Part shown: in pieces, positions 1-64,000 of the stretch
How the letters are laid out: every line of letters starts with the position of its first letter
How positions within the stretch are numbered: position 1 is the first letter of the stretch
Source of the DNA: Microbacterium esteraromaticum
GTDB lineage: Bacteria > Actinomycetota > Actinomycetes > Actinomycetales > Microbacteriaceae
Length of the DNA stretch: 64,000 bases
Reading direction: 5' to 3'
Assembly: GCF_028747645.1 (NCBI RefSeq)
Contig: NZ_CP118100.1
Coordinates: 1,302,001 to 1,366,000, forward strand
Translations under genes and position numbers: made by a program
The notes under the pieces: generated by a model
What the model was told of the DNA's origin: nothing
Seen by the model: only the letters and a program-made list of their open reading frames with translations
The model's database searches: none

Positions 1-333
1 GACGACGAAGCTCCCGCCGTTGCGGCCGCGTTTGGTGACGATGAGGCCACGTCCGCGGACGGCAAGCAGAGCTTCCCGCACGGTGACCGGTGCGACGCCG
101 AAACTGCGGGCGAGTTCGGATTCAGAGGGGAGCCGCTCCCCGGCGCGCAGGTGTCCGCGGTGGATCGCATCGACGAGGCGGCGTTCTACGAGTTCGGCGC
201 GCCCTTCGTCACCGATCGATTGGAAGAGTGCGCCGTGCAGCCTGTGCGGGCGGGTGCCACGGTGGCCGGCAGGCTCGGCGGCGGACGCCCCGACGACGGG
301 GAGGGCCCCGGTGGGTGACGTCAGCGACTCCAT
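1..333 (-). CDS. GntR-family transcriptional regulator, N-terminal part (runs off the window)
   Basis: The visible 111 residues are the N-terminus; the rest lies left of base 1. A flexible leader of about 45 residues precedes a GntR winged helix. Its recognition helix region reads SESELARSFGVAPVTVREAL, followed by the wing GLIVTKRGRNGG. These are typical of GntR proteins, and the RNGG wing suggests the FadR/FCD branch. The ligand domain that would decide the subfamily is not visible. The gene is divergent from the polyamine-type transporter operon at 445 and shares its 111-bp intergenic region, so it is the natural candidate for that operon's regulator. That link is inferred from position only. 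Confidence 0.8.
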   Translation of the reverse strand, partial: MESLTSPTGALPVVGASAAEPAGHRGTRPHRLHGALFQSIGDEGRAELVERRLVDAIHRGHLRAGERLPSESELARSFGVAPVTVREALLAVRGRGLIVTKRGRNGGSFVV

Positions 334-372
334 GGCCTGATTCTCTCATCTGGGTCCCGATGAGGGGAAGAC

Positions 373-401
373 TTGAAATATGTCCTACGGTTTTATATGT
401 T
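373..401 (+). promoter_or_regulatory. Promoter of the polyamine-transporter operon, with a possible GntR site
   Basis: TTGAAA (373-378) and TATGTT (396-401) are separated by 17 bp, close to the primary sigma-factor consensus. TGTTTACC at 398-405 overlaps the -10 and is one mismatch from the GntR core yGTM-KACy, so it could be the operator of the divergent regulator. The operator call is weak. Confidence 0.5.
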
Positions 402-444
402 TACCAAATCCTTCCCGAGTTCGACGAAGATCCAGGAGCACGAC

Positions 445-1512
445 ATGAGCATTGCCGCACCCACGGCGCAGAGCGCGAACGGCGAGATCGCCGACCGTGG
501 CAGCGTGACGCTGACGGGCTTGACCAAGTCGTTCGGCGAGTTCACCGCTGTGCGCGACCTCGACCTCCGCGTCGAACCGGGGGAGTTCGTCTCGATGCTC
601 GGCCCGTCCGGGTCGGGAAAGACCACGGTTCTGCGGATCATCGCCGGTTTCGAAGAGGCGACATCCGGAACCGTGCGCCTGTCCGGCAAGGACGTCACCC
701 GCACGCCACCGCACTCCCGCGACGTCAATACGGTGTTCCAGGACTACGCCCTGTTCCCGCACATGAGCATCGCCGACAACGTCGGCTACGGGCTGCGCGT
801 CCAGGGTGCGGGCAAGGCCGAGCGGGCGCAGCAGGTGGGGGATTCGCTGCGCCGTGTGCGGCTGGACCATGTCGCCGACCGGCTCCCGCACCAGCTCTCG
901 GGTGGACAGCGTCAGCGGATCGCCCTCGCGCGAGCGCTGATCATGCGTCCGCAGGTGCTGCTGCTCGACGAGCCGCTCGGCGCGCTCGACAAGCAGCTGC
1001 GCGAGCAGATGCAGATCGAGCTCAAGCAGATCCAGCGTGAGGTCGGCATCACGTTCATCTTCGTCACCCACGATCAGGAAGAGGCGCTGACTCTCAGCGA
1101 CCGCGTCGCCGTCTTCAACAATGGCCGCATCGAGCAGGTCGGCAGCGCGCGGGAGGTCTACGAAAGCCCGCAGACCGAGTTCGTCGCACGCTTCCTTGGC
1201 TTGTCGAACCTCATCGCCGCGGACCTCGCCCACGAGCTCACCGGTGATCGGCACACGATGAGCATCCGCCCGGAGCGGGTGCGCCTGCAATCGGACACCG
1301 ATGCGCTCGCCGACGGTGAGATCGGCCTCGTCGGGACGATCTCCGAGGTCGTCTACACAGGCCCGGCGACGCGCTTTCTGATCACCACCGATGCCGGTGT
1401 CGATCTGCTCGCCGAGCAGCCCAACGCCCGCGACCTCGCCGGCGCTGGACTTTGCCGTGGTGATCGCGTGCGTGCCGCATGGAGTCCGGCCGACGCCGCA
1501 CGCCTGCCCTGA
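445..1512 (+). CDS. potA: Spermidine/putrescine-type ABC transporter, ATP-binding protein
   Basis: This is a 355-residue ATPase that would power polyamine or related cation uptake from the cytoplasmic face. Visible motifs are Walker A GPSGSGKT (53-60), the Q-loop around FQDYALFPHM (98-107), signature LSGGQ (151-155) and Walker B LLLDEP (172-177), followed by a switch histidine in THDQEEAL. The C-terminal ~90 residues form a TOBE-like domain, as in PotA/CysA-type ATPases. The start at 445 is preferred over an in-frame ATG at 373 because AGGAG (434-438) sits six bases ahead and the extra residues do not look like PotA. The solute-binding protein and two permeases follow in the same direction, so the set is complete. 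The exact substrate is inferred from family resemblance. Confidence 0.9.
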   Translation: MSIAAPTAQSANGEIADRGSVTLTGLTKSFGEFTAVRDLDLRVEPGEFVSMLGPSGSGKTTVLRIIAGFEEATSGTVRLSGKDVTRTPPHSRDVNTVFQDYALFPHMSIADNVGYGLRVQGAGKAERAQQVGDSLRRVRLDHVADRLPHQLSGGQRQRIALARALIMRPQVLLLDEPLGALDKQLREQMQIELKQIQREVGITFIFVTHDQEEALTLSDRVAVFNNGRIEQVGSAREVYESPQTEFVARFLGLSNLIAADLAHELTGDRHTMSIRPERVRLQSDTDALADGEIGLVGTISEVVYTGPATRFLITTDAGVDLLAEQPNARDLAGAGLCRGDRVRAAWSPADAARLP

Positions 1513-1577
1513 AACTGTTCCACCTGTCCCATCGCAGCACCTATCGCAGTACCCACTGATCACGAAGGAGAGATCAC

Positions 1578-2750
1578 ATGCGCAAGACGATCCTGGCCGT
1601 CACGGCCGTTTCCGCAGCCGCCGTACTGGCCCTGACCGGATGCTCCGGGGCATCCGACTCCGGCGGCGGACTCGCCATCGACGTTCCCGATGTCCCCATG
1701 CTCGCCGAGCTCGGCGACACCGAGAGCGAGGTGAACATCGTCGCGTGGTCGGGCTTCGTCGAGCCGGCGTGGACGGATGCCTTCACCGAGCAGACCGGAT
1801 GCACCGTGAACCGCCGCGTCGCCGGTACCAGCGACGAGATGGTGCAGCTCATGCGCACCGGTGACTACGACCTCGTCTCGGCATCTGGCGACGCCAGCCT
1901 GCGCCTCATCGCCGGTGGTGATGTGCAGCCGCTCAACCTCGACCTGATCCCGAACTTCGGCGACGACATCGTCGAGGGCATGAAGGGGCAGATCTACGAC
2001 ACCATCAACGGTCAGTCCTACGGCATCCCGATCGGGCGCGGCGCGAACATCCTGCAGTACAACAGCGAGGTCGTCACCGAGGAGCCCACCAGCTGGGACG
2101 TCGCGTGGGAGGCGGACACCCCGTACGCCGGCAAGGTCATCGCCTACGACGCTCCGATCTACATCGCCGACGCGGCCGTCTACCTGATGGCGCACGAGCC
2201 CGACCTGGGCATCACCAACCCGTACGCGCTCGACGAGGACCAGCTGGCTGCGGCGATCGACCTGCTCAAGCAGCAGAACGGCATCGTCTCGGAGTACTGG
2301 TCGGACCCCGCCGCGCAGATCACGTCGTTCGCAGGGGGCACGACCGTGCTCGGCACGTCGTGGGAGGTGCTGCGCAAGCTCTCCGAGGATGAGCGCTTCA
2401 AGAGCGTGCTGCCCGAAGAGGGCTCGACCGGGTGGTCGGATGCCTGGATGCTCGCGACCGAGTCGAACAACCCCAACTGCGCGTACGCGTGGATGGACTA
2501 CGCGTCCTCGCCCGAGGTCAATGGCGCCATCGCCATGAACTTCGGCATGGCACCGGCCAACGCCGCTTTCTGTGACACCAGCGACGAGGCGAAGGCGCAC
2601 TGCGACTACTACAACGCCACGGACGAGGAGTACTTCGAGAAGGTCTGGTTCTGGACCACGCCGATCGAGCAGTGCATCGACGGACGCACCGACGTGACCT
2701 GCACCAACTTCCAGCAGTGGACCGACGCCTGGGTGACGGTCAAGGGCTGA
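1578..2750 (+). CDS. potD: Polyamine-type ABC transporter solute-binding lipoprotein
   Basis: This 390-residue exported binding protein has a signal peptide ending in lipobox LALTGC, with Cys22 as the likely lipidation site, so it should be anchored outside the membrane. The mature part starts with the PotD-like strand VNIVAWSGFVEP and contains the binding-protein segment YGIPIGRGANILQYN. The last ~80 residues carry several cysteines (for example NPNC, AFCD, AHCDYY, EQC and VTC), more than usual for PotD, which suggests structural disulfides in the exported protein. It lies 65 bp after potA with GAAGGAGAG ahead of the ATG and no terminator between, so it is probably co-transcribed. Polyamine specificity is a family-level inference. 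Confidence 0.85.
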   Translation: MRKTILAVTAVSAAAVLALTGCSGASDSGGGLAIDVPDVPMLAELGDTESEVNIVAWSGFVEPAWTDAFTEQTGCTVNRRVAGTSDEMVQLMRTGDYDLVSASGDASLRLIAGGDVQPLNLDLIPNFGDDIVEGMKGQIYDTINGQSYGIPIGRGANILQYNSEVVTEEPTSWDVAWEADTPYAGKVIAYDAPIYIADAAVYLMAHEPDLGITNPYALDEDQLAAAIDLLKQQNGIVSEYWSDPAAQITSFAGGTTVLGTSWEVLRKLSEDERFKSVLPEEGSTGWSDAWMLATESNNPNCAYAWMDYASSPEVNGAIAMNFGMAPANAAFCDTSDEAKAHCDYYNATDEEYFEKVWFWTTPIEQCIDGRTDVTCTNFQQWTDAWVTVKG

Positions 2751-2815
2751 CCCCGCATGCCGGGGGGTGGGACCATCTCCCGCCTCCGGCATCCCCTCAC
2801 GAAGACAGGATCGAC

Positions 2816-3643
2816 ATGAACCGTCGTGCACGGATCGCAGGCCTGCTGGCCCTGCCGATGACCTGGCTCATCGGCATCTACATCTTCTCGCTGGTCATGT
2901 TGCTGGTGACTGCGTTCTGGGTCACTGACCCGTTCACCTCCAAGGTGAAGCCGGGTTTCACCCTGCGCAACTTCGAGCAGCTGATCACCAACCCCGCATA
3001 TCTGACCACCTCGGTGCGCACCCTCGCGATCGCTCTCGGGGTGACTGCGCTGGCCATCGCGATCTCGATTCCGCTGGGTATCTTCATGGCGAAGGTCGCC
3101 TCGCCCTGGCTGCGTGCCGTGCTCGCCGTCTCGATCACCCTGCCGTTGTGGGCGGGATACCTCGTGAAGGTGATCGCCATGCGCATCACTTTCACGCAGG
3201 AGGGCTTCTTCAACTGGCTGGTCGGCCCGCTCGGGATCGAGGGGCCGGGTTTCTCGACCTTCACCGTGGTGTTGACGCTGACGTATCTCTGGCTGCCCTA
3301 CATGGCGGTGCCGGTGTACACCGCCATCCGTCAGCTGCCACCGAACCTCTTCGACGCTGCGGCCGACCTCGGGGCGGGCGCATGGCGCACGATCCGCACG
3401 GTGGTGCTGCCGCTGATCAAGCCGGCCGTGATCGCCGGGTCGGTCTTCACCTTCTCGCTCAGCCTGGGCGACTACCTGGTCGCGAAGTTCGTCGGCGGCG
3501 ACACGCAGATGATCGGCAGCGTCATCGCCTCCAACATCAACCTCAACCCGCCGCTGGCGGCCGCCTTCTCGCTCGTGCCGATCGCGTTCGTCGTGATCTA
3601 CCTCGTCAGCGTGCAGCGCACCGGCGCACTCGAAAGGATGTGA
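2816..3643 (+). CDS. potB: Polyamine-type ABC transporter permease
   Basis: This is a 275-residue inner-membrane permease with about six hydrophobic segments, the first at residues ~8-30. The cytoplasmic coupling loop that contacts the ATPase reads DAAADLGAGAWRTIRTVVLP, matching the EAA motif of binding-protein-dependent permeases. The start at 2816 gives a normal-length N-terminus (Arg-rich, then the first membrane segment) with AGGA eight bases upstream. A longer frame back to 2672 would overlap the potD coding region and adds non-membrane sequence. It is followed after 6 bp by the second permease. Confidence 0.88.
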   Translation: MNRRARIAGLLALPMTWLIGIYIFSLVMLLVTAFWVTDPFTSKVKPGFTLRNFEQLITNPAYLTTSVRTLAIALGVTALAIAISIPLGIFMAKVASPWLRAVLAVSITLPLWAGYLVKVIAMRITFTQEGFFNWLVGPLGIEGPGFSTFTVVLTLTYLWLPYMAVPVYTAIRQLPPNLFDAAADLGAGAWRTIRTVVLPLIKPAVIAGSVFTFSLSLGDYLVAKFVGGDTQMIGSVIASNINLNPPLAAAFSLVPIAFVVIYLVSVQRTGALERM

Positions 3644-3649
3644 GCTCGG

Positions 3650-4462
3650 ATGCTGAGATTGTCCCGCTCATCCAAGATCGTGCTGGGGCTCGTGGTCGCG
3701 ATCATCCTCGCGTTCCTGTACATCCCGCTGATGCTCGTCGTGCTGAACTCCTTCAACTCTGCGCGCATCGCCAGCTGGCCGGTGTCAGGCTTCTCGCTGG
3801 AGTGGTGGGTGAAAGCGTTCACCAGTCAACCGGTGCGCGACGCCCTGCTGAACTCGGTGCTGGTGGCGACGGGAGCCACGGTCATCGCGATCATCCTGGG
3901 AACGCTGGTGTCGTTCGCGCTCCAGCGGTACCGATTCTTCGGGCAGCGCGCGGTGAACCTGCTCGTGGTGCTCCCGATCGCGTTGCCCGGCATCGTCACC
4001 GGTGTCGCCCTGAACAACACCTACAACCGGCTGCTGGAGCCGATCGGTATCCACGTCGGGTTCTGGGGGATGATCATCGCGCATGGCACCTTCTGCATCG
4101 TGATGGTCTTCAACAACGTGCTGGCGCGGTTGCGTCGGATGAACCCGAGTCTCGAGGAGGCCTCGAAGGATCTCGGTGCGACGCCATGGCAGACGTTCCG
4201 CATGGTGACCTTCCCGCAGTTCCGCAGTGCGCTCGTGGCCGGTGCGATCCTCGCGTTCGCGTTGAGCTTCGATGAGGTGTACGTGACGATCTTCACGGCA
4301 CCGCCCGGGGTCGACACGCTGCCGCTGTGGATCATGAATCAGATGGCGCGTCCGAACGAGGCGAACGTCGTCAACGTCGTCGCCACCGTGGTGATCGTGC
4401 TGTCGTTCATCCCGGTGTGGGTTTCGCAACGGCTCTCCCGCGATGTCAGCGAGCGAGACTGA
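3650..4462 (+). CDS. potC: Polyamine-type ABC transporter permease
   Basis: This 270-residue permease is the partner of the preceding gene. Its membrane segment IVLGLVVAIILAFLYIPL begins near residue 9, and its EAA-type coupling loop reads EEASKDLGATPWQTFRMVTF. It also contains the PotC-like stretch ALSFDEVYVTIFT. The start lies 6 bp after the potB stop, with AAAGGA in the potB 3' end as the likely ribosome site, consistent with translational coupling. It is the last gene of the transporter set; the next gene (FKBP) begins 49 bp later without an obvious terminator, so read-through is possible. Confidence 0.88.
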   Translation: MLRLSRSSKIVLGLVVAIILAFLYIPLMLVVLNSFNSARIASWPVSGFSLEWWVKAFTSQPVRDALLNSVLVATGATVIAIILGTLVSFALQRYRFFGQRAVNLLVVLPIALPGIVTGVALNNTYNRLLEPIGIHVGFWGMIIAHGTFCIVMVFNNVLARLRRMNPSLEEASKDLGATPWQTFRMVTFPQFRSALVAGAILAFALSFDEVYVTIFTAPPGVDTLPLWIMNQMARPNEANVVNVVATVVIVLSFIPVWVSQRLSRDVSERD

Positions 4463-4511
4463 TCGGCGTGGCCACGTTGACCGCGGTCCGCGCCTCGGGT
4501 TGGATGTAATC

Positions 4512-4880
4512 ATGACTGATCGCACAAAGCCCGAGTTCGACGCACCCACCGGACCCGCACCCGCTGAACTCGTCATCCGCGACCTGATCGCGGGCGACGG
4601 TGCCGAGGCCAAGCCCGGTGACACCGTCACCGTTCACTACGCGGGCGTCGAGTTCGACTCCGGCGAGGAGTTCGACTCCTCGTGGGGCCGCGGCGAGACC
4701 ATTCAGTTCCCGCTGCGCGGTCTGATCCAGGGCTGGCAGGAGGGCATCCCCGGCATGAAGGTCGGCGGACGTCGCGAGCTGGTCATCCCGCCGCACCTCG
4801 CATACGGTCCCGCCGGTGCCGGGCACTTCCTGTCGGGCAAGACCCTCATCTTCATCATCGATCTGGTGGCGGTCGGCTGA
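4512..4880 (+). CDS. FKBP-type peptidyl-prolyl cis-trans isomerase
   Basis: This is a 122-residue single-domain FKBP without a signal peptide, so it acts in the cytoplasm and catalyses proline cis-trans isomerisation during folding. Diagnostic stretches are GDTVTVHYAGVEFDSGEEFD, the WQEGIPGMKVGGRRELVIP core that lines the active site, and LAYGPAG. Actinobacterial FKBPs of about 120 residues have the same layout. The start at 4512 gives MTDRTKPEFD; an in-frame ATG at 4443 would add residues overlapping the potC end and was rejected. It is followed by a strong terminator and so ends a transcription unit. Confidence 0.92.
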   Translation: MTDRTKPEFDAPTGPAPAELVIRDLIAGDGAEAKPGDTVTVHYAGVEFDSGEEFDSSWGRGETIQFPLRGLIQGWQEGIPGMKVGGRRELVIPPHLAYGPAGAGHFLSGKTLIFIIDLVAVG

Positions 4881-4897
4881 CCCGAACCCGGTGATCG

Positions 4898-4930
4898 AAA
4901 CCCCCTTCGCGTATCGCGGAGGGGGTTTTT
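4898..4930 (+). terminator. Rho-independent terminator after the FKBP gene
   Basis: AAACCCCC-TTCGCG pairs with CGCGGA-GGGGGTTT around a short loop, with one non-canonical pair, and is followed by a run of T. It lies 17 bases after the FKBP stop codon. Confidence 0.85.
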
Positions 4931-5014
4931 CCGAACCAGGGAATAGATTCACCTGAATGCAAGTTCCCTTCCGTGGAGCACCTGCTCCCACCGAAGACTC
5001 TGAGGAGAAGCCCC

Positions 5015-5563
5015 ATGACGATCGACATCCCCGGCTACCGTCCCGGCACCTGGACCCTTGACCCCGCGCACAGTGAGGTCACCTTCAGCGTGCGGCACAT
5101 GATGATCTCGAAGGTGCGCGGCTCGTTCGGCATCAAGAGCGCCACGTTCGTTGCGCCGGAGAACCCGCTGGAGGCCACCGTCGAGGCGAACGTGGATGTC
5201 GCATCCATCGACACCAGCGACGAGAACCGGGATGCGCACCTGCGCTCGGCTGACTTCTTCGACGCCGACAATCACCCGACGATGGAGTTCCGGTCGACGG
5301 CGACGCGCGTCGAGAACGGTGACTTCCTCGTCGACGGCGACCTGACGATCCGCGGGATCACCAAGCCGGTCACGTTCGAGTTCGACTTCGGCGGGTTCGC
5401 CCAGGACCCGTACGGCAACTACAAGGCGGGCGCCTCGGCCAAGGCCGTGATCAACCGCGAGGACTTCGGACTCACCTGGAATGCCGCGCTCGAGACCGGG
5501 GGAGTGCTGGTCGGCAAGGAGATCACGATTGGACTCGACCTGCAGGGTGCACTGCAGGCCTGA
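5015..5563 (+). CDS. YceI-family lipocalin-like protein
   Basis: This 182-residue protein has the YceI beta-barrel pattern that binds isoprenoid-like lipids in known members. Visible family stretches are TWTLDPAHSEVTFSVRHMM at residues ~10-28, MEFRSTATRVENGDFLVDG, LTIRGITKPVTFEF and INREDFGLTWN. There is no signal peptide, so it is predicted cytoplasmic, unlike secreted Gram-negative YceI. The start at 5015 has GAGGAG 8-9 bases upstream; an earlier in-frame ATG at 4973 has none. It stands alone between the FKBP terminator and rpsO. The physiological ligand is unknown. Confidence 0.9.
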   Translation: MTIDIPGYRPGTWTLDPAHSEVTFSVRHMMISKVRGSFGIKSATFVAPENPLEATVEANVDVASIDTSDENRDAHLRSADFFDADNHPTMEFRSTATRVENGDFLVDGDLTIRGITKPVTFEFDFGGFAQDPYGNYKAGASAKAVINREDFGLTWNAALETGGVLVGKEITIGLDLQGALQA

Positions 5564-5668
5564 ACGGCTGGTAAGCTTGAGCAGTTGCCGTTAGATCGGC
5601 CGCGGATGAAGAGAGCAGGCGCAATCGGCGACCTGCACCGCGCAGCAACCAGAAAGGGGATCGAATCT

Positions 5669-5938
5669 ATGGCACTCGAAGCAGACGTCAAGAAGGCGAT
5701 CATCGAAGAGTACGCGACGCACCCCGGTGACACCGGATCCCCCGAGGTGCAGGTCGCTATGCTGTCGCAGCGCATCAAGGACCTCACCGAGCACCTGAAG
5801 GAGCACAAGCACGACCACCACTCGCGTCGTGGTCTGTTCCTGCTCGTCGGTCAGCGCCGCCGCCTGCTGGGTTACCTGCAGGACGTCGACATCAACCGGT
5901 ACCGTTCGCTCATCGAGCGACTCGGACTGCGTCGATAA
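5669..5938 (+). CDS. rpsO: 30S ribosomal protein S15
   Basis: At 89 residues it is exactly the usual S15 length. S15 binds the central domain of 16S rRNA early in small-subunit assembly. Diagnostic stretches are [37 protein letters not shown] and the C-terminal [25 protein letters not shown] precedes the ATG. Bases 5564-5668 form a ~90-base leader after a TAAGCT hexamer (5572-5577), which leaves room for autoregulatory RNA; no specific fold was confirmed. In many actinobacteria pnp follows directly, but here pnp is 9.7 kb away. Confidence 0.97.
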
Positions 5939-5977
5939 GGCATCGACCAGCGTTCAATCGCGCAGAACATTCTTGAG

Positions 5978-6006
5978 AAGGCCTCCCCACGGTGTGGGGA
6001 GGCCTT
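5978..6006 (+). terminator. Hairpin terminator after rpsO
   Basis: A perfect 13-bp stem (AAGGCCTCCCCAC and its complement) with a 3-base loop follows rpsO by 39 bases. Only a broken T tract (TTCGTTGTTTC) comes after it. It would separate rpsO from the membrane-protein operon. Confidence 0.8.
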
Positions 6007-6036
6007 CGTTGTTTCTCTTCAGATCTCCGGGATGGC

Positions 6037-6073
6037 TTTCCAGCAGGAAAGTCGTATGGTTTCCGAGAGGAAA
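6037..6073 (+). promoter_or_regulatory. Two tandem palindromic operators, TTTCC-N4-GGAAA
   Basis: TTTCCagcaGGAAA (6037-6050) and TTTCCgagaGGAAA (6060-6073) are perfect inverted repeats whose centres are 23 bp apart, about two helical turns. A -10-like TATGGT (6055-6060) lies between them. The second copy covers the GAGAGG ribosome-binding region of the gene at 6080. Two bound dimers would block both promoter and ribosome site, fitting autoregulation by the winged-helix protein encoded at 6936. Confidence 0.6.
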
Positions 6074-6079
6074 GTGAGC

Positions 6080-6943
6080 ATGATGGAACAGCGATCCGAG
6101 CCGGGGCAACCCGCGTACCAGCCGCCGTCCGCGCAGCTCGCGAGGCAGTACCTGGCCGAGAGGGACGACGTCGCGCAGCGCCGCGCCGCACACATTGACC
6201 GTCGGGCGACCGCGCGGATGCTGTTGCTCGACGGCGTCGTACTTGCTGTCTGGGGCAGCGTTTTGCTGCTCGGGTTCCCCCGGAACTTTTCGGGCAGCAT
6301 GCCACTGCTGGTGAGTCTCCTGATCTGGACCGTGCTGTCCGGCTCACTGCGTGACCGCTACGGGTACCTCCCGAGGGGGCGGGAGGCGGGCGCACGTACG
6401 GCTGTCATGTTGATCATGCTTGTGATGTTCTTCGGAGCCATTGCCGCCATCATCGTGGGCGTCGGGGTGCCGCCATGGGGGCGACTGCTACCCGGTGCAG
6501 TGGCGCTGATCCTATTCACGGTTCTCGCCGTGGAGGAGTGGCGGCGAGATGTTCCGGCACGCAAGGTCACTCGTCAGCGCGCTCCCTTCGATCGCCCAAC
6601 CAGGGTGGTCACCGCGGCGATCGGCGTTGCGCTCGGCGGGTTGACTGCATTGAGCGGTGCTGAGGCAGCGGCTGAGGCGCTGGCATATCTCGTCTACGGG
6701 GTCTTCATGTTCGGCCTTGTTGTTTGGAACGTTAAGGTGATGTCGGGAACCGCGCCCGCGGTGGGGGCAGCGTGGGGGCCGTCGGCTTGGACCCTCTACG
6801 GCGCAGGTAACGCGACGCTGGCGGTGTTGATCGTGCTCGATCAAATCGGCCACCCGGTGAACGTGGTCGTGCGCGTCGTGCTGGGCGCGCTCGTTGCTGT
6901 CGGGTTCGTCCTGATCGCACTCCGAGGGGGCAGGCGTGACTGA
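6080..6943 (+). CDS. Multi-pass membrane protein of unknown function, first gene of a regulator pair
   Basis: I do not recognise the family. The 287-residue product (286 if the adjacent ATG at 6083 is used) has a charged cytoplasmic N-terminus of ~45 residues followed by paired hydrophobic stretches. These include LLLDGVVLAVWGSVLLLGF, a second at ~75, TAVMLIMLVMFFGAIAAI, LLPGAVALILFTVLAV, and three to four more toward the C-terminus, so about eight membrane segments. A short basic loop RRDVPARKVTRQR separates two halves. The GAGAGG ahead of 6080 decides the start; an earlier in-frame ATG at 6032 would place the palindromic operator inside the gene. It overlaps the downstream winged-helix gene by 8 bp, so the two are translationally coupled. 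The architecture (membrane protein plus cytoplasmic DNA-binding partner) suggests a stress- or envelope-responsive unit, but this is inference. Confidence 0.7.
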   Translation: MMEQRSEPGQPAYQPPSAQLARQYLAERDDVAQRRAAHIDRRATARMLLLDGVVLAVWGSVLLLGFPRNFSGSMPLLVSLLIWTVLSGSLRDRYGYLPRGREAGARTAVMLIMLVMFFGAIAAIIVGVGVPPWGRLLPGAVALILFTVLAVEEWRRDVPARKVTRQRAPFDRPTRVVTAAIGVALGGLTALSGAEAAAEALAYLVYGVFMFGLVVWNVKVMSGTAPAVGAAWGPSAWTLYGAGNATLAVLIVLDQIGHPVNVVVRVVLGALVAVGFVLIALRGGRRD

Positions 6944-7265
6944 GTCCCCGCGCGACCACCCGCGGCTGCGGCTCGACGACAGTTTCGCCAGCCCGATCCG
7001 GTTCTCACTGATGGCCGCGCTATCGGATGACCTGGAACTCGACTTCGGCACCCTCGCGAGCATTCTGCAGGCCGGTGACTCGGCGCTGAGTAAGGGGATC
7101 GCCGCGCTCGAGGGCGTCGGTTACGTCCGCGTGCGCAAGGCGTTCAATGATGGCATCCGTCGTCGCACGTGGGTGAGCAGCACGACAGTCGGGCGCGACG
7201 CCTTCCGCGCCCACCTCGCCGCGCTGCAGGCGATCGTCGACTTCGGCACCGGTCAGAGCGACTGA
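6936..7265 (+). CDS. Winged-helix DNA-binding protein (PF13601-like)
   Basis: This 109-residue cytoplasmic protein is a stand-alone winged helix of the MarR/PadR-like type often annotated as 'winged helix DNA-binding domain'. The segment IRFSLMAALSDDLELDFGTL gives the first helices, QAGDSALSKGIAALEGVGYV the recognition helix, and RVRKAFNDGIRRRTWV the wing. The GTG start at 6936 overlaps the membrane-protein stop by 8 bp. It probably binds the doubled palindrome at 6037-6073 upstream of its own operon. There is no separate ligand domain, so any signal would have to come from the membrane protein or a small molecule bound at the dimer interface. Confidence 0.75.
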   Translation: MTESPRDHPRLRLDDSFASPIRFSLMAALSDDLELDFGTLASILQAGDSALSKGIAALEGVGYVRVRKAFNDGIRRRTWVSSTTVGRDAFRAHLAALQAIVDFGTGQSD

Positions 7266-7271
7266 TAGCGC

Positions 7272-8270
7272 TCAGGCGCCCACCAGGTCGGCGTGATGGA
7301 TCGCCGCGACATCGGGGTGGGCGCGCAGGCGTGACTTGAGCGCGTTCTCGCCGTAGAGGCTGTGGATCGGATTAGACGGATCCTCGGTCACGCCCCGGGC
7401 GTGCTGCGCGAGTTCGGCCGGCAGGTCGATGAGTGGCAGCGTGCGATCCAGTGCGGGATTGAAGAAGAACGGGATCGAGATGCGGTCGTGTGGCGCCCTC
7501 GGCGACAGCACGCGATGGTTCGTCGCGCGCAGATACCCGCCGGTCGCGTACTCGAGCAGCTCGCCGATGTTGACGACGAATGCCCCCGGCACGGGCGGCG
7601 CATCCACCCAGGCGCCATCCTGCTCGACCTGCAGTCCGCCCGCGCCGGGTTCGACCCAGAGCAGGGTCAGCACGCCGGAATCCTTGTGCGCTCCGACACC
7701 CTGCTGAGGCTCTGGCTCGTCGGTGCCCGGGTAGCGGATGATCTTGATCAGCGTCGACGGTTCGCCGAAGTGGTCGTCGAAGTATCCGGCATCCGCCCCC
7801 AACGACTCCGCCCACGCACGCAACAGCCGACGGGAGACATCCGACAGTGCGGCGTGCCACTCGCTGACGACCTCGCGCAGCTCCGGCTGCGCCGACGGCC
7901 ACAGATTCGGGCCGATCAGTCGCTGATAGCCAGGGCCGCCGGTGACCGCCTCTCGCTCGGGGCCGATATCGATCTGCTCGCGCCAGTCCACGCGCCCTCC
8001 GGTGCGTTCACCGCCAACGCGCGTGTACCCGCGGAAGTGTGGACTCTTGACGTTCTCGATGGCGAGCTTCTCGGTCTCGGGCAGTGCGAAGAACGCGCGA
8101 GCGGCGCGATGCAGACGCTGCTCGAGTCCGGCAGGAACGCCGGTTCCGGTGAGGTAGAAGAAGCCGACGTCCCGGGTGGCGGCACGCAGATCATCGCGAA
8201 AGCGCGCTGCCGCATCAGCACCGCGATCGAGCTGCGAGAGATCCAGAACAGGAAGGGTGGAAGCGACCAT
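7272..8270 (-). CDS. 2-oxoglutarate/Fe(II)-dependent oxygenase, isopenicillin N synthase-like
   Basis: This 332-residue enzyme belongs to the isopenicillin N synthase/gibberellin-oxidase superfamily. The N-terminal DIOX_N region covers residues ~5-110 (VGFFYLTGTGV, FFALPETEKLA). The catalytic jelly roll follows, with iron ligands His195 and Asp197 in AHKDSG, His252 in NHRVLSPR, and the 2-oxoglutarate-binding R263-x-S265 in DRISIPFF. All required residues are present, so it should be active. Bacterial members hydroxylate or desaturate small molecules; the substrate cannot be read from sequence. It ends 7 bp from the convergent winged-helix gene. The start at 8270 coincides with a leaderless-type promoter. 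Confidence 0.88.
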   Translation of the reverse strand: MVASTLPVLDLSQLDRGADAAARFRDDLRAATRDVGFFYLTGTGVPAGLEQRLHRAARAFFALPETEKLAIENVKSPHFRGYTRVGGERTGGRVDWREQIDIGPEREAVTGGPGYQRLIGPNLWPSAQPELREVVSEWHAALSDVSRRLLRAWAESLGADAGYFDDHFGEPSTLIKIIRYPGTDEPEPQQGVGAHKDSGVLTLLWVEPGAGGLQVEQDGAWVDAPPVPGAFVVNIGELLEYATGGYLRATNHRVLSPRAPHDRISIPFFFNPALDRTLPLIDLPAELAQHARGVTEDPSNPIHSLYGENALKSRLRAHPDVAAIHHADLVGA

Positions 8271-8276
8271 GCGTCG

Positions 8277-8282
8277 ACGGTA
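8277..8282 (-). promoter_or_regulatory. Leaderless -10 element of the 2OG oxygenase gene
   Basis: TACCGT lies six bases before the ATG on the minus strand. This places transcription start at the start codon itself. Confidence 0.55.
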
Positions 8283-8326
8283 GGTGCTGCACCGCTCGCC
8301 GTACAGGAATGTTGCGCTGTCTTACC

Positions 8327-9457
8327 TCACCCGCTGCGCCGGGAACCCGTCGGATCGTTGCGGTGGCCTGACCCGCTCACATCAGGATCGGCGAACATCC
8401 ACCGCGGTCGCGGCTCGATGAGCGGGCGGAACAGTCTGCGCACCGGCTTCGAGGCCAGCACGAACGTCGTCGCCACCGACAGCAGAGTCACGGCCGGCAG
8501 CCAGAACCAGGTGGGGTCGAGACCGCGCAGCACGCCCGACTCGCGGAACGGGTACAGCACGAACGAGTGCAGCAGGTAGACGTACATCGTGTACTGGCCC
8601 AGCGTCGTCCACCACTGGCCGCGGCGCGGGATCAGCACGAAGAACGCTGCGCTGAGCACGATCGCCAACGTCATGACCACGAGCCGCACGCCGCCGGCCC
8701 ACCAGGTCAGTCCGCCGGTGAGCTCCGCGTAGGAGTCGTCGTAGAAGAACCACTGCCGCAGATCGACCGCATGCCAGACGTCGACCCAGTTCCACACCAC
8801 GAACGACCAGGCGGCGAGCACGGCGACCGCTCCCGCGCGCAGCCACCACGGCCGGTAGTCGATCAGCTGGAACCGTTGCACGATGTCGTGTTCGCTGAGC
8901 CACCAGCCGAGGGTGAAGAAGAACAGTAGCCCGAGGGTGCGCGAGAGCGAGAACGTGCTGTCGACGTTGCTCATGTAGCCGACGCCGATCGAGATCGCGA
9001 GTGCCCACACCAGCGGCCAGCGCAGTAGGGCGAGGTAGGGGAGCACCAGCCGGAAGATCCCCAGTGCGAGCAGGAACCACAGGGTCCATGACGGCTGGGT
9101 GAGGTTGGGGTCGGCCTGGCCTTCGACGAGCCATTTGGTAAGCATCCACAGCATCTCGAAGATGACGTAGGGGACGAGGATGTCCGTGATCACGCGTGCC
9201 ATCTGCCGCCGGTTGGGGCTGATGGACTTCGAGAAGTACCCCGAGATGATCGCGAACGCCGGCATGTGGAACGCGTAGATCACCAGGTACAGCGATTCCG
9301 CGATCTCGGAGTCGTAGGTCAACCGCTGGATGCCATGCCCCAGGACGACCAGGATCACGCACGCGAACCTGGCGTTGTCCCAGAACGGGACGCGGCGGCG
9401 CGGGCGGGGGATGGCTCCCGTCGTGGTGGCGGGAGGGTGTTGCTCGGCACTGCTCAT
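8327..9457 (-). CDS. Acyltransferase 3 (OafA/NodX-like) integral membrane protein
   Basis: A 376-residue membrane acyltransferase with about ten membrane segments. The family signature is at the N-terminus: WDNARFACVILVVLGHGIQR with the conserved membrane-facing His, then YAFHMPAFAIISGYF. These proteins O-acylate surface sugars or lipids using acyl-CoA. The C-terminal ~30 residues are Pro/Arg-rich and cytoplasmic. The start at 9457 is chosen because TACCCT lies six bases upstream, fitting a leaderless message; a longer version from 9481 has no ribosome site. The neighbouring 2OG oxygenase is on the same strand, 57 bp downstream. The acceptor is unknown. Confidence 0.85.
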   Translation of the reverse strand: MSSAEQHPPATTTGAIPRPRRRVPFWDNARFACVILVVLGHGIQRLTYDSEIAESLYLVIYAFHMPAFAIISGYFSKSISPNRRQMARVITDILVPYVIFEMLWMLTKWLVEGQADPNLTQPSWTLWFLLALGIFRLVLPYLALLRWPLVWALAISIGVGYMSNVDSTFSLSRTLGLLFFFTLGWWLSEHDIVQRFQLIDYRPWWLRAGAVAVLAAWSFVVWNWVDVWHAVDLRQWFFYDDSYAELTGGLTWWAGGVRLVVMTLAIVLSAAFFVLIPRRGQWWTTLGQYTMYVYLLHSFVLYPFRESGVLRGLDPTWFWLPAVTLLSVATTFVLASKPVRRLFRPLIEPRPRWMFADPDVSGSGHRNDPTGSRRSG

Positions 9458-9463
9458 TCGGAG

Positions 9464-9469
9464 AGGGTA
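9464..9469 (-). promoter_or_regulatory. Leaderless -10 element of the acyltransferase gene
   Basis: TACCCT on the minus strand, then six bases, then ATG at 9457. It is the main reason for choosing that start. Confidence 0.5.
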
Positions 9470-9506
9470 TCGGTCGGACATGGGGAATAGGTTTGCGCGT
9501 GCGGCG

Positions 9507-9536
9507 TTGCATCAATTACATTCACTTGAATAGAAC
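9507..9536 (+). promoter_or_regulatory. Possible promoter and palindromic operator of the LLM oxidoreductase gene
   Basis: TTGCAT (9507-9512) and TAGAAC (9531-9536) form a loose -35/-10 pair. ATTCA-CT-TGAAT (9520-9531) is a perfect short palindrome within the spacer and -10, in the position expected for a repressor. No regulator gene lies adjacent. Confidence 0.35.
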
Positions 9537-9566
9537 GGATGCTGTCGGCATCCGGAGCGGAGAGAA

Positions 9567-10790
9567 ATGAACGAGCAGGGCCAGATCCAGTTCGGTGTCA
9601 TGTCGGTCAGCGACATCACGCAGGACCCGACCACGGGCGTCACGCCCAGCGAGCGCGAGCGCATTCAGGCGACGGTCACCATGGCCAAGCACGCCGAGGA
9701 GGTCGGACTCGACGTCTTCGCCATCGGCGAGCACCACAACCCGCCGTTCTGGTCGTCGAGCCCGACGACGACACTGGCCTACATCGCCGCGCAGACTCAA
9801 CGCCTGGTGCTGTCGACGTCGACCACGCTGATCACGACCAACGACCCGGTCAAGATCGCCGAGGACTACGCGATGCTGCAGCACCTCTCCGGCGGTCGCA
9901 CCGATCTCATGCTCGGCCGAGGAAACACCGGGCCGGTCTACCCATGGTTCGGTCAGGACATCCGCCAGGGACTGCCGCTGGCGATCGAGAACTACGCACT
10001 GCTGCGCCAGCTCTGGGAGCACGACGTCGTCGACTGGGAGGGCAAGTTCCGCACGCCCCTGCAGGGCTTCACCTCGACGCCGCGCCCGCTCGACGGTGTC
10101 GCACCGTTCGTCTGGCACGGTTCGATCCGCACACCGGAGATCGCCGAGCAGGCGGCGTACTACGGCGACGGCTTCTTCGCGAACAACATCTTCTGGCCCA
10201 AGGAGCACTACCAGCGCCTGATCGAGCTGTACCGTCAGCGCTACGCCCACTACGGCCACGGCACGCCCGAGCAGGCGATCGTCGGCATCGGAGGGCAGGT
10301 GTTCATGGCTGCGAACTCGCAGGATGCGGTCAAGACGTTCCGCCCGTACTTCGACAACGCCCCGGTGTACGGTCACGGTCCGTCGATGGAGGACTTCTCT
10401 GAGATGACTCCGCTGACGGTCGGTTCGCCGCAGCAGGTCATCGACCGCTACGCGGGCATGCGCGAGCACTACGGCGACTTCCAGCGTCAGCTGTTCCTGA
10501 TCGATCACGCGGGTCTGCCGCTGAAGACGGTGCTCGAGCAGCTCGACATCCTCGGCTCCGAGGTCGTCCCGGTGCTGCGCAAGGAACTCGCGCAGAACCG
10601 ACCGGCGAGCGTACCGGATGCCCCGACCCACGCGGCACGGGTCAAGGCAGTGTTCGGCGACGGACCCGGGCGCGAGGCCCGCCCCGGAGTCAACCGGGGC
10701 GACAACCTCACCGCGGGCGGTCCCTACCAGGACACCCCGTTGCGCACCGGCTCCGCCTTCGGTAGCGCCGCGACCCGGACGGGGGCCTGA
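9567..10790 (+). CDS. LLM-class FMN-dependent monooxygenase, CE1758 type
   Basis: This 407-residue protein has the bacterial luciferase-like TIM barrel. Typical stretches are HAEEVGLDVFAIGEHHNPPF at residues ~34-53, LSTSTTLITTNDPVKIAEDY, LMLGRGNTGPVYPW and PLKTVLEQLDILGSEVVPVL. The family uses reduced FMN and oxygen to oxidise an organic substrate. The ~40-residue C-terminal tail (GDNLTAGGPYQDTPLRTGS) is characteristic of the CE1758 group from corynebacteria and relatives. GGAGAG lies seven bases before the ATG. The FMN reductase that would feed it starts 1 bp after its stop, so the two form a two-component monooxygenase. The substrate is unknown. Confidence 0.88.
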   Translation: MNEQGQIQFGVMSVSDITQDPTTGVTPSERERIQATVTMAKHAEEVGLDVFAIGEHHNPPFWSSSPTTTLAYIAAQTQRLVLSTSTTLITTNDPVKIAEDYAMLQHLSGGRTDLMLGRGNTGPVYPWFGQDIRQGLPLAIENYALLRQLWEHDVVDWEGKFRTPLQGFTSTPRPLDGVAPFVWHGSIRTPEIAEQAAYYGDGFFANNIFWPKEHYQRLIELYRQRYAHYGHGTPEQAIVGIGGQVFMAANSQDAVKTFRPYFDNAPVYGHGPSMEDFSEMTPLTVGSPQQVIDRYAGMREHYGDFQRQLFLIDHAGLPLKTVLEQLDILGSEVVPVLRKELAQNRPASVPDAPTHAARVKAVFGDGPGREARPGVNRGDNLTAGGPYQDTPLRTGSAFGSAATRTGA

Positions 10791-10791
10791 C

Positions 10792-11436
10792 ATGAGCGAG
10801 CGTCGTATCGCCGTGGTCTCGGCGGGCCTGTCGAACCCCTCCTCGACGCGGATGCTGGCAGATCGGCTCGCGGCGAGTACCCTCGGCGCGCTCGCCGACC
10901 GTGGCATCGACGCGAAGGTCGACGTGATCGAACTGCGCGATCTCGCGCACGACATCACCAACAATCTTTTGACCGGCTTCGCCCCGGCACCGCTGGAGGA
11001 AGCGATCAACCGCGTCGTGTCGGCGGATGCCCTGATCGCCGTGACTCCGATCTTCTCGACGAGCTACAGCGGACTGTTCAAATCGTTCATCGACGTGATC
11101 GATCCGGACGCACTGACCGGCAAGCCCGTGCTGATCGGCGCCAATGCGGGAACCGCCCGGCACTCCTTGGCGATCGACTATGCGATCCGCCCGCTGTTCA
11201 CGTATCTGCACGCCGAGCCGGTCAGCACGGGGGTCTTCGCGGCCTCCAGCGACTGGGGAGCATCGGCCGACGAGGTGGCTCCGCTCGGCGCCAGAGTCGA
11301 GCGCGGAGCGAAAGAACTGGCCGACGCCATTGCACAGCGGGAAGCCACAGTGCACACCGATCCGTTCGACCCGGCGAGCTACCTCGGGGAGGGACGCTCG
11401 TTCGGCCACCTGCTGGGTGGCCTGTCGGGCGAGTGA
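10792..11436 (+). CDS. NAD(P)H-dependent FMN reductase, CE1759 type
   Basis: A 214-residue flavodoxin-like reductase that would supply reduced FMN to the upstream monooxygenase. The phosphate-binding start reads VVSAGLSNPSSTRMLADRL, followed by ITPVFSTSYSGLFKSFIDV-like sequence (here VTPIFSTSYSGLFKSFIDV), which is diagnostic of NADPH-dependent FMN reductases. The start follows the upstream stop by 1 bp, implying coupled translation. A strong hairpin begins five bases after the stop, so the operon has just these two genes. Confidence 0.88.
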   Translation: MSERRIAVVSAGLSNPSSTRMLADRLAASTLGALADRGIDAKVDVIELRDLAHDITNNLLTGFAPAPLEEAINRVVSADALIAVTPIFSTSYSGLFKSFIDVIDPDALTGKPVLIGANAGTARHSLAIDYAIRPLFTYLHAEPVSTGVFAASSDWGASADEVAPLGARVERGAKELADAIAQREATVHTDPFDPASYLGEGRSFGHLLGGLSGE

Positions 11437-11441
11437 ACGCA

Positions 11442-11477
11442 AACGGGCCGGGTGGCCCTCAGGTCACCCGGCCCGTT
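11442..11477. terminator. Hairpin between the flavin-enzyme operon and a convergent small gene
   Basis: A perfect 13-bp stem (AACGGGCCGGGTG and complement) with a 10-base loop. There is no long T run on either side. It lies between convergent genes and could serve both. Confidence 0.65.
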
Positions 11478-11493
11478 GCATGCGTCGCGGCGG

Positions 11494-11655
11494 TCAGCCC
11501 TCCAGACCCGTTTCGAACGATTCCACTCCGAAGCCGTTCTGCACGTCCAGCGCCGCGCCGGCCTCTCGCTGGGCGTCCTGGTACGCCTGTTCCTCACGCA
11601 GGATCTCCTGCTCGTCCTGCGTGTCGTCGGGCTCGGCCGGCTTGCGATCGATCAT
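11494..11655 (-). CDS. Small acidic protein of 53 residues
   Basis: A short open frame starting MIDRKPAEPDDTQDEQ and ending SFETGLEG. GGGAG lies about seven bases before the ATG, and codon use is strongly GC at third positions (GAC, GAG, CAG, GCC), as in neighbouring real genes. The middle (QEILREEQAYQDAQREAGAA) would form a charged helix. I do not recognise the family. It is followed 23 bp upstream by the DUF5302 gene on the same strand, so the two may be co-transcribed. The prediction rests on ribosome site, codon bias and context. Confidence 0.6.
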   Translation of the reverse strand: MIDRKPAEPDDTQDEQEILREEQAYQDAQREAGAALDVQNGFGVESFETGLEG

Positions 11656-11678
11656 GATGTGCTCCCGTTGCGATCGGT

Positions 11679-11855
11679 TCAGCCGCTCTTGCGGCGGAAC
11701 TCGCGCTTCATCTGCGGGGCGTGGGTCGCGTGCACGGCGGAGTCGCCGTCCAGGTGAGCCTCACCATCGCGATGGTGCGCGTTCTTCTTGTCGAGTGCTT
11801 CCTTGAACTTGCGCTTCATCTCCTCAGCGGAGTCGGCGCCTTCTTCGGTGCTCAT
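11679..11855 (-). CDS. DUF5302 small protein
   Basis: A 58-residue protein beginning MSTEEGADSAEEMKRKFKEA and ending MKREFRRKSG. This charged, His-containing layout with a C-terminal RRKSG is the DUF5302 pattern found across actinobacteria; its function is unknown. The His-rich middle (AHHRDGEAHLDGDSAVHATH, residues ~25-44) could bind metal or nucleic acid, but that is speculation. A longer in-frame reading to 12302 would oppose the glycosyltransferase gene and was rejected. A leaderless-type -10 lies seven bases before the ATG. Confidence 0.8.
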   Translation of the reverse strand: MSTEEGADSAEEMKRKFKEALDKKNAHHRDGEAHLDGDSAVHATHAPQMKREFRRKSG

Positions 11856-11862
11856 GCCCGTC

Positions 11863-11868
11863 AGCCTA
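11863..11868 (-). promoter_or_regulatory. Leaderless -10 element of the DUF5302 gene
   Basis: TAGGCT on the minus strand with seven bases to the ATG at 11855; no ribosome site is visible in between. Confidence 0.5.
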
Positions 11869-12033
11869 AGCCACTGCGACCGCTCATGGTCAGGTCTCTT
11901 GACTGCCGCGTCCAGACCGTTGCGGAACGACCACGTGCCCATGCGGTGACCGCCGATCCAACATCCGGTCAACATCCGGTGCATCCGCTCGTTTCCGGCG
12001 TGCGCGACACGCTGCGCGCGCCATCCTGATCTC

Positions 12034-13974
12034 GTGAGAGTCGCGATCGTGACGGAGTCCTTCCTGCCGCACATGAACGGAGTCACCGGATCTGTGCTGC
12101 AGATCCTGACGCACCTCGAGCGAAACGGCCACGAGGCGCAGGTGCTGGCACCGGCAGCAGCAGGCATGCCGGCTGCCGCGCACGGTGCGCCCGTGCACGC
12201 GCTTCCGAGCCTGCCCCTGCCGGGGTATCGTGACGTGCGCGTGGCCACGGCCTCGGGCCACCGGGTCGAGAACGCGTTGCGGCGCTTCCGACCCGACGTC
12301 ATCCACCTCGCATCCCCATTCGCGCTCGGCTGGCATGGCGCGCTCGCCGCAGACCGCCTCGGAATCGGGGCCGTGGCGGCATATCAGACCGACATCTCGG
12401 CCTACACGCAGCGGTACGGCGTTCCCCTGACCACCGGTGCAGCCGTCGCGCGGATCGCGCGACTTCACCGTCGCGCGACGCTGAACCTCGCACCCTCTGA
12501 GGAGTCCGCGCGCCAGCTGCAGTCCTGGGGCGTGGACCGCGTGCGACGCTGGGGCCGGGGCGTGGATGCCGAGAGGTTCCACCCTGCACGGCGCAGCATC
12601 GCCATGCGCGCCGAATGGGGCGCGGGCGTCGCGATCGGCTACGTCGGGCGTCTCGCGCCGGAGAAACAGGTCGAGGACCTCGCCGTGCTGCAGGATATCC
12701 CCGGCGCCCGATTGATCATCATCGGAGACGGCCCCAGTCGAGGGCGCCTGCAGGCACTGATGCCGAACGCGTTGTTCCTCGGGCATCTGAGCGGCGAAGC
12801 GCTCGCGGCGGCGATGGCCTCCCTCGACGTTTTCGTGCACCCCGGCGAGAGCGAGACCTTCGGACAGACGCTGCAGGAGGCGCACGCCAGCGGCGTCCCC
12901 GTCGTCGCAACCGGCCGCGGCGGTCCACTCGATCTGGTGCGTCCTGGGATCGACGGATGGCTGTACACACCCGGCGACGTGAACGACCTGCGTTCCCGCG
13001 TCGGCGCGCTCGTCGCGGATGCAGGACGGCGCCGTGCCTACGGGGCGGCCGGCCACGACGCGGTCCAGTCACGAAGCTGGGCGAGTGTGTGCGATACGTT
13101 GATCGGCTACTTCGACGAGGCACGGTCACTCCGCCGGATCGATGCTGCCTCTCGGGTGCGCCGCTCGATCCGCCCGGAGCCATCGGCGCCGCCTGCCCGG
13201 CACCGCCCCCGGCGCTACGTCGCCCTGGGTGACTCGCTCACCGAGGGGCTGTGCGACCCCGCCCCGGACGGCACGCTCCGCGGGTGGGCCGATCGCCTCG
13301 CCCTGCTGCTGGCGGGTTCAGGAGAGCTGCGTTATGCGAATCTCGCGGTGCGTTCCCGACGCGTCAGGGATGTCTGCGGACCTCAGCTCGATCGCGCTGT
13401 CGAACTCCGACCCGACCTGGTGTCGATCCTCATCGGCGCGAACGACCTCGTCGGCGCCCGCCCCGACATCGTCGCGCTCGCCGCGGAGGTCGAGAGGGCA
13501 GTGCGGCGTCTGCGTGAGACCGGTGCCGACGTGCTCCTGGTCACCCCGTTCCTGCCGCGCCGGTGGGCCGCCTCGATCTTCGCGCATCGGTTCGCTCAGT
13601 TCTCCAGCGAACTCGCCCGGGTGGCGGAGCGCACCGGTGCCGTGCTGTTGGACTCCGACCTGCACCCATCGCTGCCCGAGCGGCCGAACTGGGGCGACGA
13701 TCTGGTGCATCTGAGCAGTCGCGGGCATCGCTTTCTGGCCTATCGAGCCGGCGAACTGCTCGGGGTTCCCTTCGCGGATGAGCTGGGAGCGCTCGACGCC
13801 GTCCTGCATGCCGATGAGGTACTCAGTCGGGGGCTGTGGTGGCGCCGGCACGCACTGCCGTGGCTGTGGCGCCGCATGCGCGGACGCACCGCAGGCGACG
13901 GCCTCGCTGCGAAGCACTCGGGGTACGTGCGGGTGGGACGGTCAGCCGTCTCGCACGATGTCCACAGCCGCTGA
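12034..13974 (+). CDS. Fusion of an MgtA-like GT4 mannosyltransferase with an SGNH/GDSL hydrolase
   Basis: One continuous 646-residue frame holds two enzymes. Residues 1-~375 are a GT-B glycosyltransferase resembling MgtA/PimB-type GDP-mannose-dependent enzymes: VTESFLPHMNGVTGSVLQI at the start, YVGRLAPEKQV for nucleotide sugar binding, and the ExxxxxxxE region HPGESETFGQTLQEAHASG. After an Arg/Pro-rich linker, residues ~395-600 are an SGNH esterase: nucleophile Ser401 in LGDSLTEG, Asn470 in IGANDL, and Asp556/His559 in DDLVHLSS. All catalytic blocks are present, so both halves look active. Related actinobacterial proteins are usually separate genes. The GTG start at 12034 follows CATCCT by six bases, a near-leaderless arrangement. 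It converges on ugd with a 3-bp gap. Confidence 0.85.
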   Translation: MRVAIVTESFLPHMNGVTGSVLQILTHLERNGHEAQVLAPAAAGMPAAAHGAPVHALPSLPLPGYRDVRVATASGHRVENALRRFRPDVIHLASPFALGWHGALAADRLGIGAVAAYQTDISAYTQRYGVPLTTGAAVARIARLHRRATLNLAPSEESARQLQSWGVDRVRRWGRGVDAERFHPARRSIAMRAEWGAGVAIGYVGRLAPEKQVEDLAVLQDIPGARLIIIGDGPSRGRLQALMPNALFLGHLSGEALAAAMASLDVFVHPGESETFGQTLQEAHASGVPVVATGRGGPLDLVRPGIDGWLYTPGDVNDLRSRVGALVADAGRRRAYGAAGHDAVQSRSWASVCDTLIGYFDEARSLRRIDAASRVRRSIRPEPSAPPARHRPRRYVALGDSLTEGLCDPAPDGTLRGWADRLALLLAGSGELRYANLAVRSRRVRDVCGPQLDRAVELRPDLVSILIGANDLVGARPDIVALAAEVERAVRRLRETGADVLLVTPFLPRRWAASIFAHRFAQFSSELARVAERTGAVLLDSDLHPSLPERPNWGDDLVHLSSRGHRFLAYRAGELLGVPFADELGALDAVLHADEVLSRGLWWRRHALPWLWRRMRGRTAGDGLAAKHSGYVRVGRSAVSHDVHSR

Positions 13975-13977
13975 CGT

Positions 13978-15288
13978 TCAGCGGCGCCCCATGCCGTAGT
14001 ACGTCCACCCGGCGTCCCGCCACGCGGCCGCATCGAGGCAGTTGCGGCCGTCGACGATGATCCGACCCGTCACCAATTCTGCGGCGTGCTGGGGTGACAT
14101 CTCGCGCCGGTACTCGTCCCATTCGGTCACCACGACGACGGCGTCAGCATCGCGAAGCGCCTCGTCGCGTTCCACCCGGTAGTTCAGCTGCGGGTGCGCG
14201 GTAGCGGCGTTGTCGAGCGCGGCGGGGTCGGTGACGACCACATCCGCGCCCAGCCCCCGCAACCGCACAGCGACGTCGAGAGCGGGGGAGTCGCGGATGT
14301 CGTCACTGAAGGGCTTGAATGCGGCGCCGAGCACGGCGATGCGCCGGCCCACCACCTGGCCGTCGAGCGCGTCGACCACCAACTGCACGGCCCGGTCGCG
14401 GCGCCGCAGGTTGATCGCGTCGACCTCGCGCAGGAATCCGACGGCCGAGCCGCGCCCAAGCTCCTCGGCCCGGGCGGCGAAGGCGCGGATGTCCTTGGGC
14501 AGGCAACCGCCGCCGAATCCGATGCCCGACCCCAGATAGCGGCGCCCGATGCGGGTGTCGTGTCCAAGAGCATCCGCGAGCAGGGTCACATCCGCACCCG
14601 AGGCTTCGGCGATCTCGGCCATCGCGTTGATGAATGAGATCTTCGTCGCGAGGAAGGCATTCGCGGCGCCCTTCACGAGTTCTGCCGTGGCGAGATCGGT
14701 GACGAGAAAGGGCGTGCCTGCCTCCGTCGAGACCCGGTACACGTCGCGGAGCAGGTCGACGGCGCGTCGCCCCGCCTGGTCGTCGGTCGCGCCGACCACG
14801 ATGCGATCCGGCGTGATCGTGTCGTGCACCGCCCATCCCTCGCGCAGGAACTCAGGATTCCACACGACCGTCGCGCCGGTGCCCGCGACGCGTTCTGCGA
14901 GACGGGCGGCCGTCCCGACCGGCACGGTGGACTTGCCCGCGAGAACACCGCCGGGGCGCAGATACGGCAGCAGTGCGTCTATGGCGGCGTCGACGTAGCG
15001 CAGATCCGCGGCATCCGCGTTCGGCGCCTGAGGGGTCCCGACGGCGAGGAAGTGCACGGCGGCATCAGCGGCATCCGCCATCGACGTGCTGAAGCGCAGG
15101 CGTCCCGCCTCCAGGCCGGCCCGCAGCAGCTCCGTCAGCTGCGGTTCGTAGAACGGTGCGACTCCTGCGCTGAGCGTTTCGACGCGCTCGCGGTCGACGT
15201 CGATGCCGATGACGTCGTGTCCGAGCGACGCCATCGCCGCCGCGTGCACAGCACCCAAGTACCCACAACCGATCACCGACATGCGCAT
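13978..15288 (-). CDS. ugd: UDP-glucose 6-dehydrogenase
   Basis: This 436-residue NAD-dependent enzyme oxidises UDP-glucose twice to UDP-glucuronate in the cytoplasm. The Rossmann start is [25 protein letters not shown] holds the catalytic Glu, and [10 protein letters not shown] holds the catalytic Cys262. The C-terminal domain ([20 protein letters not shown]) completes the three-domain family plan. The start at 15288 puts the Rossmann strand at the N-terminus and has GGTGG upstream; a frame open to 15345 adds unrelated residues. UDP-glucuronate is the donor for glucuronosyl-diacylglycerol, the acceptor of MgtA-type mannosyltransferases, which links it to the convergent gene. Confidence 0.92.
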
Positions 15289-15661
15289 CAGGCCACCACA
15301 GCGGACAGCCTTCTCCGATCCGCGTCCGTCGGGTGAACGCGTCATGGCCGATGCATGTCAGGACGGTGGGGGCAGGGGCGGTTTGTGCGAGCGACGCGGG
15401 CGGGGAAGGCCTGCGCTGATAGGATCATTGCGGTCGCCTTCTGTCGACCGCACAATCGAACATCGATTCACGGAGCGATCGGCGCAGAAGCTGGTCCCCT
15501 GTGGTGGGTTCCTCGGCACGCCGAGTGATCGTCCACTGGTGGCCAGCGCACAGGCGAGATTCGCGGGATGCCCGCGCGCCTGTATCCGCCCGCATCCGCT
15601 TCTTCGCGAGAACTCGCGCGCCACACGGGCGTGCGAGCCTAAACAAAGAAGGAGAGACCTC
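15289..15661 (+). other. Long non-coding leader upstream of pnp
   Basis: These 373 bases contain no convincing gene. A TAGGAT hexamer near 15419 could be the pnp -10, giving a leader of roughly 230 bases. It contains several small hairpins: CTCGG-cacg-CCGAG (15512-15525), CCAC-TG-GTGG (15533-15542) and CGCGAG-aa-CTCGCG (15605-15618). pnp leaders in other bacteria are cut by RNase III and used for autoregulation; whether that applies here is untested. Confidence 0.4.
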
Positions 15662-17935
15662 TTGGAAGGTCCTGAAATCACTGCTGCTGAAGCCGTTCTC
15701 GACAACGGCCGCTTCGGCACCCGCACCGTCCGCTTCGAGACCGGCCGCCTTGCACAGCAGGCCCAGGGATCGGTCGCGGCCTACCTCGACGACGAGACCA
15801 TGCTCCTGTCGGCCACCAGCGCGGGCAAGCACCCGCGTGAGGGCTTCGACTTCTTCCCTCTGACGGTCGACGTCGAGGAGCGCTCGTACGCCGCCGGAAA
15901 GATCCCGGGCTCGTTCTTCCGCCGCGAGGGGCGCCCCTCGACCGAGGCGATCCTCGTCTGCCGTCTGATTGACCGTCCGCTGCGCCCGTCGTTCGTCGAC
16001 GGTCTGCGCAACGAGGTCCAGATCGTCATCACCGTGCTGTCGATCGCGCCCGGTGAGTACTACGACGCGCTGGCCATCAACGCGGCCTCCGCATCCACCC
16101 AGATCTCGGGCCTGCCGTTCTCGGGCCCGATCGCCGGTGTGCGCCTCGCGTTCATCCCCGGCGAGGGTGAGCACGCCGACCAGTGGGTCGCGTTCCCCAA
16201 CGCCGAGCAGGTCAACCAGGCCGTCTTCGACCTCGTCGTCGCGGGCCGCGTCGTCACCAAGGCCGACGGCACCGAGGACGTCGCGATCATGATGGTCGAG
16301 GCCGAGGCCACCGAGAACAGCTGGAACCTGATCAAGGCCGGTGCCACCAAGCCCAGCGAGGACATCGTCGCCCAGGGCCTCGAGGCTGCCAAGCCGTTCC
16401 TGACCCAGCTGGTGAAGGCTCAGCAGGAGATGGCCGCGACCGCGTCGAAGGAACCCGGCGTCTACCCGGTCTTCCCCGCGTACAGCGACGAGGTCTACGA
16501 CTTCGTCTCGTCGCGCGCCTTCGCCGAGCTCAGCGACGTCTACCAGATCGCCGACAAGCTCGAGCGTCAGAACGCTGACGACGTGGTCAAGGACCGCGTC
16601 AAGGCCGAGCTGATCGCCGCAGTCGAGGCGGGCGAGCTGCCCGCTGGTGCCCCGCTGGAGTTCTCGGCGGTGTACAAGTCCGTCACCAAGAAGATCGTCC
16701 GCGGACGCATCCTCTCCGAGAACGTCCGCATGGATGGTCGCGGTCTCGCCGACATCCGCCCGCTCGATGCCGAGGTGCAGGTCATCCCGCGCGTGCACGG
16801 ATCGGCGATCTTCCAGCGTGGCGAGACCCAGATCATGGGTGTCACCACGCTGAACATGCTCAAGATGGAGCAGCAGATCGACTCGCTGTCGCCCACCACG
16901 AGCAAGCGCTACATGCACCACTACAACTTCCCGCCCTACTCGACCGGTGAGACCGGCCGTGTCGGGTCGCCGAAGCGTCGCGAGATCGGGCACGGCTTCC
17001 TCGCCGAGCGCGCACTCGTGCCGGTGCTGCCCAGCCGCGAGGAGTTCCCCTACGCGATCCGTCAGGTCTCCGAGGCACTCGGATCCAACGGTTCGACGTC
17101 GATGGGCTCGGTGTGCGCCTCGACCCTGTCGCTGCTGAACGCCGGTGTGCCGCTGCGCGCGGCCGTCGCCGGTATCGCGATGGGTCTGGTCACCGATGAG
17201 GTCGACGGTGAGACCCGCTACGCGGCGCTCACCGACATCCTGGGTGCCGAGGACGCGCTGGGCGACATGGACTTCAAGGTCGCCGGTACCAGCGAGTTCA
17301 TCACCGCGATCCAGCTCGACACCAAGCTCGACGGCATCCCCTCGTCGGTTCTCGCCGGCGCGCTGACGCAGGCGCGCGACGCGCGTCTGACGATCCTCGG
17401 CGTGCTCAACGCCGCCATCGACGTCCCTGACGAGATGGCACCGACGGCTCCGCGCGTGATCAGCGTGCAGATCCCCGTCGACAAGATCGGTGAGCTGATC
17501 GGCCCGAAGGGCAAGACGATCAACGCGATCCAGGATGAGACCGGCGCGCAGATCTCCATCGAGGAGGACGGCACCGTCTACATCGGCGCGACCGACGGCC
17601 CGTCGGCGGAGGCCGCCCGCGCCCAGGTCAACGCGATCGCCAACCCCACCAACCCGGAGGTCGGCGAGCAGTTCCTCGGCACCGTCGTGAAGATCGCCTC
17701 GTTCGGCGCCTTCATCTCGCTGCTGCCCGGCAAGGACGGCCTGCTGCACGTCACCGAGGTGCGTAAGCTCGCCGGCGGCAAGCGCGTCGAGAACGTCGAC
17801 GACGTGCTCTCGGTCGGCCAGAAGCTGCTGGTGCGCATCACCAAGATCGACGACCGCGGCAAGCTGTCGCTGGAGCCGGTGCTGGAAGAGGCCGCCGCCG
17901 AGGGCGAAGCCGCAGCGGAGACCGCCGAGGCGTGA
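15662..17935 (+). CDS. pnp: Polyribonucleotide nucleotidyltransferase (PNPase)
   Basis: This 757-residue exoribonuclease degrades RNA 3' to 5' by phosphorolysis; actinobacterial forms can also act on ppGpp precursors. Order: first RNase PH domain ([36 protein letters not shown]), helical linker, second RNase PH domain ([22 protein letters not shown]-type [27 protein letters not shown]), KH domain at ~605-650 ([13 protein letters not shown]), and S1 domain at ~667-735 ([18 protein letters not shown]). The TTG start at 15662 is chosen because AAGGAG (15649-15654) lies seven bases upstream and [11 protein letters not shown] is the usual N-terminus. Many genes separate it from rpsO, unlike the common rpsO-pnp pairing. 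Confidence 0.97.
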
Positions 17936-17970
17936 TCCCATGGATGCCGGGTCACCGGCATCCGACTTCT

Positions 17971-18018
17971 GACAGCGACCCGGTGCCCGTGAGTGATCAC
18001 GGGCCCCGGGTCGCTGTC
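17971..18018 (+). terminator. Long hairpin terminator after pnp
   Basis: GACAGCGACCCGG (17971-17983) pairs with 18006-18018. Inside it GCCCGTGA pairs with TCACGGGC around a GTGA loop. The 21-bp stem has only a one-base irregularity. It lies 36 bases after the pnp stop. Confidence 0.75.
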
Positions 18019-18160
18019 GTATCCGATGTGATCGGATCGTTACGCAAAGATCGGACGCCGGACCGTCGCAGCGCGCGTCCGCTGTCGTCTACTCCCTTAC
18101 GCTCGAGGTACGCACCGGGGGGTGTGGTGGACCGGATCGAAGATCCGCGGGGGTGAGACC

Positions 18161-19186
18161 ATGAGGCTATTCGGCGTAGGCACCGCTGAACCCCAGGAGC
18201 GCGCAGAGACCGCGGCGTCGGAGCATCCGTCGGCACCGATTCCCATCGTCGGCCCGGGAGTGGGAGAGGGCATCCGCGTCCCGCTCGGCGAGTCCGAGCT
18301 CACGGTATTCCCGCTCATGCTCGGCGCCGCCGAGTTCGGGTGGAACGTCGATCTGCCTACCAGCCACGGAATCCTCGACCGCTACGTCGAGTTCGGCGGC
18401 AACGCGATCCACACCGCGGACGGCTTCTCGGCGGGACGCAGCGAGCACATCGTCGGTCAGTGGCTCCGGGCGCGCGGACAGCGGGAACGGGTCGTGCTGG
18501 CAGCCCGCGTCGGATCGCACCCCGACAACCCCGGTCTCGGATCGGTGAACCTCGTCCGTGCCGTGGAGGCATCGCTGACCCGCCTGGGCACCGATCGCAT
18601 CGACGTGCTGTACCTCGATGCGAGTCTCGACGCCACGACGCATCTCGAAGACACTCTCGCCACGGTCGAGTGGTTGCGTGAGGCCGGCAAGATCAACGCG
18701 GTCGGCAGTTTCGGGTTCACGCCGGAGCGGCTTGTCGAGGCACGCATCCTGGCGTCCGCGGGGTATCCGCGCGTCGAGGTGCTCGATGAGCCCTACAACC
18801 TCGTGCGGCGCACCGGCTTCGAAGGCGACCTTCGTTTGGTCGCGGCCGCGCAGGGACTCGCCGTGACGCCCTCACACGCGCTTGAGCACGGCTTCCTCTC
18901 CGGCCAGCACCGCAGCCGGTCGCGGGTGTCGGGCGTGCGTGGCGAACAGATGCGGGCGCACCTCAATCGCCGGGGCATCCGCGTGCTGCGCGTGCTCGAC
19001 CGCATCGCCGATGAGACCTCGGTGCCGGTTGCGGCGGTGTCCATCGCCTGGCTGCTCGCGCAGCGCACCATCGTCGCACCCATCGTGAACACCTTCTCGC
19101 CTCAGCAGATCGAAGAGCTCATGCAGGGGGCAGGAATCACCTTGGTGCGGTCGCAGCTTGCCGATCTCGCCCACGCGAGCGACTGA
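18161..19186 (+). CDS. Aldo/keto reductase family protein
   Basis: A 341-residue TIM-barrel oxidoreductase of the AKR superfamily. Visible features are LMLGAAEFGWNVDLPTSHGI, the cofactor-side DRYVEFGGNAIHTADGFSAG (Asp of the usual catalytic DxAxxY, here D in TADGFS, with Phe replacing Tyr), TDRIDVLYLDA and KINAVGSFGFTPERL. The catalytic Tyr position appears to be Phe, and the canonical His in 'LxxxH' is an Asp-Ala segment (YLDASLD), so its chemistry may differ from standard AKRs. A charged ~30-residue N-terminus precedes the barrel. GGGGGTGAG precedes the ATG. Substrate unknown. Confidence 0.78.
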   Translation: MRLFGVGTAEPQERAETAASEHPSAPIPIVGPGVGEGIRVPLGESELTVFPLMLGAAEFGWNVDLPTSHGILDRYVEFGGNAIHTADGFSAGRSEHIVGQWLRARGQRERVVLAARVGSHPDNPGLGSVNLVRAVEASLTRLGTDRIDVLYLDASLDATTHLEDTLATVEWLREAGKINAVGSFGFTPERLVEARILASAGYPRVEVLDEPYNLVRRTGFEGDLRLVAAAQGLAVTPSHALEHGFLSGQHRSRSRVSGVRGEQMRAHLNRRGIRVLRVLDRIADETSVPVAAVSIAWLLAQRTIVAPIVNTFSPQQIEELMQGAGITLVRSQLADLAHASD

Positions 19187-19232
19187 CTATGCTGGAAGCT
19201 CCCTCCAGAGCGGGGGATGGAGTGAGCAGGCA

Positions 19233-19835
19233 GTGACGCATTACATATATCTGGTCAGACACGGTGAGCATCAGGACGCCGAGCACGGCGTAGACGACGG
19301 ACCCCTCTCTCCGAGAGGACAACGACAGGCCGAGCTCATCGCGGACCGCCTCTCCGGACTCCCGCTCGACGCGATCTGGCATTCGCCGCTCCTGCGGGCC
19401 GCCGAGACCGCCCGCAGCGTCGCCGAACGTCTTCCGTCGGTCGACCCCCAACCGTCGGCATTGTTGTTCGACTGCGTGCCGAGCGGGATGGAAGAGGACA
19501 CACCGGCCGCGTACGAGTCGTTCTTCGGGTCGGTCAGTGACGCTGAGATCGAGGCGGGCTCCGCGCAGATGGCGGATGCCGTCGGCGAGTTCCTGCGACG
19601 CCGCAACGGTGAGGTGCACGAGGTGCTCATCACGCACAACTTCGTGATCGCCTGGTTCGTGCGCGAGGTGCTCGGCGCTCCCGACTGGCGGTGGATGACA
19701 CTCAACCAGGCTCACGCCGGGCTGACCGTCATTGCACAGAAGCAGGGGCGCCCCTGGACACTGCTGAGCCACAACGACCTCGGTCACCTGCCGATGGAGC
19801 TGCGCACCGGCCTGCCCGACGCGCCGCTGGTCTGA
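19233..19835 (+). CDS. Histidine phosphatase family (phosphoglycerate mutase-like) protein
   Basis: A 200-residue cytoplasmic phosphatase. The catalytic RHG signature is at the N-terminus (IYLVRHGEHQDAEHG), with the phospho-accepting His about ten residues in, and the second catalytic His lies in EVLITHNFVIAWFV. The DGPLSPRGQRQAELIADRL stretch is typical of the family. The GTG start at 19233 places the RHG motif correctly, with GGAG about ten bases upstream; an earlier ATG at 19158 overlaps the previous gene. It could act on sugar phosphates or nucleotides; no specific substrate can be assigned. Confidence 0.85.
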   Translation: MTHYIYLVRHGEHQDAEHGVDDGPLSPRGQRQAELIADRLSGLPLDAIWHSPLLRAAETARSVAERLPSVDPQPSALLFDCVPSGMEEDTPAAYESFFGSVSDAEIEAGSAQMADAVGEFLRRRNGEVHEVLITHNFVIAWFVREVLGAPDWRWMTLNQAHAGLTVIAQKQGRPWTLLSHNDLGHLPMELRTGLPDAPLV

Positions 19836-19866
19836 CACGCGGGGCGTCACCCCTCTGCGGCGAATC

Positions 19867-19872
19867 TAGACT
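19867..19872 (+). promoter_or_regulatory. Leaderless -10 element of dapB
   Basis: TAGACT, six bases, then the dapB ATG at 19879. Confidence 0.55.
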
Positions 19873-19878
19873 GGGTGC

Positions 19879-20625
19879 ATGACCACTCAGGTTGCCCTCG
19901 TCGGCGGTACAGGCAGGCTCGGACGCATCATCAACGAGGTGATCGACGGACTCGACGGCTTCGAGGTGCGCAACGTGCTCGGCTCGACCAGCGAGATGAG
20001 CGAACTCGACGGTGCTGATCTCGTGGTCGACGCGTCCACACCCGCCGTCAGCGTCGATGTCGTGCGTGGCGCCATCGATCGCGGCATCAACGTGCTGGTG
20101 GGTACCTCCGGCTGGTCGCAGGAGCGCATCGCGCTGGTGCGACCGCTGGTGGCGGCCTCCGGAACGGGAATCCTCTTCATTCCCAACTTCTCGCTCGGCT
20201 CGGCGCTCGGCTCGGCACTCGCGGCGGCAGCCGCCCCGTTCTTCGCCTCGGCCGAGATCATCGAAGCGCACCATGACCGCAAGATCGACTCACCCAGCGG
20301 CACGGCCGTGCGCACCGCTGAGCTGATGGCGGATGCCCGCGAGGCGCAGGGGCCGTTCCAGGCGCCTCATGTCGATCAGCGTGCGCGGGGACAGCAGGTC
20401 GCCGGCGTCCCGGTGCACTCGCTGCGACGCCCCGGTGTGATCGCACGTCAGGAGACGATCCTGTCGGGCGCGGGGGAGTCGTTGTCGATCGTGCACGACA
20501 CGGTGGACTCTGCGGCGGCGTACGCGCCTGGCATCCGACTGGCGGTGCCGTTCGCGCGCGACGTGCGCGGCATCGTCGTCGGTCTCGAGAACGTCATCGA
20601 CATCGGCGTCGGGCCGCGCTCATGA
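19879..20625 (+). CDS. dapB: 4-Hydroxy-tetrahydrodipicolinate reductase
   Basis: The 248-residue enzyme reduces the DapA product with NAD(P)H in the diaminopimelate/lysine pathway. The dinucleotide-binding start is VALVGGTGRLGRIINEVID, the active-site stretch is EAHHDRKIDSPSGTAVRTAE with catalytic His and Lys, and the substrate-binding loop is HSLRRPGVIARQETIL. Length is normal for the actinobacterial form. It overlaps the next gene by 4 bp (ATGA). dapA and dapF are also in this window but at separate loci. Confidence 0.96.
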   Translation: MTTQVALVGGTGRLGRIINEVIDGLDGFEVRNVLGSTSEMSELDGADLVVDASTPAVSVDVVRGAIDRGINVLVGTSGWSQERIALVRPLVAASGTGILFIPNFSLGSALGSALAAAAAPFFASAEIIEAHHDRKIDSPSGTAVRTAELMADAREAQGPFQAPHVDQRARGQQVAGVPVHSLRRPGVIARQETILSGAGESLSIVHDTVDSAAAYAPGIRLAVPFARDVRGIVVGLENVIDIGVGPRS

Positions 20626-21065
20626 CCTCGCGTGTCGGCGTCAGCGTCATGGGTGGCGCGCTGCTGCTGTACATCTTGGCGACCGTGTGGCTCGCGGTGA
20701 TGTTCTTCGCCGTCGGTACGCCGGTCGCCATTGGAATGGGCATCGCACTGATCGTGCTCGCACCGATCGGGGCGTGGGCGCTGATCCGCGAACTGCTCTT
20801 CGGCTTCGCTGCCGATCGACTCGGGCGCACGCTTGACGCCGAGGGAGGCATGCCCGAGGCACCCGACGAGCTCATGCCGAGCGGACGGCTACGGCGCGAG
20901 GACGTCGAACCCCTGGTCGCGCAGTACTCTGAGGCGGTCGACGCCGCACCGCAGGATTGGCGCCGGCATTACCGCCTGGGCGTCGTCTTCGACGCTGCGG
21001 GGCAACGCAAAGACGCCAGGGCGAGCATCCGTGAGGCCATCCGGCTCTCACGGGCCCGCGCCTGA
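20622..21065 (+). CDS. Two-helix membrane protein with a C-terminal TPR-like repeat
   Basis: This 147-residue protein has two membrane helices near the N-terminus (LLLYILATVWLAVMFFAV and IGMGIALIVLAPIGAWALI). An acidic linker and a C-terminal tetratricopeptide-like repeat (WRRHYRLGVVFDAAGQRKDA) follow and face the cytoplasm. It overlaps dapB by four bases, so it is translationally coupled to it; that pairing recurs in related actinobacteria to my knowledge, but the function is unknown. It ends 21 bp before the convergent OsmC gene. Confidence 0.75.
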   Translation: MTSRVGVSVMGGALLLYILATVWLAVMFFAVGTPVAIGMGIALIVLAPIGAWALIRELLFGFAADRLGRTLDAEGGMPEAPDELMPSGRLRREDVEPLVAQYSEAVDAAPQDWRRHYRLGVVFDAAGQRKDARASIREAIRLSRARA

Positions 21066-21085
21066 CGTCTCAGACGGGCCGGATC

Positions 21086-21511
21086 TCAGGCCAGGCTGGC
21101 CTCGAGCGTGATCTCGATGCCGGCGAGTGCCTGCGACACCGGGCATCCGGCCTTGGCGTCATCGGCGATCTCCTGGAACCGCTCCGGCGTGATGCCCGGC
21201 ACGGTCGCGTTGACGTTGAGGTGGCTGCCGGTGATGCCGGTGCCCGGCTTGAAGGTCACCGAGGCCGATGTGTTCACCCGCTCGGGCGGCGTGCCGTTCT
21301 GCGCCAGCATGTTCGAGAAGGCCATGCTGAAGCACGAGGCGTGCGCCGCGGCGATCAGCTCTTCGGGCGTCGTGGTGGTGTCCGAGCCCTCGGACCGTGC
21401 CTTCCAGTCGATCGGGAACGTGCCGAGCTTGGACGACGAGAACGCGACTGTTCCCGACCCCTCGATGAGGGAACCGGTCCAGGTGGTGGTGGCTTCGCTG
21501 GTGATGGGCAT
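21086..21511 (-). CDS. OsmC-family peroxiredoxin-like protein
   Basis: A 141-residue OsmC/Ohr-type thiol peroxidase. The two catalytic cysteines are visible: the peroxidatic one in ELIAAAHASCFSMAFSNML and the resolving one in DDAKAGCPVSQALAG. It would reduce organic hydroperoxides in the cytoplasm. The spacing and the AAHASC context fit the OsmC rather than the Ohr branch. GGAGG lies seven bases before the ATG. Two further thiol proteins (DUF4395 and a thioredoxin) lie immediately upstream on the same strand, which points to a shared redox role. Confidence 0.92.
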   Translation of the reverse strand: MPITSEATTTWTGSLIEGSGTVAFSSSKLGTFPIDWKARSEGSDTTTTPEELIAAAHASCFSMAFSNMLAQNGTPPERVNTSASVTFKPGTGITGSHLNVNATVPGITPERFQEIADDAKAGCPVSQALAGIEITLEASLA

Positions 21512-21596
21512 GGTTCCTCCGCAGGTCGCATCTCGCGAGCGCCGGGTGTCGGCGTCGTCCCGCCAGCCTACTCAGCCGAGAGGAACGTCGATACGG

Positions 21597-22049
21597 CTAC
21601 GCCGTGCTGCGGCCGAACAGCCCGGCGCGCCGCAGAAGAAGGTACATCTGGCATCCGAGGCAGTAGCCGAACGCGGCGTTGAGGAACGCCGCGAAGAAGG
21701 CGGCGGCCGCGGCGATCGGCAGGGCTCCCGGCACACCCAGCGCGTGCAGCGCGAGACCGATGCCGACCACGACGAGTCCGACACCCTGCGCGAAGCGCGG
21801 CGGGCGGGGATCTTCCAGCTCCGTCGGCGGCGCGAGTCGAGGCCGCACGAGAACGCGGAACAGCACGCTCCATGGATGGGTTCGCGGCGAAACCACGCCC
21901 CACACGAAGAGCACCGCGATGGCGATGAGAAGCGCGAATGCGGCATCCGCGCCGGTGAGTCCGAGCAGCACCGCGAGCAGCAGCAGCAACGAAGTGACGG
22001 ATGCCGCGAACCGCGGACCACGGGGATCTATGCCGACCGGGGTGTTCAT
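21597..22049 (-). CDS. DUF4395 membrane protein with a CxxC motif
   Basis: A 150-residue membrane protein with about four hydrophobic segments (for example VTSLLLLLAVLLGLTGADAA and VGLVVVGIGLALHALGV). The last segment carries CLGCQMYLLLRRAG, a CxxC at the membrane interface. The family is DUF4395, often next to thioredoxins and sulfurtransferases. The start at 22049 has GGAGG four bases upstream; a second ATG three bases earlier is too close to that site. Its start overlaps the stop of the thioredoxin gene (ATGATGA), so translation is coupled. A role in passing electrons across the membrane to or from the thioredoxin is a reasonable inference. Confidence 0.82.
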   Translation of the reverse strand: MNTPVGIDPRGPRFAASVTSLLLLLAVLLGLTGADAAFALLIAIAVLFVWGVVSPRTHPWSVLFRVLVRPRLAPPTELEDPRPPRFAQGVGLVVVGIGLALHALGVPGALPIAAAAAFFAAFLNAAFGYCLGCQMYLLLRRAGLFGRSTA

Positions 22050-22474
22050 CATGCCTCCTGCAGCATGGGCAGACCGCCCAGCGCGTTCTCGATGTCGGAG
22101 CGGTGCGGAACGCCGTTGAACCGGGCCCGCACGGTGCCATCGCCATCCACGACCAGCAGGGTCGGGGTCTGCAGTACCCGGTACTTCGTTGCCAGGTCGG
22201 TGCGGTGGGTCAGGTCGATGTCGACGTGCGCGACCCCGTCGAGTCCGTCGGCCACGCCGCCGAGCATCCGGCGCACCTGCGGGCAGCGCGCGCACATCTC
22301 GGTGCTGAACTGCACGAGTGTGGCGCGGGCGCCGAGAACGCCGGCATCCGCGGCGTCCACCCGCTCGCCGTGGGCGTCGCGACGGCGACCGTCGCGGGCG
22401 CGCCACACCAGGCCGGCGGCGACGGCGGTCGCGACGAGGGCGACGACAACGATCAGGGCGGAGGAGAGGGGCAC
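22049..22474 (-). CDS. Membrane-anchored thioredoxin-fold protein
   Basis: A 141-residue protein with one N-terminal membrane helix (SALIVVVALVATAVAAGLVW) and a thioredoxin fold. The redox motif is CARC in FSTEMCARCPQVRRML, not the standard CGPC, so its redox potential may differ. The cis-Pro loop reads VLQTPTLLVV. The domain likely sits outside the membrane or at its inner face; topology cannot be fixed from sequence. The GTG start at 22474 follows TACCCT by six bases. It is divergent from thyA. Confidence 0.85.
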   Translation of the reverse strand: MPLSSALIVVVALVATAVAAGLVWRARDGRRRDAHGERVDAADAGVLGARATLVQFSTEMCARCPQVRRMLGGVADGLDGVAHVDIDLTHRTDLATKYRVLQTPTLLVVDGDGTVRARFNGVPHRSDIENALGGLPMLQEA

Positions 22475-22480
22475 GCGACG

Positions 22481-22486
22481 AGGGTA
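22481..22486 (-). promoter_or_regulatory. Leaderless -10 element of the thioredoxin gene
   Basis: TACCCT on the minus strand followed by six bases and a GTG start, back to back with the thyA promoter 68 bp away. Confidence 0.5.
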
Positions 22487-22553
22487 CGTCCCGAAGGTGG
22501 GAATCGGGCCGGATGTGACGCCGGATGACGGCGACGGATGCCGGAGCGAAAGG

Positions 22554-22559
22554 TATCGT
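22554..22559 (+). promoter_or_regulatory. Leaderless -10 element of thyA
   Basis: TATCGT with seven bases to the thyA ATG at 22567. The lack of a ribosome site supports choosing this start rather than an ATG at 22525. Confidence 0.55.
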
Positions 22560-22566
22560 TGCAGTC

Positions 22567-23373
22567 ATGAGTGCTGTCCCCACGCCGTACGAAGATCTGC
22601 TCCGCGACGTGCTCGAGAACGGCACGCACAAGGACGACCGCACCGGTACCGGCACGACGAGCGTCTTCGGACGTCAGATTCGTTTCGACCTGTCGCAGGG
22701 CTTTCCGCTGATCACCACCAAGCGCGTGCACTTCAAGTCGATCGCGTACGAACTGCTGTGGTTCCTGCGGGGCGACTCGAACGTGCGGTGGCTGCAGCAG
22801 AACGGCGTGACGATCTGGGACGAGTGGGCGGATGCCGACGGAGATCTCGGCCCGGTCTACGGCGTGCAATGGCGGTCGTGGCCGACGCCGGACGGCGGCA
22901 GCATCGACCAGCTCTCGCAGGTGATCGAGCAGATCAAGGCGTCGCCCGATTCAAGGCGCCTGATCGTCTCGGCCTGGAACCCGGCCGATATCCCCGATAT
23001 GGCGCTCGCCCCCTGCCACGCACTGTTCCAGTTCTACGTGGCCGACGGCAAGCTCTCGTGCCAGTTGTACCAGCGCAGCGCCGACCTTTTCCTCGGAGTG
23101 CCGTTCAACATCGCCTCCTATGCGCTGCTGACGCTGATGGTCGCGCAGCAGACCGGCCTGCAACCCGGTGACTTCGTGTGGACCGGCGGCGACTGTCACA
23201 TCTACGACAACCACGTCGACCAGGTGCGCGAGCAGCTCAGCCGCGATGCCTACCCGTATCCGACGTTGCGGATCACCCGCACGCCGGCGTCGATCCTCGA
23301 CTACGTCTATGAGGACTTCTCGGTCGACGACTATCAGCACCACCCGGCGATCCGGGCGGCGGTGGCCGTATGA
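22567..23373 (+). CDS. thyA: Thymidylate synthase
   Basis: The 268-residue enzyme methylates dUMP to dTMP using methylene-tetrahydrofolate. Key stretches are [12 protein letters not shown], the catalytic Cys150 in [33 protein letters not shown] for dUMP binding, and [12 protein letters not shown]. Length matches the E. coli-type ThyA. folA overlaps its end by four bases (ATGA), so the folate oxidised by ThyA is recycled by the product of the very next gene. Confidence 0.97.
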
Positions 23374-23864
23374 GCGCCGCTACCGTCGTTCCCTGGGTGG
23401 GGCTGATCTGGGCCGAGGCGAACGGGGGAGTCATCGGTGCCGCGGGTGGTATGCCCTGGCACGTGCCCGAGGATCTCGCGCACTTCAAGCGCACGACCCT
23501 CGGCGACCCGGTCGTCATGGGACGCAAGACGTGGGACTCACTTCCCGAGCGCTTCCGCCCGCTGCCCGGCCGCGAGAACGTCGTCATCACCCGCCAGCAG
23601 GGATGGAGCGCAGAAGGCGCCCGCCGGGCGGCCACCGTGCACGACGCGTTGCGCGGCCTCGAACGCGCATGGGTCATCGGTGGATCCGAGATCTTCCGCC
23701 AGCTGATCGGGCAGGCCGATCGGCTGGAGGTCACGGAACTCGACCTCGACGTCGACGGCGATGCGTTCGCGCCCGCGCGCACCGGCTGGCGTCTGGTCGA
23801 CGAGGGGGAGTGGCAGACGTCGAGCACCGGCATCCGCTATCGCTTCCTGGGATACGAGCGCTGA
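23370..23864 (+). CDS. folA: Dihydrofolate reductase
   Basis: A 164-residue NADPH-dependent reductase that regenerates tetrahydrofolate after thymidylate synthesis. Visible are [20 protein letters not shown] with the catalytic acidic residue in [16 protein letters not shown] for cofactor binding, and [12 protein letters not shown]. It is translationally coupled to thyA and its stop overlaps the next start (TGATG), so the three genes form one operon. Confidence 0.96.
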
Positions 23865-24625
23865 TGCCCACCGCACTCATCACCGGCGCCAGCGCGGGCC
23901 TCGGCGCGGAGTTCGCCCGCCAACTGGCCGCCCGGCGCGCCGACCTCGTGCTCGTCGCCCGCAGCACCGAGGCGCTCGACAGCCTGGCGGAGCAGCTGCG
24001 CGATGATCACGGCGTCGCCGTCGAGGTGATCACCGCCGACCTGGCGAGTGAGGACGACATCACTCGCGTCGCCGACCGTATCGCGGATGCCGGGCAGCCG
24101 ATCGATCTGTTGATCAACAACGCGGGCTTCGGACTGCCGCTGCAGTTCGCCGACAACGACATCGACGACGAGGTGCGTCACCTGCGCGTGCACGTGGAAG
24201 CCTCGATGCGGCTGATGCACGCGGCCATCCGCGCGATGCGCGGCCGCGGCGGACGCATCATCAACGTCTCCTCGGTCGCCGGCTTCATCTCGCGCTCCAC
24301 CTACTCGGCCTGCAAGTCATGGCTGATCGGCTTCAGCCGGTGGGCGAATGCCGAGTATGCGCGTGACGGCGTCACGGTGACCGCAGTGTGTCCCGGCTTC
24401 ACACACACGACATTCCACGAGCGGATGGGGCTGGCCCCGGGGCACGAGGGTATCCCGTCGATCCTGTGGCTCAACGCCTCCGACGTCGTCCGCGAGGCGC
24501 TGCGCGACGCGGCACGGGGCACGGCGGTGTCGATCCCGTCCTGGCGGTACAAGGCGATCGTCGCTCTCAGCAAGGTGCTACCGCCGTCGCTCACATCGGG
24601 CGTGGCGCGCCGAGGCCGGGTGTGA
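23864..24625 (+). CDS. Short-chain dehydrogenase/reductase
   Basis: A 253-residue classical SDR. The cofactor motif is TGASAGLGAEF near the N-terminus, followed by NNAGFG, then the catalytic Ser in INVSSVAGF and the YSACK tetrad residues. Arg within LVARSTEAL after the second strand favours NADP. It overlaps folA by one base. The lack of a close homologue by eye and the C-terminal SIPSWRYKAIVALSKVLP helix, typical of DltE/YqjQ-like SDRs, leave the substrate open. Co-transcription with thyA-folA is likely but a functional link is not evident. Confidence 0.88.
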   Translation: MPTALITGASAGLGAEFARQLAARRADLVLVARSTEALDSLAEQLRDDHGVAVEVITADLASEDDITRVADRIADAGQPIDLLINNAGFGLPLQFADNDIDDEVRHLRVHVEASMRLMHAAIRAMRGRGGRIINVSSVAGFISRSTYSACKSWLIGFSRWANAEYARDGVTVTAVCPGFTHTTFHERMGLAPGHEGIPSILWLNASDVVREALRDAARGTAVSIPSWRYKAIVALSKVLPPSLTSGVARRGRV

Positions 24626-24664
24626 CGGGCATCCGACGGGTGCCGAGCACGACCTGCGAAACGC

Positions 24665-24670
24665 TACGCT
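24665..24670 (+). promoter_or_regulatory. Leaderless -10 element of dapA
   Basis: TACGCT followed by GAGAGG and the ATG at 24677. The hexamer between them also looks like a ribosome site, so either mode is possible. Confidence 0.45.
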
Positions 24671-24676
24671 GAGAGG

Positions 24677-25654
24677 ATGACGCACACCGACAATCCCTTC
24701 GGACAGGTTCTTGTCGCGCTGGTCACACCGATGACCGCCGACGGCGAGGTCGACTGGCCCGCCGTCGAGAAGCACATGGACCGTGTGATCTCCGACGGGG
24801 CCGACGGCATCGTCGTCACCGGCACCACCGGTGAGACCTCGACTCTCACCGACCCCGAGAAGATCCGTCTCGTCGAGGTCGGCAAGGACGTCTCCGCGGG
24901 CCGCGCCAAGATCATCACCGGCGGTGGGTCGAACGAGACCGCGCACGCCATCGAGCTGTACCGCGCCAGCGAGAAGGCCGGCGCCGACGGCATCATGATC
25001 GTCACCCCGTACTACAACAAGCCGACACAGGCGGGCATCCTGACGCACTTCCGTCTCGTCGCCGATGCCACCGACCTGCCGGTGATCCTCTACGACATCC
25101 CGGGTCGCACCGGCGTGCCGATCAAGTACGAGACCATCCTCCGGCTGGCCAAGCACCCCAACATCCTCGCCGTCAAGGACGCCAAGGGCGACTTCTCCGA
25201 AGTGAGCCGTGTGCTCAACCAGACCGACCTGATGTACTTCTCCGGCGATGACGCGAACGTCCTCCCGCACCTGGCCATCGGTGCGACCGGGCTGATCGGC
25301 GTCACGGCGAACATCACCTCGGCGCCCTACCGCACCATCGTCGACGCGGTCAACCGTGGCGACCTCGCCACGGCGACGGCCGAGCACCGCCGCCTGGAGC
25401 CCCTCGTGCGCGCCACCATGACGCACGTGCCCGGAACCGTCTCGGCCAAGTACATCCTGCACGGGCTCGGCCGCATCGGCAGCCCGCGCGTGCGTCTGCC
25501 TCTGGTGGGACCGGAGGAGTGGGAAGCCGCCATCATCGAGGACGAGCTCGCGCTGGTGAAGGACGTACCGGGCGCCGACTTCTCGAACTTCCGCCCCGAC
25601 CGCAACGCTGCGGCCGGCGGCGCGCTGCCCAAGGTGCCAGGCACCACACGATGA
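24677..25654 (+). CDS. dapA: 4-Hydroxy-tetrahydrodipicolinate synthase
   Basis: The 325-residue aldolase condenses pyruvate with aspartate semialdehyde, the committed step toward diaminopimelate and lysine. The Schiff-base lysine is Lys167 in AVKDAKGDF, and Tyr139 in LYDIPGRTG and the TGTTGETSTL loop complete the active site. The C-terminal ~25 residues (RPDRNAAAGGALPKVPG) are a flexible tail. The rnj gene follows after 60 bp on the same strand, the usual dapA-rnj pairing in actinobacteria. Confidence 0.97.
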   Translation: MTHTDNPFGQVLVALVTPMTADGEVDWPAVEKHMDRVISDGADGIVVTGTTGETSTLTDPEKIRLVEVGKDVSAGRAKIITGGGSNETAHAIELYRASEKAGADGIMIVTPYYNKPTQAGILTHFRLVADATDLPVILYDIPGRTGVPIKYETILRLAKHPNILAVKDAKGDFSEVSRVLNQTDLMYFSGDDANVLPHLAIGATGLIGVTANITSAPYRTIVDAVNRGDLATATAEHRRLEPLVRATMTHVPGTVSAKYILHGLGRIGSPRVRLPLVGPEEWEAAIIEDELALVKDVPGADFSNFRPDRNAAAGGALPKVPGTTR

Positions 25655-25714
25655 GCGCTGCCATGCGCTGACACGTCAAGACCGGACACGAGGTGTCCGA
25701 CGGAGGAGACATCC

Positions 25715-27391
25715 ATGTCCATTCCCCTCGCCGATCCCGAACCGCTCGCACAGGGCACGCTCCGCGTCACCCCGCTGGGCGGCCTGGGCGAAGTCGGCCG
25801 CAACATGACCACGTTCGAGTTCGACGGCAAGATCCTGATCGTCGACTGTGGCGTGCTCTTCCCCGAGGAGTACCAGCCGGGTGTCGACCTGATCCTGCCC
25901 GACTTCGAGCCCATCAAGGACCGCCTCGACGACATCGTCGGCGTGGTGCTGACGCACGGCCACGAAGACCACATCGGTGCCGTGCCGTACCTGCTGCGCC
26001 TGAAGCCCGACATCCCCCTGATCGGATCGGGACTGACCCTCGCACTGGTCGAGGCCAAGCTCAAGGAGCATCGCATCAAGCCCTTCACCTTCACGGTGAA
26101 GGAGGGGCAGCACGAGAAGGTGGGCCCGTTCGACCTCGAGTTCATCGCGGTCAACCACTCGATCCCGGATGCCCTCGCCGTCGCGATCCGCACACCGGCC
26201 GGTCTGGTGCTGGCCACCGGTGACTTCAAGATGGACCAGCTGCCGCTGGACGGCCGCATCACCGACCTGCGCGCTTTCGCGCGGCTCGGCGAAGAGGGAG
26301 TCGACCTGTTCCTGGTCGATTCGACCAACGCCGACGTGCCCGGCTTCACGCCCACCGAGCGTTCGATCGGGCCCGTGCTCGACCAGGTGATCGGCAAGGC
26401 GCCGCGCCGGGTCATCGTGGCCAGCTTCTCGAGCCACGTGCACCGTGTGCAGCAGGTCATCGACGCCGCCCACGCGCACGGCCGGCGGGTGGCGTTCCTC
26501 GGCCGCAGCATGGTGCGCAACATGACCATCGCCGAGCAGCTCGGGTATCTGCAGGTGCCCAAGGGGCTCCTGATCGACTACAAGAAGGCGCGCGACCTCC
26601 CCGAGGACCAGATCGTCTACATGTCGACCGGTTCGCAGGGTGAGCCGATGGCCGTGCTCAGTCGGATGGCGAACCTCGACCACGCGATCGAGCCCGGCGA
26701 GGGCGACACCGTCATCCTCGCGTCGAGTCTCATCCCCGGCAACGAGAACGCGGTCTACCGGGTCATCGACGGCCTGACCAAGCTTGGCGCGAACGTCGTT
26801 CACAAGGCCAACGCCAAGGTACACGTCTCAGGTCACGCGGCGGCCGGCGAGCTGATCTACTGCTACAACATCCTGCGTCCGAAGAACGTCCTCCCGGTGC
26901 ACGGCGAGTATCGCCACCTCATCGCCAACGCCAAGCTGGCGCAAGACACCGGCATCCCCGAGGAGCGCACGATCATCGCCGGGAACGGGACGATCATCGA
27001 CCTGCGCGACGGTGAGGCACGCGTCGCGGGCCAGCTCGACATCGGCTTCGTCTACGTCGACGGATCGACCGTCGGCGGCATCACGGATGCCGACCTCAAG
27101 GACCGCCGCATCCTCGGTGAGGAGGGCTTCGTCTCGGTGATCGTCGTGGTCGACTCCTCGACCGGTCGGATCATCTCGGGGCCCGAGATCCACGCCCGCG
27201 GTGTCGCGGAGGACGACGCGGTGTTCGACGACATCACGCCGAAGATCGTCGCGGCGCTGAAGGAGGCCGCCGGCAACGGCGTGCGCGACAACCACGCGCT
27301 CTCGCAGATCATCCGACGCACCATCGGTCGCTGGGTGAACCAGAAGCTGCGTCGTCGTCCGATGATCGTTCCGCTGGTGATCGAGGCTTGA
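25715..27391 (+). CDS. rnj: Ribonuclease J
   Basis: A 558-residue metallo-beta-lactamase/beta-CASP ribonuclease with endo- and 5'-exonuclease activity. The zinc motif is His81-x-His83-x-Asp85-His86 in THGHEDHIGAVPYL. Further ligands lie in FIAVNHSIPDA and the TGDFKMD loop, and the beta-CASP region holds VIVASFSSHVHRVQQ and VHVSGHAAAGEL. GGAGGAGA precedes the ATG. With PNPase in the same window it supplies much of the RNA decay capacity. Note that hydrophobic reads on the opposite strand are shadows. Confidence 0.96.
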   Translation: MSIPLADPEPLAQGTLRVTPLGGLGEVGRNMTTFEFDGKILIVDCGVLFPEEYQPGVDLILPDFEPIKDRLDDIVGVVLTHGHEDHIGAVPYLLRLKPDIPLIGSGLTLALVEAKLKEHRIKPFTFTVKEGQHEKVGPFDLEFIAVNHSIPDALAVAIRTPAGLVLATGDFKMDQLPLDGRITDLRAFARLGEEGVDLFLVDSTNADVPGFTPTERSIGPVLDQVIGKAPRRVIVASFSSHVHRVQQVIDAAHAHGRRVAFLGRSMVRNMTIAEQLGYLQVPKGLLIDYKKARDLPEDQIVYMSTGSQGEPMAVLSRMANLDHAIEPGEGDTVILASSLIPGNENAVYRVIDGLTKLGANVVHKANAKVHVSGHAAAGELIYCYNILRPKNVLPVHGEYRHLIANAKLAQDTGIPEERTIIAGNGTIIDLRDGEARVAGQLDIGFVYVDGSTVGGITDADLKDRRILGEEGFVSVIVVVDSSTGRIISGPEIHARGVAEDDAVFDDITPKIVAALKEAAGNGVRDNHALSQIIRRTIGRWVNQKLRRRPMIVPLVIEA

Positions 27392-27450
27392 CGACCCCGC
27401 GGAAACCGCGCAAGGCCGCGTCATTGCGGCCCGATGTCGGCGCTCGGCCG

Positions 27451-27456
27451 TAGCCT
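27451..27456 (+). promoter_or_regulatory. Leaderless -10 element of ftsK
   Basis: TAGCCT, then seven bases to the ATG at 27464. Confidence 0.5.
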
Positions 27457-27463
27457 GGATCCC

Positions 27464-30190
27464 ATGGCCAGGAGCACTACCAAGTCCGAGCGCGCGTCTG
27501 GGGGCGCCTCGTCGTCGCGCCCGAAACGGCAGACGACGTCTCGGTCGACCGCGAAGGCCGCACCGGCGCCGAAGAAGTACGTCGATGAGGTCGACAGACC
27601 GCCGCTCGCCGTGCGCATGTGGCTTGGCCTCGCGCACGGCGTCGGCGGTCTCTTCCGCGCGTTCGGACCTGAGAACCTTGAGAAGGATCAGCGTCGCGAC
27701 GGTTTCCCGTTCCTGCTCGTGCTGTTGGCGTGCATGGGCGCCGTGGTGGAGTGGTTCTTCATCGGCAACGAGGTCGCCGCGCAGATCTCCGCCTACAGCT
27801 TTGGCTTGATGGTGGGGCGCACGGCGTTCTTCATGCCGGTGCTGCTGGTGCTCCTGGCGGGCTGGCTGTTCCGGCATCCTCCGTCAGTGCACGACAACGG
27901 ACGTATTGGCATCGGCTTCGGCACACTCGTCCTGTCGATCGCGGGCATCTGCCACGTCGCGTCCGGCGCCGCAGACGGCAGCCGTCCGCAACCGCGTGAC
28001 GGAATGCCGGCGCTGAGCGAGGCCGGCGGGCTGTTCGGCTGGCTGCTGGGCGAGCCATTGGCGTTCCTGACGCCCGTGGTCGCCTACATCGTGCTTGCAC
28101 TGCTCATGGTGCTCAGCATCCTGATCCTCACGAAGACTCCGCCGAACCGCATCGGCGAGCGGTTGGGTGACCTGTACGCCTGGATGTTCGGCGCCGAGCG
28201 CCCCATGCGCGCACCGGCGGTCGATGAGGCACCGCAGGACGCGGAGCCCAACGACGATTCGCTCCCGTGGTGGCGGCGCAACAAGACCGGCCGCGAGGAA
28301 GACCCCGACGACGGTGTCGACTCGCAGGCGATCACCGCGCTGTTCGATGAACCGAGCGACAGCAACGCGGCCTACGAGCAGGCCGTCATTGTCGACGAGA
28401 CGCCGCAGCCGGATCCGCACGACGCGGCCACCGAGGTGCTCACCGATCTCAGCGCGCTCACCGGGCAGCTGGGTGAGCAGGGTGCCACTGCACTGCTCGA
28501 CGATGACGGAGACACCGGTGAGCTGCCCGGCATGGATGGTTTCGGCACGGCCGGCCCCGGCGCGTCCGCGCCGCAGCCGCCGGCGGCCCCGTACGTGCTC
28601 CCGTCCCCGTCCGCGCTGAAGGTCGGCCCGCCGCCCGTGGTGCGTTCGGACGCCACAGACCGCACGATCGAGCAGATCACGAGCGTGCTGACGCAGTTCA
28701 AGGTGGATGCCAAGGTCACGGGCTTCTCGCGCGGCCCGACGGTCACGCAGTACGAGATCGAGGTCGGGCACGGCGTCAAGGTCGAGAAGATCACGCAGCT
28801 CAGCAACAACTTCGCCTATGCGGTGGCGTCCAACGACGTGCGCATCCTGTCGCCCATTCCGGGGAAGAGCGCGATCGGTATCGAGATCCCCAACGTCGAC
28901 AAAGAGACCGTCGCCCTGGGTGACGTGCTCCGGTCGTCGGCCGCGCAGAAGAGCACGCATCCGCTCACGATCGGCGTCGGCAAGGATGTCGGCGGCAACA
29001 TCGTCGTCGCCAACCTCGCGAAGATGCCGCACCTGCTCGTGGCAGGTTCCACGGGCTCCGGTAAGTCGAGCTTCGTCAACTCGATGATCACGAGCCTGCT
29101 GATGCGGGCTCGCCCGGCCGACGTGCGCATGGTGCTGATCGACCCGAAACGCGTCGAGTTGACCAGCTACGCGGGTGTTCCGCATCTGATCACACCCATC
29201 ATCACCAACCCCAAGAAGGCGGCTGAGGCGCTGCAGTGGGTCGTGAAAGAGATGGACATGCGCTACGACGACCTGGCGTCGTTCGGGTTCCGCCACATCG
29301 ACGACTTCAACAAGGCCGTCCGTGCCGGTGAGGTCGAGGTCCCCGTCGGCAGCGAGCGCGTGCTCAAGCCCTACCCGTATCTGCTGGTCGTCGTCGATGA
29401 GCTCGCCGACCTGATGATGGTCGCGCCGCGAGACGTCGAGGACTCGATCGTCCGTATCACGCAGCTCGCACGTGCATCGGGCATCCACCTGGTTCTTGCC
29501 ACGCAGCGACCCAGCGTCGACGTAGTCACCGGATTGATCAAGGCGAACGTGCCATCGCGACTGGCCTTCGCGGTCACCAGCGTGACCGATAGCCGCGTGA
29601 TTCTCGACGCCCCGGGCGCTGACAAGCTGATCGGTCAGGGTGACGCCCTGTTCTCGCCGATGGGTTCGTCCAAGCCGTTCCGTCTGCAGGGCGCGTGGGT
29701 CGATGAGAGCGAGATCTCGTCGGTCGTCAAGCACGTGACGCAACAGGCGCGGCCCGAGTACCGGCCCGACGTGCAGGAGTCCGCGGAGGCGAAGAAGAAA
29801 GAGGTCGACGAGGACATCGGCGACGATCTCGAGCTGTTGCTGGCCGCCGCCGAGCTCATCGTGTCATCGCAGTTCGGATCGACGTCGATGCTGCAACGCA
29901 AGCTGCGGGTCGGATTCGCGAAGGCGGGACGGTTGATGGACCTGCTCGAATCGCGCGAAATCGTCGGCCCCTCCGAGGGCTCGAAGGCGCGCGACGTTCT
30001 GGTCACCTCCGAGCAGCTGCCCGCGGTGATCGCCAAGCTGCGCGGCGACGACGTACCGTCCGCACCCGCGGCGGCCGAGACTCCTGCCGCTCCGATCGAT
30101 CCGATTGAGCAGCAGTTCGAAGGGCTCCCCGTAGTGGAGAGCGAAGACGACGGCGACGAAGACGCCTGGGGATTGACAGGACGCGACTGA
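27464..30190 (+). CDS. ftsK: DNA translocase FtsK/SpoIIIE
   Basis: This 908-residue septal motor pumps chromosome ends apart during division. The basic N-terminus (~1-45) is followed by four membrane segments within ~85-225 and an acidic, low-complexity linker (~230-400, rich in Asp/Glu/Pro). The motor domain contains Walker [14 protein letters not shown] near residue 527 and Walker [14 protein letters not shown], with [20 protein letters not shown] after it. The C-terminal gamma domain ([16 protein letters not shown]) reads DNA polarity sequences. The linker is short compared with E. coli. pgsA overlaps the stop (TGATG). Confidence 0.96.
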
Positions 30191-30762
30191 TGAGCATTCC
30201 ACGACAGCTTCCCAACGCGATCACCATCGCGCGGATCCCTCTGGCGATCGTCTTCTTCGTGATGCTGCTCGTCGCCGGTACCTTCGGCGAAGATGACATC
30301 GTGATGCGCTGGATCGCAGGCGCGTTGTTCGTGATCGCGATCTCGACCGACTGGGTCGATGGCTATCTCGCCCGCAAGTACGACATCGTGAGCGACTTCG
30401 GCAAGTTGTGGGACCCGATCGCCGACAAGTTGCTCACCGGCGCGGGATTTCTGGGCCTCGCCATCCTCGGCGAGGTGGGCTGGTGGCTCGTGATCATCAT
30501 CCTGGTCCGGGAATGGGCGATCACCGTTCACCGATTCGTGATCGTGCACGAGCATGTCGTCGCCGCGGCATGGATGGGCAAGATCAAGACCGCGGTGCAG
30601 GGCGTGGCGCTGAGTTGGGCGCTGCTGCCGTTGCACACGGTGATCGGCATGGAGCCGTGGGTCGTCGTGACACAGGTGCTGATGGTGGTGGCCCTAGTGC
30701 TCACCGTGGCCAGCGGGATCGACTACGTGGTGGCGCAGGTGCGGGGAAGCCGCCGGAGATGA
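30190..30762 (+). CDS. pgsA: CDP-diacylglycerol-glycerol-3-phosphate 3-phosphatidyltransferase
   Basis: The 190-residue integral membrane enzyme makes phosphatidylglycerol phosphate. The CDP-alcohol phosphotransferase signature is complete: D57-G58-x2-A61-R62-x8-G71-x3-D75-x3-D79 in WVDGYLARKYDIVSDFG and following. About five membrane helices are visible. Actinobacteria also use this family for phosphatidylinositol synthesis, but the N-terminus NAITIARIPLAIVFF and the ftsK-pgsA-cinA context fit the glycerophosphate enzyme. It overlaps both neighbours by one to four bases. Confidence 0.92.
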   Translation: MSIPRQLPNAITIARIPLAIVFFVMLLVAGTFGEDDIVMRWIAGALFVIAISTDWVDGYLARKYDIVSDFGKLWDPIADKLLTGAGFLGLAILGEVGWWLVIIILVREWAITVHRFVIVHEHVVAAAWMGKIKTAVQGVALSWALLPLHTVIGMEPWVVVTQVLMVVALVLTVASGIDYVVAQVRGSRRR

Positions 30763-31241
30763 CGGTCGCCGCCGAACTGCTGACTCTCTTGGCGGAGCGC
30801 GGGTGGCGACTAGGCGTCGCTGAGTCGCTGACCGGCGGCGCCGTCTCGGCGGAGCTCGTGACGGTACCTGGAGCATCTGCGGTGCTCAACGGAGCGGTCG
30901 TGGCGTACGCCACACCGGTCAAGCAGACGCTTCTCGGGGTGGATGCGAAACTGCTGGAGCAGCACGGGCCGGTGCACCCCGAGGTGGCGGAGCAGATGGC
31001 CGACGGGGTGCGTCGCGCCGTCGCCGTCGACGCACGAGCCACTGAGGTGGGGGTGAGCACCACCGGCATCGCGGGCCCCGACTCGCCCGACGGTCAGCCC
31101 GTCGGGACCGTGCATGTGGGCGTCGTCACGCCTGTCGTTCGTCTGGTGCGCTCGTTCGTGTTCGCGGGGGATCGGTCACAGATCCGTACCCAGGCGCGGG
31201 ATGCCGTCCTGGCCGCCGCGCTGGAGGCGGTGCGGGAATAG
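30759..31241 (+). CDS. cinA: CinA C-terminal-domain protein (nicotinamide-nucleotide amidase type)
   Basis: A 160-residue protein consisting of the CinA C-terminal domain alone, as in PncC. The active-site serine is expected in GVAESLTGGAVSAELV, and STTGIAGPDSPDGQPVGTVHVG is the other signature block. Family members deamidate nicotinamide mononucleotide. The N-terminal CinA domain is absent, as is normal for PncC-like forms. The start at 30759 overlaps pgsA by four bases (ATGA). Confidence 0.9.
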   Translation: MTVAAELLTLLAERGWRLGVAESLTGGAVSAELVTVPGASAVLNGAVVAYATPVKQTLLGVDAKLLEQHGPVHPEVAEQMADGVRRAVAVDARATEVGVSTTGIAGPDSPDGQPVGTVHVGVVTPVVRLVRSFVFAGDRSQIRTQARDAVLAAALEAVRE

Positions 31242-31415
31242 CACGGCTCGTTGTGGGGTTCCACGTGATGTGCGCAACACACGACACGACTATCCGTTGC
31301 ACAGCCGAAGGTTCACAACCGAGGCACAGGCAGAAACAGTAGATTCAGCAGTACCCGGTGGCGTTAGACTGGCGATCCACTCGGATTCAGAGATTGTGTG
31401 GGAGGGGAGGTTCCG

Positions 31416-31724
31416 ATGATTCTTGTCAGACAAGAGATCGGCGAAGTGCTGCGGGACTTCCGCCTGCAGAAGGGGCGCACTCTGCGTCAGGTCGCAGGCA
31501 AGGCCTCCGTGGCGCTCGGTTACCTGAGCGAGGTGGAGCGGGGCCAGAAAGAGGCATCCAGCGAGATCCTCGCGTCGGTGGCAGAAGCGCTCGATGTGCC
31601 CATCTCGACGATCATGCGCGAAGTCGGCGACCGGATCTCGGTCCTCGAGGGACTCAGCCCCTTCCCCGACGTCGTTCCCGACGACCTGGTGGCATCGGTC
31701 GAGCCCGAGCTGTCGCTGCACTGA
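31416..31724 (+). CDS. clgR: XRE-type regulator, ClgR-like
   Basis: A 102-residue Cro/CI-type helix-turn-helix protein: IGEVLRDFRLQKGRTLRQVA, then VALGYLSEVERGQKEASSEI as the recognition helix region. This matches ClgR, which in actinobacteria activates clp protease and DNA-repair genes, including in C. glutamicum and Streptomyces. The position immediately before DUF3046 and recA is the conserved actinobacterial order and supports the call. GGGAGG lies seven bases before the ATG. In the 174-bp upstream region I see TAGATT (31341 area) but no convincing ClgR operator. Confidence 0.85.
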   Translation: MILVRQEIGEVLRDFRLQKGRTLRQVAGKASVALGYLSEVERGQKEASSEILASVAEALDVPISTIMREVGDRISVLEGLSPFPDVVPDDLVASVEPELSLH

Positions 31725-31739
31725 GCGGCGAGGCGAAGC

Positions 31740-31961
31740 GTGCGACGCAGTGAGTTTCTGCGCGCGGTCGACGAGGAGTTCGGCGCGCGCTCGAACGCGA
31801 TGACCCACGATCTGTTCCTCGGCGATGTCGGAATGACGGCGCATGATGCGTTGGAAGCCGGCATTCCGCCTCGGCAGATCTGGCTCGCGCTGTGCGCTGA
31901 GGCGGATGTCCCGCCGGAGCGCCGCTACGGCGTGGGCAGGGTCGAACCACGCCGTCACTGA
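31740..31961 (+). CDS. DUF3046 protein
   Basis: A 73-residue protein with the DUF3046 pattern: MRRSEFLRAVDEEFGARSNA at the N-terminus, DLFLGDVGMTAHDALEAGIP, and WLALCAEADVPPERR. It is found in actinobacteria almost always next to recA-recX and ClgR, as here. The function is unknown. The GTG start at 31740 follows the clgR stop by 15 bases. It is probably co-transcribed with clgR. Confidence 0.88.
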   Translation: MRRSEFLRAVDEEFGARSNAMTHDLFLGDVGMTAHDALEAGIPPRQIWLALCAEADVPPERRYGVGRVEPRRH

Positions 31962-31991
31962 ACAGATGTCCGCGCCTTTTCCGGCGTGTCG

Positions 31992-32021
31992 TCGAATCTC
32001 TGTTCGATGAGGGCGTATCGT
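31992..32021 (+). promoter_or_regulatory. LexA (SOS) box and promoter of recA
   Basis: TCGAATCTCTGTTCGA (31992-32007) matches the actinobacterial/Gram-positive LexA box, differing from a perfect palindrome at one base. TATCGT (32016-32021) is a suitable -10, so the box covers the -35 region. The remaining ~180-base leader contains a GTGGTT-gcg-AACCAC hairpin (32109-32123) and GACCGACG-like stems of unknown role. Confidence 0.75.
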
Positions 32022-32205
32022 TCTGCACAAGTGGTTGCGATGCGCTTTCTTTTCACAGTGCGCGGGATAGCCGACGCGATGTCGGTGGCCCCGCCTACGG
32101 TGTGAGAGGTGGTTGCGAACCACTCGCCTTGTCGGAGAGCCGCCCCAGAGGGGGAGGTCGCGACAGCCTACAGGCGGCAGCAATCGAGATTCTGAGGAGC
32201 ACGTC

Positions 32206-33249
32206 ATGCCATCCACCGACGACCGCGAGAAGGCCCTGGATTCCGCTCTCGCGCACATCGAGCGCCAGTTCGGCAAGGGATCGATCATGCGACTGGGCAG
32301 CGAAGAGCGCGCACCCGTCGAGATCATCCCGACCGGATCCATCGCGCTGGACAGCGCCCTCGGAATCGGAGGGCTGCCCCGCGGGCGCATCATCGAGATC
32401 TACGGTCCGGAATCGTCCGGTAAGACCACGTTGACCCTGCACGCGATCGCCAACGCGCAGCGCGCCGGTGGTATCGCCGCCTTCATCGACGCTGAGCACG
32501 CGCTCGACCCCGAGTACGCACGCAAGCTCGGCGTCGACATCGATCAGCTGCTGGTCTCGCAGCCCGACACGGGTGAGCAGGCGCTCGAGATCGCCGACAT
32601 GCTGATCCGCTCCGGAGCCATCGACCTGGTCGTGATCGACTCCGTCGCCGCGCTGGTGCCCGAGGCTGAGATCAAGGGCGACATGGGTGATTCGCACGTC
32701 GGTCTGCAGGCTCGACTGATGTCGCAGGCGCTGCGAAAGCTCACTGGTGGGCTGAACCAGACGAAGACCACCGCGATCTTCATCAACCAGCTGCGCGAGA
32801 AGATCGGTGTGTTCTTCGGCTCTCCCGAGACCACCGCGGGTGGAAAGGCGCTGAAGTTCTACGCGTCGGTACGCCTCGACATCCGCCGCATCGAGACACT
32901 GAAGGATGGCACCGAGGCGGTCGGAAACCGCACCAGGGTGAAGGTCGTCAAGAACAAGATGGCGCCGCCGTTCAAGCAGGCCGAGTTCGACATCCTCTAC
33001 GGCGTCGGCATCTCGCGCGAAGGCAGCCTGATCGATTTCGGCGTCGAGCACGGCATCGTGAAGAAGTCCGGATCGTGGTACACCTACGACGGGGATCAGC
33101 TCGGACAGGGCAAGGAGAATGCCCGGAACTTCTTGCGCAACAACGACGACATCGCCCTGGCGATCGAAGAGCAGATCAAGCAGAAGCTCGGTATCGGAGT
33201 CAAGGCTGAAGCGCCGGCCGATGAGCTCGCCGAGCGTCGCCCGGCCTGA
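32206..33249 (+). CDS. recA: Recombinase A
   Basis: The 347-residue recombinase forms filaments on single-stranded DNA and triggers LexA self-cleavage. Visible are GKGSIMRLG, Walker [10 protein letters not shown] (67-75), the [18 protein letters not shown] segment, Walker [11 protein letters not shown] and the C-terminal acidic tail. No intein is present, unlike some mycobacterial RecA genes. GAGGAG precedes the ATG by seven bases; longer frames start upstream but lack the conserved N-terminus. recX follows after 5 bp. Confidence 0.98.
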
Positions 33250-33254
33250 TCATC

Positions 33255-34043
33255 ATGAACGGCACTGGTCAGGACGACGGCCGCGAACACCTCGCCCCGG
33301 TCATCCCGATCTTCGGTGGGTCTGTCGATGTCGGCAGGCCCACCGCCGGGGCCGAGCGTGGACGCCCCGCGCGAGAGCCTGCAGCCCCTCAGCTGGACGA
33401 GACATCTCCGGCGGCGCGCGCCGCCGCTGCACTCGACCACGCGGAACGCACCGTCGCGCTGCGTGCTCTGAACGCGGCGCACGCCCGGGACGCGCGGGAC
33501 GACGCTCGGGAGGGCATGGACGATGAGTCCGTGAAGCTGCGCGAGAGAGCCGAAGAGGCGCTTGTACGCAAGCTGCGCTCCAAGGCGCTCTCGGTCGCCG
33601 AGTCTCGGGCGGTTCTGCGCGAGCACGATCTCGACCGGGAGACCATCGACGAGATCATCGACGAGTTCAGCGATCGCGGATACATCGACGATCGAACACT
33701 CGCCGAGCTACTGGTCACCTCGGGTGCAGAGCGTAAAGGGCAGGGGCGGGTCGCGCTCGCGCGGGTGCTGTCGCAGCGGGGGATTCCCCGCGACATCGCC
33801 GAGGAGGCTCTGTCGGAGTTGCCTGATGACGATGCCGAACGGGCTCTGGAGTTCGCACGCAGCAAGGCGCCGGGCATGACGCGGCTCGAGTCCGACACCG
33901 CCCTGCGCCGATTGCTGGGCCAACTCGCGCGTCGTGGGTACGGGGGATCGGTGGCGATGAACGCTGCTCGTACTGCGCTCCGCGAAGCGGGCAGGGGTGC
34001 GAGCGGTGCCCGCTCGGGTGTGCGCTTCGTGGACTCGGAGTGA
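33255..34043 (+). CDS. recX: RecX regulatory protein
   Basis: A 262-residue modulator that caps RecA filaments. The recX core is in the C-terminal ~150 residues: ALSVAESRAVLREHDLDRET, FSDRGYIDDRTLAELLV, RRGIPRDIAEEAL-like sequence (here SQRGIPRDIAEEALSELP) and KAPGMTRLESDTALRRLLG. A ~95-residue N-terminal extension, rich in Ala/Arg/Asp with a helix from ~50 to 90, makes it longer than the ~150-residue E. coli protein, as is common in actinobacteria. It begins 5 bp after recA, so it is SOS-controlled with it. Confidence 0.92.
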   Translation: MNGTGQDDGREHLAPVIPIFGGSVDVGRPTAGAERGRPAREPAAPQLDETSPAARAAAALDHAERTVALRALNAAHARDARDDAREGMDDESVKLRERAEEALVRKLRSKALSVAESRAVLREHDLDRETIDEIIDEFSDRGYIDDRTLAELLVTSGAERKGQGRVALARVLSQRGIPRDIAEEALSELPDDDAERALEFARSKAPGMTRLESDTALRRLLGQLARRGYGGSVAMNAARTALREAGRGASGARSGVRFVDSE

Positions 34044-34093
34044 GCGCGCGCCGGCAGATGGCGGGCCCCGATCCCAATAGGCGCGAGGCCTCG

Positions 34094-34099
34094 TAGAAT
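34094..34099 (+). promoter_or_regulatory. -10 element of miaB with a very short leader
   Basis: TAGAAT lies ten bases before the ATG at 34110, leaving a leader of only three or four bases and no room for a ribosome site. Confidence 0.45.
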
Positions 34100-34109
34100 A
34101 GCTGTCACC

Positions 34110-35660
34110 ATGACTACTCCGCGCAGTGAACCGACCATCATCGCGCCCTCGGCGGCGGCGGTCGGCGCCGATGGCCGCCGGCGCTCGTACGAGGTGCGTA
34201 CCTTCGGTTGCCAGATGAACGTGCACGACTCCGAACGACTCTCGGGTTCCCTGGAGAGTGCGGGGTATGTTCGCTCGGATGCCGGTGAGGACGCCGACGT
34301 CGTCATCATCAACACCTGCGCGGTGCGCGACAACGCAGCGGGCAAGCTCTACGGCACGCTGGGTCACTTGAAGTCCCGTAAGGACAAGCATGAGGGCATG
34401 CAGATCGCCGTCGGCGGCTGCCTCGCTCAGATGGACCAGCAGGCCGTCCTCGATAAGGCGCCGTGGGTCGACGTGGTCTTCGGCACGCACAACATGGGAT
34501 CGCTGCCCGGTCTGCTTGAGCGCGCACGTCACAACGGCGAGGCCGAACTCGAGATCCTCGAGTCGCTCGAGATCTTCCCCTCGACGCTGCCCACCAAGCG
34601 CGACTCGGCGCACAGCGGCTGGGTGTCGATCTCGGTCGGCTGCAACAACACCTGCACGTTCTGCATCGTCCCGAGCCTCCGTGGCAAGGAGAAGGACCGC
34701 CGACCGGGTGACATCCTGAACGAGATCCGTCTGCTCGTCGAGGACGGCGCGATCGAGGTCACGCTGCTGGGGCAGAACGTGAACTCGTACGGTGTGGAGT
34801 TCGGCGACCGACAGGCGTTCAGCAAGCTGCTGCGCGCCGCGGGCGAGATCGAAGGACTGGAGCGCATCCGCTTCACCAGCCCGCACCCGGCCGCATTCAC
34901 CGACGATGTGATCGACGCAATGGCGGAGACGCCCAACGTGATGCCGCAACTGCACATGCCGTTGCAGTCGGGAAGTGACAGCATCCTGCGGTCTATGCGA
35001 CGCTCGTACCGCAGCTCGAAGTACCTCGGCATTCTCGATCGGGTGCGCGAGCGGATCCCGCATGCAGCCATCACCACCGACATCATCGTGGGCTTCCCGG
35101 GTGAGACCGACGAGGACTTCGAAGACACCATGCGCGTCGTCGAGCAGTCCCGCTTCTCGAGCGCGTTCACGTTCCAGTACTCCATCCGTGAGGGCACGCC
35201 GGCCGCGACGATGGAGAACCAGGTCCCCAAGGCCGTCGTGCAGGAGCGCTACGAGCGGCTGATCGCGCTGCAGGAGCGCATCTCGCTCGAAGAGAACCAG
35301 AAACAGGTCGGTCGCGAGATCGAGGTACTGGTCTCGGTGGGCGAGGGCAAGAAGGACGCCGAGACCCACCGCCTCACCGGACGTGCGGAAGACAACCGCC
35401 TGGTGCACTTCGAGGTGACACCCGGTTCGGAGCTGCCACGCCCCGGAGACATGGTGACCGTGACGATCACCCACGGTGCTCCCTTCCATCTGCTCGCGGA
35501 CGATCCGACAGGTGCGCCGTTGCGCATCCGTCGCACGCGCGGCGGCGACGCATGGGACCGCGCTCAGGCCGAGACCTGCGGTGTGCCGGCACCGGCCGGA
35601 CAGTCAGGCGCACCCCGCGCCGTCTCGCTGGGGCTGCCGACGCTCCGCGTCGACGGGTGA
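34110..35660 (+). CDS. miaB: tRNA-2-methylthio-N6-dimethylallyladenosine synthase
   Basis: The 516-residue radical-SAM methylthiotransferase modifies A37 of tRNAs reading UNN codons, after MiaA. Three cysteines of the N-terminal cluster are Cys34, Cys70 and Cys104 (TFGCQMN, INTCAV, VGGCLAQ). The radical-SAM cluster is Cys178-x3-Cys182-x2-Cys185 in [17 protein letters not shown] domain covers ~380-450. The C-terminal ~60 residues are an extension beyond the usual length. miaA overlaps its end (GTGA), joining the two steps in one operon. Confidence 0.96.
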
Positions 35661-36574
35661 CGGGCATCCGACCCCCACGGGTGTGGGCCGTTGTCGGCGC
35701 GACCGGCACCGGCAAGAGCGAGTTCGCGCTTGAGCTCGCCGAGGCCCTGCGGCAGCAGGGCAACCCTGCCGAGATCGTGAACGTCGACGCGATGCAGCTG
35801 TATCGCGGCATGGACATCGGCACGGCGAAGCTGTCGCCGGCCGAGCGGCGGGGGATCCCGCATCACCTGTTCGACGTCCGCGACGTCACCGAGGAGGCGG
35901 CCGTCGCCTGGTATCAGCCGTTAGCGCGCGCGGCGGTCGCTGATATCCACTCCCGCGGTGGCGACGCGATTCTCGTCGGCGGGTCTGGACTGTACGTCTC
36001 CAGCGTGATCTTCGACTTCCGGTTCCCGCCCCGCGACCCCGCCGTGCGCGCGCGCCTGGAGTCCGAACTCGCCGAACGCGGCCCCGGAGTGCTCCTGGAG
36101 CGTCTGACTCAGCGGGATCCGGCCGCCGCCGCGCGGATCGATCCGAAGAATCCGCGGCGCATCGTGCGCGCCCTTGAGGTGCTTGAACAGGGCGGGCAGA
36201 CGCACGGTGCGGCGCTCCCCGAACGCCCCGAGCTGTGGCATCCGCACACCCGCATCATCGGATTGCATGCGCCGCGCGAGGTGCTCGTGGAGCGCCTTGA
36301 CCGTCGCGTGGAGCGGATGTGGCGGGACGGCATGCTGCAGGAGGTCGAAGCGCTGCGTGAGAGAGGCCTCGAGCGCGGCGCCACGGCTGCACGGGCCATC
36401 GGGTACGCCCAGGCGCTCGCGCAGGTGCGCGGAGAGAAGAGCGAGGCGGATGCCATCGCCGAGACCCAGGCGCTCACGCGACGGTACGCGCGGCGCCAGG
36501 TGTCATGGTTCAAGCGCTATCCGGACATCGAGTGGCTCGAATCGGGCACCTCCGGCGGGGCTGTTCTGCGCTGA
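35657..36574 (+). CDS. miaA: tRNA dimethylallyltransferase
   Basis: The 305-residue enzyme adds dimethylallyl to N6 of A37 in tRNA, giving the substrate of MiaB. The nucleotide-binding loop is [10 protein letters not shown] (14-23), followed by the conserved [19 protein letters not shown] and the HHLFDVRD segment, [17 protein letters not shown] sequence ([18 protein letters not shown]), and [13 protein letters not shown] near the end. The GTG start overlaps the miaB stop by four bases. A longer frame to 35552 is inside miaB. Confidence 0.95.
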
Positions 36575-36611
36575 GCGCCGCGATGTCGGTGGTCGGCGTG
36601 ATGATGGCTGG

Positions 36612-37142
36612 ATGACCACGCACTTCTACACCGCTTCCAGCCTCGACGGTTTCATCGCCACCGAAGACCACTCGCTCGACTGGCTTCTCCCGCAGGACAT
36701 CGACGAGGACGGGCCGATGGCGTACGGAGAGTTCATCGCCTCGATCGGTGCGTTGGCGATGGGCGCGCACACGTTCGAATGGGTGATGGACAACGAAGGG
36801 GGACAGTGGGGGTACGAGCAGCCGGCCTGGGTGTTCACCACGCGTGAGCTTGATGTGCCGGAGGGTGCCGACGTGCGTCTCACCCGAGCCGACGTCCGCG
36901 ACGTGCATGCACAGATGGTCGAGGCGGCAGGCGGCCGGGACGTGTGGATCGTCGGTGGGGGAGATCTGGCGGGCCAGTTCGCCGACGCGGGCCTGCTCGA
37001 CGAAGTATGGATTCAGTACGCGCCGGTGACGCTCGGCGCCGGAGCACCCGTGCTGCCGCGGGCGCTCGACCTCGAACTGATCGACGTCGCCCGTAACCGT
37101 TCGTTCGTGTGCGCGCGTCACCGTGTGCGGCGCGCTGAATAG
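36612..37142 (+). CDS. Dihydrofolate-reductase-like RibD C-terminal-domain protein
   Basis: A 176-residue stand-alone RibD_C/DHFR-fold protein: HFYTASSLDGFIATEDHSLD, GALAMGAHTFEWV, DVWIVGGGDLAGQFADAG and LPVTLGAGAPVLP-like sequence (QYAPVTLGAGAPVLP). Such proteins bind NADPH and reduce small carbonyl or pterin-like compounds, but the physiological substrate is usually unknown. It lacks the deaminase domain of RibD and is far from riboflavin genes. Do not confuse it with the true folA at 23370. Confidence 0.87.
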   Translation: MTTHFYTASSLDGFIATEDHSLDWLLPQDIDEDGPMAYGEFIASIGALAMGAHTFEWVMDNEGGQWGYEQPAWVFTTRELDVPEGADVRLTRADVRDVHAQMVEAAGGRDVWIVGGGDLAGQFADAGLLDEVWIQYAPVTLGAGAPVLPRALDLELIDVARNRSFVCARHRVRRAE

Positions 37143-37145
37143 ACT
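37140..37145 (+). promoter_or_regulatory. Leaderless -10 element of dapF
   Basis: TAGACT then six bases to the ATG at 37152. It overlaps the stop codon of the preceding gene. Confidence 0.5.
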
Positions 37146-37151
37146 GGGACC

Positions 37152-38024
37152 ATGGTCGCATTCACCAAGGGACACGGCACCGGCAACGATTTCGTGATCA
37201 TCGAGGACGTCAACGGCGAGAACGACCTCACGGCGACCCAGGTGCAGGCGCTGTGCGACCGCAATTTCGGTATTGGCGCAGATGGTGTGCTCCGAGTGGT
37301 GCGTTCCGCCGCGATCGATGAGGGCGCTGCTTCGCTGGCTGAGGAGCCCGACGCCGAGTGGTTCATGGACTACCGCAACGCCGATGGTTCCCCGGCGCAG
37401 ATGTGCGGCAACGGCATCCGCGTCTTCGTGCACTACCTCTTGCGGGCCGGCCTTGCGACTCTCGAACCGGGGTCGACGGTGCCCATCGGTACTCGTGCGG
37501 GTGTCCGCGATGTGATGCGTAGCGAGACCGGCTACCAGGTCGACTTGGGGCGCTGGCATCTCGCCGGCGGTGAACCGCTCGCACGCGCCGCCGGTCTCTC
37601 GATCGCGCGTCCGGGGCTCGGTCTCGACCTGGGTAACCCCCACGTGGTCGTGGCGTTGGCATCCGACGAGGAGCTGGATGGCCTCGACCTGAACCCGTCG
37701 CCGCTGCTGGAGCCGGCTCCGGTCGGCGGGGCGAACGTCGAATTCGTCGTGCCCGGAGAACCGCTCGTGCGCGACGGCATCGGACATGTGCGGATGCGCG
37801 TGCACGAACGGGGTGTGGGCGAGACGCTCAGCTGCGGTACGGGCGCTGCAGCCACGGCTCTGGCGGTGCGGCACTGGGCAGGCACGCGCGCGCCCGACCA
37901 GTGGCGGGTCGAAGTGCCCGGTGGTGTGCTCGGCGTTCGCATGTTCGCCGCCGAGGACGGCGAGCACGTGGGGCTGTCCGGTCCGGCACAGCTGGTCTAC
38001 CGGGGTGAGATCGACCTGGCCTGA
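37152..38024 (+). CDS. dapF: Diaminopimelate epimerase
   Basis: The 290-residue epimerase converts LL- to meso-diaminopimelate by a two-base mechanism. The two catalytic cysteines are Cys85 in [10 protein letters not shown] and Cys228 in [26 protein letters not shown] at the N-terminus is diagnostic. An insertion of ~15 residues ([13 protein letters not shown]) before MDYRNADGS lengthens the first half relative to E. coli. It converges on the methyltransferase gene, 29 bp away. Together with dapA and dapB it shows that the meso-diaminopimelate route operates. Confidence 0.96.
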
Positions 38025-38053
38025 GTGCCCAGGGTGTGCGCGGCGCGGTTGCG

Positions 38054-38698
38054 CTATGCGGGCACGTCGATCGGCTCGGTGGGTGGGGTGCCGTGTCGGC
38101 GCACCTTCAACACACGGAAACCCTTGCCCGTCGCGGCACGCTGCACGCTGTAGCCCGTACCGAACGTGGTTGCCATCCAACGCTGCAGAGAGTCCGACCC
38201 CAGGTTGCGCTGCACGACCATCCAGGCGTCGCTGCGCTCGTCGAGGCGGGGGATCCATCGTTCGAGCATGCCGTGCAGCGCCTCTTTGCCGATGCGGATC
38301 GGTGGGTTCGACCGGATCGTACGGAAACGCACGTCGTCGGGAACATCTTCGGGCAGCACCGCGTTGACATTTGTGAGCCCGAGCTTGGCCGCATTGCGGC
38401 GGGTGAGGTCGAGAGCGCGCTCGTTGACGTCGACTGCCCAGATCGTGGCATGGGGTGCGGAGAGCGCCATGGTGAGGGTGATCGGCCCCCATCCGCAGCC
38501 GAGGTCGAGGAAGTCGCCGCCGGGCGGAAGGGGCGGCATGTTGGCGAAAAGCACCGAGGTGCCGACGTCCAGACGGTCGGGGCTGAACACACCGCCGGCA
38601 GTGGTGAGTTCGAGATCGCGACCGGCGAGGTTCACCCGGATCGTCCGCAGGTTCTCGGGGCTCGCCGGGGCCGCAGTGAAGTAGTGGTCGGACGCCAT
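38054..38698 (-). CDS. RsmC-like SAM-dependent methyltransferase
   Basis: A 214-residue class I methyltransferase resembling the catalytic half of RsmC/RlmG-type rRNA guanine-N2 methyltransferases. Motif I is FLDLGCGWGPITL (~63-76) and motif IV is NPPIR at 131-135 (NPPY in related enzymes; here Ile for Tyr). The pattern of VFSPDRLDVGTSVL is also typical. No N-terminal non-catalytic half is present. Substrate is probably rRNA, but that is by family. It is divergent from hflX. Confidence 0.85.
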   Translation of the reverse strand: MASDHYFTAAPASPENLRTIRVNLAGRDLELTTAGGVFSPDRLDVGTSVLFANMPPLPPGGDFLDLGCGWGPITLTMALSAPHATIWAVDVNERALDLTRRNAAKLGLTNVNAVLPEDVPDDVRFRTIRSNPPIRIGKEALHGMLERWIPRLDERSDAWMVVQRNLGSDSLQRWMATTFGTGYSVQRAATGKGFRVLKVRRHGTPPTEPIDVPA

Positions 38699-38704
38699 TC
38701 AGTG

Positions 38705-38710
38705 AGCGTA
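38705..38710 (-). promoter_or_regulatory. Leaderless -10 element of the methyltransferase gene
   Basis: TACGCT on the minus strand, six bases before the ATG at 38698. Confidence 0.5.
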
Positions 38711-38769
38711 CCGGATAGGGCGGGCTAAGGTTAAGGCGCCGTTTCAGAGAGGGCAGAGTTCAGTACCGA

Positions 38770-40278
38770 ATGACGAACACCAACGACGAGAACACCGCAC
38801 ACGACGCACTGGATCGCGTGCTGTCGCACGCAGAGCCGCGTGTGCAGCCGAGAGTGTTCGGCTCCGCGCAGGCGCTGCAAGACACCGCGACCGCAGCGCA
38901 CACCGACGCGGACGGTGCGCAATGGGATCTGGATGACCGGCACGCGCTACGGCGCGTCGCGGGACTGTCCACCGAGCTCGAGGATGTCACCGAGGTCGAG
39001 TACCGCGCGCTGCGGCTGGAGAACGTCGTGCTGATCGGCGTGTATCCGCAGGGTGCGCACGATGACGCCGAGAACTCGCTGCGCGAGCTGGCCGCTCTGG
39101 CCGAGACCGCCGGTGCGGTGGTGCTCGACGGGCTTCTGCAACGACGGCCGCACCCCGATCCGGCCACCTATCTCGGCCGCGGCAAGGCGCAGGAGCTCAA
39201 GGACATCGTCGCTGCTGTCGGTGCCGACACCGTGATCGCCGACACCGAGTTGGCCTCCAGCCAGAGGCGTGCTCTGGAAGACGTGGTGAAGGTCAAGGTG
39301 ATCGACCGCACGACGGTGATCCTCGACATCTTCAGCCAGCATGCGAAGAGCCGCGAGGGCAAGGCCCAGGTCGAACTCGCCCAGCTGGAGTACCTGCTTC
39401 CGCGCCTGCGCGGTTGGGGTGAGTCCATGAGCCGCCAGGCTGGTGGCCAGGTCGGTGCCGGCGGTGCGGGTATGGGCTCGCGCGGTCCCGGTGAGACGAA
39501 GATCGAGCTGGATCGCCGCCGCATCCGCACGCGCATGGCGCAGCTGCGCAAGCAGATCCGCGATTTCGCCCCGGCGCGTGATGCGAAGCGGGCAGAGCGC
39601 AAGCGCAACACCATTCCGTCTGTGGCGATCGCCGGCTACACCAACGCCGGCAAATCGAGCCTGCTCAACGCTCTCACCAGCGCCGGCGTGCTCGTCGAGA
39701 ACGCGTTGTTCGCGACGTTGGATGCCACAGTGCGCCGTTCCGAGACCGCCGACGGGCGTGTCTATACGCTCACCGACACGGTCGGGTTCGTGCGCAATCT
39801 GCCGCATCAGCTGGTCGAGGCGTTCCGTTCCACCCTGGAGGAGGTCGGGCAGGCCGACCTGTTGGTGCACGTCGTCGATGGCTCGCACCCCGACCCGTCC
39901 GCTCAGTTGCAGACGGTGCGGGACGTGATCGGCGACGTCGGTGGTCGTGAGATCCCCGAGATCGTGGTCTTCAACAAGGCCGATCTGATCGGTGAGGACG
40001 AGCGGCTCGTGCTGCGCGGGCTGGCGCCCGACGCGCACTTCGTCTCCTCCCGCTCCGGCGAGGGCATCGATGAGCTGCGCGCGACGATCGAGCGGATGCT
40101 GCCGATGCCGGCCGTCGAGGTTCAGGCCCTCGTGCCGTATGACCGCGGCGACCTGGTCGCAGCCGTGCACGAGACCGGTGTCTTGATCTCGGCCGAGCAC
40201 CGCGAGACGGGTACCGAGGTGCATGCGCACGTATCCGAGCGGCTGGCTGCGGAATTGGCTCCGTTCGCGATGTCCTGA
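38770..40278 (+). CDS. hflX: GTPase HflX
   Basis: The 502-residue GTPase rescues stalled ribosomes by splitting them. A long N-terminal domain (residues ~75-270) holds the HflX-specific glycine-rich motif GGQVGAGGAGMGSRGPGETK. The G domain carries G1 GYTNAGKSS (289-297), G3 DTVGFVRNLP and G4 NKAD (around residue 401). GGGCAGAG is a weak ribosome site. It lies downstream of dapF on the same strand but across the convergent methyltransferase gene, and has its own TAAGGT-type promoter near 38727. Confidence 0.95.
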   Translation: MTNTNDENTAHDALDRVLSHAEPRVQPRVFGSAQALQDTATAAHTDADGAQWDLDDRHALRRVAGLSTELEDVTEVEYRALRLENVVLIGVYPQGAHDDAENSLRELAALAETAGAVVLDGLLQRRPHPDPATYLGRGKAQELKDIVAAVGADTVIADTELASSQRRALEDVVKVKVIDRTTVILDIFSQHAKSREGKAQVELAQLEYLLPRLRGWGESMSRQAGGQVGAGGAGMGSRGPGETKIELDRRRIRTRMAQLRKQIRDFAPARDAKRAERKRNTIPSVAIAGYTNAGKSSLLNALTSAGVLVENALFATLDATVRRSETADGRVYTLTDTVGFVRNLPHQLVEAFRSTLEEVGQADLLVHVVDGSHPDPSAQLQTVRDVIGDVGGREIPEIVVFNKADLIGEDERLVLRGLAPDAHFVSSRSGEGIDELRATIERMLPMPAVEVQALVPYDRGDLVAAVHETGVLISAEHRETGTEVHAHVSERLAAELAPFAMS

Positions 40279-40294
40279 GCAGCTCCGGTGCGGC

Positions 40295-40954
40295 TCAGGA
40301 TGCGGTGAAGCGCCCCTCCACCTCGGCGGAGACGGTGATCTCCTCACCCTGGAACTCCATGCCGGGTGCGGCTTCCATGGCCATGGCGCCGCCGCGCAGG
40401 GCCGTGGCCATGGGCATCGGCGGAGTACCGGCCGAGATCAGGCCGCGGTCGGCGATCTCCACCGGCGTCACCTCGTGCAAACCAAGGGCCTCGGCGTAGG
40501 CGCGGGCGCGTGAGACGGCGACGGCGACGGCCTGGGTGGCGACCTCGCGCTCGACCTCGCGTTCGGTCTCGGGGGTGAGATGCCAGTCGACGTCGCCCAC
40601 CGCCACGCCGTCGGTGACCGATAGCTCGGTGACCCAGACCGACAGCTCTGGGAAGTCCGAGAAGGTGGCGGTGAAGTCGATGCTCGCGCGGTACACCGGA
40701 GCGAGCCGCTTGCCTTCGTTGTTCCAGGGACGTTCGGCATAGACGTTCAGCCGCTGGCTGGTCCAGGCCGTGATGCTGCCGGACTGCTCGCGCGTCGTGA
40801 TGCCGTCGCGCACAGGGGTGGCCTGGGCCAGAGCGTGCTCGACGACCGTTGCGCGATCGGGGCCGTCGCAGGAGACGGTGAGGTGCAGCGTCGCGCGCTC
40901 GGGCGCGACGCGCAGTTCGTGTTCGCCGCGGACCGTGATGGTGACTTCAGTCAT
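40295..40954 (-). CDS. SIMPL-domain (DUF541) protein
   Basis: A 219-residue SIMPL protein: VTITVRGEHELRVAPERATL at the start, then the tandem alternate strands ending EFQGEEITVSAEVEGRF. No signal peptide is present, so it appears cytoplasmic, although many members are exported. Function is unclear; the family name comes from a signalling-associated interaction. The start at 40954 is preferred over a frame extending to 41110 because TACAGT lies seven bases upstream and the longer reading would run into the ssrA promoter region. Confidence 0.85.
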   Translation of the reverse strand: MTEVTITVRGEHELRVAPERATLHLTVSCDGPDRATVVEHALAQATPVRDGITTREQSGSITAWTSQRLNVYAERPWNNEGKRLAPVYRASIDFTATFSDFPELSVWVTELSVTDGVAVGDVDWHLTPETEREVEREVATQAVAVAVSRARAYAEALGLHEVTPVEIADRGLISAGTPPMPMATALRGGAMAMEAAPGMEFQGEEITVSAEVEGRFTAS

Positions 40955-40961
40955 GCCAGTG

Positions 40962-40967
40962 ACTGTA
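40962..40967 (-). promoter_or_regulatory. Leaderless -10 element of the SIMPL gene
   Basis: TACAGT on the minus strand with seven bases to the ATG at 40954. Confidence 0.5.
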
Positions 40968-41110
40968 CGACACGCGGGTGTGCAAAGAGGGAACGCAACT
41001 GCAGGAATGGCGGCTGGGTCGGATTCGTTGTACTCTTTGATGCTCGGGTGCTTCGGTACCCGGTTGGTAACTCCACAGTGTGACAGCGGCTCCTTCGCGA
41101 GAAGGTTCAC

Positions 41111-41480
41111 GGGGCTGATCGGTTTCGACGGCGCCTGTACATCGACGAGAAGCGGGCCGAGGATGCAGGGTTATCTCGTGAACGCTCCCTGCAAAACCAT
41201 AGTTGCCGAATCCAAGCGCAACGACTTCGCCCTCGCTGCCTAAGCGAGCCCGATAGTCCGTCAGACCGTATGTGATCCCGATACGGACCCTGGCGTCATC
41301 TAGGGATCTTGCTGCGTGATGGCGTCTGGACGTCACGTGGGACTCTTCCCAGGCTGGGCTCGTCGACTTAGGTGTCTGTGACAAAGGTCGGAGCCGAGCA
41401 GAACGCTCTTACAGACTGCGCCCGGAGAAGACGTGGATTTTCAGCGTCGGACGGGGGTTCGATTCCCCCCAGCTCCACCA
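41111..41480 (+). ncRNA. ssrA: Transfer-messenger RNA (tmRNA)
   Basis: The gene begins GGGGCTGATCGGTTTCGACG and ends with an acceptor strand CAGCTCC plus ACCA. The two ends pair as a seven-base acceptor stem with one G-U. A T-arm (GGGGTTCGATTCCCCC) precedes the 3' end, so the tRNA-like domain is complete and the CCA is encoded. Between them lie the tag reading frame and pseudoknot-rich segments. tmRNA frees ribosomes stalled on broken messages and marks the product for Clp-type degradation. A terminator follows 17 bases after the CCA. Confidence 0.96.
41205..41243 (+). other. tmRNA proteolysis-tag reading frame
   Basis: From the resume codon GCC, preceded by ATAGTT, the frame encodes AESKRNDFALAA and a TAA stop. 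The terminal ALAA is the ClpXP-type degron common to bacterial tags. Confidence 0.88.
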
Positions 41481-41496
41481 ACCGCTGTCACTGTGG

Positions 41497-41539
41497 AAGC
41501 CCCGCGTCACCGAGATCCTTCGGCGGCGCGGGGCTTTTT
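41497..41539 (+). terminator. Terminator after ssrA
   Basis: AAGCCCCGCG pairs with CGCGGGGCTT around a ~19-base loop and is followed by TTT, 17 bases after the tmRNA end. Confidence 0.85.
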
Positions 41540-41565
41540 CGTCTGCGCAGCCATTCGCAGGGGTC

Positions 41566-42171
41566 TCACGTCCGCGGGCGGATCCCGTCCAGCGTGACGG
41601 CGATCACTTCACGGGCGAGCAGGTCTGGATCCACAGCGCCGTCGGGTCGGTACCACTCGACGACCGAGTTGATCATCCCGAAGATGAGCCTGGTGGCGAC
41701 GCCGGCGTCCAGATCCTTGCGCACGAGCCCCTCGGCCTGCGCCTCGCGGACGAGTTCGGTCACGGTGTGATCGAAGCGTCGTCGGCGAGCCAGGGCGTTC
41801 ATCTCGATCTCACTGTTGCCGCGCAGACGCAACAGCAGGGTGACCTGCGGTTGACGGGCGGTCAGCACGCGAACGGCGCCGCCGACGATCGCGGTCAGGC
41901 GATCCTCGGCCGTGGGCTGGTCCAACGCGGTCGCCAACGCCTCCTCGAGCCCACCGAGTGCTTCATCGAGGGCGATCTGCAGGATCTGCGCCTTCGAATC
42001 GACGTGGTGGTACAGCGCCGACTTGGTGACCCCGAGCCGGCCGGTCAGATCGGCGACCGAGGTCGCGTCGTACCCTTGCTCGTTGAACAGTTCCACACCG
42101 GCGCGGATCACGTCGGCACGATCATGGCCCGGGCGCCCGCGACGGGCGGGGCGCGCACCGGTCACACCCAT
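41566..42171 (-). CDS. TetR/AcrR-family transcriptional regulator
   Basis: A 201-residue repressor. The N-terminal helix-turn-helix reads AGVELFNEQGYDATSVADLT and RLGVTKSALYHHVDSKAQIL (residues ~24-65). The C-terminal ligand domain has a helix RQPQVTLLLRLRGNSEIE and ends SVVEWYRPDG, a layout seen in regulators of fatty acid or aromatic acid metabolism. GAGGA lies ahead of the ATG at 42171. It stands divergent from a tiny membrane protein. No obvious target operon is adjacent; an incomplete TATC-N6-GATA repeat near 42190-42205 is the only candidate site. Confidence 0.88.
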   Translation of the reverse strand: MGVTGARPARRGRPGHDRADVIRAGVELFNEQGYDATSVADLTGRLGVTKSALYHHVDSKAQILQIALDEALGGLEEALATALDQPTAEDRLTAIVGGAVRVLTARQPQVTLLLRLRGNSEIEMNALARRRRFDHTVTELVREAQAEGLVRKDLDAGVATRLIFGMINSVVEWYRPDGAVDPDLLAREVIAVTLDGIRPRT

Positions 42172-42288
42172 GGCATCCTCTTCGGCATATCGTCAAAGAT
42201 ACTGCGGTCGGGTGCGGTGGAGCGGCATCCGGCAGGTGGTGCGCAGACTAAGCTGGAGAGGTTATCCGACGATCTGGAGGGCTTCGAC

Positions 42289-42486
42289 GTGGTCGACTTC
42301 ATCGTGTTCCTGGTTCTGTTCCTCGGAGGGTTCGTCCTCTTCGGGATCTCGCACGAACTCCCGACCGGTCAGGCATACGCCTTCACGGCGGGCATCCTTC
42401 TGGTGAGCCTTGCCATGGCGTACGTCATGCGTCAGCGCGGGTCGGCGACCAAGCGCGCCGACAACTGGAACCAGAACCAGCAGTGA
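42289..42486 (+). CDS. Small two-helix membrane protein
   Basis: A 65-residue protein starting at GTG 42289, with GGAGGG eight bases upstream and a TAAGCT hexamer (42249-42254) as a possible -10. Two hydrophobic segments are visible (FIVFLVLFLGGFVLFGI and AFTAGILLVSLAMAYVM), joined by the short loop SHELPTGQAY, and followed by a polar tail RQRGSATKRADNWNQNQQ. Family not recognised. The longer open frame back to 41767 overlaps the TetR gene antisense and was rejected. Confidence 0.65.
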   Translation: MVDFIVFLVLFLGGFVLFGISHELPTGQAYAFTAGILLVSLAMAYVMRQRGSATKRADNWNQNQQ

Positions 42487-42491
42487 GCCTC

Positions 42492-42517
42492 GTGGCGCCG
42501 CCGTCAGGCGGCGCCAC
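42492..42517. terminator. Bidirectional hairpin between convergent genes
   Basis: A perfect 11-bp stem (GTGGCGCCGCC and complement) with a GTCA loop lies between the small membrane protein and the lipoprotein gene. Confidence 0.65.
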
Positions 42518-42528
42518 TTCGGCCTGCC

Positions 42529-43110
42529 TCAGCCCTCCCAATCGATGAGCAGCAGGCTCTGCTTGGTGTCGGCGAACTTCACCCAGCCGTCGCCGAACTC
42601 GTAGGTCATTCCGAACCCGTCGGAGTCGGTCGCCAGCGCGTAGGCCGGATCCTCCGTGAAGTACTGCCGCCCGCCTGCGGATGAACGCAGCCAGCCGTCG
42701 CGTTGCAGACCCGCCATAGCGGTCTCCGCAGATGGTGCGCTGATCGGCCCCCAGGCGTACATCTGACCATGGTCGGATGCCGTGCTGAAGTCGGCCCACA
42801 TGCACAGCAGTCCCTCCTCGACGAGGGTCTCGCCGATGCGGAACTCCTCCTGCTCGTACGTCCAGCCCTGCTCGGTCAGAGCCTCGGCCGTGCCCGACGA
42901 GATGATCGTTTCGCACGTCGGGTCGGCGACCGGCTCGGGCGTCGACTCTTCAGGGGGTGCAGACGTGGCGGTGGCAGCAGGGGCGGGCTCGGTCGTCTGG
43001 GGGGCAGCAGGGGACGTGGGTGCGCTCTGCGGCGACGCGTCGGCGGCGCACGAGGCGAGGGACAGTGACGCCAGCAGGGCGCCGGCGGCGAGGGGAAGAC
43101 GGATACGCAT
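42529..43110 (-). CDS. Secreted lipoprotein of unknown function
   Basis: A 193-residue predicted lipoprotein: signal peptide ending LSLASC with Cys21 as the lipidation site. A Pro/Ala/Thr/Ser-rich linker covers ~22-60, then a compact domain runs to the end with two cysteines (DPTCETI and GLLCMWA) that could pair. Hydrophobic and aromatic stretches AMAGLQRDGWLR and ALATDSDGFGMTYEFGDG recall other actinobacterial surface lipoproteins with no assigned role. I do not recognise a named family. It is followed on the same strand by the inositol-phosphatase-like gene 33 bp upstream. Confidence 0.75.
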   Translation of the reverse strand: MRIRLPLAAGALLASLSLASCAADASPQSAPTSPAAPQTTEPAPAATATSAPPEESTPEPVADPTCETIISSGTAEALTEQGWTYEQEEFRIGETLVEEGLLCMWADFSTASDHGQMYAWGPISAPSAETAMAGLQRDGWLRSSAGGRQYFTEDPAYALATDSDGFGMTYEFGDGWVKFADTKQSLLLIDWEG

Positions 43111-43143
43111 AGGACTCTTGGGGAGGAGGGGTGCGCGCGTCGC

Positions 43144-43953
43144 TCAGGAGCGGCGGGCGGCGCGGAACAGGGACAGGAACGGGTCGTGCAGAGCGCCGTT
43201 TGTGGCGAGCGTCGACAGGGCCGACAGGGTCTCGGTGCCGTCGAATGCCGTCATCCGGCCACCGGCTTCTCGTACGATCGGCACGGCCGCGGCGATGTCG
43301 TACTCTTTGACGTCGAACTCGGCGACCATGTCGATGCGGCCTTCAGCGAGCAGCATGTAGCTGTAGACGTCGCCGTACGCACGATCGCGCCACACGGCAT
43401 CGGCCACGGCCATCAGCTCGGGCAGCCTCCCGGCATCCGCCCACTGGCCGATGCTCTGAAAGCTGACGCTCGCGTCTTCGAGCGCGTCGACCGTGGATAC
43501 CTGAAGACGTCGATCACCCTGAGGGGTCGCGGTCCAGGCGCCGTGCGAGGTGGCGGCCCACCAGCGGCGACCGAGTGCCGGCATGCTGACCACCGAGACC
43601 TGGGGGATGCCGTCGACGGCCAGCGCGATCATGGTGCCCCACAGCGGGACGCCGCGCAGGAAGTTCGCCGTGCCGTCGATCGGATCGATGATCCACTGAC
43701 GATGCGTGTCGCCCTCGGCGCCGAACTCCTCGCCGAAGATCCCATCGCGGGGGCGCTCCTCGGCCAGCAGCGTGCGGATCGCGCGCTCCGTTGCGAGGTC
43801 GGCATCGGTGACGTGCGAGCGGTCGGCCTTGAGGGACACCTGCAGGTCGGCGGCGTCGAAACGGGGGAGGGACTGCGCGTCTGCCGCATCGGCCAGGCGC
43901 AGGGCGAGGGCGAGGTCGTCGGCGTGGTCCGTGGCTGTGGGGGAGACGGTCAC
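43144..43953 (-). CDS. Inositol monophosphatase-family phosphatase, possibly histidinol-phosphatase (HisN)
   Basis: A 269-residue Mg-dependent phosphatase. The metal motif is WIIDPIDGTANFLRG (DPxDGT), with a further acidic residue in GEEFG and the C-terminal VKEYDIAAAVPIVREAGG (metal-binding Asp, GG). In actinobacteria this branch includes histidinol-phosphatase HisN, and the sequence RQWIIDPIDGT fits that group, but inositol or fructose bisphosphatase roles cannot be excluded. The GTG start at 43953 follows TATCCT by six bases; the longer frame to 44067 overlaps the tRNA-Lys promoter region. Confidence 0.82.
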   Translation of the reverse strand: MTVSPTATDHADDLALALRLADAADAQSLPRFDAADLQVSLKADRSHVTDADLATERAIRTLLAEERPRDGIFGEEFGAEGDTHRQWIIDPIDGTANFLRGVPLWGTMIALAVDGIPQVSVVSMPALGRRWWAATSHGAWTATPQGDRRLQVSTVDALEDASVSFQSIGQWADAGRLPELMAVADAVWRDRAYGDVYSYMLLAEGRIDMVAEFDVKEYDIAAAVPIVREAGGRMTAFDGTETLSALSTLATNGALHDPFLSLFRAARRS

Positions 43954-43959
43954 CTGTCC

Positions 43960-43965
43960 AGGATA
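43960..43965 (-). promoter_or_regulatory. Leaderless -10 element of the phosphatase gene
   Basis: TATCCT on the minus strand, six bases before the GTG at 43953. Confidence 0.5.
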
Positions 43966-44075
43966 GACGGGGTGGCCGGCCGCGGCGGGCGCTGCAACGC
44001 GCCCGGGATGACCTGGATTTGGTGCGACCCCCAGCCGCTGGTAATGTAATTCCTCGTTCGGGTTCACCGAAAAAT

Positions 44076-44151
44076 GCGCCTCTAGCTCAATCGGCAGAGC
44101 AATTGACTCTTAATCAATGGGTTCAGGGTTCAAGTCCCTGGGGGCGCACCA
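44076..44151 (+). tRNA. tRNA-Lys (anticodon CTT)
   Basis: GCGCCTC at the 5' end pairs with GGGGCGC at the 3' end, then A and an encoded CCA. The anticodon stem TTGA-CTCTTAA-TCAA carries CTT, which reads AAG lysine codons. The T-arm GGGTTCAAGTCCC is standard. All arms are complete. It is flanked by a terminator downstream and no integrase or attachment repeat was seen. Confidence 0.95.
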
Positions 44152-44155
44152 GATG

Positions 44156-44190
44156 AAGCCCCGGAATCCCTCTCGGATTCCGGGGCTTTC
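44156..44190 (+). terminator. Terminator after tRNA-Lys
   Basis: AAGCCCCGGAATC pairs with GATTCCGGGGCTT around a seven-base loop, followed by TC. Confidence 0.8.
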
Positions 44191-44269
44191 TCATGTTCAC
44201 GATTCGGTCACGGTCGGTGCCCTTCCATCCCGCGGCTCGTGGTGGGAGCATGTCGACAGGGAGGTTCTC

Positions 44270-44755
44270 ATGATCGACCTGGACGATGTCGACACCGACG
44301 AGGACGGCGCATTGACGGCCACCGCGGTGTTGCCCGGCGAGCGCCGCGTGACTGTCGAGTACGAGTTCGACGAAGAGCTGGAGCGACCCGACGATGGCGA
44401 CGTCGATGAGGTCGACGACGACGACGAGGGCGTCGAGCCCGAGGACCTTCCCGACCTGGATGCGATGCAGGACACGGTTCAGCACGCTCTGGCGCGCTTG
44501 ACCGAGGAGATCCTCGATGGCCGCGAGATCGACGTCGCAGAAGAGCTCGCGGATGCGGCGCAGGAGGATGACGAGGATCTGGACTACGACGAGCTGCTTC
44601 AGGCGATCAGAGAAGACCTGGTCCTCGACGGCGTGATCGTGTTCGGAGACGGAGGGCTCACACTGCTCTACGTCGCAGCGAGCGAGTTTCCCGACCTCGT
44701 GATCTACTGCCTGCTCGACGAGGATCTCGAGATCGACGATCTGATGGTCGAATAG
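44270..44755 (+). CDS. Highly acidic protein of unknown function
   Basis: A 161-residue protein that is unusually acidic: roughly a third Asp/Glu, with runs such as DEVDDDDEGVEPEDLPDLD. There is no signal peptide. A predicted amphipathic helix (LTEEILDGREIDVAEELADA) and a final hydrophobic strand pair (IVFGDGGLTLLYVAASEFPD) suggest a small folded domain with an acidic arm. GGGAGG lies seven bases before the ATG at 44270. Family not recognised; acidic proteins can bind basic partners or cations, but no evidence points to one. Confidence 0.6.
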   Translation: MIDLDDVDTDEDGALTATAVLPGERRVTVEYEFDEELERPDDGDVDEVDDDDEGVEPEDLPDLDAMQDTVQHALARLTEEILDGREIDVAEELADAAQEDDEDLDYDELLQAIREDLVLDGVIVFGDGGLTLLYVAASEFPDLVIYCLLDEDLEIDDLMVE

Positions 44756-44757
44756 CG

Positions 44758-45240
44758 CTACGCGACGCGGATGACGCGGCCCGCGGTCAGGTGCTGCAGC
44801 TGAGCGAAGCTCAGCGGCATCACCGTGTCGGGGGTGCCGCCCGCGGTCCACACCTCAGTGAAGTCGCGCAGATCCTCATCGATGTAGGTGCGCAACCGCG
44901 TCGGATGCCCGATCGGCGCGACGCCGCCGATCGCCTGCCCGGTTGCGGAGCGCACGACCGCGGCGGGTGCCATGGTCACCTCGGCCGCGCCGATGCTCGC
45001 CGCCAGTACGCCGAAGTCGACGCGATGGGCGCCGCTCGTCATCACCAGGAGGGGATCCCCGTCGGCGACCAGGACGAGGCTGTTCGCGATGGCTCCTACC
45101 GGGCATCCGATGGCCTCTGCGGCGAGCGCGGCCGTGCGGGCGGAGTCGGGGAGGATGACGATGCGTCCCTCGATTCCTGCGTCGGCGAGCTGGTCGTGCA
45201 CGATGCGGCTGCGGGCCGGAAGGGAGTCTGCGGCGGTCAC
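44758..45240 (-). CDS. YbaK/ProX-type aminoacyl-tRNA deacylase domain protein
   Basis: A 160-residue YbaK/EbsC-like protein that would hydrolyse mischarged tRNA (Cys-tRNA-Pro in E. coli YbaK). Typical stretches are EAIGCPVGAIANSLVLVADG, VMTSGAHRVDFGVLAASIGA and ATGQAIGGVAPIGHPTRLRT, the last containing the family's GHP loop. The GTG start at 45240 is preceded by AAGGAG. It converges on the acidic-protein gene with a 2-bp gap. Single-domain form, no Cys/Pro synthetase fusion. Confidence 0.88.
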   Translation of the reverse strand: MTAADSLPARSRIVHDQLADAGIEGRIVILPDSARTAALAAEAIGCPVGAIANSLVLVADGDPLLVMTSGAHRVDFGVLAASIGAAEVTMAPAAVVRSATGQAIGGVAPIGHPTRLRTYIDEDLRDFTEVWTAGGTPDTVMPLSFAQLQHLTAGRVIRVA

Positions 45241-45334
45241 GGGGGTCGGGCTCCTTCGCTCGGATGCTGCGGGTCGCAGCCATCACGAGGATAACCGGCG
45301 CGGGTCCGGCGCCGCGTGCCTCTCCGTCGCCCAC

Positions 45335-45363
45335 TTGACGTCGTGGGGCGGCGGGCTTAGCAT
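45335..45363 (+). promoter_or_regulatory. Promoter of the liv/catabolic operon
   Basis: TTGACG (45335-45340) and TAGCAT (45358-45363) separated by exactly 17 bp give a strong promoter. An ATTC-N8-GAAT inverted repeat (45362-45377) covers the expected transcription start and could be the site of the TetR regulator encoded later in the operon. Confidence 0.6.
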
Positions 45364-45420
45364 TCCAATACCTGAATCGGGTTTCATGTTCCCGACCTTC
45401 CATCGATGAAAGGCATCCAG

Positions 45421-46605
45421 ATGCGGGTTACGAAGAAGTTGCTCCTGGGGTCGGTTCTCGCAACCGCCGCCCTTGTCATGTCGGCCTGTGCGCCGCAGTC
45501 GGATGTCAGTGGGGCTGACTCCGGCGACAGCGCGCCCGCGGAGGTGCGCGTCGGCATGATCACCAGCGAGACCGGGCCGCTGGGCGGCTACGGCAAGCAG
45601 TACCTCGACGCGTTCGCCGTTGGGCTCGACTACGCAACCGACGGCACCGGTGAAGTCGACGGCATCAAGATCGTCATCGAGAACCGCGACGACGCCGGCG
45701 ACGCCGACACTGCGGTGACCGCCGCCAAGGAGCTGATCGGCGACGGCGTGAACATCCTGATGGGCAGCGCCTCGTCCGGCGTCGCACTCGCGATGGCCGA
45801 GCAGGCAGAGCAGAACAAGGTGCTCTTCATCTCGGGTCCCGCGGCGGCCGACGCCGTCACGGGCATCAACGACTACACGTTCCGTTCCGGACGCCAGTCG
45901 GCGCAGGACGTCGCCACGGCCGGAATGTTCCTCGATGACATCGAGGGCAAGAAGATCGTCGTGTTCGGTCAGAACAACGCCTTCGGCCAGGGCAACGTCG
46001 CGGCCGTCGAGGCGATCCTCGGCGGCAAGGGTGCAACGGTCGAGCCGCTGCTCGTGGCCGAAGACGTCACCGAGTTCACCCCGTTCGCCCAGCAGGTGCT
46101 GACCGCCGAGCCCGACCTGGTCTTCGTCGCCTGGGCCGGTGCCACCTCGGGTGCGATGTGGCAGGCCATGAGCCAGCAGGCCGTTCTCGACGAGATTCCC
46201 GTCGTCACCGGCCTCGGCGACCGTGCCACGTTCGGCGCGTACGGCGTCGCCTCCGAGCAGATCAACTTCCTGAACCACTACTTCGGCGCCGCGCCCGACA
46301 ACGCGGTGAACACGGCGATGCTCGAGGGACTCGAGGCCGCTGGTGCCGAGGCTGATCTGTTCAGCCCCGACGGCTTCAACGCCGCCATCATGCTCGTCCA
46401 GGCGGTCAAGGAGGGCAAGGGTGACGTCGACGCGATGATCGCGGCACTGGAGGGCTTCGAGTTCGAGGGCCCCAAGGGCACGAACACCGTGCGCGCCGAT
46501 GACCACGCGCTCCTGCAGGACATGTACCAGGCCAAGCTCATCGCCGACGGTGACACGTTCACCCCTGAGCTGGTCGCGACGGTTCCGGCCGCCGACGTCG
46601 CACCG
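45421..46605 (+). CDS. livK: Liv-type ABC transporter substrate-binding lipoprotein
   Basis: A 394-395-residue exported binding protein: lipobox VMSAC with Cys23 as anchor, mature start VRVGMITSETGPLGGYG, and the Liv family interlobe segments INFLNHYFGAAPDNAVNTAM and FSPDGFNAAIMLVQAVKEGK. It is the periplasm-side receptor of the transporter. The ATG at 45421 is preferred to one at 45406 because AAAGG lies seven bases before it. The ligand could be branched-chain amino acids or, given the operon, an organic acid; binding-site residues cannot be judged from sequence alone. Confidence 0.88.
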
Positions 46606-46639
46606 TGACCCCGGGCATCATGACCAGGAGGTCGAAGAA

Positions 46640-47416
46640 GTGAACATCCCAGCCCCGCCCACCGCAGGCGCATCGCTCCGCGTCGAAGGACTCGGCCTCG
46701 ACATCGGAGGAGCGACGATCCTCAAGGACGTCGACCTCGCTGTCGAGCCCGGCTCGCTGGTCGGAGTGATCGGGCCGAACGGCGCCGGCAAGACCACGCT
46801 GTTCAACGCCATCTCGGGTGTGATCAGGCCCACCGCCGGCCGCATCCTGATGGACGGCACCGACATCACCCGCACCAGCGTGCCCCAGCGCGCCAGGGCG
46901 GGGCTGGGACGCACCTTCCAGACATCCAGCCTGTTCCCGCAGCTCACCGTCCACGAGAACGTGCGCATCGCGGTGCAGGCGGCCGAAGGCGGCAGCTACT
47001 CGCTGCTGCACTTCCCGAAGCGATCTGACGCGATCAGCATCCGCGCCGAGGAACTGCTGCGCTCCGTCGGCCTCGGACATCGTCTGGATGCCAGAGCCGG
47101 CGACATCAGCCACGGTGACAAGCGCAAGCTCGAGATCGCCGTGCTGCTGGCCACTCGTTCGCGGCTCGTCCTTCTCGACGAGCCGATGGCAGGCGTCGCC
47201 TCGGGCGACGTCGCCGGGCTCGTCGAGAACATCCGCGGACTGCAGGCCGAGACCGGATGCACCGTGCTGATGGTCGAACACCACATCGAAGTCCTGATGG
47301 GCTTCGTCGACCTCGTTGCGGTGATGTACTTCGGCAGCATCATCGCTGTCGACACCCCGCAGCAGATCATGGAGAACCCCACCGTGCAGAGCGCCTATCT
47401 CGGGACCGGCGCGTGA
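46640..47416 (+). CDS. livG: Liv-type ABC transporter ATP-binding protein
   Basis: A 258-residue ATPase of the LivG type: Walker A GPNGAGKTT (~49-57), Q-loop FQTSSLFPQLTVHENV, signature HGDKRKLEIA (variant of SGGxQRR seen in LivG), Walker B RLVLLDEPMAG, and the VEHHIEVLM switch. The GTG start at 46640 follows AGGAGG by nine bases. It pairs with the LivF ATPase encoded next, forming the heterodimeric ATPase of the importer. Confidence 0.92.
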   Translation: MNIPAPPTAGASLRVEGLGLDIGGATILKDVDLAVEPGSLVGVIGPNGAGKTTLFNAISGVIRPTAGRILMDGTDITRTSVPQRARAGLGRTFQTSSLFPQLTVHENVRIAVQAAEGGSYSLLHFPKRSDAISIRAEELLRSVGLGHRLDARAGDISHGDKRKLEIAVLLATRSRLVLLDEPMAGVASGDVAGLVENIRGLQAETGCTVLMVEHHIEVLMGFVDLVAVMYFGSIIAVDTPQQIMENPTVQSAYLGTGA

Positions 47417-48123
47417 GCGCCCCGATCCTGCAGGTGAAGAACCTGCGCGCATCCATCGCCGGACAGCAGGTCGTCGAGAGCGTCACCTTCGATGTGCCCG
47501 CCGTCGGCATCACAGCCGTGCTCGGTCGCAACGGTGCCGGAAAGACCTCGACCCTGCGCGGCATCCTCGGACTCATCTCGCGTAAGGGCGAGGTGATCCT
47601 CGACGGCGAGCGCATCGATGCGCTCAGCACGCACCGCATCGTCCAACGCGGCGTCGGGTACGTGCCCGAGGACCGTGAGGTCTTCGCCGGCCTCACCGTC
47701 GCCGAGAACCTTGCCCTCGCCGAACGCCAGCGCAATCCGCGACGCGAGTTCGTGGATCAGCTGTTCCCCGACCTGGTCGCCCGCCGCGACCAGCGCGCCG
47801 GAACCCTCTCGGGCGGCCAGCAGCAGATGGTCTCGGTCGCGCGCGCCATGCTCAACGACAACCGCCTGCTTCTCGTGGACGAACCGACCAAGGGCCTCGC
47901 GCCCAAGATCGTCACTGAAGTGGCGGATGCTCTCGCCGAGGCCGCTACAACAGTGCCGATGCTGCTCGTGGAGCAGAACCTCGATGTCGTGCGGCGCCTG
48001 GCCGACCAGGCGATCGTGATCGCCGACGGACGAGTCGTGCACACCGGACGCGCCGTCGACATCCTCGACGATGCCGACCTGACCAGACGCCTGCTCGGCG
48101 TCAGTGCGGAGGAGCACGTATGA
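47413..48123 (+). CDS. livF: Liv-type ABC transporter ATP-binding protein
   Basis: A 236-residue ATPase of the LivF type: Walker A GRNGAGKTS, VPEDREVFAGLTVAENL, the signature TLSGGQQQMVSVARAM and Walker B RLLLVDEPTKGLAPKI. The GTG start overlaps the livG stop (GTGA), so translation is coupled. It is followed by the permease genes in the same arrangement. Confidence 0.92.
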   Translation: MSAPILQVKNLRASIAGQQVVESVTFDVPAVGITAVLGRNGAGKTSTLRGILGLISRKGEVILDGERIDALSTHRIVQRGVGYVPEDREVFAGLTVAENLALAERQRNPRREFVDQLFPDLVARRDQRAGTLSGGQQQMVSVARAMLNDNRLLLVDEPTKGLAPKIVTEVADALAEAATTVPMLLVEQNLDVVRRLADQAIVIADGRVVHTGRAVDILDDADLTRRLLGVSAEEHV

Positions 48124-48995
48124 GCACCCTGGTACTCACCCTCGTCATCGGGCTCGGACTCGGCGCACTGTACTTCCTCGTCGCCAGCGGCCTGAGCCTG
48201 ATCTACGGCCTCATGCATGTGCTGAACTTCGCGCACGGCGCGTTCCTCACCCTCAGCGCCTTCGTCGGCTGGGCGGTCGCCCAGGCCGTCGGCGTCGACA
48301 GCTGGGGCGGCTTCGTGCTGTCGGTTCTCGTCGGCGGCGCGGTCGGCGCGGCGTTCGCCGCGGCCACCGAGCTCGTGCTGATCAGGCCGCTCTACGAGCG
48401 CCATATCGAACAGGTGCTCGTCACCGTCGGTCTGTCCTTCGCCGCGATCGCCCTGTTCGAGGGGATCTGGGGCACTGACCCGGTCAACGTGCGCGGCCCG
48501 GCGTGGTTGAGCGAGACCACCCCGGTGCTCGGCGCCAGCATCCCGAACAAGTACTGGGTGCTCATCATCGCCGCGGCACTCGTGCTCGCCGGGCTCGTGC
48601 TGTTCCTCAAGAAGACGCGCTACGGCATGATCATCCGTGCCGGTGTGGAGAACCGGTCCATGGTCACCGCGCTCGGCATCGACGTGCGACGCTCGTTCAC
48701 GCTCGTCTTCGCCATCGGCGGTGCGGCCGCCGGTATCGGTGGTGTGCTCGCCATGCACGCCCTGACCTACGTCTCGGCCCATCTGGGGTCGACGCTGCTG
48801 ATCTTCGCGTTCATCGTCACTGTGGTCGGTGGACTCGGCTCGCTGACCGGCGCGGCGATCGCCTCGGTGCTGGTCGCGGTCATGCAGCAGGTCGCCAACA
48901 CATACCTCGGCGGAACCGGTGACTTCATCGTCGTGATCCTGCTGGCTGTCGTCCTGCTGGTGCGCCCGGCCGGTCTCATGGGAAGGAAGGCCTGA
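48120..48995 (+). CDS. livH: Liv-type ABC transporter permease
   Basis: A 291-residue permease with about eight membrane helices and the LivH-type segment GLMHVLNFAHGAFLTLSAFV. The cytoplasmic loop EDRSMVTALG-like sequence (GVENRSMVTALGIDVRRSF) is the ATPase contact. Overlaps livF by four bases (ATGA), and livM begins 1 bp after its stop. Confidence 0.9.
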   Translation: MSTLVLTLVIGLGLGALYFLVASGLSLIYGLMHVLNFAHGAFLTLSAFVGWAVAQAVGVDSWGGFVLSVLVGGAVGAAFAAATELVLIRPLYERHIEQVLVTVGLSFAAIALFEGIWGTDPVNVRGPAWLSETTPVLGASIPNKYWVLIIAAALVLAGLVLFLKKTRYGMIIRAGVENRSMVTALGIDVRRSFTLVFAIGGAAAGIGGVLAMHALTYVSAHLGSTLLIFAFIVTVVGGLGSLTGAAIASVLVAVMQQVANTYLGGTGDFIVVILLAVVLLVRPAGLMGRKA

Positions 48996-48996
48996 C

Positions 48997-50103
48997 ATGA
49001 ACGCCACGAACCGCAACCGCTGGCTCCCGGTCGGCGTCGGTGTCGTCCTCGTCACCGTCCTGGCGCTGCTGCCGATGCTCAACCTGTCATTGCCGGGCAT
49101 CCTGCCCGGCGCGACATACACGCCGGGTTCGCTCGCGCTGATGTCGCTGTGCATGGTGTTCGCCGCACTCGCGCTGTCGTACAACCTGCTGCTCGGCACG
49201 GCCGGCATGCTCTCGTTCGGGCACGCACTGTACTTCGGTGCCGGGGCGTACGGTCTGGGTATCGTGCTGGAGGCTGCGCGACTTCCGCTGGTACCGGGAA
49301 TCTTCGTCGCGCTGCTGGGGGGACTGGTGATCGCCGTCGTCACCGGCGCCGTGGCCATGCGCGTCAACGGCATCCCGTTCGCGATGGTGACACTCGCCTT
49401 CGCCCAGGCGGGCTCGGTGCTCGTACGACGCAACCAGGCGATCACGGGCGGTGAAGAGGGGCTCAGCCTGCACACCGAGGGTGTGCCCGACTGGCTCGTC
49501 GGCGTCGTGAACACGCGCAACCTGTACTGGATCTCGCTCGCTGTGGTCGTCATCGTCTATCTGATCGTGTTGTGGGTCGATCGTTCGCGCCTGGGGCATC
49601 TCGCCGCGGCCGCCCGCGAGAACGACCTGCGCGTGCGCGTTCTCGGGCTGCAGCCCACCCGGGCCAAGCTCATCGTCTTCGTGATCGCCGCGCTGTGCGC
49701 ATCGCTTGCGGGCATCGCCTACCTGCTGCTGCAGTCGGGCACACAGCCCACTGCGGTCAGCGCAGATCTGACGATCACGGTGCTGGTGATGGTGGTGCTC
49801 GGTGGCGTCGGGTTCCGTTGGGGTGCGATCCTCGGAGGTGTGCTTTACACGATCCTTGACCAGCGCCTGACGGTGCTCGCCCGCGCCGAGGGCATCCAGC
49901 AGCTTCCCGATGTGCTGCGCGTGCCGCTGTCGGAGCCGCTGTTCATCCTCGGTGTCCTGTTCATCCTCGTCGTGATGTTCCTCCCCGGCGGCATCGCCGG
50001 AACCGTGGACTCCTGGGTCCGTCGTCGTCGCGGACGCGGTGCGCCCGAGAGCGGGCTCGCCGCGATGGACGAAGCGGAACAGGTGCCGGAGATGGCGCGA
50101 TGA
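48997..50103 (+). CDS. livM: Liv-type ABC transporter permease
   Basis: A 368-residue permease with ~9 membrane helices, including LSYNLLLGTAGMLSFGHALYF and the cytoplasmic loop ENDLRVRVLGLQPTRAKLI typical of LivM. The C-terminal cytoplasmic tail (WVRRRRGRGAPESGLAAMDE) is longer than average. The last codon overlaps the start of the synthetase gene (ATGA), showing that the transporter and the enzymes are one operon. Confidence 0.9.
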   Translation: MNATNRNRWLPVGVGVVLVTVLALLPMLNLSLPGILPGATYTPGSLALMSLCMVFAALALSYNLLLGTAGMLSFGHALYFGAGAYGLGIVLEAARLPLVPGIFVALLGGLVIAVVTGAVAMRVNGIPFAMVTLAFAQAGSVLVRRNQAITGGEEGLSLHTEGVPDWLVGVVNTRNLYWISLAVVVIVYLIVLWVDRSRLGHLAAAARENDLRVRVLGLQPTRAKLIVFVIAALCASLAGIAYLLLQSGTQPTAVSADLTITVLVMVVLGGVGFRWGAILGGVLYTILDQRLTVLARAEGIQQLPDVLRVPLSEPLFILGVLFILVVMFLPGGIAGTVDSWVRRRRGRGAPESGLAAMDEAEQVPEMAR

Positions 50104-51638
50104 CAGACGCCGCCGGCGCGCACACCATCGGACGGTGGTTGCACGACCGGGCCGTGTCGGACCCGGCGCGCGTCGCCGTCGACGACCGCGGTGTGCGTAC
50201 CGATTACCGCGCACTCGCGGCGCGTGTGACGCGATTGACGGAGCGTCTGAGCGACGCCGGGTACGGTGCGGGGCAGCGGGTCGCGACGATCTCGGGCAAT
50301 TCGACCGACCAGGTCGTGGTGTTCTTCGCCTGCGCGCAGCTGGGCATCGCGCTGGTGCCGCTGTCGTGGCGGCTGACCCCGACCGAGCTGGCCGACCTGA
50401 TCTCCCGCACCGGGCCGGACCTGCTGCTGATCGAGGATGAGCACGCTGCCCTCGCGTCGGCGGCGCTGGAGAACATTGCGGATGCCCCCGTGCACGCCGC
50501 TCTCGGCGTCGCCGGCGTCGAGGCCGAGGCGCCGGCCGCGCGCGAGAGCGCGCACCGCCGCGCGGCGCGCGACACCGATCCGCTGCTGGTCATCTACACC
50601 TCGGGCAGTGAGGCGGCGCCGAAGGGCGTCGTGCTTACGCACGAGAACTGCTTCTGGAACAACCTCGCTCTCGATCGCGCCATGCCGCTCGACGCCGACG
50701 ACGTGGTGCTGGCGATGCTGCCGCAGTACCACGTCGCCGCGTGGAACGTGCAGCCACTACAGGCCTGGTGGCGAGGTGCAACGGTCGTCCTCGAGCGCGG
50801 ATTCGACCCCGGTCGCGTGCTGCAACTCATCGCTGACCGTGGCGTCACCGCGATGATGGGAGTGCCCACCCAGTACCGCATGCTGCAGCAGCATCCGCTG
50901 TGGGAGAGTGCCGATCTCACCGCCCTGAACCGCGTTGTGGTCGGCGGGGCCACCATCCCGGAGGATCTGGTGCGCACATGGGCGACGCGCGGTCTCGCCT
51001 TCACCCAGGGATACGGGCTGACCGAAGCAGGACCCAACGTGCTGCACCTGGCCGCAGACCTCGTCGCCGCACACCCGGGGGCGGTCGGACGCCCCTACCC
51101 GGGTGTCGACGTGCGCATCACCGACCCCGAGACCGGACTCGAACTGCAGGGAGCGGCCACCGGCGAGCTCTGGGTGCGCGGTGCGAGCGTCTTCGCCGGC
51201 TACCTCGATGATCACGAAGCGACCCAGCGTGCGATGCACGGCGAATGGCTGCGCACCGGCGATCTCGTGCACCGCGACGCCGACGGCATCCACCGCGTCG
51301 TCGATCGACTCAAGGACATCTACGTCTCCGGAGGTGAGAACGTCGCCCCCGCCGAGGTGGAGCGCGCCTTCGCTGCCCATCCGCTGGTCGCGGAATGCGC
51401 TGTCGTCGGCGTACCCGACCCGGTGTGGGGAGAGCGCGGGGTGGCTTTCATCGTTCCGGTGGGACCGGTATCGCGCGAAGAGCTGCGCGCATTCGCCGCC
51501 GAACGGCTGGCGACGTTCAAACTGCCGTCGCGGATCGAGTTTCTCGACGAGCTGCCCAGATCCACGATCGAGAAGGTCGCCCGCGCACGACTGCGCCGGA
51601 TGGCGCTGAGGGAGGAGCACCAGGATGCTGCCCACTGA
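50100..51638 (+). CDS. Acyl-CoA synthetase (AMP-forming)
   Basis: A 512-residue adenylate-forming ligase that activates a carboxylic acid to its CoA thioester. Motifs: A3 YTSGSEAAPKGVVLTH (~165-180), A5 QGYGLTEAGPNVL, A7 RTGDLVHRDADGIH, A8 VDRLKDIYVSGGENVAPAEV and the catalytic Lys in PRSTIEKVARARL. Chain length cannot be predicted, but its position with a 3-hydroxybutyrate dehydrogenase, CoA transferase and thiolase suggests a short-chain hydroxy- or keto-acid, or the substrate of the transporter. It overlaps the transporter and regulator genes. Confidence 0.88.
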   Translation: MTDAAGAHTIGRWLHDRAVSDPARVAVDDRGVRTDYRALAARVTRLTERLSDAGYGAGQRVATISGNSTDQVVVFFACAQLGIALVPLSWRLTPTELADLISRTGPDLLLIEDEHAALASAALENIADAPVHAALGVAGVEAEAPAARESAHRRAARDTDPLLVIYTSGSEAAPKGVVLTHENCFWNNLALDRAMPLDADDVVLAMLPQYHVAAWNVQPLQAWWRGATVVLERGFDPGRVLQLIADRGVTAMMGVPTQYRMLQQHPLWESADLTALNRVVVGGATIPEDLVRTWATRGLAFTQGYGLTEAGPNVLHLAADLVAAHPGAVGRPYPGVDVRITDPETGLELQGAATGELWVRGASVFAGYLDDHEATQRAMHGEWLRTGDLVHRDADGIHRVVDRLKDIYVSGGENVAPAEVERAFAAHPLVAECAVVGVPDPVWGERGVAFIVPVGPVSREELRAFAAERLATFKLPSRIEFLDELPRSTIEKVARARLRRMALREEHQDAAH

Positions 51639-52356
51639 GAACCCACCAGCGGAGGAACCGCCCGTTTCGTCCGCGACCGGACGCCCCCTCACCAAACGCG
51701 GACAGCAGACCCGGCGTCGCCTGCTCGAAGCGGCCGAGCAGGTCTTCGCAGACCTCGGATATCACGAGGCCTCGATCGTCAAGATCACCGAGCACGCCGG
51801 CGTTGCACTGGGCACCTTCTACCTGTACTTCGACGGCAAGCAGGCGATCTTCGATGAGCTCGTGCTCGACCTCAACAGCCGGGTGCGCCACTCGATGTCC
51901 GAGTCGATGGCATCCGCAACGAACCGTATCGAGGCCGAACGCCTCGGGTTCCAGGGATTCTTCCGGTTCACTGCCGCGCATCCGGCGCTGTACCGCGTCG
52001 TCCGCGAGGCCGAGTTCGTCTCGCCTACCATGCTGCGCCTGCACTACGAGCGCATCGTCGACGGCTACCGCGCCGGACTTGCGGCCGCGCAGCGCGACGG
52101 CGAGATCGCAGCCGAGCTCGACACCGACGTCGTCGCCTGGGCGCTGATGGGTGCCGGTGAGCTGATCGGCATGCGCTACCTGCTCTGGGAGCGGGATGCC
52201 GCAGGAAAGCCGCCCGCGCAGATCGACCCCGCAGTGCTCGACGGCATGTCGGACTTCATCACCCGCGCGCTGCGCCCCGACCACGCGGAGAACCCCGCGC
52301 CGGGTGCGCGGCCGCACGTCACAGAGAGCCTCAGAGAGGAAGAGAACGATGTCTGA
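51625..52356 (+). CDS. TetR-family transcriptional regulator in the catabolic operon
   Basis: A 243-residue regulator: helix-turn-helix LLEAAEQVFADLGYHEASIV and ITEHAGVALGTFYLYFDGKQ, with a C-terminal domain of ~170 residues including LYRVVREAEFVSPTMLRLHY. It is transcribed with its likely targets, overlapping the synthetase gene by 14 bp and the next gene by 8 bp. The ATTC-N8-GAAT repeat at the operon promoter is a plausible binding site. TetR proteins of this type often sense acyl-CoA. Confidence 0.88.
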   Translation: MLPTENPPAEEPPVSSATGRPLTKRGQQTRRRLLEAAEQVFADLGYHEASIVKITEHAGVALGTFYLYFDGKQAIFDELVLDLNSRVRHSMSESMASATNRIEAERLGFQGFFRFTAAHPALYRVVREAEFVSPTMLRLHYERIVDGYRAGLAAAQRDGEIAAELDTDVVAWALMGAGELIGMRYLLWERDAAGKPPAQIDPAVLDGMSDFITRALRPDHAENPAPGARPHVTESLREEENDV

Positions 52357-53101
52357 ACAGGATCTCGCCGGTCGGCGTGCAGTGATTACCGGGGGAGCGA
52401 GCGGTATCGGGCATGCCTGCGCCGCCGAGTTCGTGCGCCGTGGGGCACACGTGGTGATCGCCGACATCGACGCCGCTGCGGCCGCTGCCGCAGCAGAGCA
52501 GATCGGGGGAGAGGCCTGGGCCGTCGACCTATCCGACACCGCGGCACTGGACGACCTCGCCCTCGACGCCGACATCCTGATCAACAACGCCGGGATCCAG
52601 CGCGTCAGCCCCATCGTGGATTTCGATCCCGATGCCTTCCGTCTGATCCAGCGGATCATGCTCGAGGCACCGTTCCTGCTCATCCGCGCGGTGCTCCCCG
52701 GAATGTACGAGCGCGGCTGGGGGCGGATCATCAACATCTCCAGCGTGCACGGTCTGCGCGCCAGCCCGTTCAAGTCCGCTTATGTGGCTGCCAAGCACGG
52801 ACTGGAAGGCCTGTCGAAGGTCACCGCACTGGAGGGCGGCCCGCACGGCGTCACCAGCAACTGCATCAACCCCGGCTACGTGCGCACGCCCCTGGTCGAG
52901 AAGCAGATCGCCGACCAGGCGAAGGTGCACGGCATCCCCGAGAGCGAGGTCGTTGAGACCATCATGCTCACCGAGAGCGCGATCAAACGACTCGTTGAAG
53001 CCGACGAGGTCGCCTCGCTGGCCGGCTGGCTCGTATCGGACGCTGCTGGCATGGTCACGGGCGCCTCGTACACGATGGACGGCGGCTGGAGCGCACGATG
53101 A
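52349..53101 (+). CDS. 3-Hydroxybutyrate dehydrogenase (SDR family)
   Basis: A 250-residue SDR that would oxidise 3-hydroxybutyrate to acetoacetate with NAD. Features: TGGASGIG (14-21), NNAGIQRVSPIVDFD (79-93, very close to the NNAGIQHVAPI block of bacterial BDH), catalytic Ser near 132, Tyr145 and Lys149 in SAYVAAKHG, and the C-terminal VTGASYTMDGGWSA characteristic of BDH. The start at 52349 has AGAGGAAGAGAA upstream and overlaps the TetR gene. It is the key to the pathway reading of this cluster. Confidence 0.85.
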   Translation: MSEQDLAGRRAVITGGASGIGHACAAEFVRRGAHVVIADIDAAAAAAAAEQIGGEAWAVDLSDTAALDDLALDADILINNAGIQRVSPIVDFDPDAFRLIQRIMLEAPFLLIRAVLPGMYERGWGRIINISSVHGLRASPFKSAYVAAKHGLEGLSKVTALEGGPHGVTSNCINPGYVRTPLVEKQIADQAKVHGIPESEVVETIMLTESAIKRLVEADEVASLAGWLVSDAAGMVTGASYTMDGGWSAR

Positions 53102-53988
53102 CCCACCACGACTACCGCACCACGGATGTGCCTGTCGCCGGAGGTGACCTTCGGGTGGCCGTCTGGGAGCCACAGGGCGAGGTGCAGCGCACGGTGCTTG
53201 CCATCCACGGGGTGACCTCGTCGCACCTGGCTTGGCCGTTCGTCGTGCAGCAACTGCCGGGTGTGCGCGTGATCGCCCCCGACCTGCGCGGTCGCGGCGC
53301 CAGCAACACGCTGCCCGGTCCCGCGGGCATGGCGGCACACGCCGATGATCTGGCAGCGGTGCTCGACGCATTCGATGTCGACGCCGTCAGCGTCGTCGGG
53401 CACTCGATGGGCGCCTTCGTGGCCGTCGTGCTCGCGCACCGGCATCCGCAGCGCGTGAGCCGCCTTGTGCTCGTCGACGGCGGCCTGCCGCTGAACGTGC
53501 CCGCCGGGGTCGACCCCGAACAACTCGTCCCGCTGATCCTCGGCCCGGTCGCCGAACGGCTCTCGCGCCGTTGGCCGCACGTCGAGGCGTACACCGAGGA
53601 GTTCTGGCGCCGGCATCCGGCCTTCGCAGACGACTGGAGTGCCGAGCTCGACGCGTACATCGCGTACGACCTCGTGCCGGATGGCGATGTGCTTCGCGCG
53701 GCGACGAGCTCGGACATCATGGCCGACGACGTCATCGACATGAACACCGGTTCTGCGCTGCCCGATGCGCTGGCGGCGCTGTCGGTGCCGACGCTCTTCA
53801 TCACCGTGCCCCGGGGGTTGCAGAACGAGACGCCGGGGTTGTACGCGCCGGCGCACCTTGCGGATCTGCTGCAGAGGTACCCCGCGGTGGATCACGTGCA
53901 CCTTGACGATCTCAACCACTACACGGTCGTGATGAGTCCGCGCGGTGCTGTCGCGCTCGCCGACCTGGTGCGGCCGGTCCTCGTCTGA
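53098..53988 (+). CDS. Alpha/beta-fold hydrolase
   Basis: A 296-residue serine hydrolase. The nucleophile elbow is VVGHSMGAFVAV with Ser103, an oxyanion region LAIHGVTSSHLAWPF, an acidic residue likely Asp in LVLVDGGLPLN or DVIDMNTGS, and a C-terminal His in LDDLNHYTVV. Roles among relatives include esterases and dehydrolactonases; in this operon an ester or oligo-hydroxybutyrate hydrolase is plausible but unproven. It is the last gene of the operon and ends at a bidirectional hairpin. Confidence 0.85.
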   Translation: MTHHDYRTTDVPVAGGDLRVAVWEPQGEVQRTVLAIHGVTSSHLAWPFVVQQLPGVRVIAPDLRGRGASNTLPGPAGMAAHADDLAAVLDAFDVDAVSVVGHSMGAFVAVVLAHRHPQRVSRLVLVDGGLPLNVPAGVDPEQLVPLILGPVAERLSRRWPHVEAYTEEFWRRHPAFADDWSAELDAYIAYDLVPDGDVLRAATSSDIMADDVIDMNTGSALPDALAALSVPTLFITVPRGLQNETPGLYAPAHLADLLQRYPAVDHVHLDDLNHYTVVMSPRGAVALADLVRPVLV

Positions 53989-53993
53989 CCGCG

Positions 53994-54034
53994 GCGTCTC
54001 GCCGGCGGGTCAGCGACGCGCGCCGGCGAGACGC
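53994..54034. terminator. Bidirectional terminator between the hydrolase and IclR genes
   Basis: A perfect 14-bp stem (GCGTCTCGCCGGCG and complement) with a 13-base loop. It starts five bases after the hydrolase stop and overlaps the last codons of the convergent IclR gene. Confidence 0.75.
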
Positions 54035-54804
54035 GACGACAGCTGGTGGGCGTGCGCGAGCAGCGTGCGTCCGAGTTGCGGCAGACGGTCGGGCCCGAAA
54101 CGGAACTCGACGCCGGTCAGGCTCAGCGCCCACTCCGGGCGTCCATGTCGATCGAAGACCGCGGCGCCGATGCCGAACGACCCCTCGACCACCAGCCCCG
54201 GGTTGACGGCATAGCCGCGCGCCTTCGTCTCGTGCAGGCGGCGCCGCATCGGTGCCGTGCCGTGCGCGTGCCCCCAGCGCTCCTCGATCTCGGGGTGCCG
54301 CTCCAGGTAGGCATCCACATCGTGGTCAGGCAGGAATGCCAGGATCGCGAGACCGGCGCTGGCGACGCCGAGGGGGAACCGCACGCCCTCGCTGAGGACG
54401 AACGAGCGGATGGGGAACGATCCCTCTTCGCGTACGAGGCACACGGTCTCATCCGCGCGGCGCGTCGACAGGAACGCGCTCTCCTCGGTCTTCACCGCGA
54501 GTGAGCGCACGATGTCGCGCGACAGCTCAGTCACGTCATAACGCGCCGCGGCGACGGTTCCCATCAGATAGAGCTCAGGGCCGGGCATCCATCGCGCTGA
54601 CGTCTCGTCCTGATCGACGAGTCCCTCCACCCGCAGAGCGGTCAGCAGTCGGTGTGCGGTCGAGCGGCTCAGCTCGGCACGCTGCGCCAGGGACTGCAAC
54701 GAGGCACCGTCGGGAGACGCCGTCACCAGCCGCAGCAGCGAAGAGGCGCGGGCGATGGCCTGCGCGCCGGGCACACTGCGACGGCGATCATCCTGCTGTT
54801 CCAT
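54010..54804 (-). CDS. IclR-family transcriptional regulator
   Basis: A 264-residue regulator. The winged helix reads RASSLLRLVTASPDGASLQS, LAQRAELSRSTAHRLLTALR and EGLVDQDETSARWMPG. The effector domain has DETVCLVREEGSFPIRSFVL and RGYAVNPGLVVEGSFGIGAAVFDR, normal for IclR. PcaR/PobR-type members control CoA-transferase/thiolase genes in other bacteria, which matches its divergence from scoA. TAGCGT seven bases before the ATG suggests a leaderless message that overlaps its own probable operator. Longer frames to 55608 are antisense to scoA. Confidence 0.88.
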   Translation of the reverse strand: MEQQDDRRRSVPGAQAIARASSLLRLVTASPDGASLQSLAQRAELSRSTAHRLLTALRVEGLVDQDETSARWMPGPELYLMGTVAAARYDVTELSRDIVRSLAVKTEESAFLSTRRADETVCLVREEGSFPIRSFVLSEGVRFPLGVASAGLAILAFLPDHDVDAYLERHPEIEERWGHAHGTAPMRRRLHETKARGYAVNPGLVVEGSFGIGAAVFDRHGRPEWALSLTGVEFRFGPDRLPQLGRTLLAHAHQLSSRLAGARR

Positions 54805-54805
54805 A

Positions 54806-54836
54806 ATGTGGACGCTAGCGGTTCGTGCGACCACAT
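54806..54836. promoter_or_regulatory. Probable IclR operator between divergent regulator and CoA-transferase genes
   Basis: ATGTGGACGC (54806-54815) and GCGACCACAT (54827-54836) are inverted with 11 bp between; nine of ten positions match. The left arm overlaps the leaderless -10 (TAGCGT, 54812-54817, minus strand) and start of the IclR gene, so binding could repress the regulator and control the CoA-transferase genes. Confidence 0.6.
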
Positions 54837-54906
54837 CGCAAGCATCGGGTTGCCGCGCGCACAGCACGGGCGGATGCTGGAGATGACCCGTCACGAAGGA
54901 GTGGTC

Positions 54907-55680
54907 TTGATCGACAAACAGTTCGCATCCGCGGCCGAGGCCGTCGCCGACATCCCGGACGGAGCGTCGCTGGCCGTCGGCGGCTTCGGACTCTCCGGCA
55001 ATCCCATGAAGCTGATCGAGGCCCTGCACGCACAGGGCACCGCCGATCTGAGCGTCGTCAGCAACAACTGCGGCGTCGACGACTGGGGCCTGGGCATCCT
55101 GCTCGCCTCGCGGCGCATCCGCAAGATGACCTCGTCGTACGTCGGCGAGAACAAGGAGTTCGAGCGTCAGTTCCTCGAGGGCGATCTCGAACTCGAGCTC
55201 ACCCCGCAGGGCACCCTCGCCGAGAAGCTCCGCGCCGGTGGCTCGGGCATCGCCGCGTTCTTCACGCAGACGGGTGTGGGCACGCAGGTCGCCGAAGGCG
55301 GTCTGCCGCGTCGCTACAACGCCGATGGCACCATCGCCGTCGCCTCGCCGGTCAAGGAGGTGCGCACCTTCGACTTCCTCGGCAAGCCGAGCGAGTTCGT
55401 GCTCGAGGAGGCGATCACCACCGACTTCGCGCTCGTGCACGCCATGAAGGGCGACCGCCACGGCAACCTGATCTTCAACAAGGCGGCCCGCAACTTCAAC
55501 CCGCTCGCCGCCATGGCCGGCCGCGTGTGCGTCGCCCAGGTCGAGGAACTCGTCGAACCCGGCGAGCTCGACCCCGACTGCATCCACCTGCCCGGCGTCT
55601 TCGTGCACCGCGTGGTCGAGGTCGGCACCGACATCGAGAAGCGCATCGAACGACGCACCGTACGCCAGGAAGGGGCCTGA
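54907..55680 (+). CDS. scoA: 3-Oxoacid CoA-transferase, subunit A
   Basis: A 257-residue alpha subunit that moves CoA from succinyl-CoA to acetoacetate (or a similar 3-oxoacid). Features: [20 protein letters not shown], then the glycine turn [47 protein letters not shown] and [16 protein letters not shown]. The TTG start at 54907 is chosen because AAGGAG (54896-54901) is five bases upstream and the N-terminus then matches the family; GTG 54901 and ATG 54883 are alternatives. The beta subunit begins 2 bp after its stop. Beta-ketoadipate CoA-transferase (PcaI) has the same fold and cannot be excluded. Confidence 0.85.
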
Positions 55681-55682
55681 AC

Positions 55683-56336
55683 ATGGCGCTCACCCGTGAC
55701 CAGATGGCGGCACGTGCCGCTCAGGAGCTCACCGACGGCTCGTACGTCAACCTTGGTATCGGCCTTCCGACGCTGGTGCCCAACCATGTGCCGGCCGACG
55801 TCACGGTCGTGCTGCAGTCCGAGAACGGCATCCTCGGCGTCGGCCCGTACCCGACCGAGCAGAACGTCGACCCCGACCTGATCAATGCCGGTAAGGAGAC
55901 CATCACCCTGCTGCCGGGCGCGGCGTTCTTCGACTCCGCAACCAGCTTCGGCATGATTCGCGGCGGCAAGATCGACGCGGCGATCCTGGGTGCGATGCAG
56001 GTGTCGGTCGGCGGCGACCTGGCCAACTGGATGATCCCCGGAAAAATGGTCAAGGGCCCCGGCGGCGCGATGGACCTGGTGCACGGCGCAGGTCGACTCA
56101 TCGTGCTGATGGAGCACGTCGCCAAGAACGGCAGCGCCAAGATCGTCAACGAGTGCTCTCTGCCGCTCACCGGCAGGGGAGTGGTCGACCGCATCATCAC
56201 CGATCTCGCCGTGATCGACGTCACCGAGCAGGGACTCGTGCTCGTCGAGACGGCACCCGGCGTGAGCGTGCAGGACGTCATCGACGCCACCGAACCGCCG
56301 CTCACCATCTCGGAATCACTGAAGGAGAACTCATGA
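55683..56336 (+). CDS. scoB: 3-Oxoacid CoA-transferase, subunit B
   Basis: A 217-residue beta subunit. The catalytic glutamate Glu47 is in [14 protein letters not shown] (SENG motif), followed by [19 protein letters not shown] and [24 protein letters not shown] sequence ([20 protein letters not shown]). It starts 2 bp after scoA with GGAAGGGG upstream and overlaps the thiolase gene by four bases (ATGA), so three successive reactions are coded in a coupled series. Confidence 0.9.
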
Positions 56337-57511
56337 GCGACATCGTCATCGTCGCCGCAGCACGCACTCCGCAGGGACGTCTGAAGGGGCAACTGGCCTC
56401 GTTCACCGCACCCCAGCTCGGCGCGTTCGCCATCCGCGGCGCCATGGAGCAGTCCGCCATCTCGCCCACCGACATCGACGCGGTGATCATGGGCCAGGTG
56501 CTCGCGGCGGGCTCCGGCCAGAACGCGGCCCGCCAGGCCGCCATCGGCGCGGGCATCGGCTGGGACGTTCCGGCCAGCTCGGTCAACAAGGTGTGCCTGT
56601 CGGGTCTGACGGCCATCATCGATGCCGCCCGCATGATCCGCACGGGTGATGCGACGACCGTCGTCGCCGGCGGCATGGAGTCGATGACCCGCGCACCTCA
56701 CCTGCTGATGGGGTCGCGCGACGGCTGGACCTACGGCAGCGTCGAGGTGCTCGACCACATGGCTCACGACGGCCTCACCGACGCGTACGACCGCGAGAGC
56801 ATGGGTGCGTCGACCGAGCGCCACAACCCGCGCTACGAGATGACGCGCGAGCTGCAGGACACGGTTGCCGCGCTGTCGCACCAGCGCGCCGCCGCCGGCC
56901 AGCGCGACGGGGCGTTCTTCGCCGAGATCGTCGAGGTCACCGTTCCGCAGCGCAAGGGCGACCCGGTGGTGCTCACGCAGGACGAGGGCGTGCGCCCCGA
57001 CACCACGGTCGAGTCGCTCGCCGGCCTGCGCCCCGCGTTCGCCGAGGGTGGCACGATCACCGCGGGCAACGCCTCGCAGATCTCCGACGGTGCGGCCGCG
57101 GTCATCGTCACGACGCGCGAGAATGCGGATGCCCGTGGCTGGCCGGTACTGGCCGTGATCGGCGCCAACGGCCAGACCGCCGGCCCCGACAACTCGCTGC
57201 AGGCTCAGCCCGCGCGTGCCATCGAACGCGCCCTCGAGAAGCAGGGCCTCACGACCGACGACCTCGACCTGGTCGAGATCAACGAGGCCTTCGGGGCCGT
57301 CGTCGCCCGCTCGCAGCAGGAGCTCGGCCTCTCCAGCGACATCGTCAACGCCCACGGCGGCGGCATCGCCATCGGGCATCCGATCGGCGCCAGCGGCGCT
57401 CGCCTCGTGGTGCACCTCGCGCACCAGCTCGCCGCGCGCGGATCCGGTACCGCGGTGGCCGCGCTGTGCGGCGGCGGCGGTCAGGGAGAGGCTCTGGTCC
57501 TGACCCGTTGA
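56333..57511 (+). CDS. Acetyl-CoA acetyltransferase (thiolase)
   Basis: A 392-residue thiolase II-type enzyme: catalytic Cys88 in [12 protein letters not shown], His349 in [16 protein letters not shown], and Cys379 in [14 protein letters not shown]. It would cleave acetoacetyl-CoA to two acetyl-CoA, or another 3-oxoacyl-CoA. The GTASxxDGAAA-like [18 protein letters not shown] is present. AAGGAG lies before the ATG. The downstream region holds a strong hairpin repeat cluster that may terminate the operon. Confidence 0.9.
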
Positions 57512-57554
57512 CGTCCTGGCCGGTTGAGGTCCTGACCCGCTGAGTCAGATCGCG

Positions 57555-57659
57555 TCGCCGACACCCCTACGTATCGCCGAGACCCCCAGGTGCGGACATC
57601 CGCACCTGGGGGTCTCGGCGATAGATGGGGGTCTCGGCGAAGGTGGTCGCCGAGGGGTG
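57555..57659. repeat. Cluster of palindromic repeats around a near-perfect 50-bp hairpin
   Basis: 57573-57622 is a perfect 23-bp inverted repeat with a four-base loop. Its core TCGCCGAGACCCCC or complement recurs at 57574, 57608 (reverse) and 57627 (reverse), with variants TCGCCGACACCCC at 57555 and TCGCCGAGGGGTG at 57647. Five copies in 105 bp look like a REP-type intergenic element that also ends transcription of the operon. Confidence 0.7.
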
Positions 57660-57681
57660 CCCCGCTGACACGAGGAGCGTG

Positions 57682-57960
57682 TCAGCGCTGGGTGGCCTTG
57701 GCGGCTTTTTCGATGGCCTTGAGCTGCTTATCGGCGCGCTTGTTCTGCTTGGGCGCCAGTGGCGAATCTGCCGCGACGGTGATCCCGTTGGCGTCGCGGC
57801 GCATGTCGACGACCGCGCCGATCGCCAATGCGAGGGTGATGCCCCAGCTGATCCAGGCGAGAACCGCACGCCACGTGATCGGGGCATCGCGGGTGCCGCG
57901 CAACAGAGAGAGGCCGGCGGTGATCGCGCCGATGAGTCCGGATCCGAAGAGGTAGCGCAT
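57682..57960 (-). CDS. Small membrane protein, 92 residues
   Basis: Two hydrophobic segments (YLFGSGLIGAITAGLSLL and AVLAWISWGITLALAIGAVV), a short loop between, and a basic C-terminal tail rich in Lys and Gln (PKQNKRADKQLKAIEKAAKA). No family recognised. The start at 57960 follows TACCGT by six bases; a frame continuing to 58008 lacks both promoter and ribosome site. It is divergent from the iron-uptake operon. Confidence 0.6.
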   Translation of the reverse strand: MRYLFGSGLIGAITAGLSLLRGTRDAPITWRAVLAWISWGITLALAIGAVVDMRRDANGITVAADSPLAPKQNKRADKQLKAIEKAAKATQR

Positions 57961-57966
57961 GCGTCT

Positions 57967-57972
57967 ACGGTA
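57967..57972 (-). promoter_or_regulatory. Leaderless -10 element of the 92-residue protein gene
   Basis: TACCGT on the minus strand, six bases before the ATG at 57960. Confidence 0.5.
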
Positions 57973-58042
57973 GTCGAGCACTCGCGCAGACGGCGAAGGG
58001 GGCGTCAAACGGATCGCGTCACGCGGGCGGCGGCTCGTCGCG

Positions 58043-58065
58043 TAAAATAGGTGAGCCTAACCTGC
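58043..58065 (+). promoter_or_regulatory. DtxR/IdeR-type iron box over the promoter of the iron-uptake operon
   Basis: ATAGGTGAGCCTAACCTGC (58047-58065) matches about 15 of 19 positions of the DtxR consensus. TAAAAT (58043-58048) is a good -10 that abuts it, so iron-loaded DtxR would block transcription when iron is plentiful. GAAGGGAA follows before the ATG at 58080. Confidence 0.75.
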
Positions 58066-58079
58066 CTGAAGGGAACCAT

Positions 58080-59096
58080 ATGCCTGTCATCCGCACGCGC
58101 CGGATCGCACCCGTCGTCGGAATCGCCGTCGCCGCGCTGCTCGTCGGATGCACTCCCGGCGGTGGTGACGACGCGTTGATCATCTACAACGCTCAGCACG
58201 AGCAGCTCACCGAGGAGTGGACGGCCGCGTTCACCGCAGAGACGGGTATCGAGGTCAAACTGCGTCACGGTGGCGACAGCGAACTCGCGAACCAGATCGT
58301 GCAGGAGGGCGACGCCTCGCCCGCCGATGTGTTCCTCACCGAGAACTCGCCCGCGATGGCACTCGTCGAGGATGCCGGACTCTTCGCCCCCATCGACGAG
58401 GCGACGCTGCAGCGGGTGCCCGAGCAGTTCCGCCCCAGCACCGGCTCCTGGACTGGCATCGCCGCACGCGACACGGTACTCGTCTACAACCCCGAGCTGA
58501 TCTCTGAGGACGAACTGCCCGCGTCGATCCTCGAGCTGCAGGATGAGAAGTGGCAGGGCCAGTGGGGAGCTGCGCCCGGTGGCGCCGACTTCCAGGCCAT
58601 CGTGTCGGCCATCCTCGCGTCGGAGGGCGAGGACGCGACCGCCGACTGGCTCGTTGGTATGCAGCGCAACGCCGAGATCTACCGCAACAACATCGTGACG
58701 ATGAAGGCGGTCAACGCCGGCGAGGTGCCGATGGGCATCATCTACCACTACTACTGGTACCGCGACCAGGCGAGCACCAAGGAGAACAGCGGCAATACGG
58801 CGCTGCATCTGTTCGAGCCGGGCGATCCGGGAGCTTTCGTCAGCATCTCGGGCGGCGGCGTCCTGGCATCCAGCGATCGCTCCGACGAGGCGCAGCAGTT
58901 CCTCACCTGGCTGGTCGGAGAGCAGGGGCAGACGATCCTTGGCGAGGGCTACAGCTACGAGTACCCAGTGGCCACCGGCATCCCCGCCCGCGCACCCCTT
59001 CCCGCGCTCGAGTCGCTCGGTGCGCCCGAGATCGACCCGTCCACGCTGAACGGCCCGACCGTGATCGACCTCATGACCGAGGCGGGACTGCTCTGA
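58080..59096 (+). CDS. fbpA: Ferric-iron ABC transporter substrate-binding lipoprotein
   Basis: A 338-residue iron-binding lipoprotein: lipobox ALLVGC with Cys24, then LIIYNAQHEQLTEEWTAAFT typical of FbpA/FutA, and IIYHYYWYRDQASTKENSGN holding the tyrosines that bind ferric iron. LQRVPEQFRPSTGSWTGIAA is another family stretch. The DtxR-type box upstream agrees with an iron role. Ends with a stop that overlaps a CTG triplet just before the permease gene. Confidence 0.9.
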   Translation: MPVIRTRRIAPVVGIAVAALLVGCTPGGGDDALIIYNAQHEQLTEEWTAAFTAETGIEVKLRHGGDSELANQIVQEGDASPADVFLTENSPAMALVEDAGLFAPIDEATLQRVPEQFRPSTGSWTGIAARDTVLVYNPELISEDELPASILELQDEKWQGQWGAAPGGADFQAIVSAILASEGEDATADWLVGMQRNAEIYRNNIVTMKAVNAGEVPMGIIYHYYWYRDQASTKENSGNTALHLFEPGDPGAFVSISGGGVLASSDRSDEAQQFLTWLVGEQGQTILGEGYSYEYPVATGIPARAPLPALESLGAPEIDPSTLNGPTVIDLMTEAGLL

Positions 59097-59158
59097 CACG
59101 CACAGCCGAGCGCCAGGCGGGTACAGAGCGTCCGCGCGGCGCACGGTCGTACCCCTGG

Positions 59159-60643
59159 ATGCTGGCAATCGGCGTCGCCGCGGCCGCTGCGATCGCGCTG
59201 ATCCCCGTCGGCTATGTGGTCGTGTCGTCGATCCAGACGGGCCTTCCTCGACTGATCGAGCTGCTCGTGCGCCCGAGAGTCGCCGAGCTGACCGTCAACA
59301 CGGTGCTGCTCGTGGTGCTGGGAGTGGCCGCGACGCTCGTCGTGGGCATCGGCGGGGCATGGCTGGTCGAGCGAACCTCGTTGCCGCTGCGCCGGTTCTT
59401 CGCGATCGCGTTGGCGGCGCCCTTGGCGATCCCCGCGTTCGTGACCAGCTACGGCTGGGCGAGCGTCGCCCCCTGGCTGGGCGGGCTCGGTGGTGCGGTG
59501 CTGATCGCCGCCTGCGCGTACTCACCGCTGGTGTACCTGCCGGCGGTCGCGGCCCTGCGCGGCCTCGACCCTGCGCTCGAAGAGAGCGCTCGCTCGCTCG
59601 GGCTCGGTCCATGGCGGGTGTTCGCGCGTGTGGTGCTGCCACAGCTGAGGATGGCCGCCATCGGCGGTGGCCTCGTGGTCGGACTGCACCTCCTCGCGGA
59701 GTACGGCGCGTTCGCGTTCCTCGAGTTCGGCACGTTCACCACCGCGATCATGGACGCCTACCGTGCGAACTTCGGCGGTGCTCTCGCGGCCGCCCTTGGA
59801 GTAGTGCTTGCCGCTCTGTGCCTTCTGCTCGTGATCGGTGAGAACCGCCTGCGGGGCACGTCGCGACTGTCGCGCAGCGCGGCATCCCGCCCCGGCGGAC
59901 GTGCGGACCTCGGTCGCTGGACGGCGCCGGCGGTGCTCGCCCTGCTCGTCTTCCTCAGTGCAGCGGTGCTCGTCCCGCTGTCTTCAGTGCTGCGATGGTC
60001 GCTGAGCAGCGGACTCGACGACTGGGCGTCCGTCGTGCCCGCAGCCGGTCAGACCGTGCTGCTGTCGGTGGGGGGAGCGCTCGTGTGCCTGCTCGTGGCA
60101 CTGCCTGTCGCCTGGCTGGCGGTACGTCACCGCGGACGGATCAGCGGCACGCTGGAGGGCGCCTTCTACGTCGCCGGGAGCTTTCCCGCAATCATCGTGG
60201 CGCTGGCACTGGTGGGCGTCACACTCACGGTCGCCCCGATGCTGTACCAAACGGCCGTCACCGTGATCGTGGCGTACGCGATCCTGTTCCTGCCTCGGCT
60301 CCTCGTGCCGTTGCGCGCCGGGCTCGCCCAGATCTCGCCCGCCTGGGAAGAGTCGGCCCGGTCGCTGGGCGTCCCGCCCTGGCGGGCCCGCCTGCGCGTC
60401 ACCGTGCCGTTGCTCGTGCCCGCCGCCGCCAGCGGAGCGGCACTGGTGGCGCTCGGCGCCTCGAACGAGCTGACGGCCACGCTGCTTCTCGCGCCGATCG
60501 GCACCGAGACCGTTGCGACCGGGTTCTGGTCGGCGGCCTCAGCCCTCGACTACGTGTCGGCCGCTCCCTACGCGCTGACCCTGATCGCACTGTCGGTACC
60601 GGCCGTGCATCTGATGTTCTCTGAAGCGACGGGGCGTGCATGA
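59159..60643 (+). CDS. fbpB: Ferric-iron ABC transporter permease (double-domain)
   Basis: A 494-residue permease with two homologous halves, about twelve membrane segments, as in FbpB/SfuB. The two EAA-like loops are LEESARSLGLGPWRVFARVV and WEESARSLGVPPWRARLRVT. The start is uncertain. The first ATG in frame is 59159, directly at the first membrane segment and without a ribosome site. However, frame-open sequence (LTRTAERQAGTERPRGARSY) extends back to CTG 59093, which overlaps the fbpA stop (CTGA) exactly like the ATGA overlaps elsewhere in the window. It overlaps fbpC by four bases. Confidence 0.85.
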   Translation: MLAIGVAAAAAIALIPVGYVVVSSIQTGLPRLIELLVRPRVAELTVNTVLLVVLGVAATLVVGIGGAWLVERTSLPLRRFFAIALAAPLAIPAFVTSYGWASVAPWLGGLGGAVLIAACAYSPLVYLPAVAALRGLDPALEESARSLGLGPWRVFARVVLPQLRMAAIGGGLVVGLHLLAEYGAFAFLEFGTFTTAIMDAYRANFGGALAAALGVVLAALCLLLVIGENRLRGTSRLSRSAASRPGGRADLGRWTAPAVLALLVFLSAAVLVPLSSVLRWSLSSGLDDWASVVPAAGQTVLLSVGGALVCLLVALPVAWLAVRHRGRISGTLEGAFYVAGSFPAIIVALALVGVTLTVAPMLYQTAVTVIVAYAILFLPRLLVPLRAGLAQISPAWEESARSLGVPPWRARLRVTVPLLVPAAASGAALVALGASNELTATLLLAPIGTETVATGFWSAASALDYVSAAPYALTLIALSVPAVHLMFSEATGRA

Positions 60644-61704
60644 CTCTTCGACTCGAACGTGTGGGCAAGTCCTTCGGCGCGACCGAGGTACTCCGAGACG
60701 TCGACTTCGCCGTACCGGACGGTGCGCGGATGGCACTCGTGGGAGCATCCGGCAGCGGCAAGAGTACGCTGTTGCGGCTGATCGCCGGATTCGAGCGGCC
60801 CGACAGAGGCAGCATCGTGCTCGGTGACACGCTGCTCGCCGACCCCCGCACCTCGGTGCCCGCCCACCGCCGAGGCATCGGATACGTGCCGCAGGACGGT
60901 GCGCTCTTTCCGCACCTCACAGTGGCCGCCAACATCGCCTTCGGCCTGTCGCGTGGACCGGGGCGGGCGCAGCGGGTGCGCGAGATGATGGAGCTCACCT
61001 CGCTGGCGCCGGAACTCGCCGATCGCCGTCCGCACGAGCTGTCGGGCGGTCAACAGCAGCGAGTGGCACTGGCCCGCGCGCTCGCGCCCGCGCCCGGCGT
61101 GCTGCTGCTGGACGAGCCGTTCAGCGCCCTCGATGCAGGCCTGCGCGCACAGACGCGTGAGGCGACGATCGACATCCTCGAGCACGCCCGAGTGACCACG
61201 GTGCTGGTCACCCACGATCAGGACGAGGCTCTGTCGTTCGGGAACCTCATCGGTGTGGTCACGGCGGGCAGGCTCGCTCAGAACGGTGAGCCCGGGGCCG
61301 TGTTCGATGCGCCGGCCGATCGGGCCACGGCGGACTTCCTCGGAGACGCGCTGTACCTGCGCGCGCGCAGGGAGAGCATCGGTACGATCACGTGCGCGCT
61401 CGGAACGGTGTCCGTGCGGCATGATCTGTCGGCGGGTGCCCCCGAGATTCTCGCCATGGTGCGCCCCAGCCAGCTGGAGATGGTCTCTGACGCGACCGGC
61501 GCCGAGGGGATCATCGCGGGCTCGGCGACGATCACGGCACGGCGCGCCGTCGGCGCCCGCACCGAGCTGCGCGTCGACATCATGGGGGAGGACCGCACCC
61601 GCGTCTGGTTGCAGGTGCCTACGCACCGCGCTGCCGAGACCAACGACGGTGACGTCATCACCCTGCGCGTCGGCGGTGGTGCTGTGCTCTATCCCGCGCG
61701 CTGA
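60640..61704 (+). CDS. fbpC: Ferric-iron ABC transporter ATP-binding protein
   Basis: A 354-residue ATPase: Walker A GASGSGKSTLL, signature LSGGQQQRVALARAL, Walker B LLLDEPFSALD and the switch region VTHDQDEALSFG. A regulatory C-terminal domain covers ~240-354. It completes the iron importer and overlaps fbpB by four bases. Its 3' end also overlaps the convergent adenylation-acyltransferase gene by 47 bp, so the two messages are complementary there. Confidence 0.92.
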   Translation: MTLRLERVGKSFGATEVLRDVDFAVPDGARMALVGASGSGKSTLLRLIAGFERPDRGSIVLGDTLLADPRTSVPAHRRGIGYVPQDGALFPHLTVAANIAFGLSRGPGRAQRVREMMELTSLAPELADRRPHELSGGQQQRVALARALAPAPGVLLLDEPFSALDAGLRAQTREATIDILEHARVTTVLVTHDQDEALSFGNLIGVVTAGRLAQNGEPGAVFDAPADRATADFLGDALYLRARRESIGTITCALGTVSVRHDLSAGAPEILAMVRPSQLEMVSDATGAEGIIAGSATITARRAVGARTELRVDIMGEDRTRVWLQVPTHRAAETNDGDVITLRVGGGAVLYPAR

Positions 61705-64000
61705 CGGCGCGCTGCGCGCGGCGGTACAGGGCCCAGACGACGACACCGACCGCGAGGGAGAGGACCGTTCCGACCGCGGGCGCGGTCAGCTCGAACGGCG
61801 GGTACACCACCCAGTGGGTGAGGTAGATGAACAGCGAGGCCGAGGCGAGTGTGGTGAGCACGGGACGCACCGCGGTCGGCACCGGCACGGCCGGCACCCA
61901 GATCAGGGCGAGCACACCGACGGCCACGATGGCCTCGCGCAGTGGATCGCCGAAGAACCCGGGGATGAGGGCGATCGCGAGCACCGTCGCGAGCGCACGC
62001 CGGCGTGTGCTGTCGGCACGCGCGATGACGGCCCCGAGCGCGATGCACCAGAGCACGGTGGCGATGGCATATCGTTCCACGTGCTGAGCAGGGTCCAGGC
62101 CGAGCAGCGCGAAGCGCACGGCGACGGTCACGAACAGAGCACCCAGCGCGAAGGCCCACGGGGTTCGACGTTCGAACCGATCGACGGCCGGTATCGCGAA
62201 GGCCGCTGAGAGCAGCAGCATGGTCCACACCACCGCCTCGAGGAACCAGAACTGCCACTGCTCGTTCCACAGGCCGTCCGCGGGCACGGCGTTGTTCACG
62301 AGCAGGGCGGTCGTCGGGTCGTACTTGCCACTGAGCAGTCCGACGGCGCCGATCCACAGCACGGCCGGAACAGCGATCTGCGCCACCGCGGTGAGCAGCC
62401 GGCGCGGGCGGTCCCGTGCCGACGGTGAAAGTGCGAACCGGGCGAGGTTGTACCCGGCGACCACGAGCAGCAGATGAGCGCCGCCCTTGAGCGAGAAGCC
62501 GTCGCCGAGGAACAGATCTGCGTGCGTGCCCACGACCAGGACGATCGCGATCGCGCGCAGAAGCACGGGCGTCTCAAGCGCGGCGATGGCGCGGCGGGGC
62601 GTCGCCTCTCGCGCAGTGGGGCCGCCCTGGGCGGGGTCTGCCACGCGGGCAGCATCCGTCCCGCGTGCGCGGCCCGTCGCGCCGAGCGCGGCAAGCTCGG
62701 TGCCTGATCGCGACGGCCAGTCGCGGGGGAGCGGACCGAGCAGATCCTCCAATCGTACGGCGGCCTCGACGTAGCTCAAGGAGTCGCCGCTGAGCCCGGC
62801 GAAGCTGTCGTCGACCGTGGCATCCGCTCTGCCCGTGCACACGGCGAGGACGTCGCGCACGCGAGCGGGCGTGATCTCCGCCGCCGAGCGCGCCTCCGAC
62901 GACGGCGCGGCGGCGCGCTCGGCGCGGTGGTGCGCGACGAGCGCAGCGTTGTCAGGCTTGCCCGATGAGGTCACCGGGAACGCGTCCACGACGTGCACGG
63001 TCACCGCCGTCGCGGGCAGACCGACACGCTGTGACACCTCGTCGCGCGCTCGGGTCGCGTCGCGACCGTGTCGGACGAAGACGAGCAACTCCTCGCCGTC
63101 GGCCGCAGCGCGCGACGGAATCCCGACGTCGTCGAGGTGGCTCTGTACAGCATCGAGATCCACGCGCAGCCCGAAGACCTTCACGAAGCGGTTCATCCGG
63201 CCGACGATCTCGACATAGCCGTCCGGTCGCCTTCGTGCGAGATCGCCGGTGCGCAGCTCGTGCACCGTCCGACCCAGCGCGAGGTCGGCAGGTTGTTCGG
63301 CGTAGCCGAGCATGACGTTCGGGCCGGAGTACACCAGTTCACCCGACTCGCCGTCGTGGGCGTCGATACGGAATGATCCGCCGGGGATCGGTCGGCCGAT
63401 CGAGCCCGCTGCCCGTTCGGCGTCCTCGGACGGCACGTACGACATCCGGGCCGTCGCCTCGGTCTGCCCGTACATGCTGAAGAACTCGAAGCCCTGCGCG
63501 CGTCCGGCCCGGGCGAGAGCGCGCACACGCTCGGCGGGCAGACGCCCGCCGGCCTGCGTCAGATAGCGGATGCTGCGGGGCAGCCTCTCGGTACCGCCGA
63601 CGGCGTCGATCAGCTCGAACGTGTAGGGCACGCCGGCGAGACCGGTGATGCTCGTCTGCGCTGCGCGTGGCCAGAATCGCTCGTCGGTGACGGAGAGGTC
63701 CGAGAGCACCAGGCTGCCTCCGGCGAGCAGGTGACTGTTGATGACCGACAGCCCGTAGCAGTAGTGCATCGGGAGGGTGGTGATCGCGCGGTCGTCGTGC
63801 TCGAGTCGCAGGTACTCGGCGATCGCGGCGGCGTTGGACAGCAGAGCGTTGGCCGAGATGCGGACGAGCTTCGGCGAGCCCGTGGAACCGGATGTGCTGG
63901 TGAGGAGCGCGAGATCTTCGTGCAGGGTGTGCGCGGTGCCCGGCCTGCGCTCGATGATCGTCCCGTCGCCGGTGAGGACGTCCGGGTCGAAACGCTCGAT
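61658..64000 (-). CDS. Adenylation-carrier-acyltransferase 3 fusion protein (N-terminus off the window)
   Basis: The visible 780 residues (gene continues past 64000) carry three units. First an adenylate-forming domain: A3 LTSTSGSTGSPKLVR, A5 MYGQTEAT, A7 ELRTGDLARRRPDGY, A8 GRMNRFVKVFGLRV and A10 SSGKPDNAAL. Then a carrier domain with the phosphopantetheine serine in GLSGDSLSY (codon 62780-62782). Then an acyltransferase 3 domain with ~10 membrane segments beginning LLRAIAIVLVVGTHADLF. The order suggests that an acid is activated, tethered and then passed to a lipid or surface sugar by one protein. Substrate and acceptor unknown. Its end overlaps fbpC by 47 bp on the opposite strand. Confidence 0.8.
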   Translation of the reverse strand: MERFDPDVLTGDGTIIERRPGTAHTLHEDLALLTSTSGSTGSPKLVRISANALLSNAAAIAEYLRLEHDDRAITTLPMHYCYGLSVINSHLLAGGSLVLSDLSVTDERFWPRAAQTSITGLAGVPYTFELIDAVGGTERLPRSIRYLTQAGGRLPAERVRALARAGRAQGFEFFSMYGQTEATARMSYVPSEDAERAAGSIGRPIPGGSFRIDAHDGESGELVYSGPNVMLGYAEQPADLALGRTVHELRTGDLARRRPDGYVEIVGRMNRFVKVFGLRVDLDAVQSHLDDVGIPSRAAADGEELLVFVRHGRDATRARDEVSQRVGLPATAVTVHVVDAFPVTSSGKPDNAALVAHHRAERAAAPSSEARSAAEITPARVRDVLAVCTGRADATVDDSFAGLSGDSLSYVEAAVRLEDLLGPLPRDWPSRSGTELAALGATGRARGTDAARVADPAQGGPTAREATPRRAIAALETPVLLRAIAIVLVVGTHADLFLGDGFSLKGGAHLLLVVAGYNLARFALSPSARDRPRRLLTAVAQIAVPAVLWIGAVGLLSGKYDPTTALLVNNAVPADGLWNEQWQFWFLEAVVWTMLLLSAAFAIPAVDRFERRTPWAFALGALFVTVAVRFALLGLDPAQHVERYAIATVLWCIALGAVIARADSTRRRALATVLAIALIPGFFGDPLREAIVAVGVLALIWVPAVPVPTAVRPVLTTLASASLFIYLTHWVVYPPFELTAPAVGTVLSLAVGVVVWALYRRAQRAVSARDRAQHHRRRAG

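Follow-up and report, generated by a model that had tools for sequence, protein, structure and literature searches.

In the adenylation domains of NRPS and DltA, an Asp anchors the alpha-amino group of the activated amino acid, and DltB has the MBOAT fold. Together, DltA, DltC and DltB provide adenylation, a phosphopantetheine carrier and a membrane step that moves the acyl group onto a surface polymer (for the roles of DltA and DltC in D-alanylation, see PMC4792211). The protein analyzed here, encoded at the end of a 64,000-nucleotide stretch of the Microbacterium esteraromaticum genome (the window) and hereafter called the tridomain protein, would share these functions; however, it is one chain, an AT3 domain replaces DltB, the amino-acid Asp is missing, and the gene appears to be iron-regulated. 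With the AT3 enzymes OafB and OatA (PF01757) it shares the Pfam domain and R-X10-H in the first membrane helix, a described AT3 motif (PMC9833829), whereas its donor would be made on its own carrier instead of being acyl-CoA, and RXXR is absent from its usual place in all 52 aligned sequences. The AT3 fusions named in the available portion of that source are to SGNH or alanine racemase domains, or to further partners in Eukarya; an adenylation domain with a carrier is not among them (PMC9833829). The Pls/PosA poly-amino-acid synthetases also hold adenylation, carrier and C-terminal membrane domains in one chain, but their C-terminal part consists of six membrane helices plus beta-helix domains and polymerizes amino acids (PMC10522769), while the tridomain protein ends in AT3 and has no amino-acid signature. 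The Microbacterium Type A "NRPS" likewise contains A, PCP and a terminal domain with acyltransferase activity, and a siderophore role was suspected for it; in contrast, it always lies beside aminopeptidase N, has Gly, Ala or a hydrophilic compound as its predicted substrate, and is presented with no mention of a ferric importer in the part of the description available (PMC7438953). This comparison is one of descriptions, and the two families may overlap. Among NCBIfam models, the adenylation domain was matched best by TIGR03098, the exosortase A-associated acyl-CoA ligase family (E 4.3e-44), and one related fusion (L097) adjoins exosortase-associated hydrolase-like and flippase-like genes; nevertheless, the score of the domain, 150.8 bits, is below the family cut-off of 592, so that it is not a member. 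Cassettes of Shewanella, Clostridium and others contain stand-alone adenylation proteins 35-45% identical to the tridomain adenylation domain (among the matches listed), but there a separate small carrier is followed by LuxE- and LuxC-like proteins, with no AT3. Finally, the operon adjoining the tridomain gene is of the same importer type as SfuABC, YfuABC and FbpABC, and importers of this type carry Fe3+ as such rather than in chelated form. To our knowledge, no SfuABC system has been described to which an acyltransferase gene is attached, and none was found in open-licence literature.

Inside the window, the tridomain gene is an open frame of 780 codons that is cut off by the window edge. 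The genome is a single contig of 3,197,365 bases, and there the frame extends 303 bases further, which supplied the N-terminus that the original prediction had lacked: the product has 881 aa from an ATG, or 874 aa from an alternative GTG seven codons later (64282). Pfam placed AMP-binding (residues 126-334, E 3e-40), PP-binding (residues 481-523, E 5e-4; 20.7 bits, marginally below the 20.8 cut-off) and Acyl_transf_3 (residues 581-856, E 7e-14; 52.0 bits against a gathering cut-off of 31) in this order in a single frame. TSGSTGSPK, YGQTEA, TGDLA, GRMNRFVKVFGLRVDLD, SGKPD, S508 in its GDSL motif and H594 as the AT3 His were all present, so that the first reading of A3, A5, A7, A8 and A10 motifs, a GDSL carrier and AT3 with its conserved His in one frame was confirmed by domain matches and motifs. 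All three domains were matched in 20 of 20 close relatives, and in 32 more distant ones AMP-binding was matched in 32, PP-binding in 30 and Acyl_transf_3 in 29, the Acyl_transf_3 matches of both sets being at E up to 0.01. In the 20 close relatives the A3, A5, A7, A8 and A10 motifs were invariant or nearly so, and the S/T-rich loop, E282, D354, K375 and K449 did not vary at all, as expected of an ANL domain with its catalytic Lys. The carrier Ser and both residues of R-X10-H were invariant in close (20/20) and distant (32/32) relatives alike. S508 would be the modifiable Ser of a phosphopantetheine carrier, and the genome encodes one AcpS-type PPTase. The protein is conserved at full length in many genera of Actinobacteria and Alphaproteobacteria, and on this comparative evidence it is almost certainly a genuine single-chain enzyme. 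Neither a characterized family with the adenylation-carrier-AT3 order nor a description of one was found in open-licence literature, and the original prediction knew of no characterized enzyme of exactly this order.

Features of the locus, in window positions (those above 64000 are window-equivalent positions beyond its edge)
Feature	Position	Strand	Basis or remark
DtxR-type iron box ATAGGTGAGCCTAACCTGC	58047..58065	+	precedes ferric importer operon
Ferric-iron-binding lipoprotein, SfuA/YfuA type, 338 aa	58080..59096	+	YfuA 1xvx E 3.8e-117; SfuA 1xvy E 1.7e-113
Ferric importer permease	59099..60643, start approximate	+	match to a profile built on the iron ABC permeases annotated in loci L142, L143, L147
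Ferric importer ATPase	60640..61704	+	ABC_tran E 8.8e-36
Tridomain gene	61658-64303 in full; 61658..64000 inside window	-	ORF and full-length conservation in relatives
AT3 membrane acyltransferase domain	61706..62581	-	residues about 575-866; Acyl_transf_3
R583 and H594 of R-X10-H	62555-62557 and 62522-62524	-	first membrane helix; 52/52 aligned sequences
Carrier domain	62669..62863	-	residues about 481-545; PP-binding
Phosphopantetheine serine S508	62780-62782	-	GDSL motif; invariant in 52/52 aligned sequences
Adenylation (ANL) domain, window part	62924..64000	-	residues to about 460; first 101 residues beyond window; AMP-binding
DtxR-type iron box CTAGGTGAGCCTAACCTAT	64313-64331, just beyond window		directly upstream of tridomain gene

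The RXXR motif that is essential in studied AT3 enzymes was not at its usual place: R..R..P occurred in none of the 52 aligned sequences, and any R..R within the 16 residues before the Pro was seen in 20 of them, the M. esteraromaticum protein included. The genome encodes four further complete AT3 proteins, of which three have RXXR and one lacks it. Because this motif, on the cytoplasmic side of membrane helix 3, is "highly conserved" in AT3 but not absolutely so (PMC9833829), the membrane domain is classed, by its sequence, as a divergent AT3. No MBOAT family match was obtained with Pfam for this domain in the protein itself or in the 20 close relatives, and as an Acyl_transf_3 domain it is not of the DltB type. 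The predicted AT3 structure of an Agromyces homologue resembles HGSNAT, which transfers acetyl across a membrane. For the adenylation pocket, LgrA modules were used as the reference, and the Asp of amino-acid-activating domains was absent, the LgrA residue aligning with G184 for one module and with C182 for the other. Given this absence, D-alanine is unlikely to be the activated acid, and of the two kinds of substrate first proposed, an amino or an organic acid, the amino acid was not borne out.

The importer and the tridomain gene converge, the 3' end of the ATPase gene overlapping the latter by 47 bases. Both are preceded by DtxR-type boxes (consensus: PMC1382209) that are nearly identical and have the same 16-base core. 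This core has only two exact copies in the whole genome, those two boxes, and none of 200 shuffles of the locus reached the box of the tridomain gene. With at most three mismatches there were five sites in the genome, located at the tridomain gene, at three genes for siderophore-type binding proteins (one of these sites being shared with a SIP gene) and at a pyridine nucleotide oxidoreductase. Loci of relatives were scored for the regulator boxes (consensus sequences for DtxR/IdeR and RirA: PMC1382209, PMC6386902, PMC8822346); two candidates per genome were scored in one survey, and its number of collected loci is thus a lower bound. Of 80 loci among the matches listed, 27 with a frame below 780 aa were excluded from the box, importer and RirA counts; these were mostly stand-alone A domains, and some were cut by a contig end or broken (L105, L117, L128). 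A locus with a contig edge before the gene (L047) was omitted from the 72-locus count and scored as box-less in the 60-locus count, one whose contig ends within the gene (L086) was retained, and among the related loci some nearly duplicate others. Among the matches listed, a box with at most six mismatches stood at the tridomain gene in 43 of 60 actinobacterial loci, and a box, the importer or both were found in 59 of 60. Across 72 listed loci the box occurred in 40, compared with 29 of 2596 random windows. In the Rhizobiales, 10 of 11 listed loci had the RirA box TGA-N9-TCA, unrelated to the DtxR-type box, at the gene start; 274 of 3816 control windows had this short box as well, and the pattern was spotted by eye before counting. 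TTGAY-N8-TCA, a pattern chosen after seeing the data, was found in 10 of 20 against 48 of 3800. These promoter boxes are what an iron regulon under DtxR/IdeR or RirA would have, and the tridomain enzyme appears to be under iron control.

The linkage to the importer was also recurrent. The binding protein is related to solved ferric-binding proteins, which places the importer in the SfuABC/FbpABC type. It adjoins the tridomain gene in 37 of 60 actinobacterial loci and is missing beside it in 23, with the gene convergent (11), upstream (14), divergent (8) or downstream (4); 33 of the 37 importers have their own iron box (all among the matches listed). On the tree, this linkage requires at least 13 changes. 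All seven plasmids examined, from Rhodococcus and Mycolicibacterium, carry the four genes as a single operon with an iron box before the first gene. No SfuA-type pair was found in the stretch examined of the 11 listed Rhizobiales loci, where the box is the sole iron link. A binding-protein match at E 1e-110, a threshold set post hoc and with kinship ignored, was present in 10 of 19 genomes with the tridomain gene versus 18 of 379 others. To judge from boxes and gene order, the tridomain gene very probably belongs to an iron regulon together with the ferric importer.

Such company hints at an undescribed bacterial iron-capture route. We tentatively favor, short of even confidence, a self-loading acyltransferase induced by iron starvation, whose product helps Fe3+ reach the importer. 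At low iron, the DtxR/IdeR-type repressor (RirA in Rhizobiales) would free the promoter, and AcpS would prime S508. The adenylation domain would use ATP to activate a common carboxylic acid of the cell without an amino-acid signature, with a hydroxy or di/tricarboxylic acid as the probable choice, and load it on the carrier. Tethered by a flexible linker, the carrier would dock where the AT3 domain opens to the cytoplasm. The AT3 domain would then move the acyl group across the membrane and onto an external acceptor, for which a glycan or a sugar-bearing molecule is the likeliest candidate, and the acylated product may bind or mobilize Fe3+ near the membrane for the neighboring SfuABC-type importer. 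Judging from the domain families, exofacial transfer is likely; iron capture by the product, to which gene company points, is a guess that falls a little short of an even chance. The acceptor is perhaps a glycan, since three of the nine non-Rhizobiales alphaproteobacterial relatives, a group without iron boxes, lie beside polysaccharide genes (among the matches listed). The original prediction of direct transfer to a surface acceptor thus keeps its natural reading, given the one-chain domain set and these same-order relatives, with the amino acid removed from it. A broader and rather doubtful proposal is a third iron-acquisition route beside NRPS and NIS siderophores, in which one membrane enzyme would activate a cellular acid, bring it through the membrane on its own carrier and attach it to an exofacial glycan, the resulting cell-bound Fe3+ ligand feeds an SfuABC-type importer, the four genes spread as a cassette, on plasmids too, and the enzyme has been recruited into the regulons of two unrelated regulators. 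If the favored reading is true, many soil and plant-associated bacteria own an iron-uptake enzyme annotated only as "AMP-binding protein", AT3 enzymes gain a donor built on a covalent carrier, a single chain is shown to be able to activate and export an acid, and the presentation of Fe3+ to SfuABC-type importers in organisms that lack known siderophore genes could be explained.

The same boxes and importer would also suit a one-gene siderophore synthase, in which the activated acid is coupled to a small acceptor molecule, giving a soluble chelator that leaves the cell. Neither major siderophore route is present in the genome, because no IucA/IucC domain and no NRPS condensation domain was found in the tridomain protein or anywhere else in it, an absence that suits the favored reading too, and an MFS gene lies divergent from the tridomain gene here and in genome G014. 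There are also AT3 enzymes with small-molecule substrates, which counts for this explanation as well. MdmB and others are named among AT3 enzymes (PMC9833829). We nevertheless regard it as unlikely: the importer type would take Fe3+ and not the chelate, the MFS neighbor occurs in just 2 of 80 loci (among the matches listed), the annotated loci showed no genes dedicated to making a precursor, and relatives reside in polysaccharide loci.

Somewhat less likely still is an envelope change in iron starvation that captures no iron, a surface glycan or lipid being acylated to protect the cell or spare resources and the importer being adjacent through shared regulation only. The 23 actinobacterial and all 11 Rhizobiales loci with no adjacent importer (among the matches listed) fit this explanation, and AT3 enzymes are best known for altering surface glycans (PMC9833829). 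On the other hand, linkage to the same importer in four arrangements, its repeated change on the tree and the operons of overlapping genes indicate that enzyme and importer work jointly, as the favored iron-capture reading has it. A one-gene analogue of Dlt, in which D-alanine or another amino acid is esterified to a surface polymer and alters its charge, is quite improbable: the comparison stands for activation, own carrier and membrane acyltransferase in one polypeptide, but Dlt function fails with the missing Asp, AT3 in place of MBOAT, and the iron boxes and ferric importer. Nothing was found in favor of a frameshift, an assembly join or a decayed two-gene fusion, and this artefact, like the loss of the carrier serine in relatives, is refuted by full-length frames in many genera that keep the catalytic residues throughout.

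We found that the single frame proposed to hold adenylation, carrier and AT3 (membrane acyltransferase) domains was real and extended beyond the window. The genome of Microbacterium esteraromaticum is one contig of 3,197,365 bases, of which the window covers 1302001-1366000, and the missing N-terminus obtained from it gave a protein of 881 amino acids in which all three domains were confirmed. The carrier serine, S508, was invariant in 20 close rows and in the matching column of 32 more distant rows; the alignments showed the same for the AT3 pair R583-X10-H594. A model of the Agromyces homologue had a mean pLDDT of 85.3 and a pTM of 0.56, and residues 573-605, which link the carrier to the membrane part, fell below 50, as would suit a swinging carrier. 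The AT3 part modelled alone reached a pLDDT of 93.6 and a pTM of 0.91. The BFVD entry A0A345N001, a nameless viral protein of 637 residues, was similar to this AT3 model (E 1.2e-4, TM 0.58 by query).

Features of the tridomain locus and window (window numbering)
Feature	Position	Strand or placement	Remarks
Tridomain gene	61658-64303	-	61658-64000 within the window
Box of the tridomain gene	64313-64331	upstream of start	CTAGGTGAGCCTAACCTAT
Box heading the importer operon	58047-58065	opposite to the tridomain gene	ATAGGTGAGCCTAACCTGC
MFS transporter gene (L007:6473-7699)	64472-65698 (window-equivalent)	divergent from the tridomain gene	iron box between the two
Second AT3, free-standing	8453-9385	-	R-X10-H present; no RXXR in the stretch examined

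The tridomain gene is preceded by a DtxR-type iron box with 3 mismatches to the consensus TTAGGTTAG(G/C)CTAACCTAA (as given in an excerpt of PMC1382209), and a match this good appeared in none of 200 shuffled versions of the 16 kb locus. Five sites in the genome, this one included, had at most 3 mismatches, and the reversed pattern had none at that threshold in the whole genome. The other four lay at Peripla_BP_2 genes (three), SIP and FecCD domains, and a pyridine nucleotide oxidoreductase, which makes the pattern a marker of iron genes in this genome. The box of the adjoining SfuABC-type ferric importer has 4 mismatches and was therefore missed in the search at 3; the core common to both boxes, TAGGTGAGCCTAACCT, has only two exact copies in the genome, namely these two. 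Among the 80 loci listed, the divergent MFS-tridomain pair occurred only in this genome and one relative (G014).

The iron link extended to the relatives. In 40 of 72 loci, the closest-matching box around the start of the gene had at most 6 mismatches, a level reached by 29 of 2596 windows drawn at random from these loci. Among 60 actinobacterial loci (20 unnamed, 36 named and 4 plasmid), a box stood at the tridomain gene in 43, the importer binding protein and permease adjoined it in 37 (33 of these with their own box before the importer), both occurred in 21, and one or the other in 59; the sole exception, L072, had a best box of 7 mismatches. Where the importer shared the strand of the tridomain gene, it lay upstream in 14 loci and downstream in 4; in the others it was convergent (11) or divergent (8), and the tree required at least 13 changes of arrangement. 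On plasmids, the order was tridomain-binding protein-permease-ATPase in Rhodococcus (4/4 fetched records, of six listed) and binding protein-permease-ATPase-tridomain in Mycolicibacterium (3/3), and the gene stood by itself in Arthrobacter and Pseudarthrobacter; a box (at most 6 mismatches) preceded the first gene in 9/9 plasmid records and occurred in 44 of 1800 random windows. The plasmids carrying the four-gene iron cassette (L142, L143, L147, L158, L159, L160, L162) are large, and several have adjoining metal-resistance genes (P-type ATPases, ArsR regulators, a cadmium transporter).

The importer binding protein closely resembles YfuA and SfuA. Of the 398 family genomes, 10 of the 19 that carry the tridomain gene and 18 of the 379 that do not encode a close relative of this protein, at a threshold of E 1e-110 or better that was chosen post hoc. 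The eight binding proteins most alike, its own counted, all adjoin a tridomain gene, and within the genus relatives above 75% identity occurred only in the two genomes with that gene.

Full-length tridomain relatives were found in 2 of 59 genomes of the genus, its own counted, and at least 20 of the 398 family genomes matched at E 1e-60 or better, at least 19 of them full length. The matches listed from the named genome collection included actinobacterial loci (Agromyces, Arthrobacter, Streptomyces, Mycolicibacterium, Nocardioides, Lentzea, Cellulomonas) and, at 32-37%, Rhizobium, Sinorhizobium, Mesorhizobium, Caulobacteraceae, Leisingera and others; the nine alphaproteobacterial rows among the 52 of a tree formed one group. 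The plasmid search yielded 58 records at E 1e-60 or better, with Rhizobium accounting for 40. Of the 58 records, 40 were listed by name, and these had names equal to or starting with "AMP-binding protein", except one "AMP-dependent synthetase and ligase". As expected, DtxR boxes were absent from the Rhizobiales loci. The RirA operator is TGA-N9-TCA (excerpts of PMC6386902 and PMC8822346), and this pattern, spotted by eye in printed sequences before it was counted, was present at the start of the gene in 10 of the 11 Rhizobiales loci, several from closely related species, in 0 of 9 other alphaproteobacterial loci and in 274 of 3816 control windows.

Open-licence literature, with subscription journals mostly outside its scope, yielded no description of the architecture or its iron link. 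A Microbacterium survey (PMC7438953, in part) describes "type A" genes of the order A-PCP-acyltransferase that adjoin aminopeptidase N and may overlap with the present family.

Taken together, the evidence favours an enzyme that acylates an exofacial glycan, a reaction used for iron in Actinobacteria and Rhizobiales, because the genome has neither IucA/IucC nor a condensation domain, the amino-acid Asp of LgrA, an amino-acid-activating protein, aligns with G184 or C182 of the adenylation domain, the top NCBIfam match is an exosortase-associated ligase (score far under its cut-off), and polysaccharide genes adjoin relatives without iron boxes in 3 of the 9 alphaproteobacterial loci outside Rhizobiales (neighbours searched in all but L106 and L107). 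These were a sugar transferase at L090 and flippases at L096 and L097; L104 had a second AT3 adjoining, and the neighbours of L103, L098 and L145 were unrelated. The sequences themselves show the architecture, its conservation, the iron boxes and the linkage to the importer; from these we infer the type of acid, its passage across the membrane, the acceptor and a possible part in iron capture. One AcpS-type PPTase is encoded in the genome. RXXR, proposed to bind the CoA 3'-phosphate (PMC9833829, in part), is absent from its usual place, which would be compatible with a donor that has no such phosphate, although another AT3 of the genome lacks RXXR too.

The polysaccharide loci L090, L096 and L097, from Sphingomonadales and Caulobacterales, encode adenylation-AT3 fusions with the domains in the same order; L097 has the GDSL motif, yet no Pfam PP-binding match. 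At L131, L140, L115 and L060, adenylation-domain relatives are free-standing proteins, encoded in cassettes together with a small carrier and LuxE-like and LuxC-like proteins, assigned by eye except for LuxE and LuxC of L131, which Pfam confirmed.
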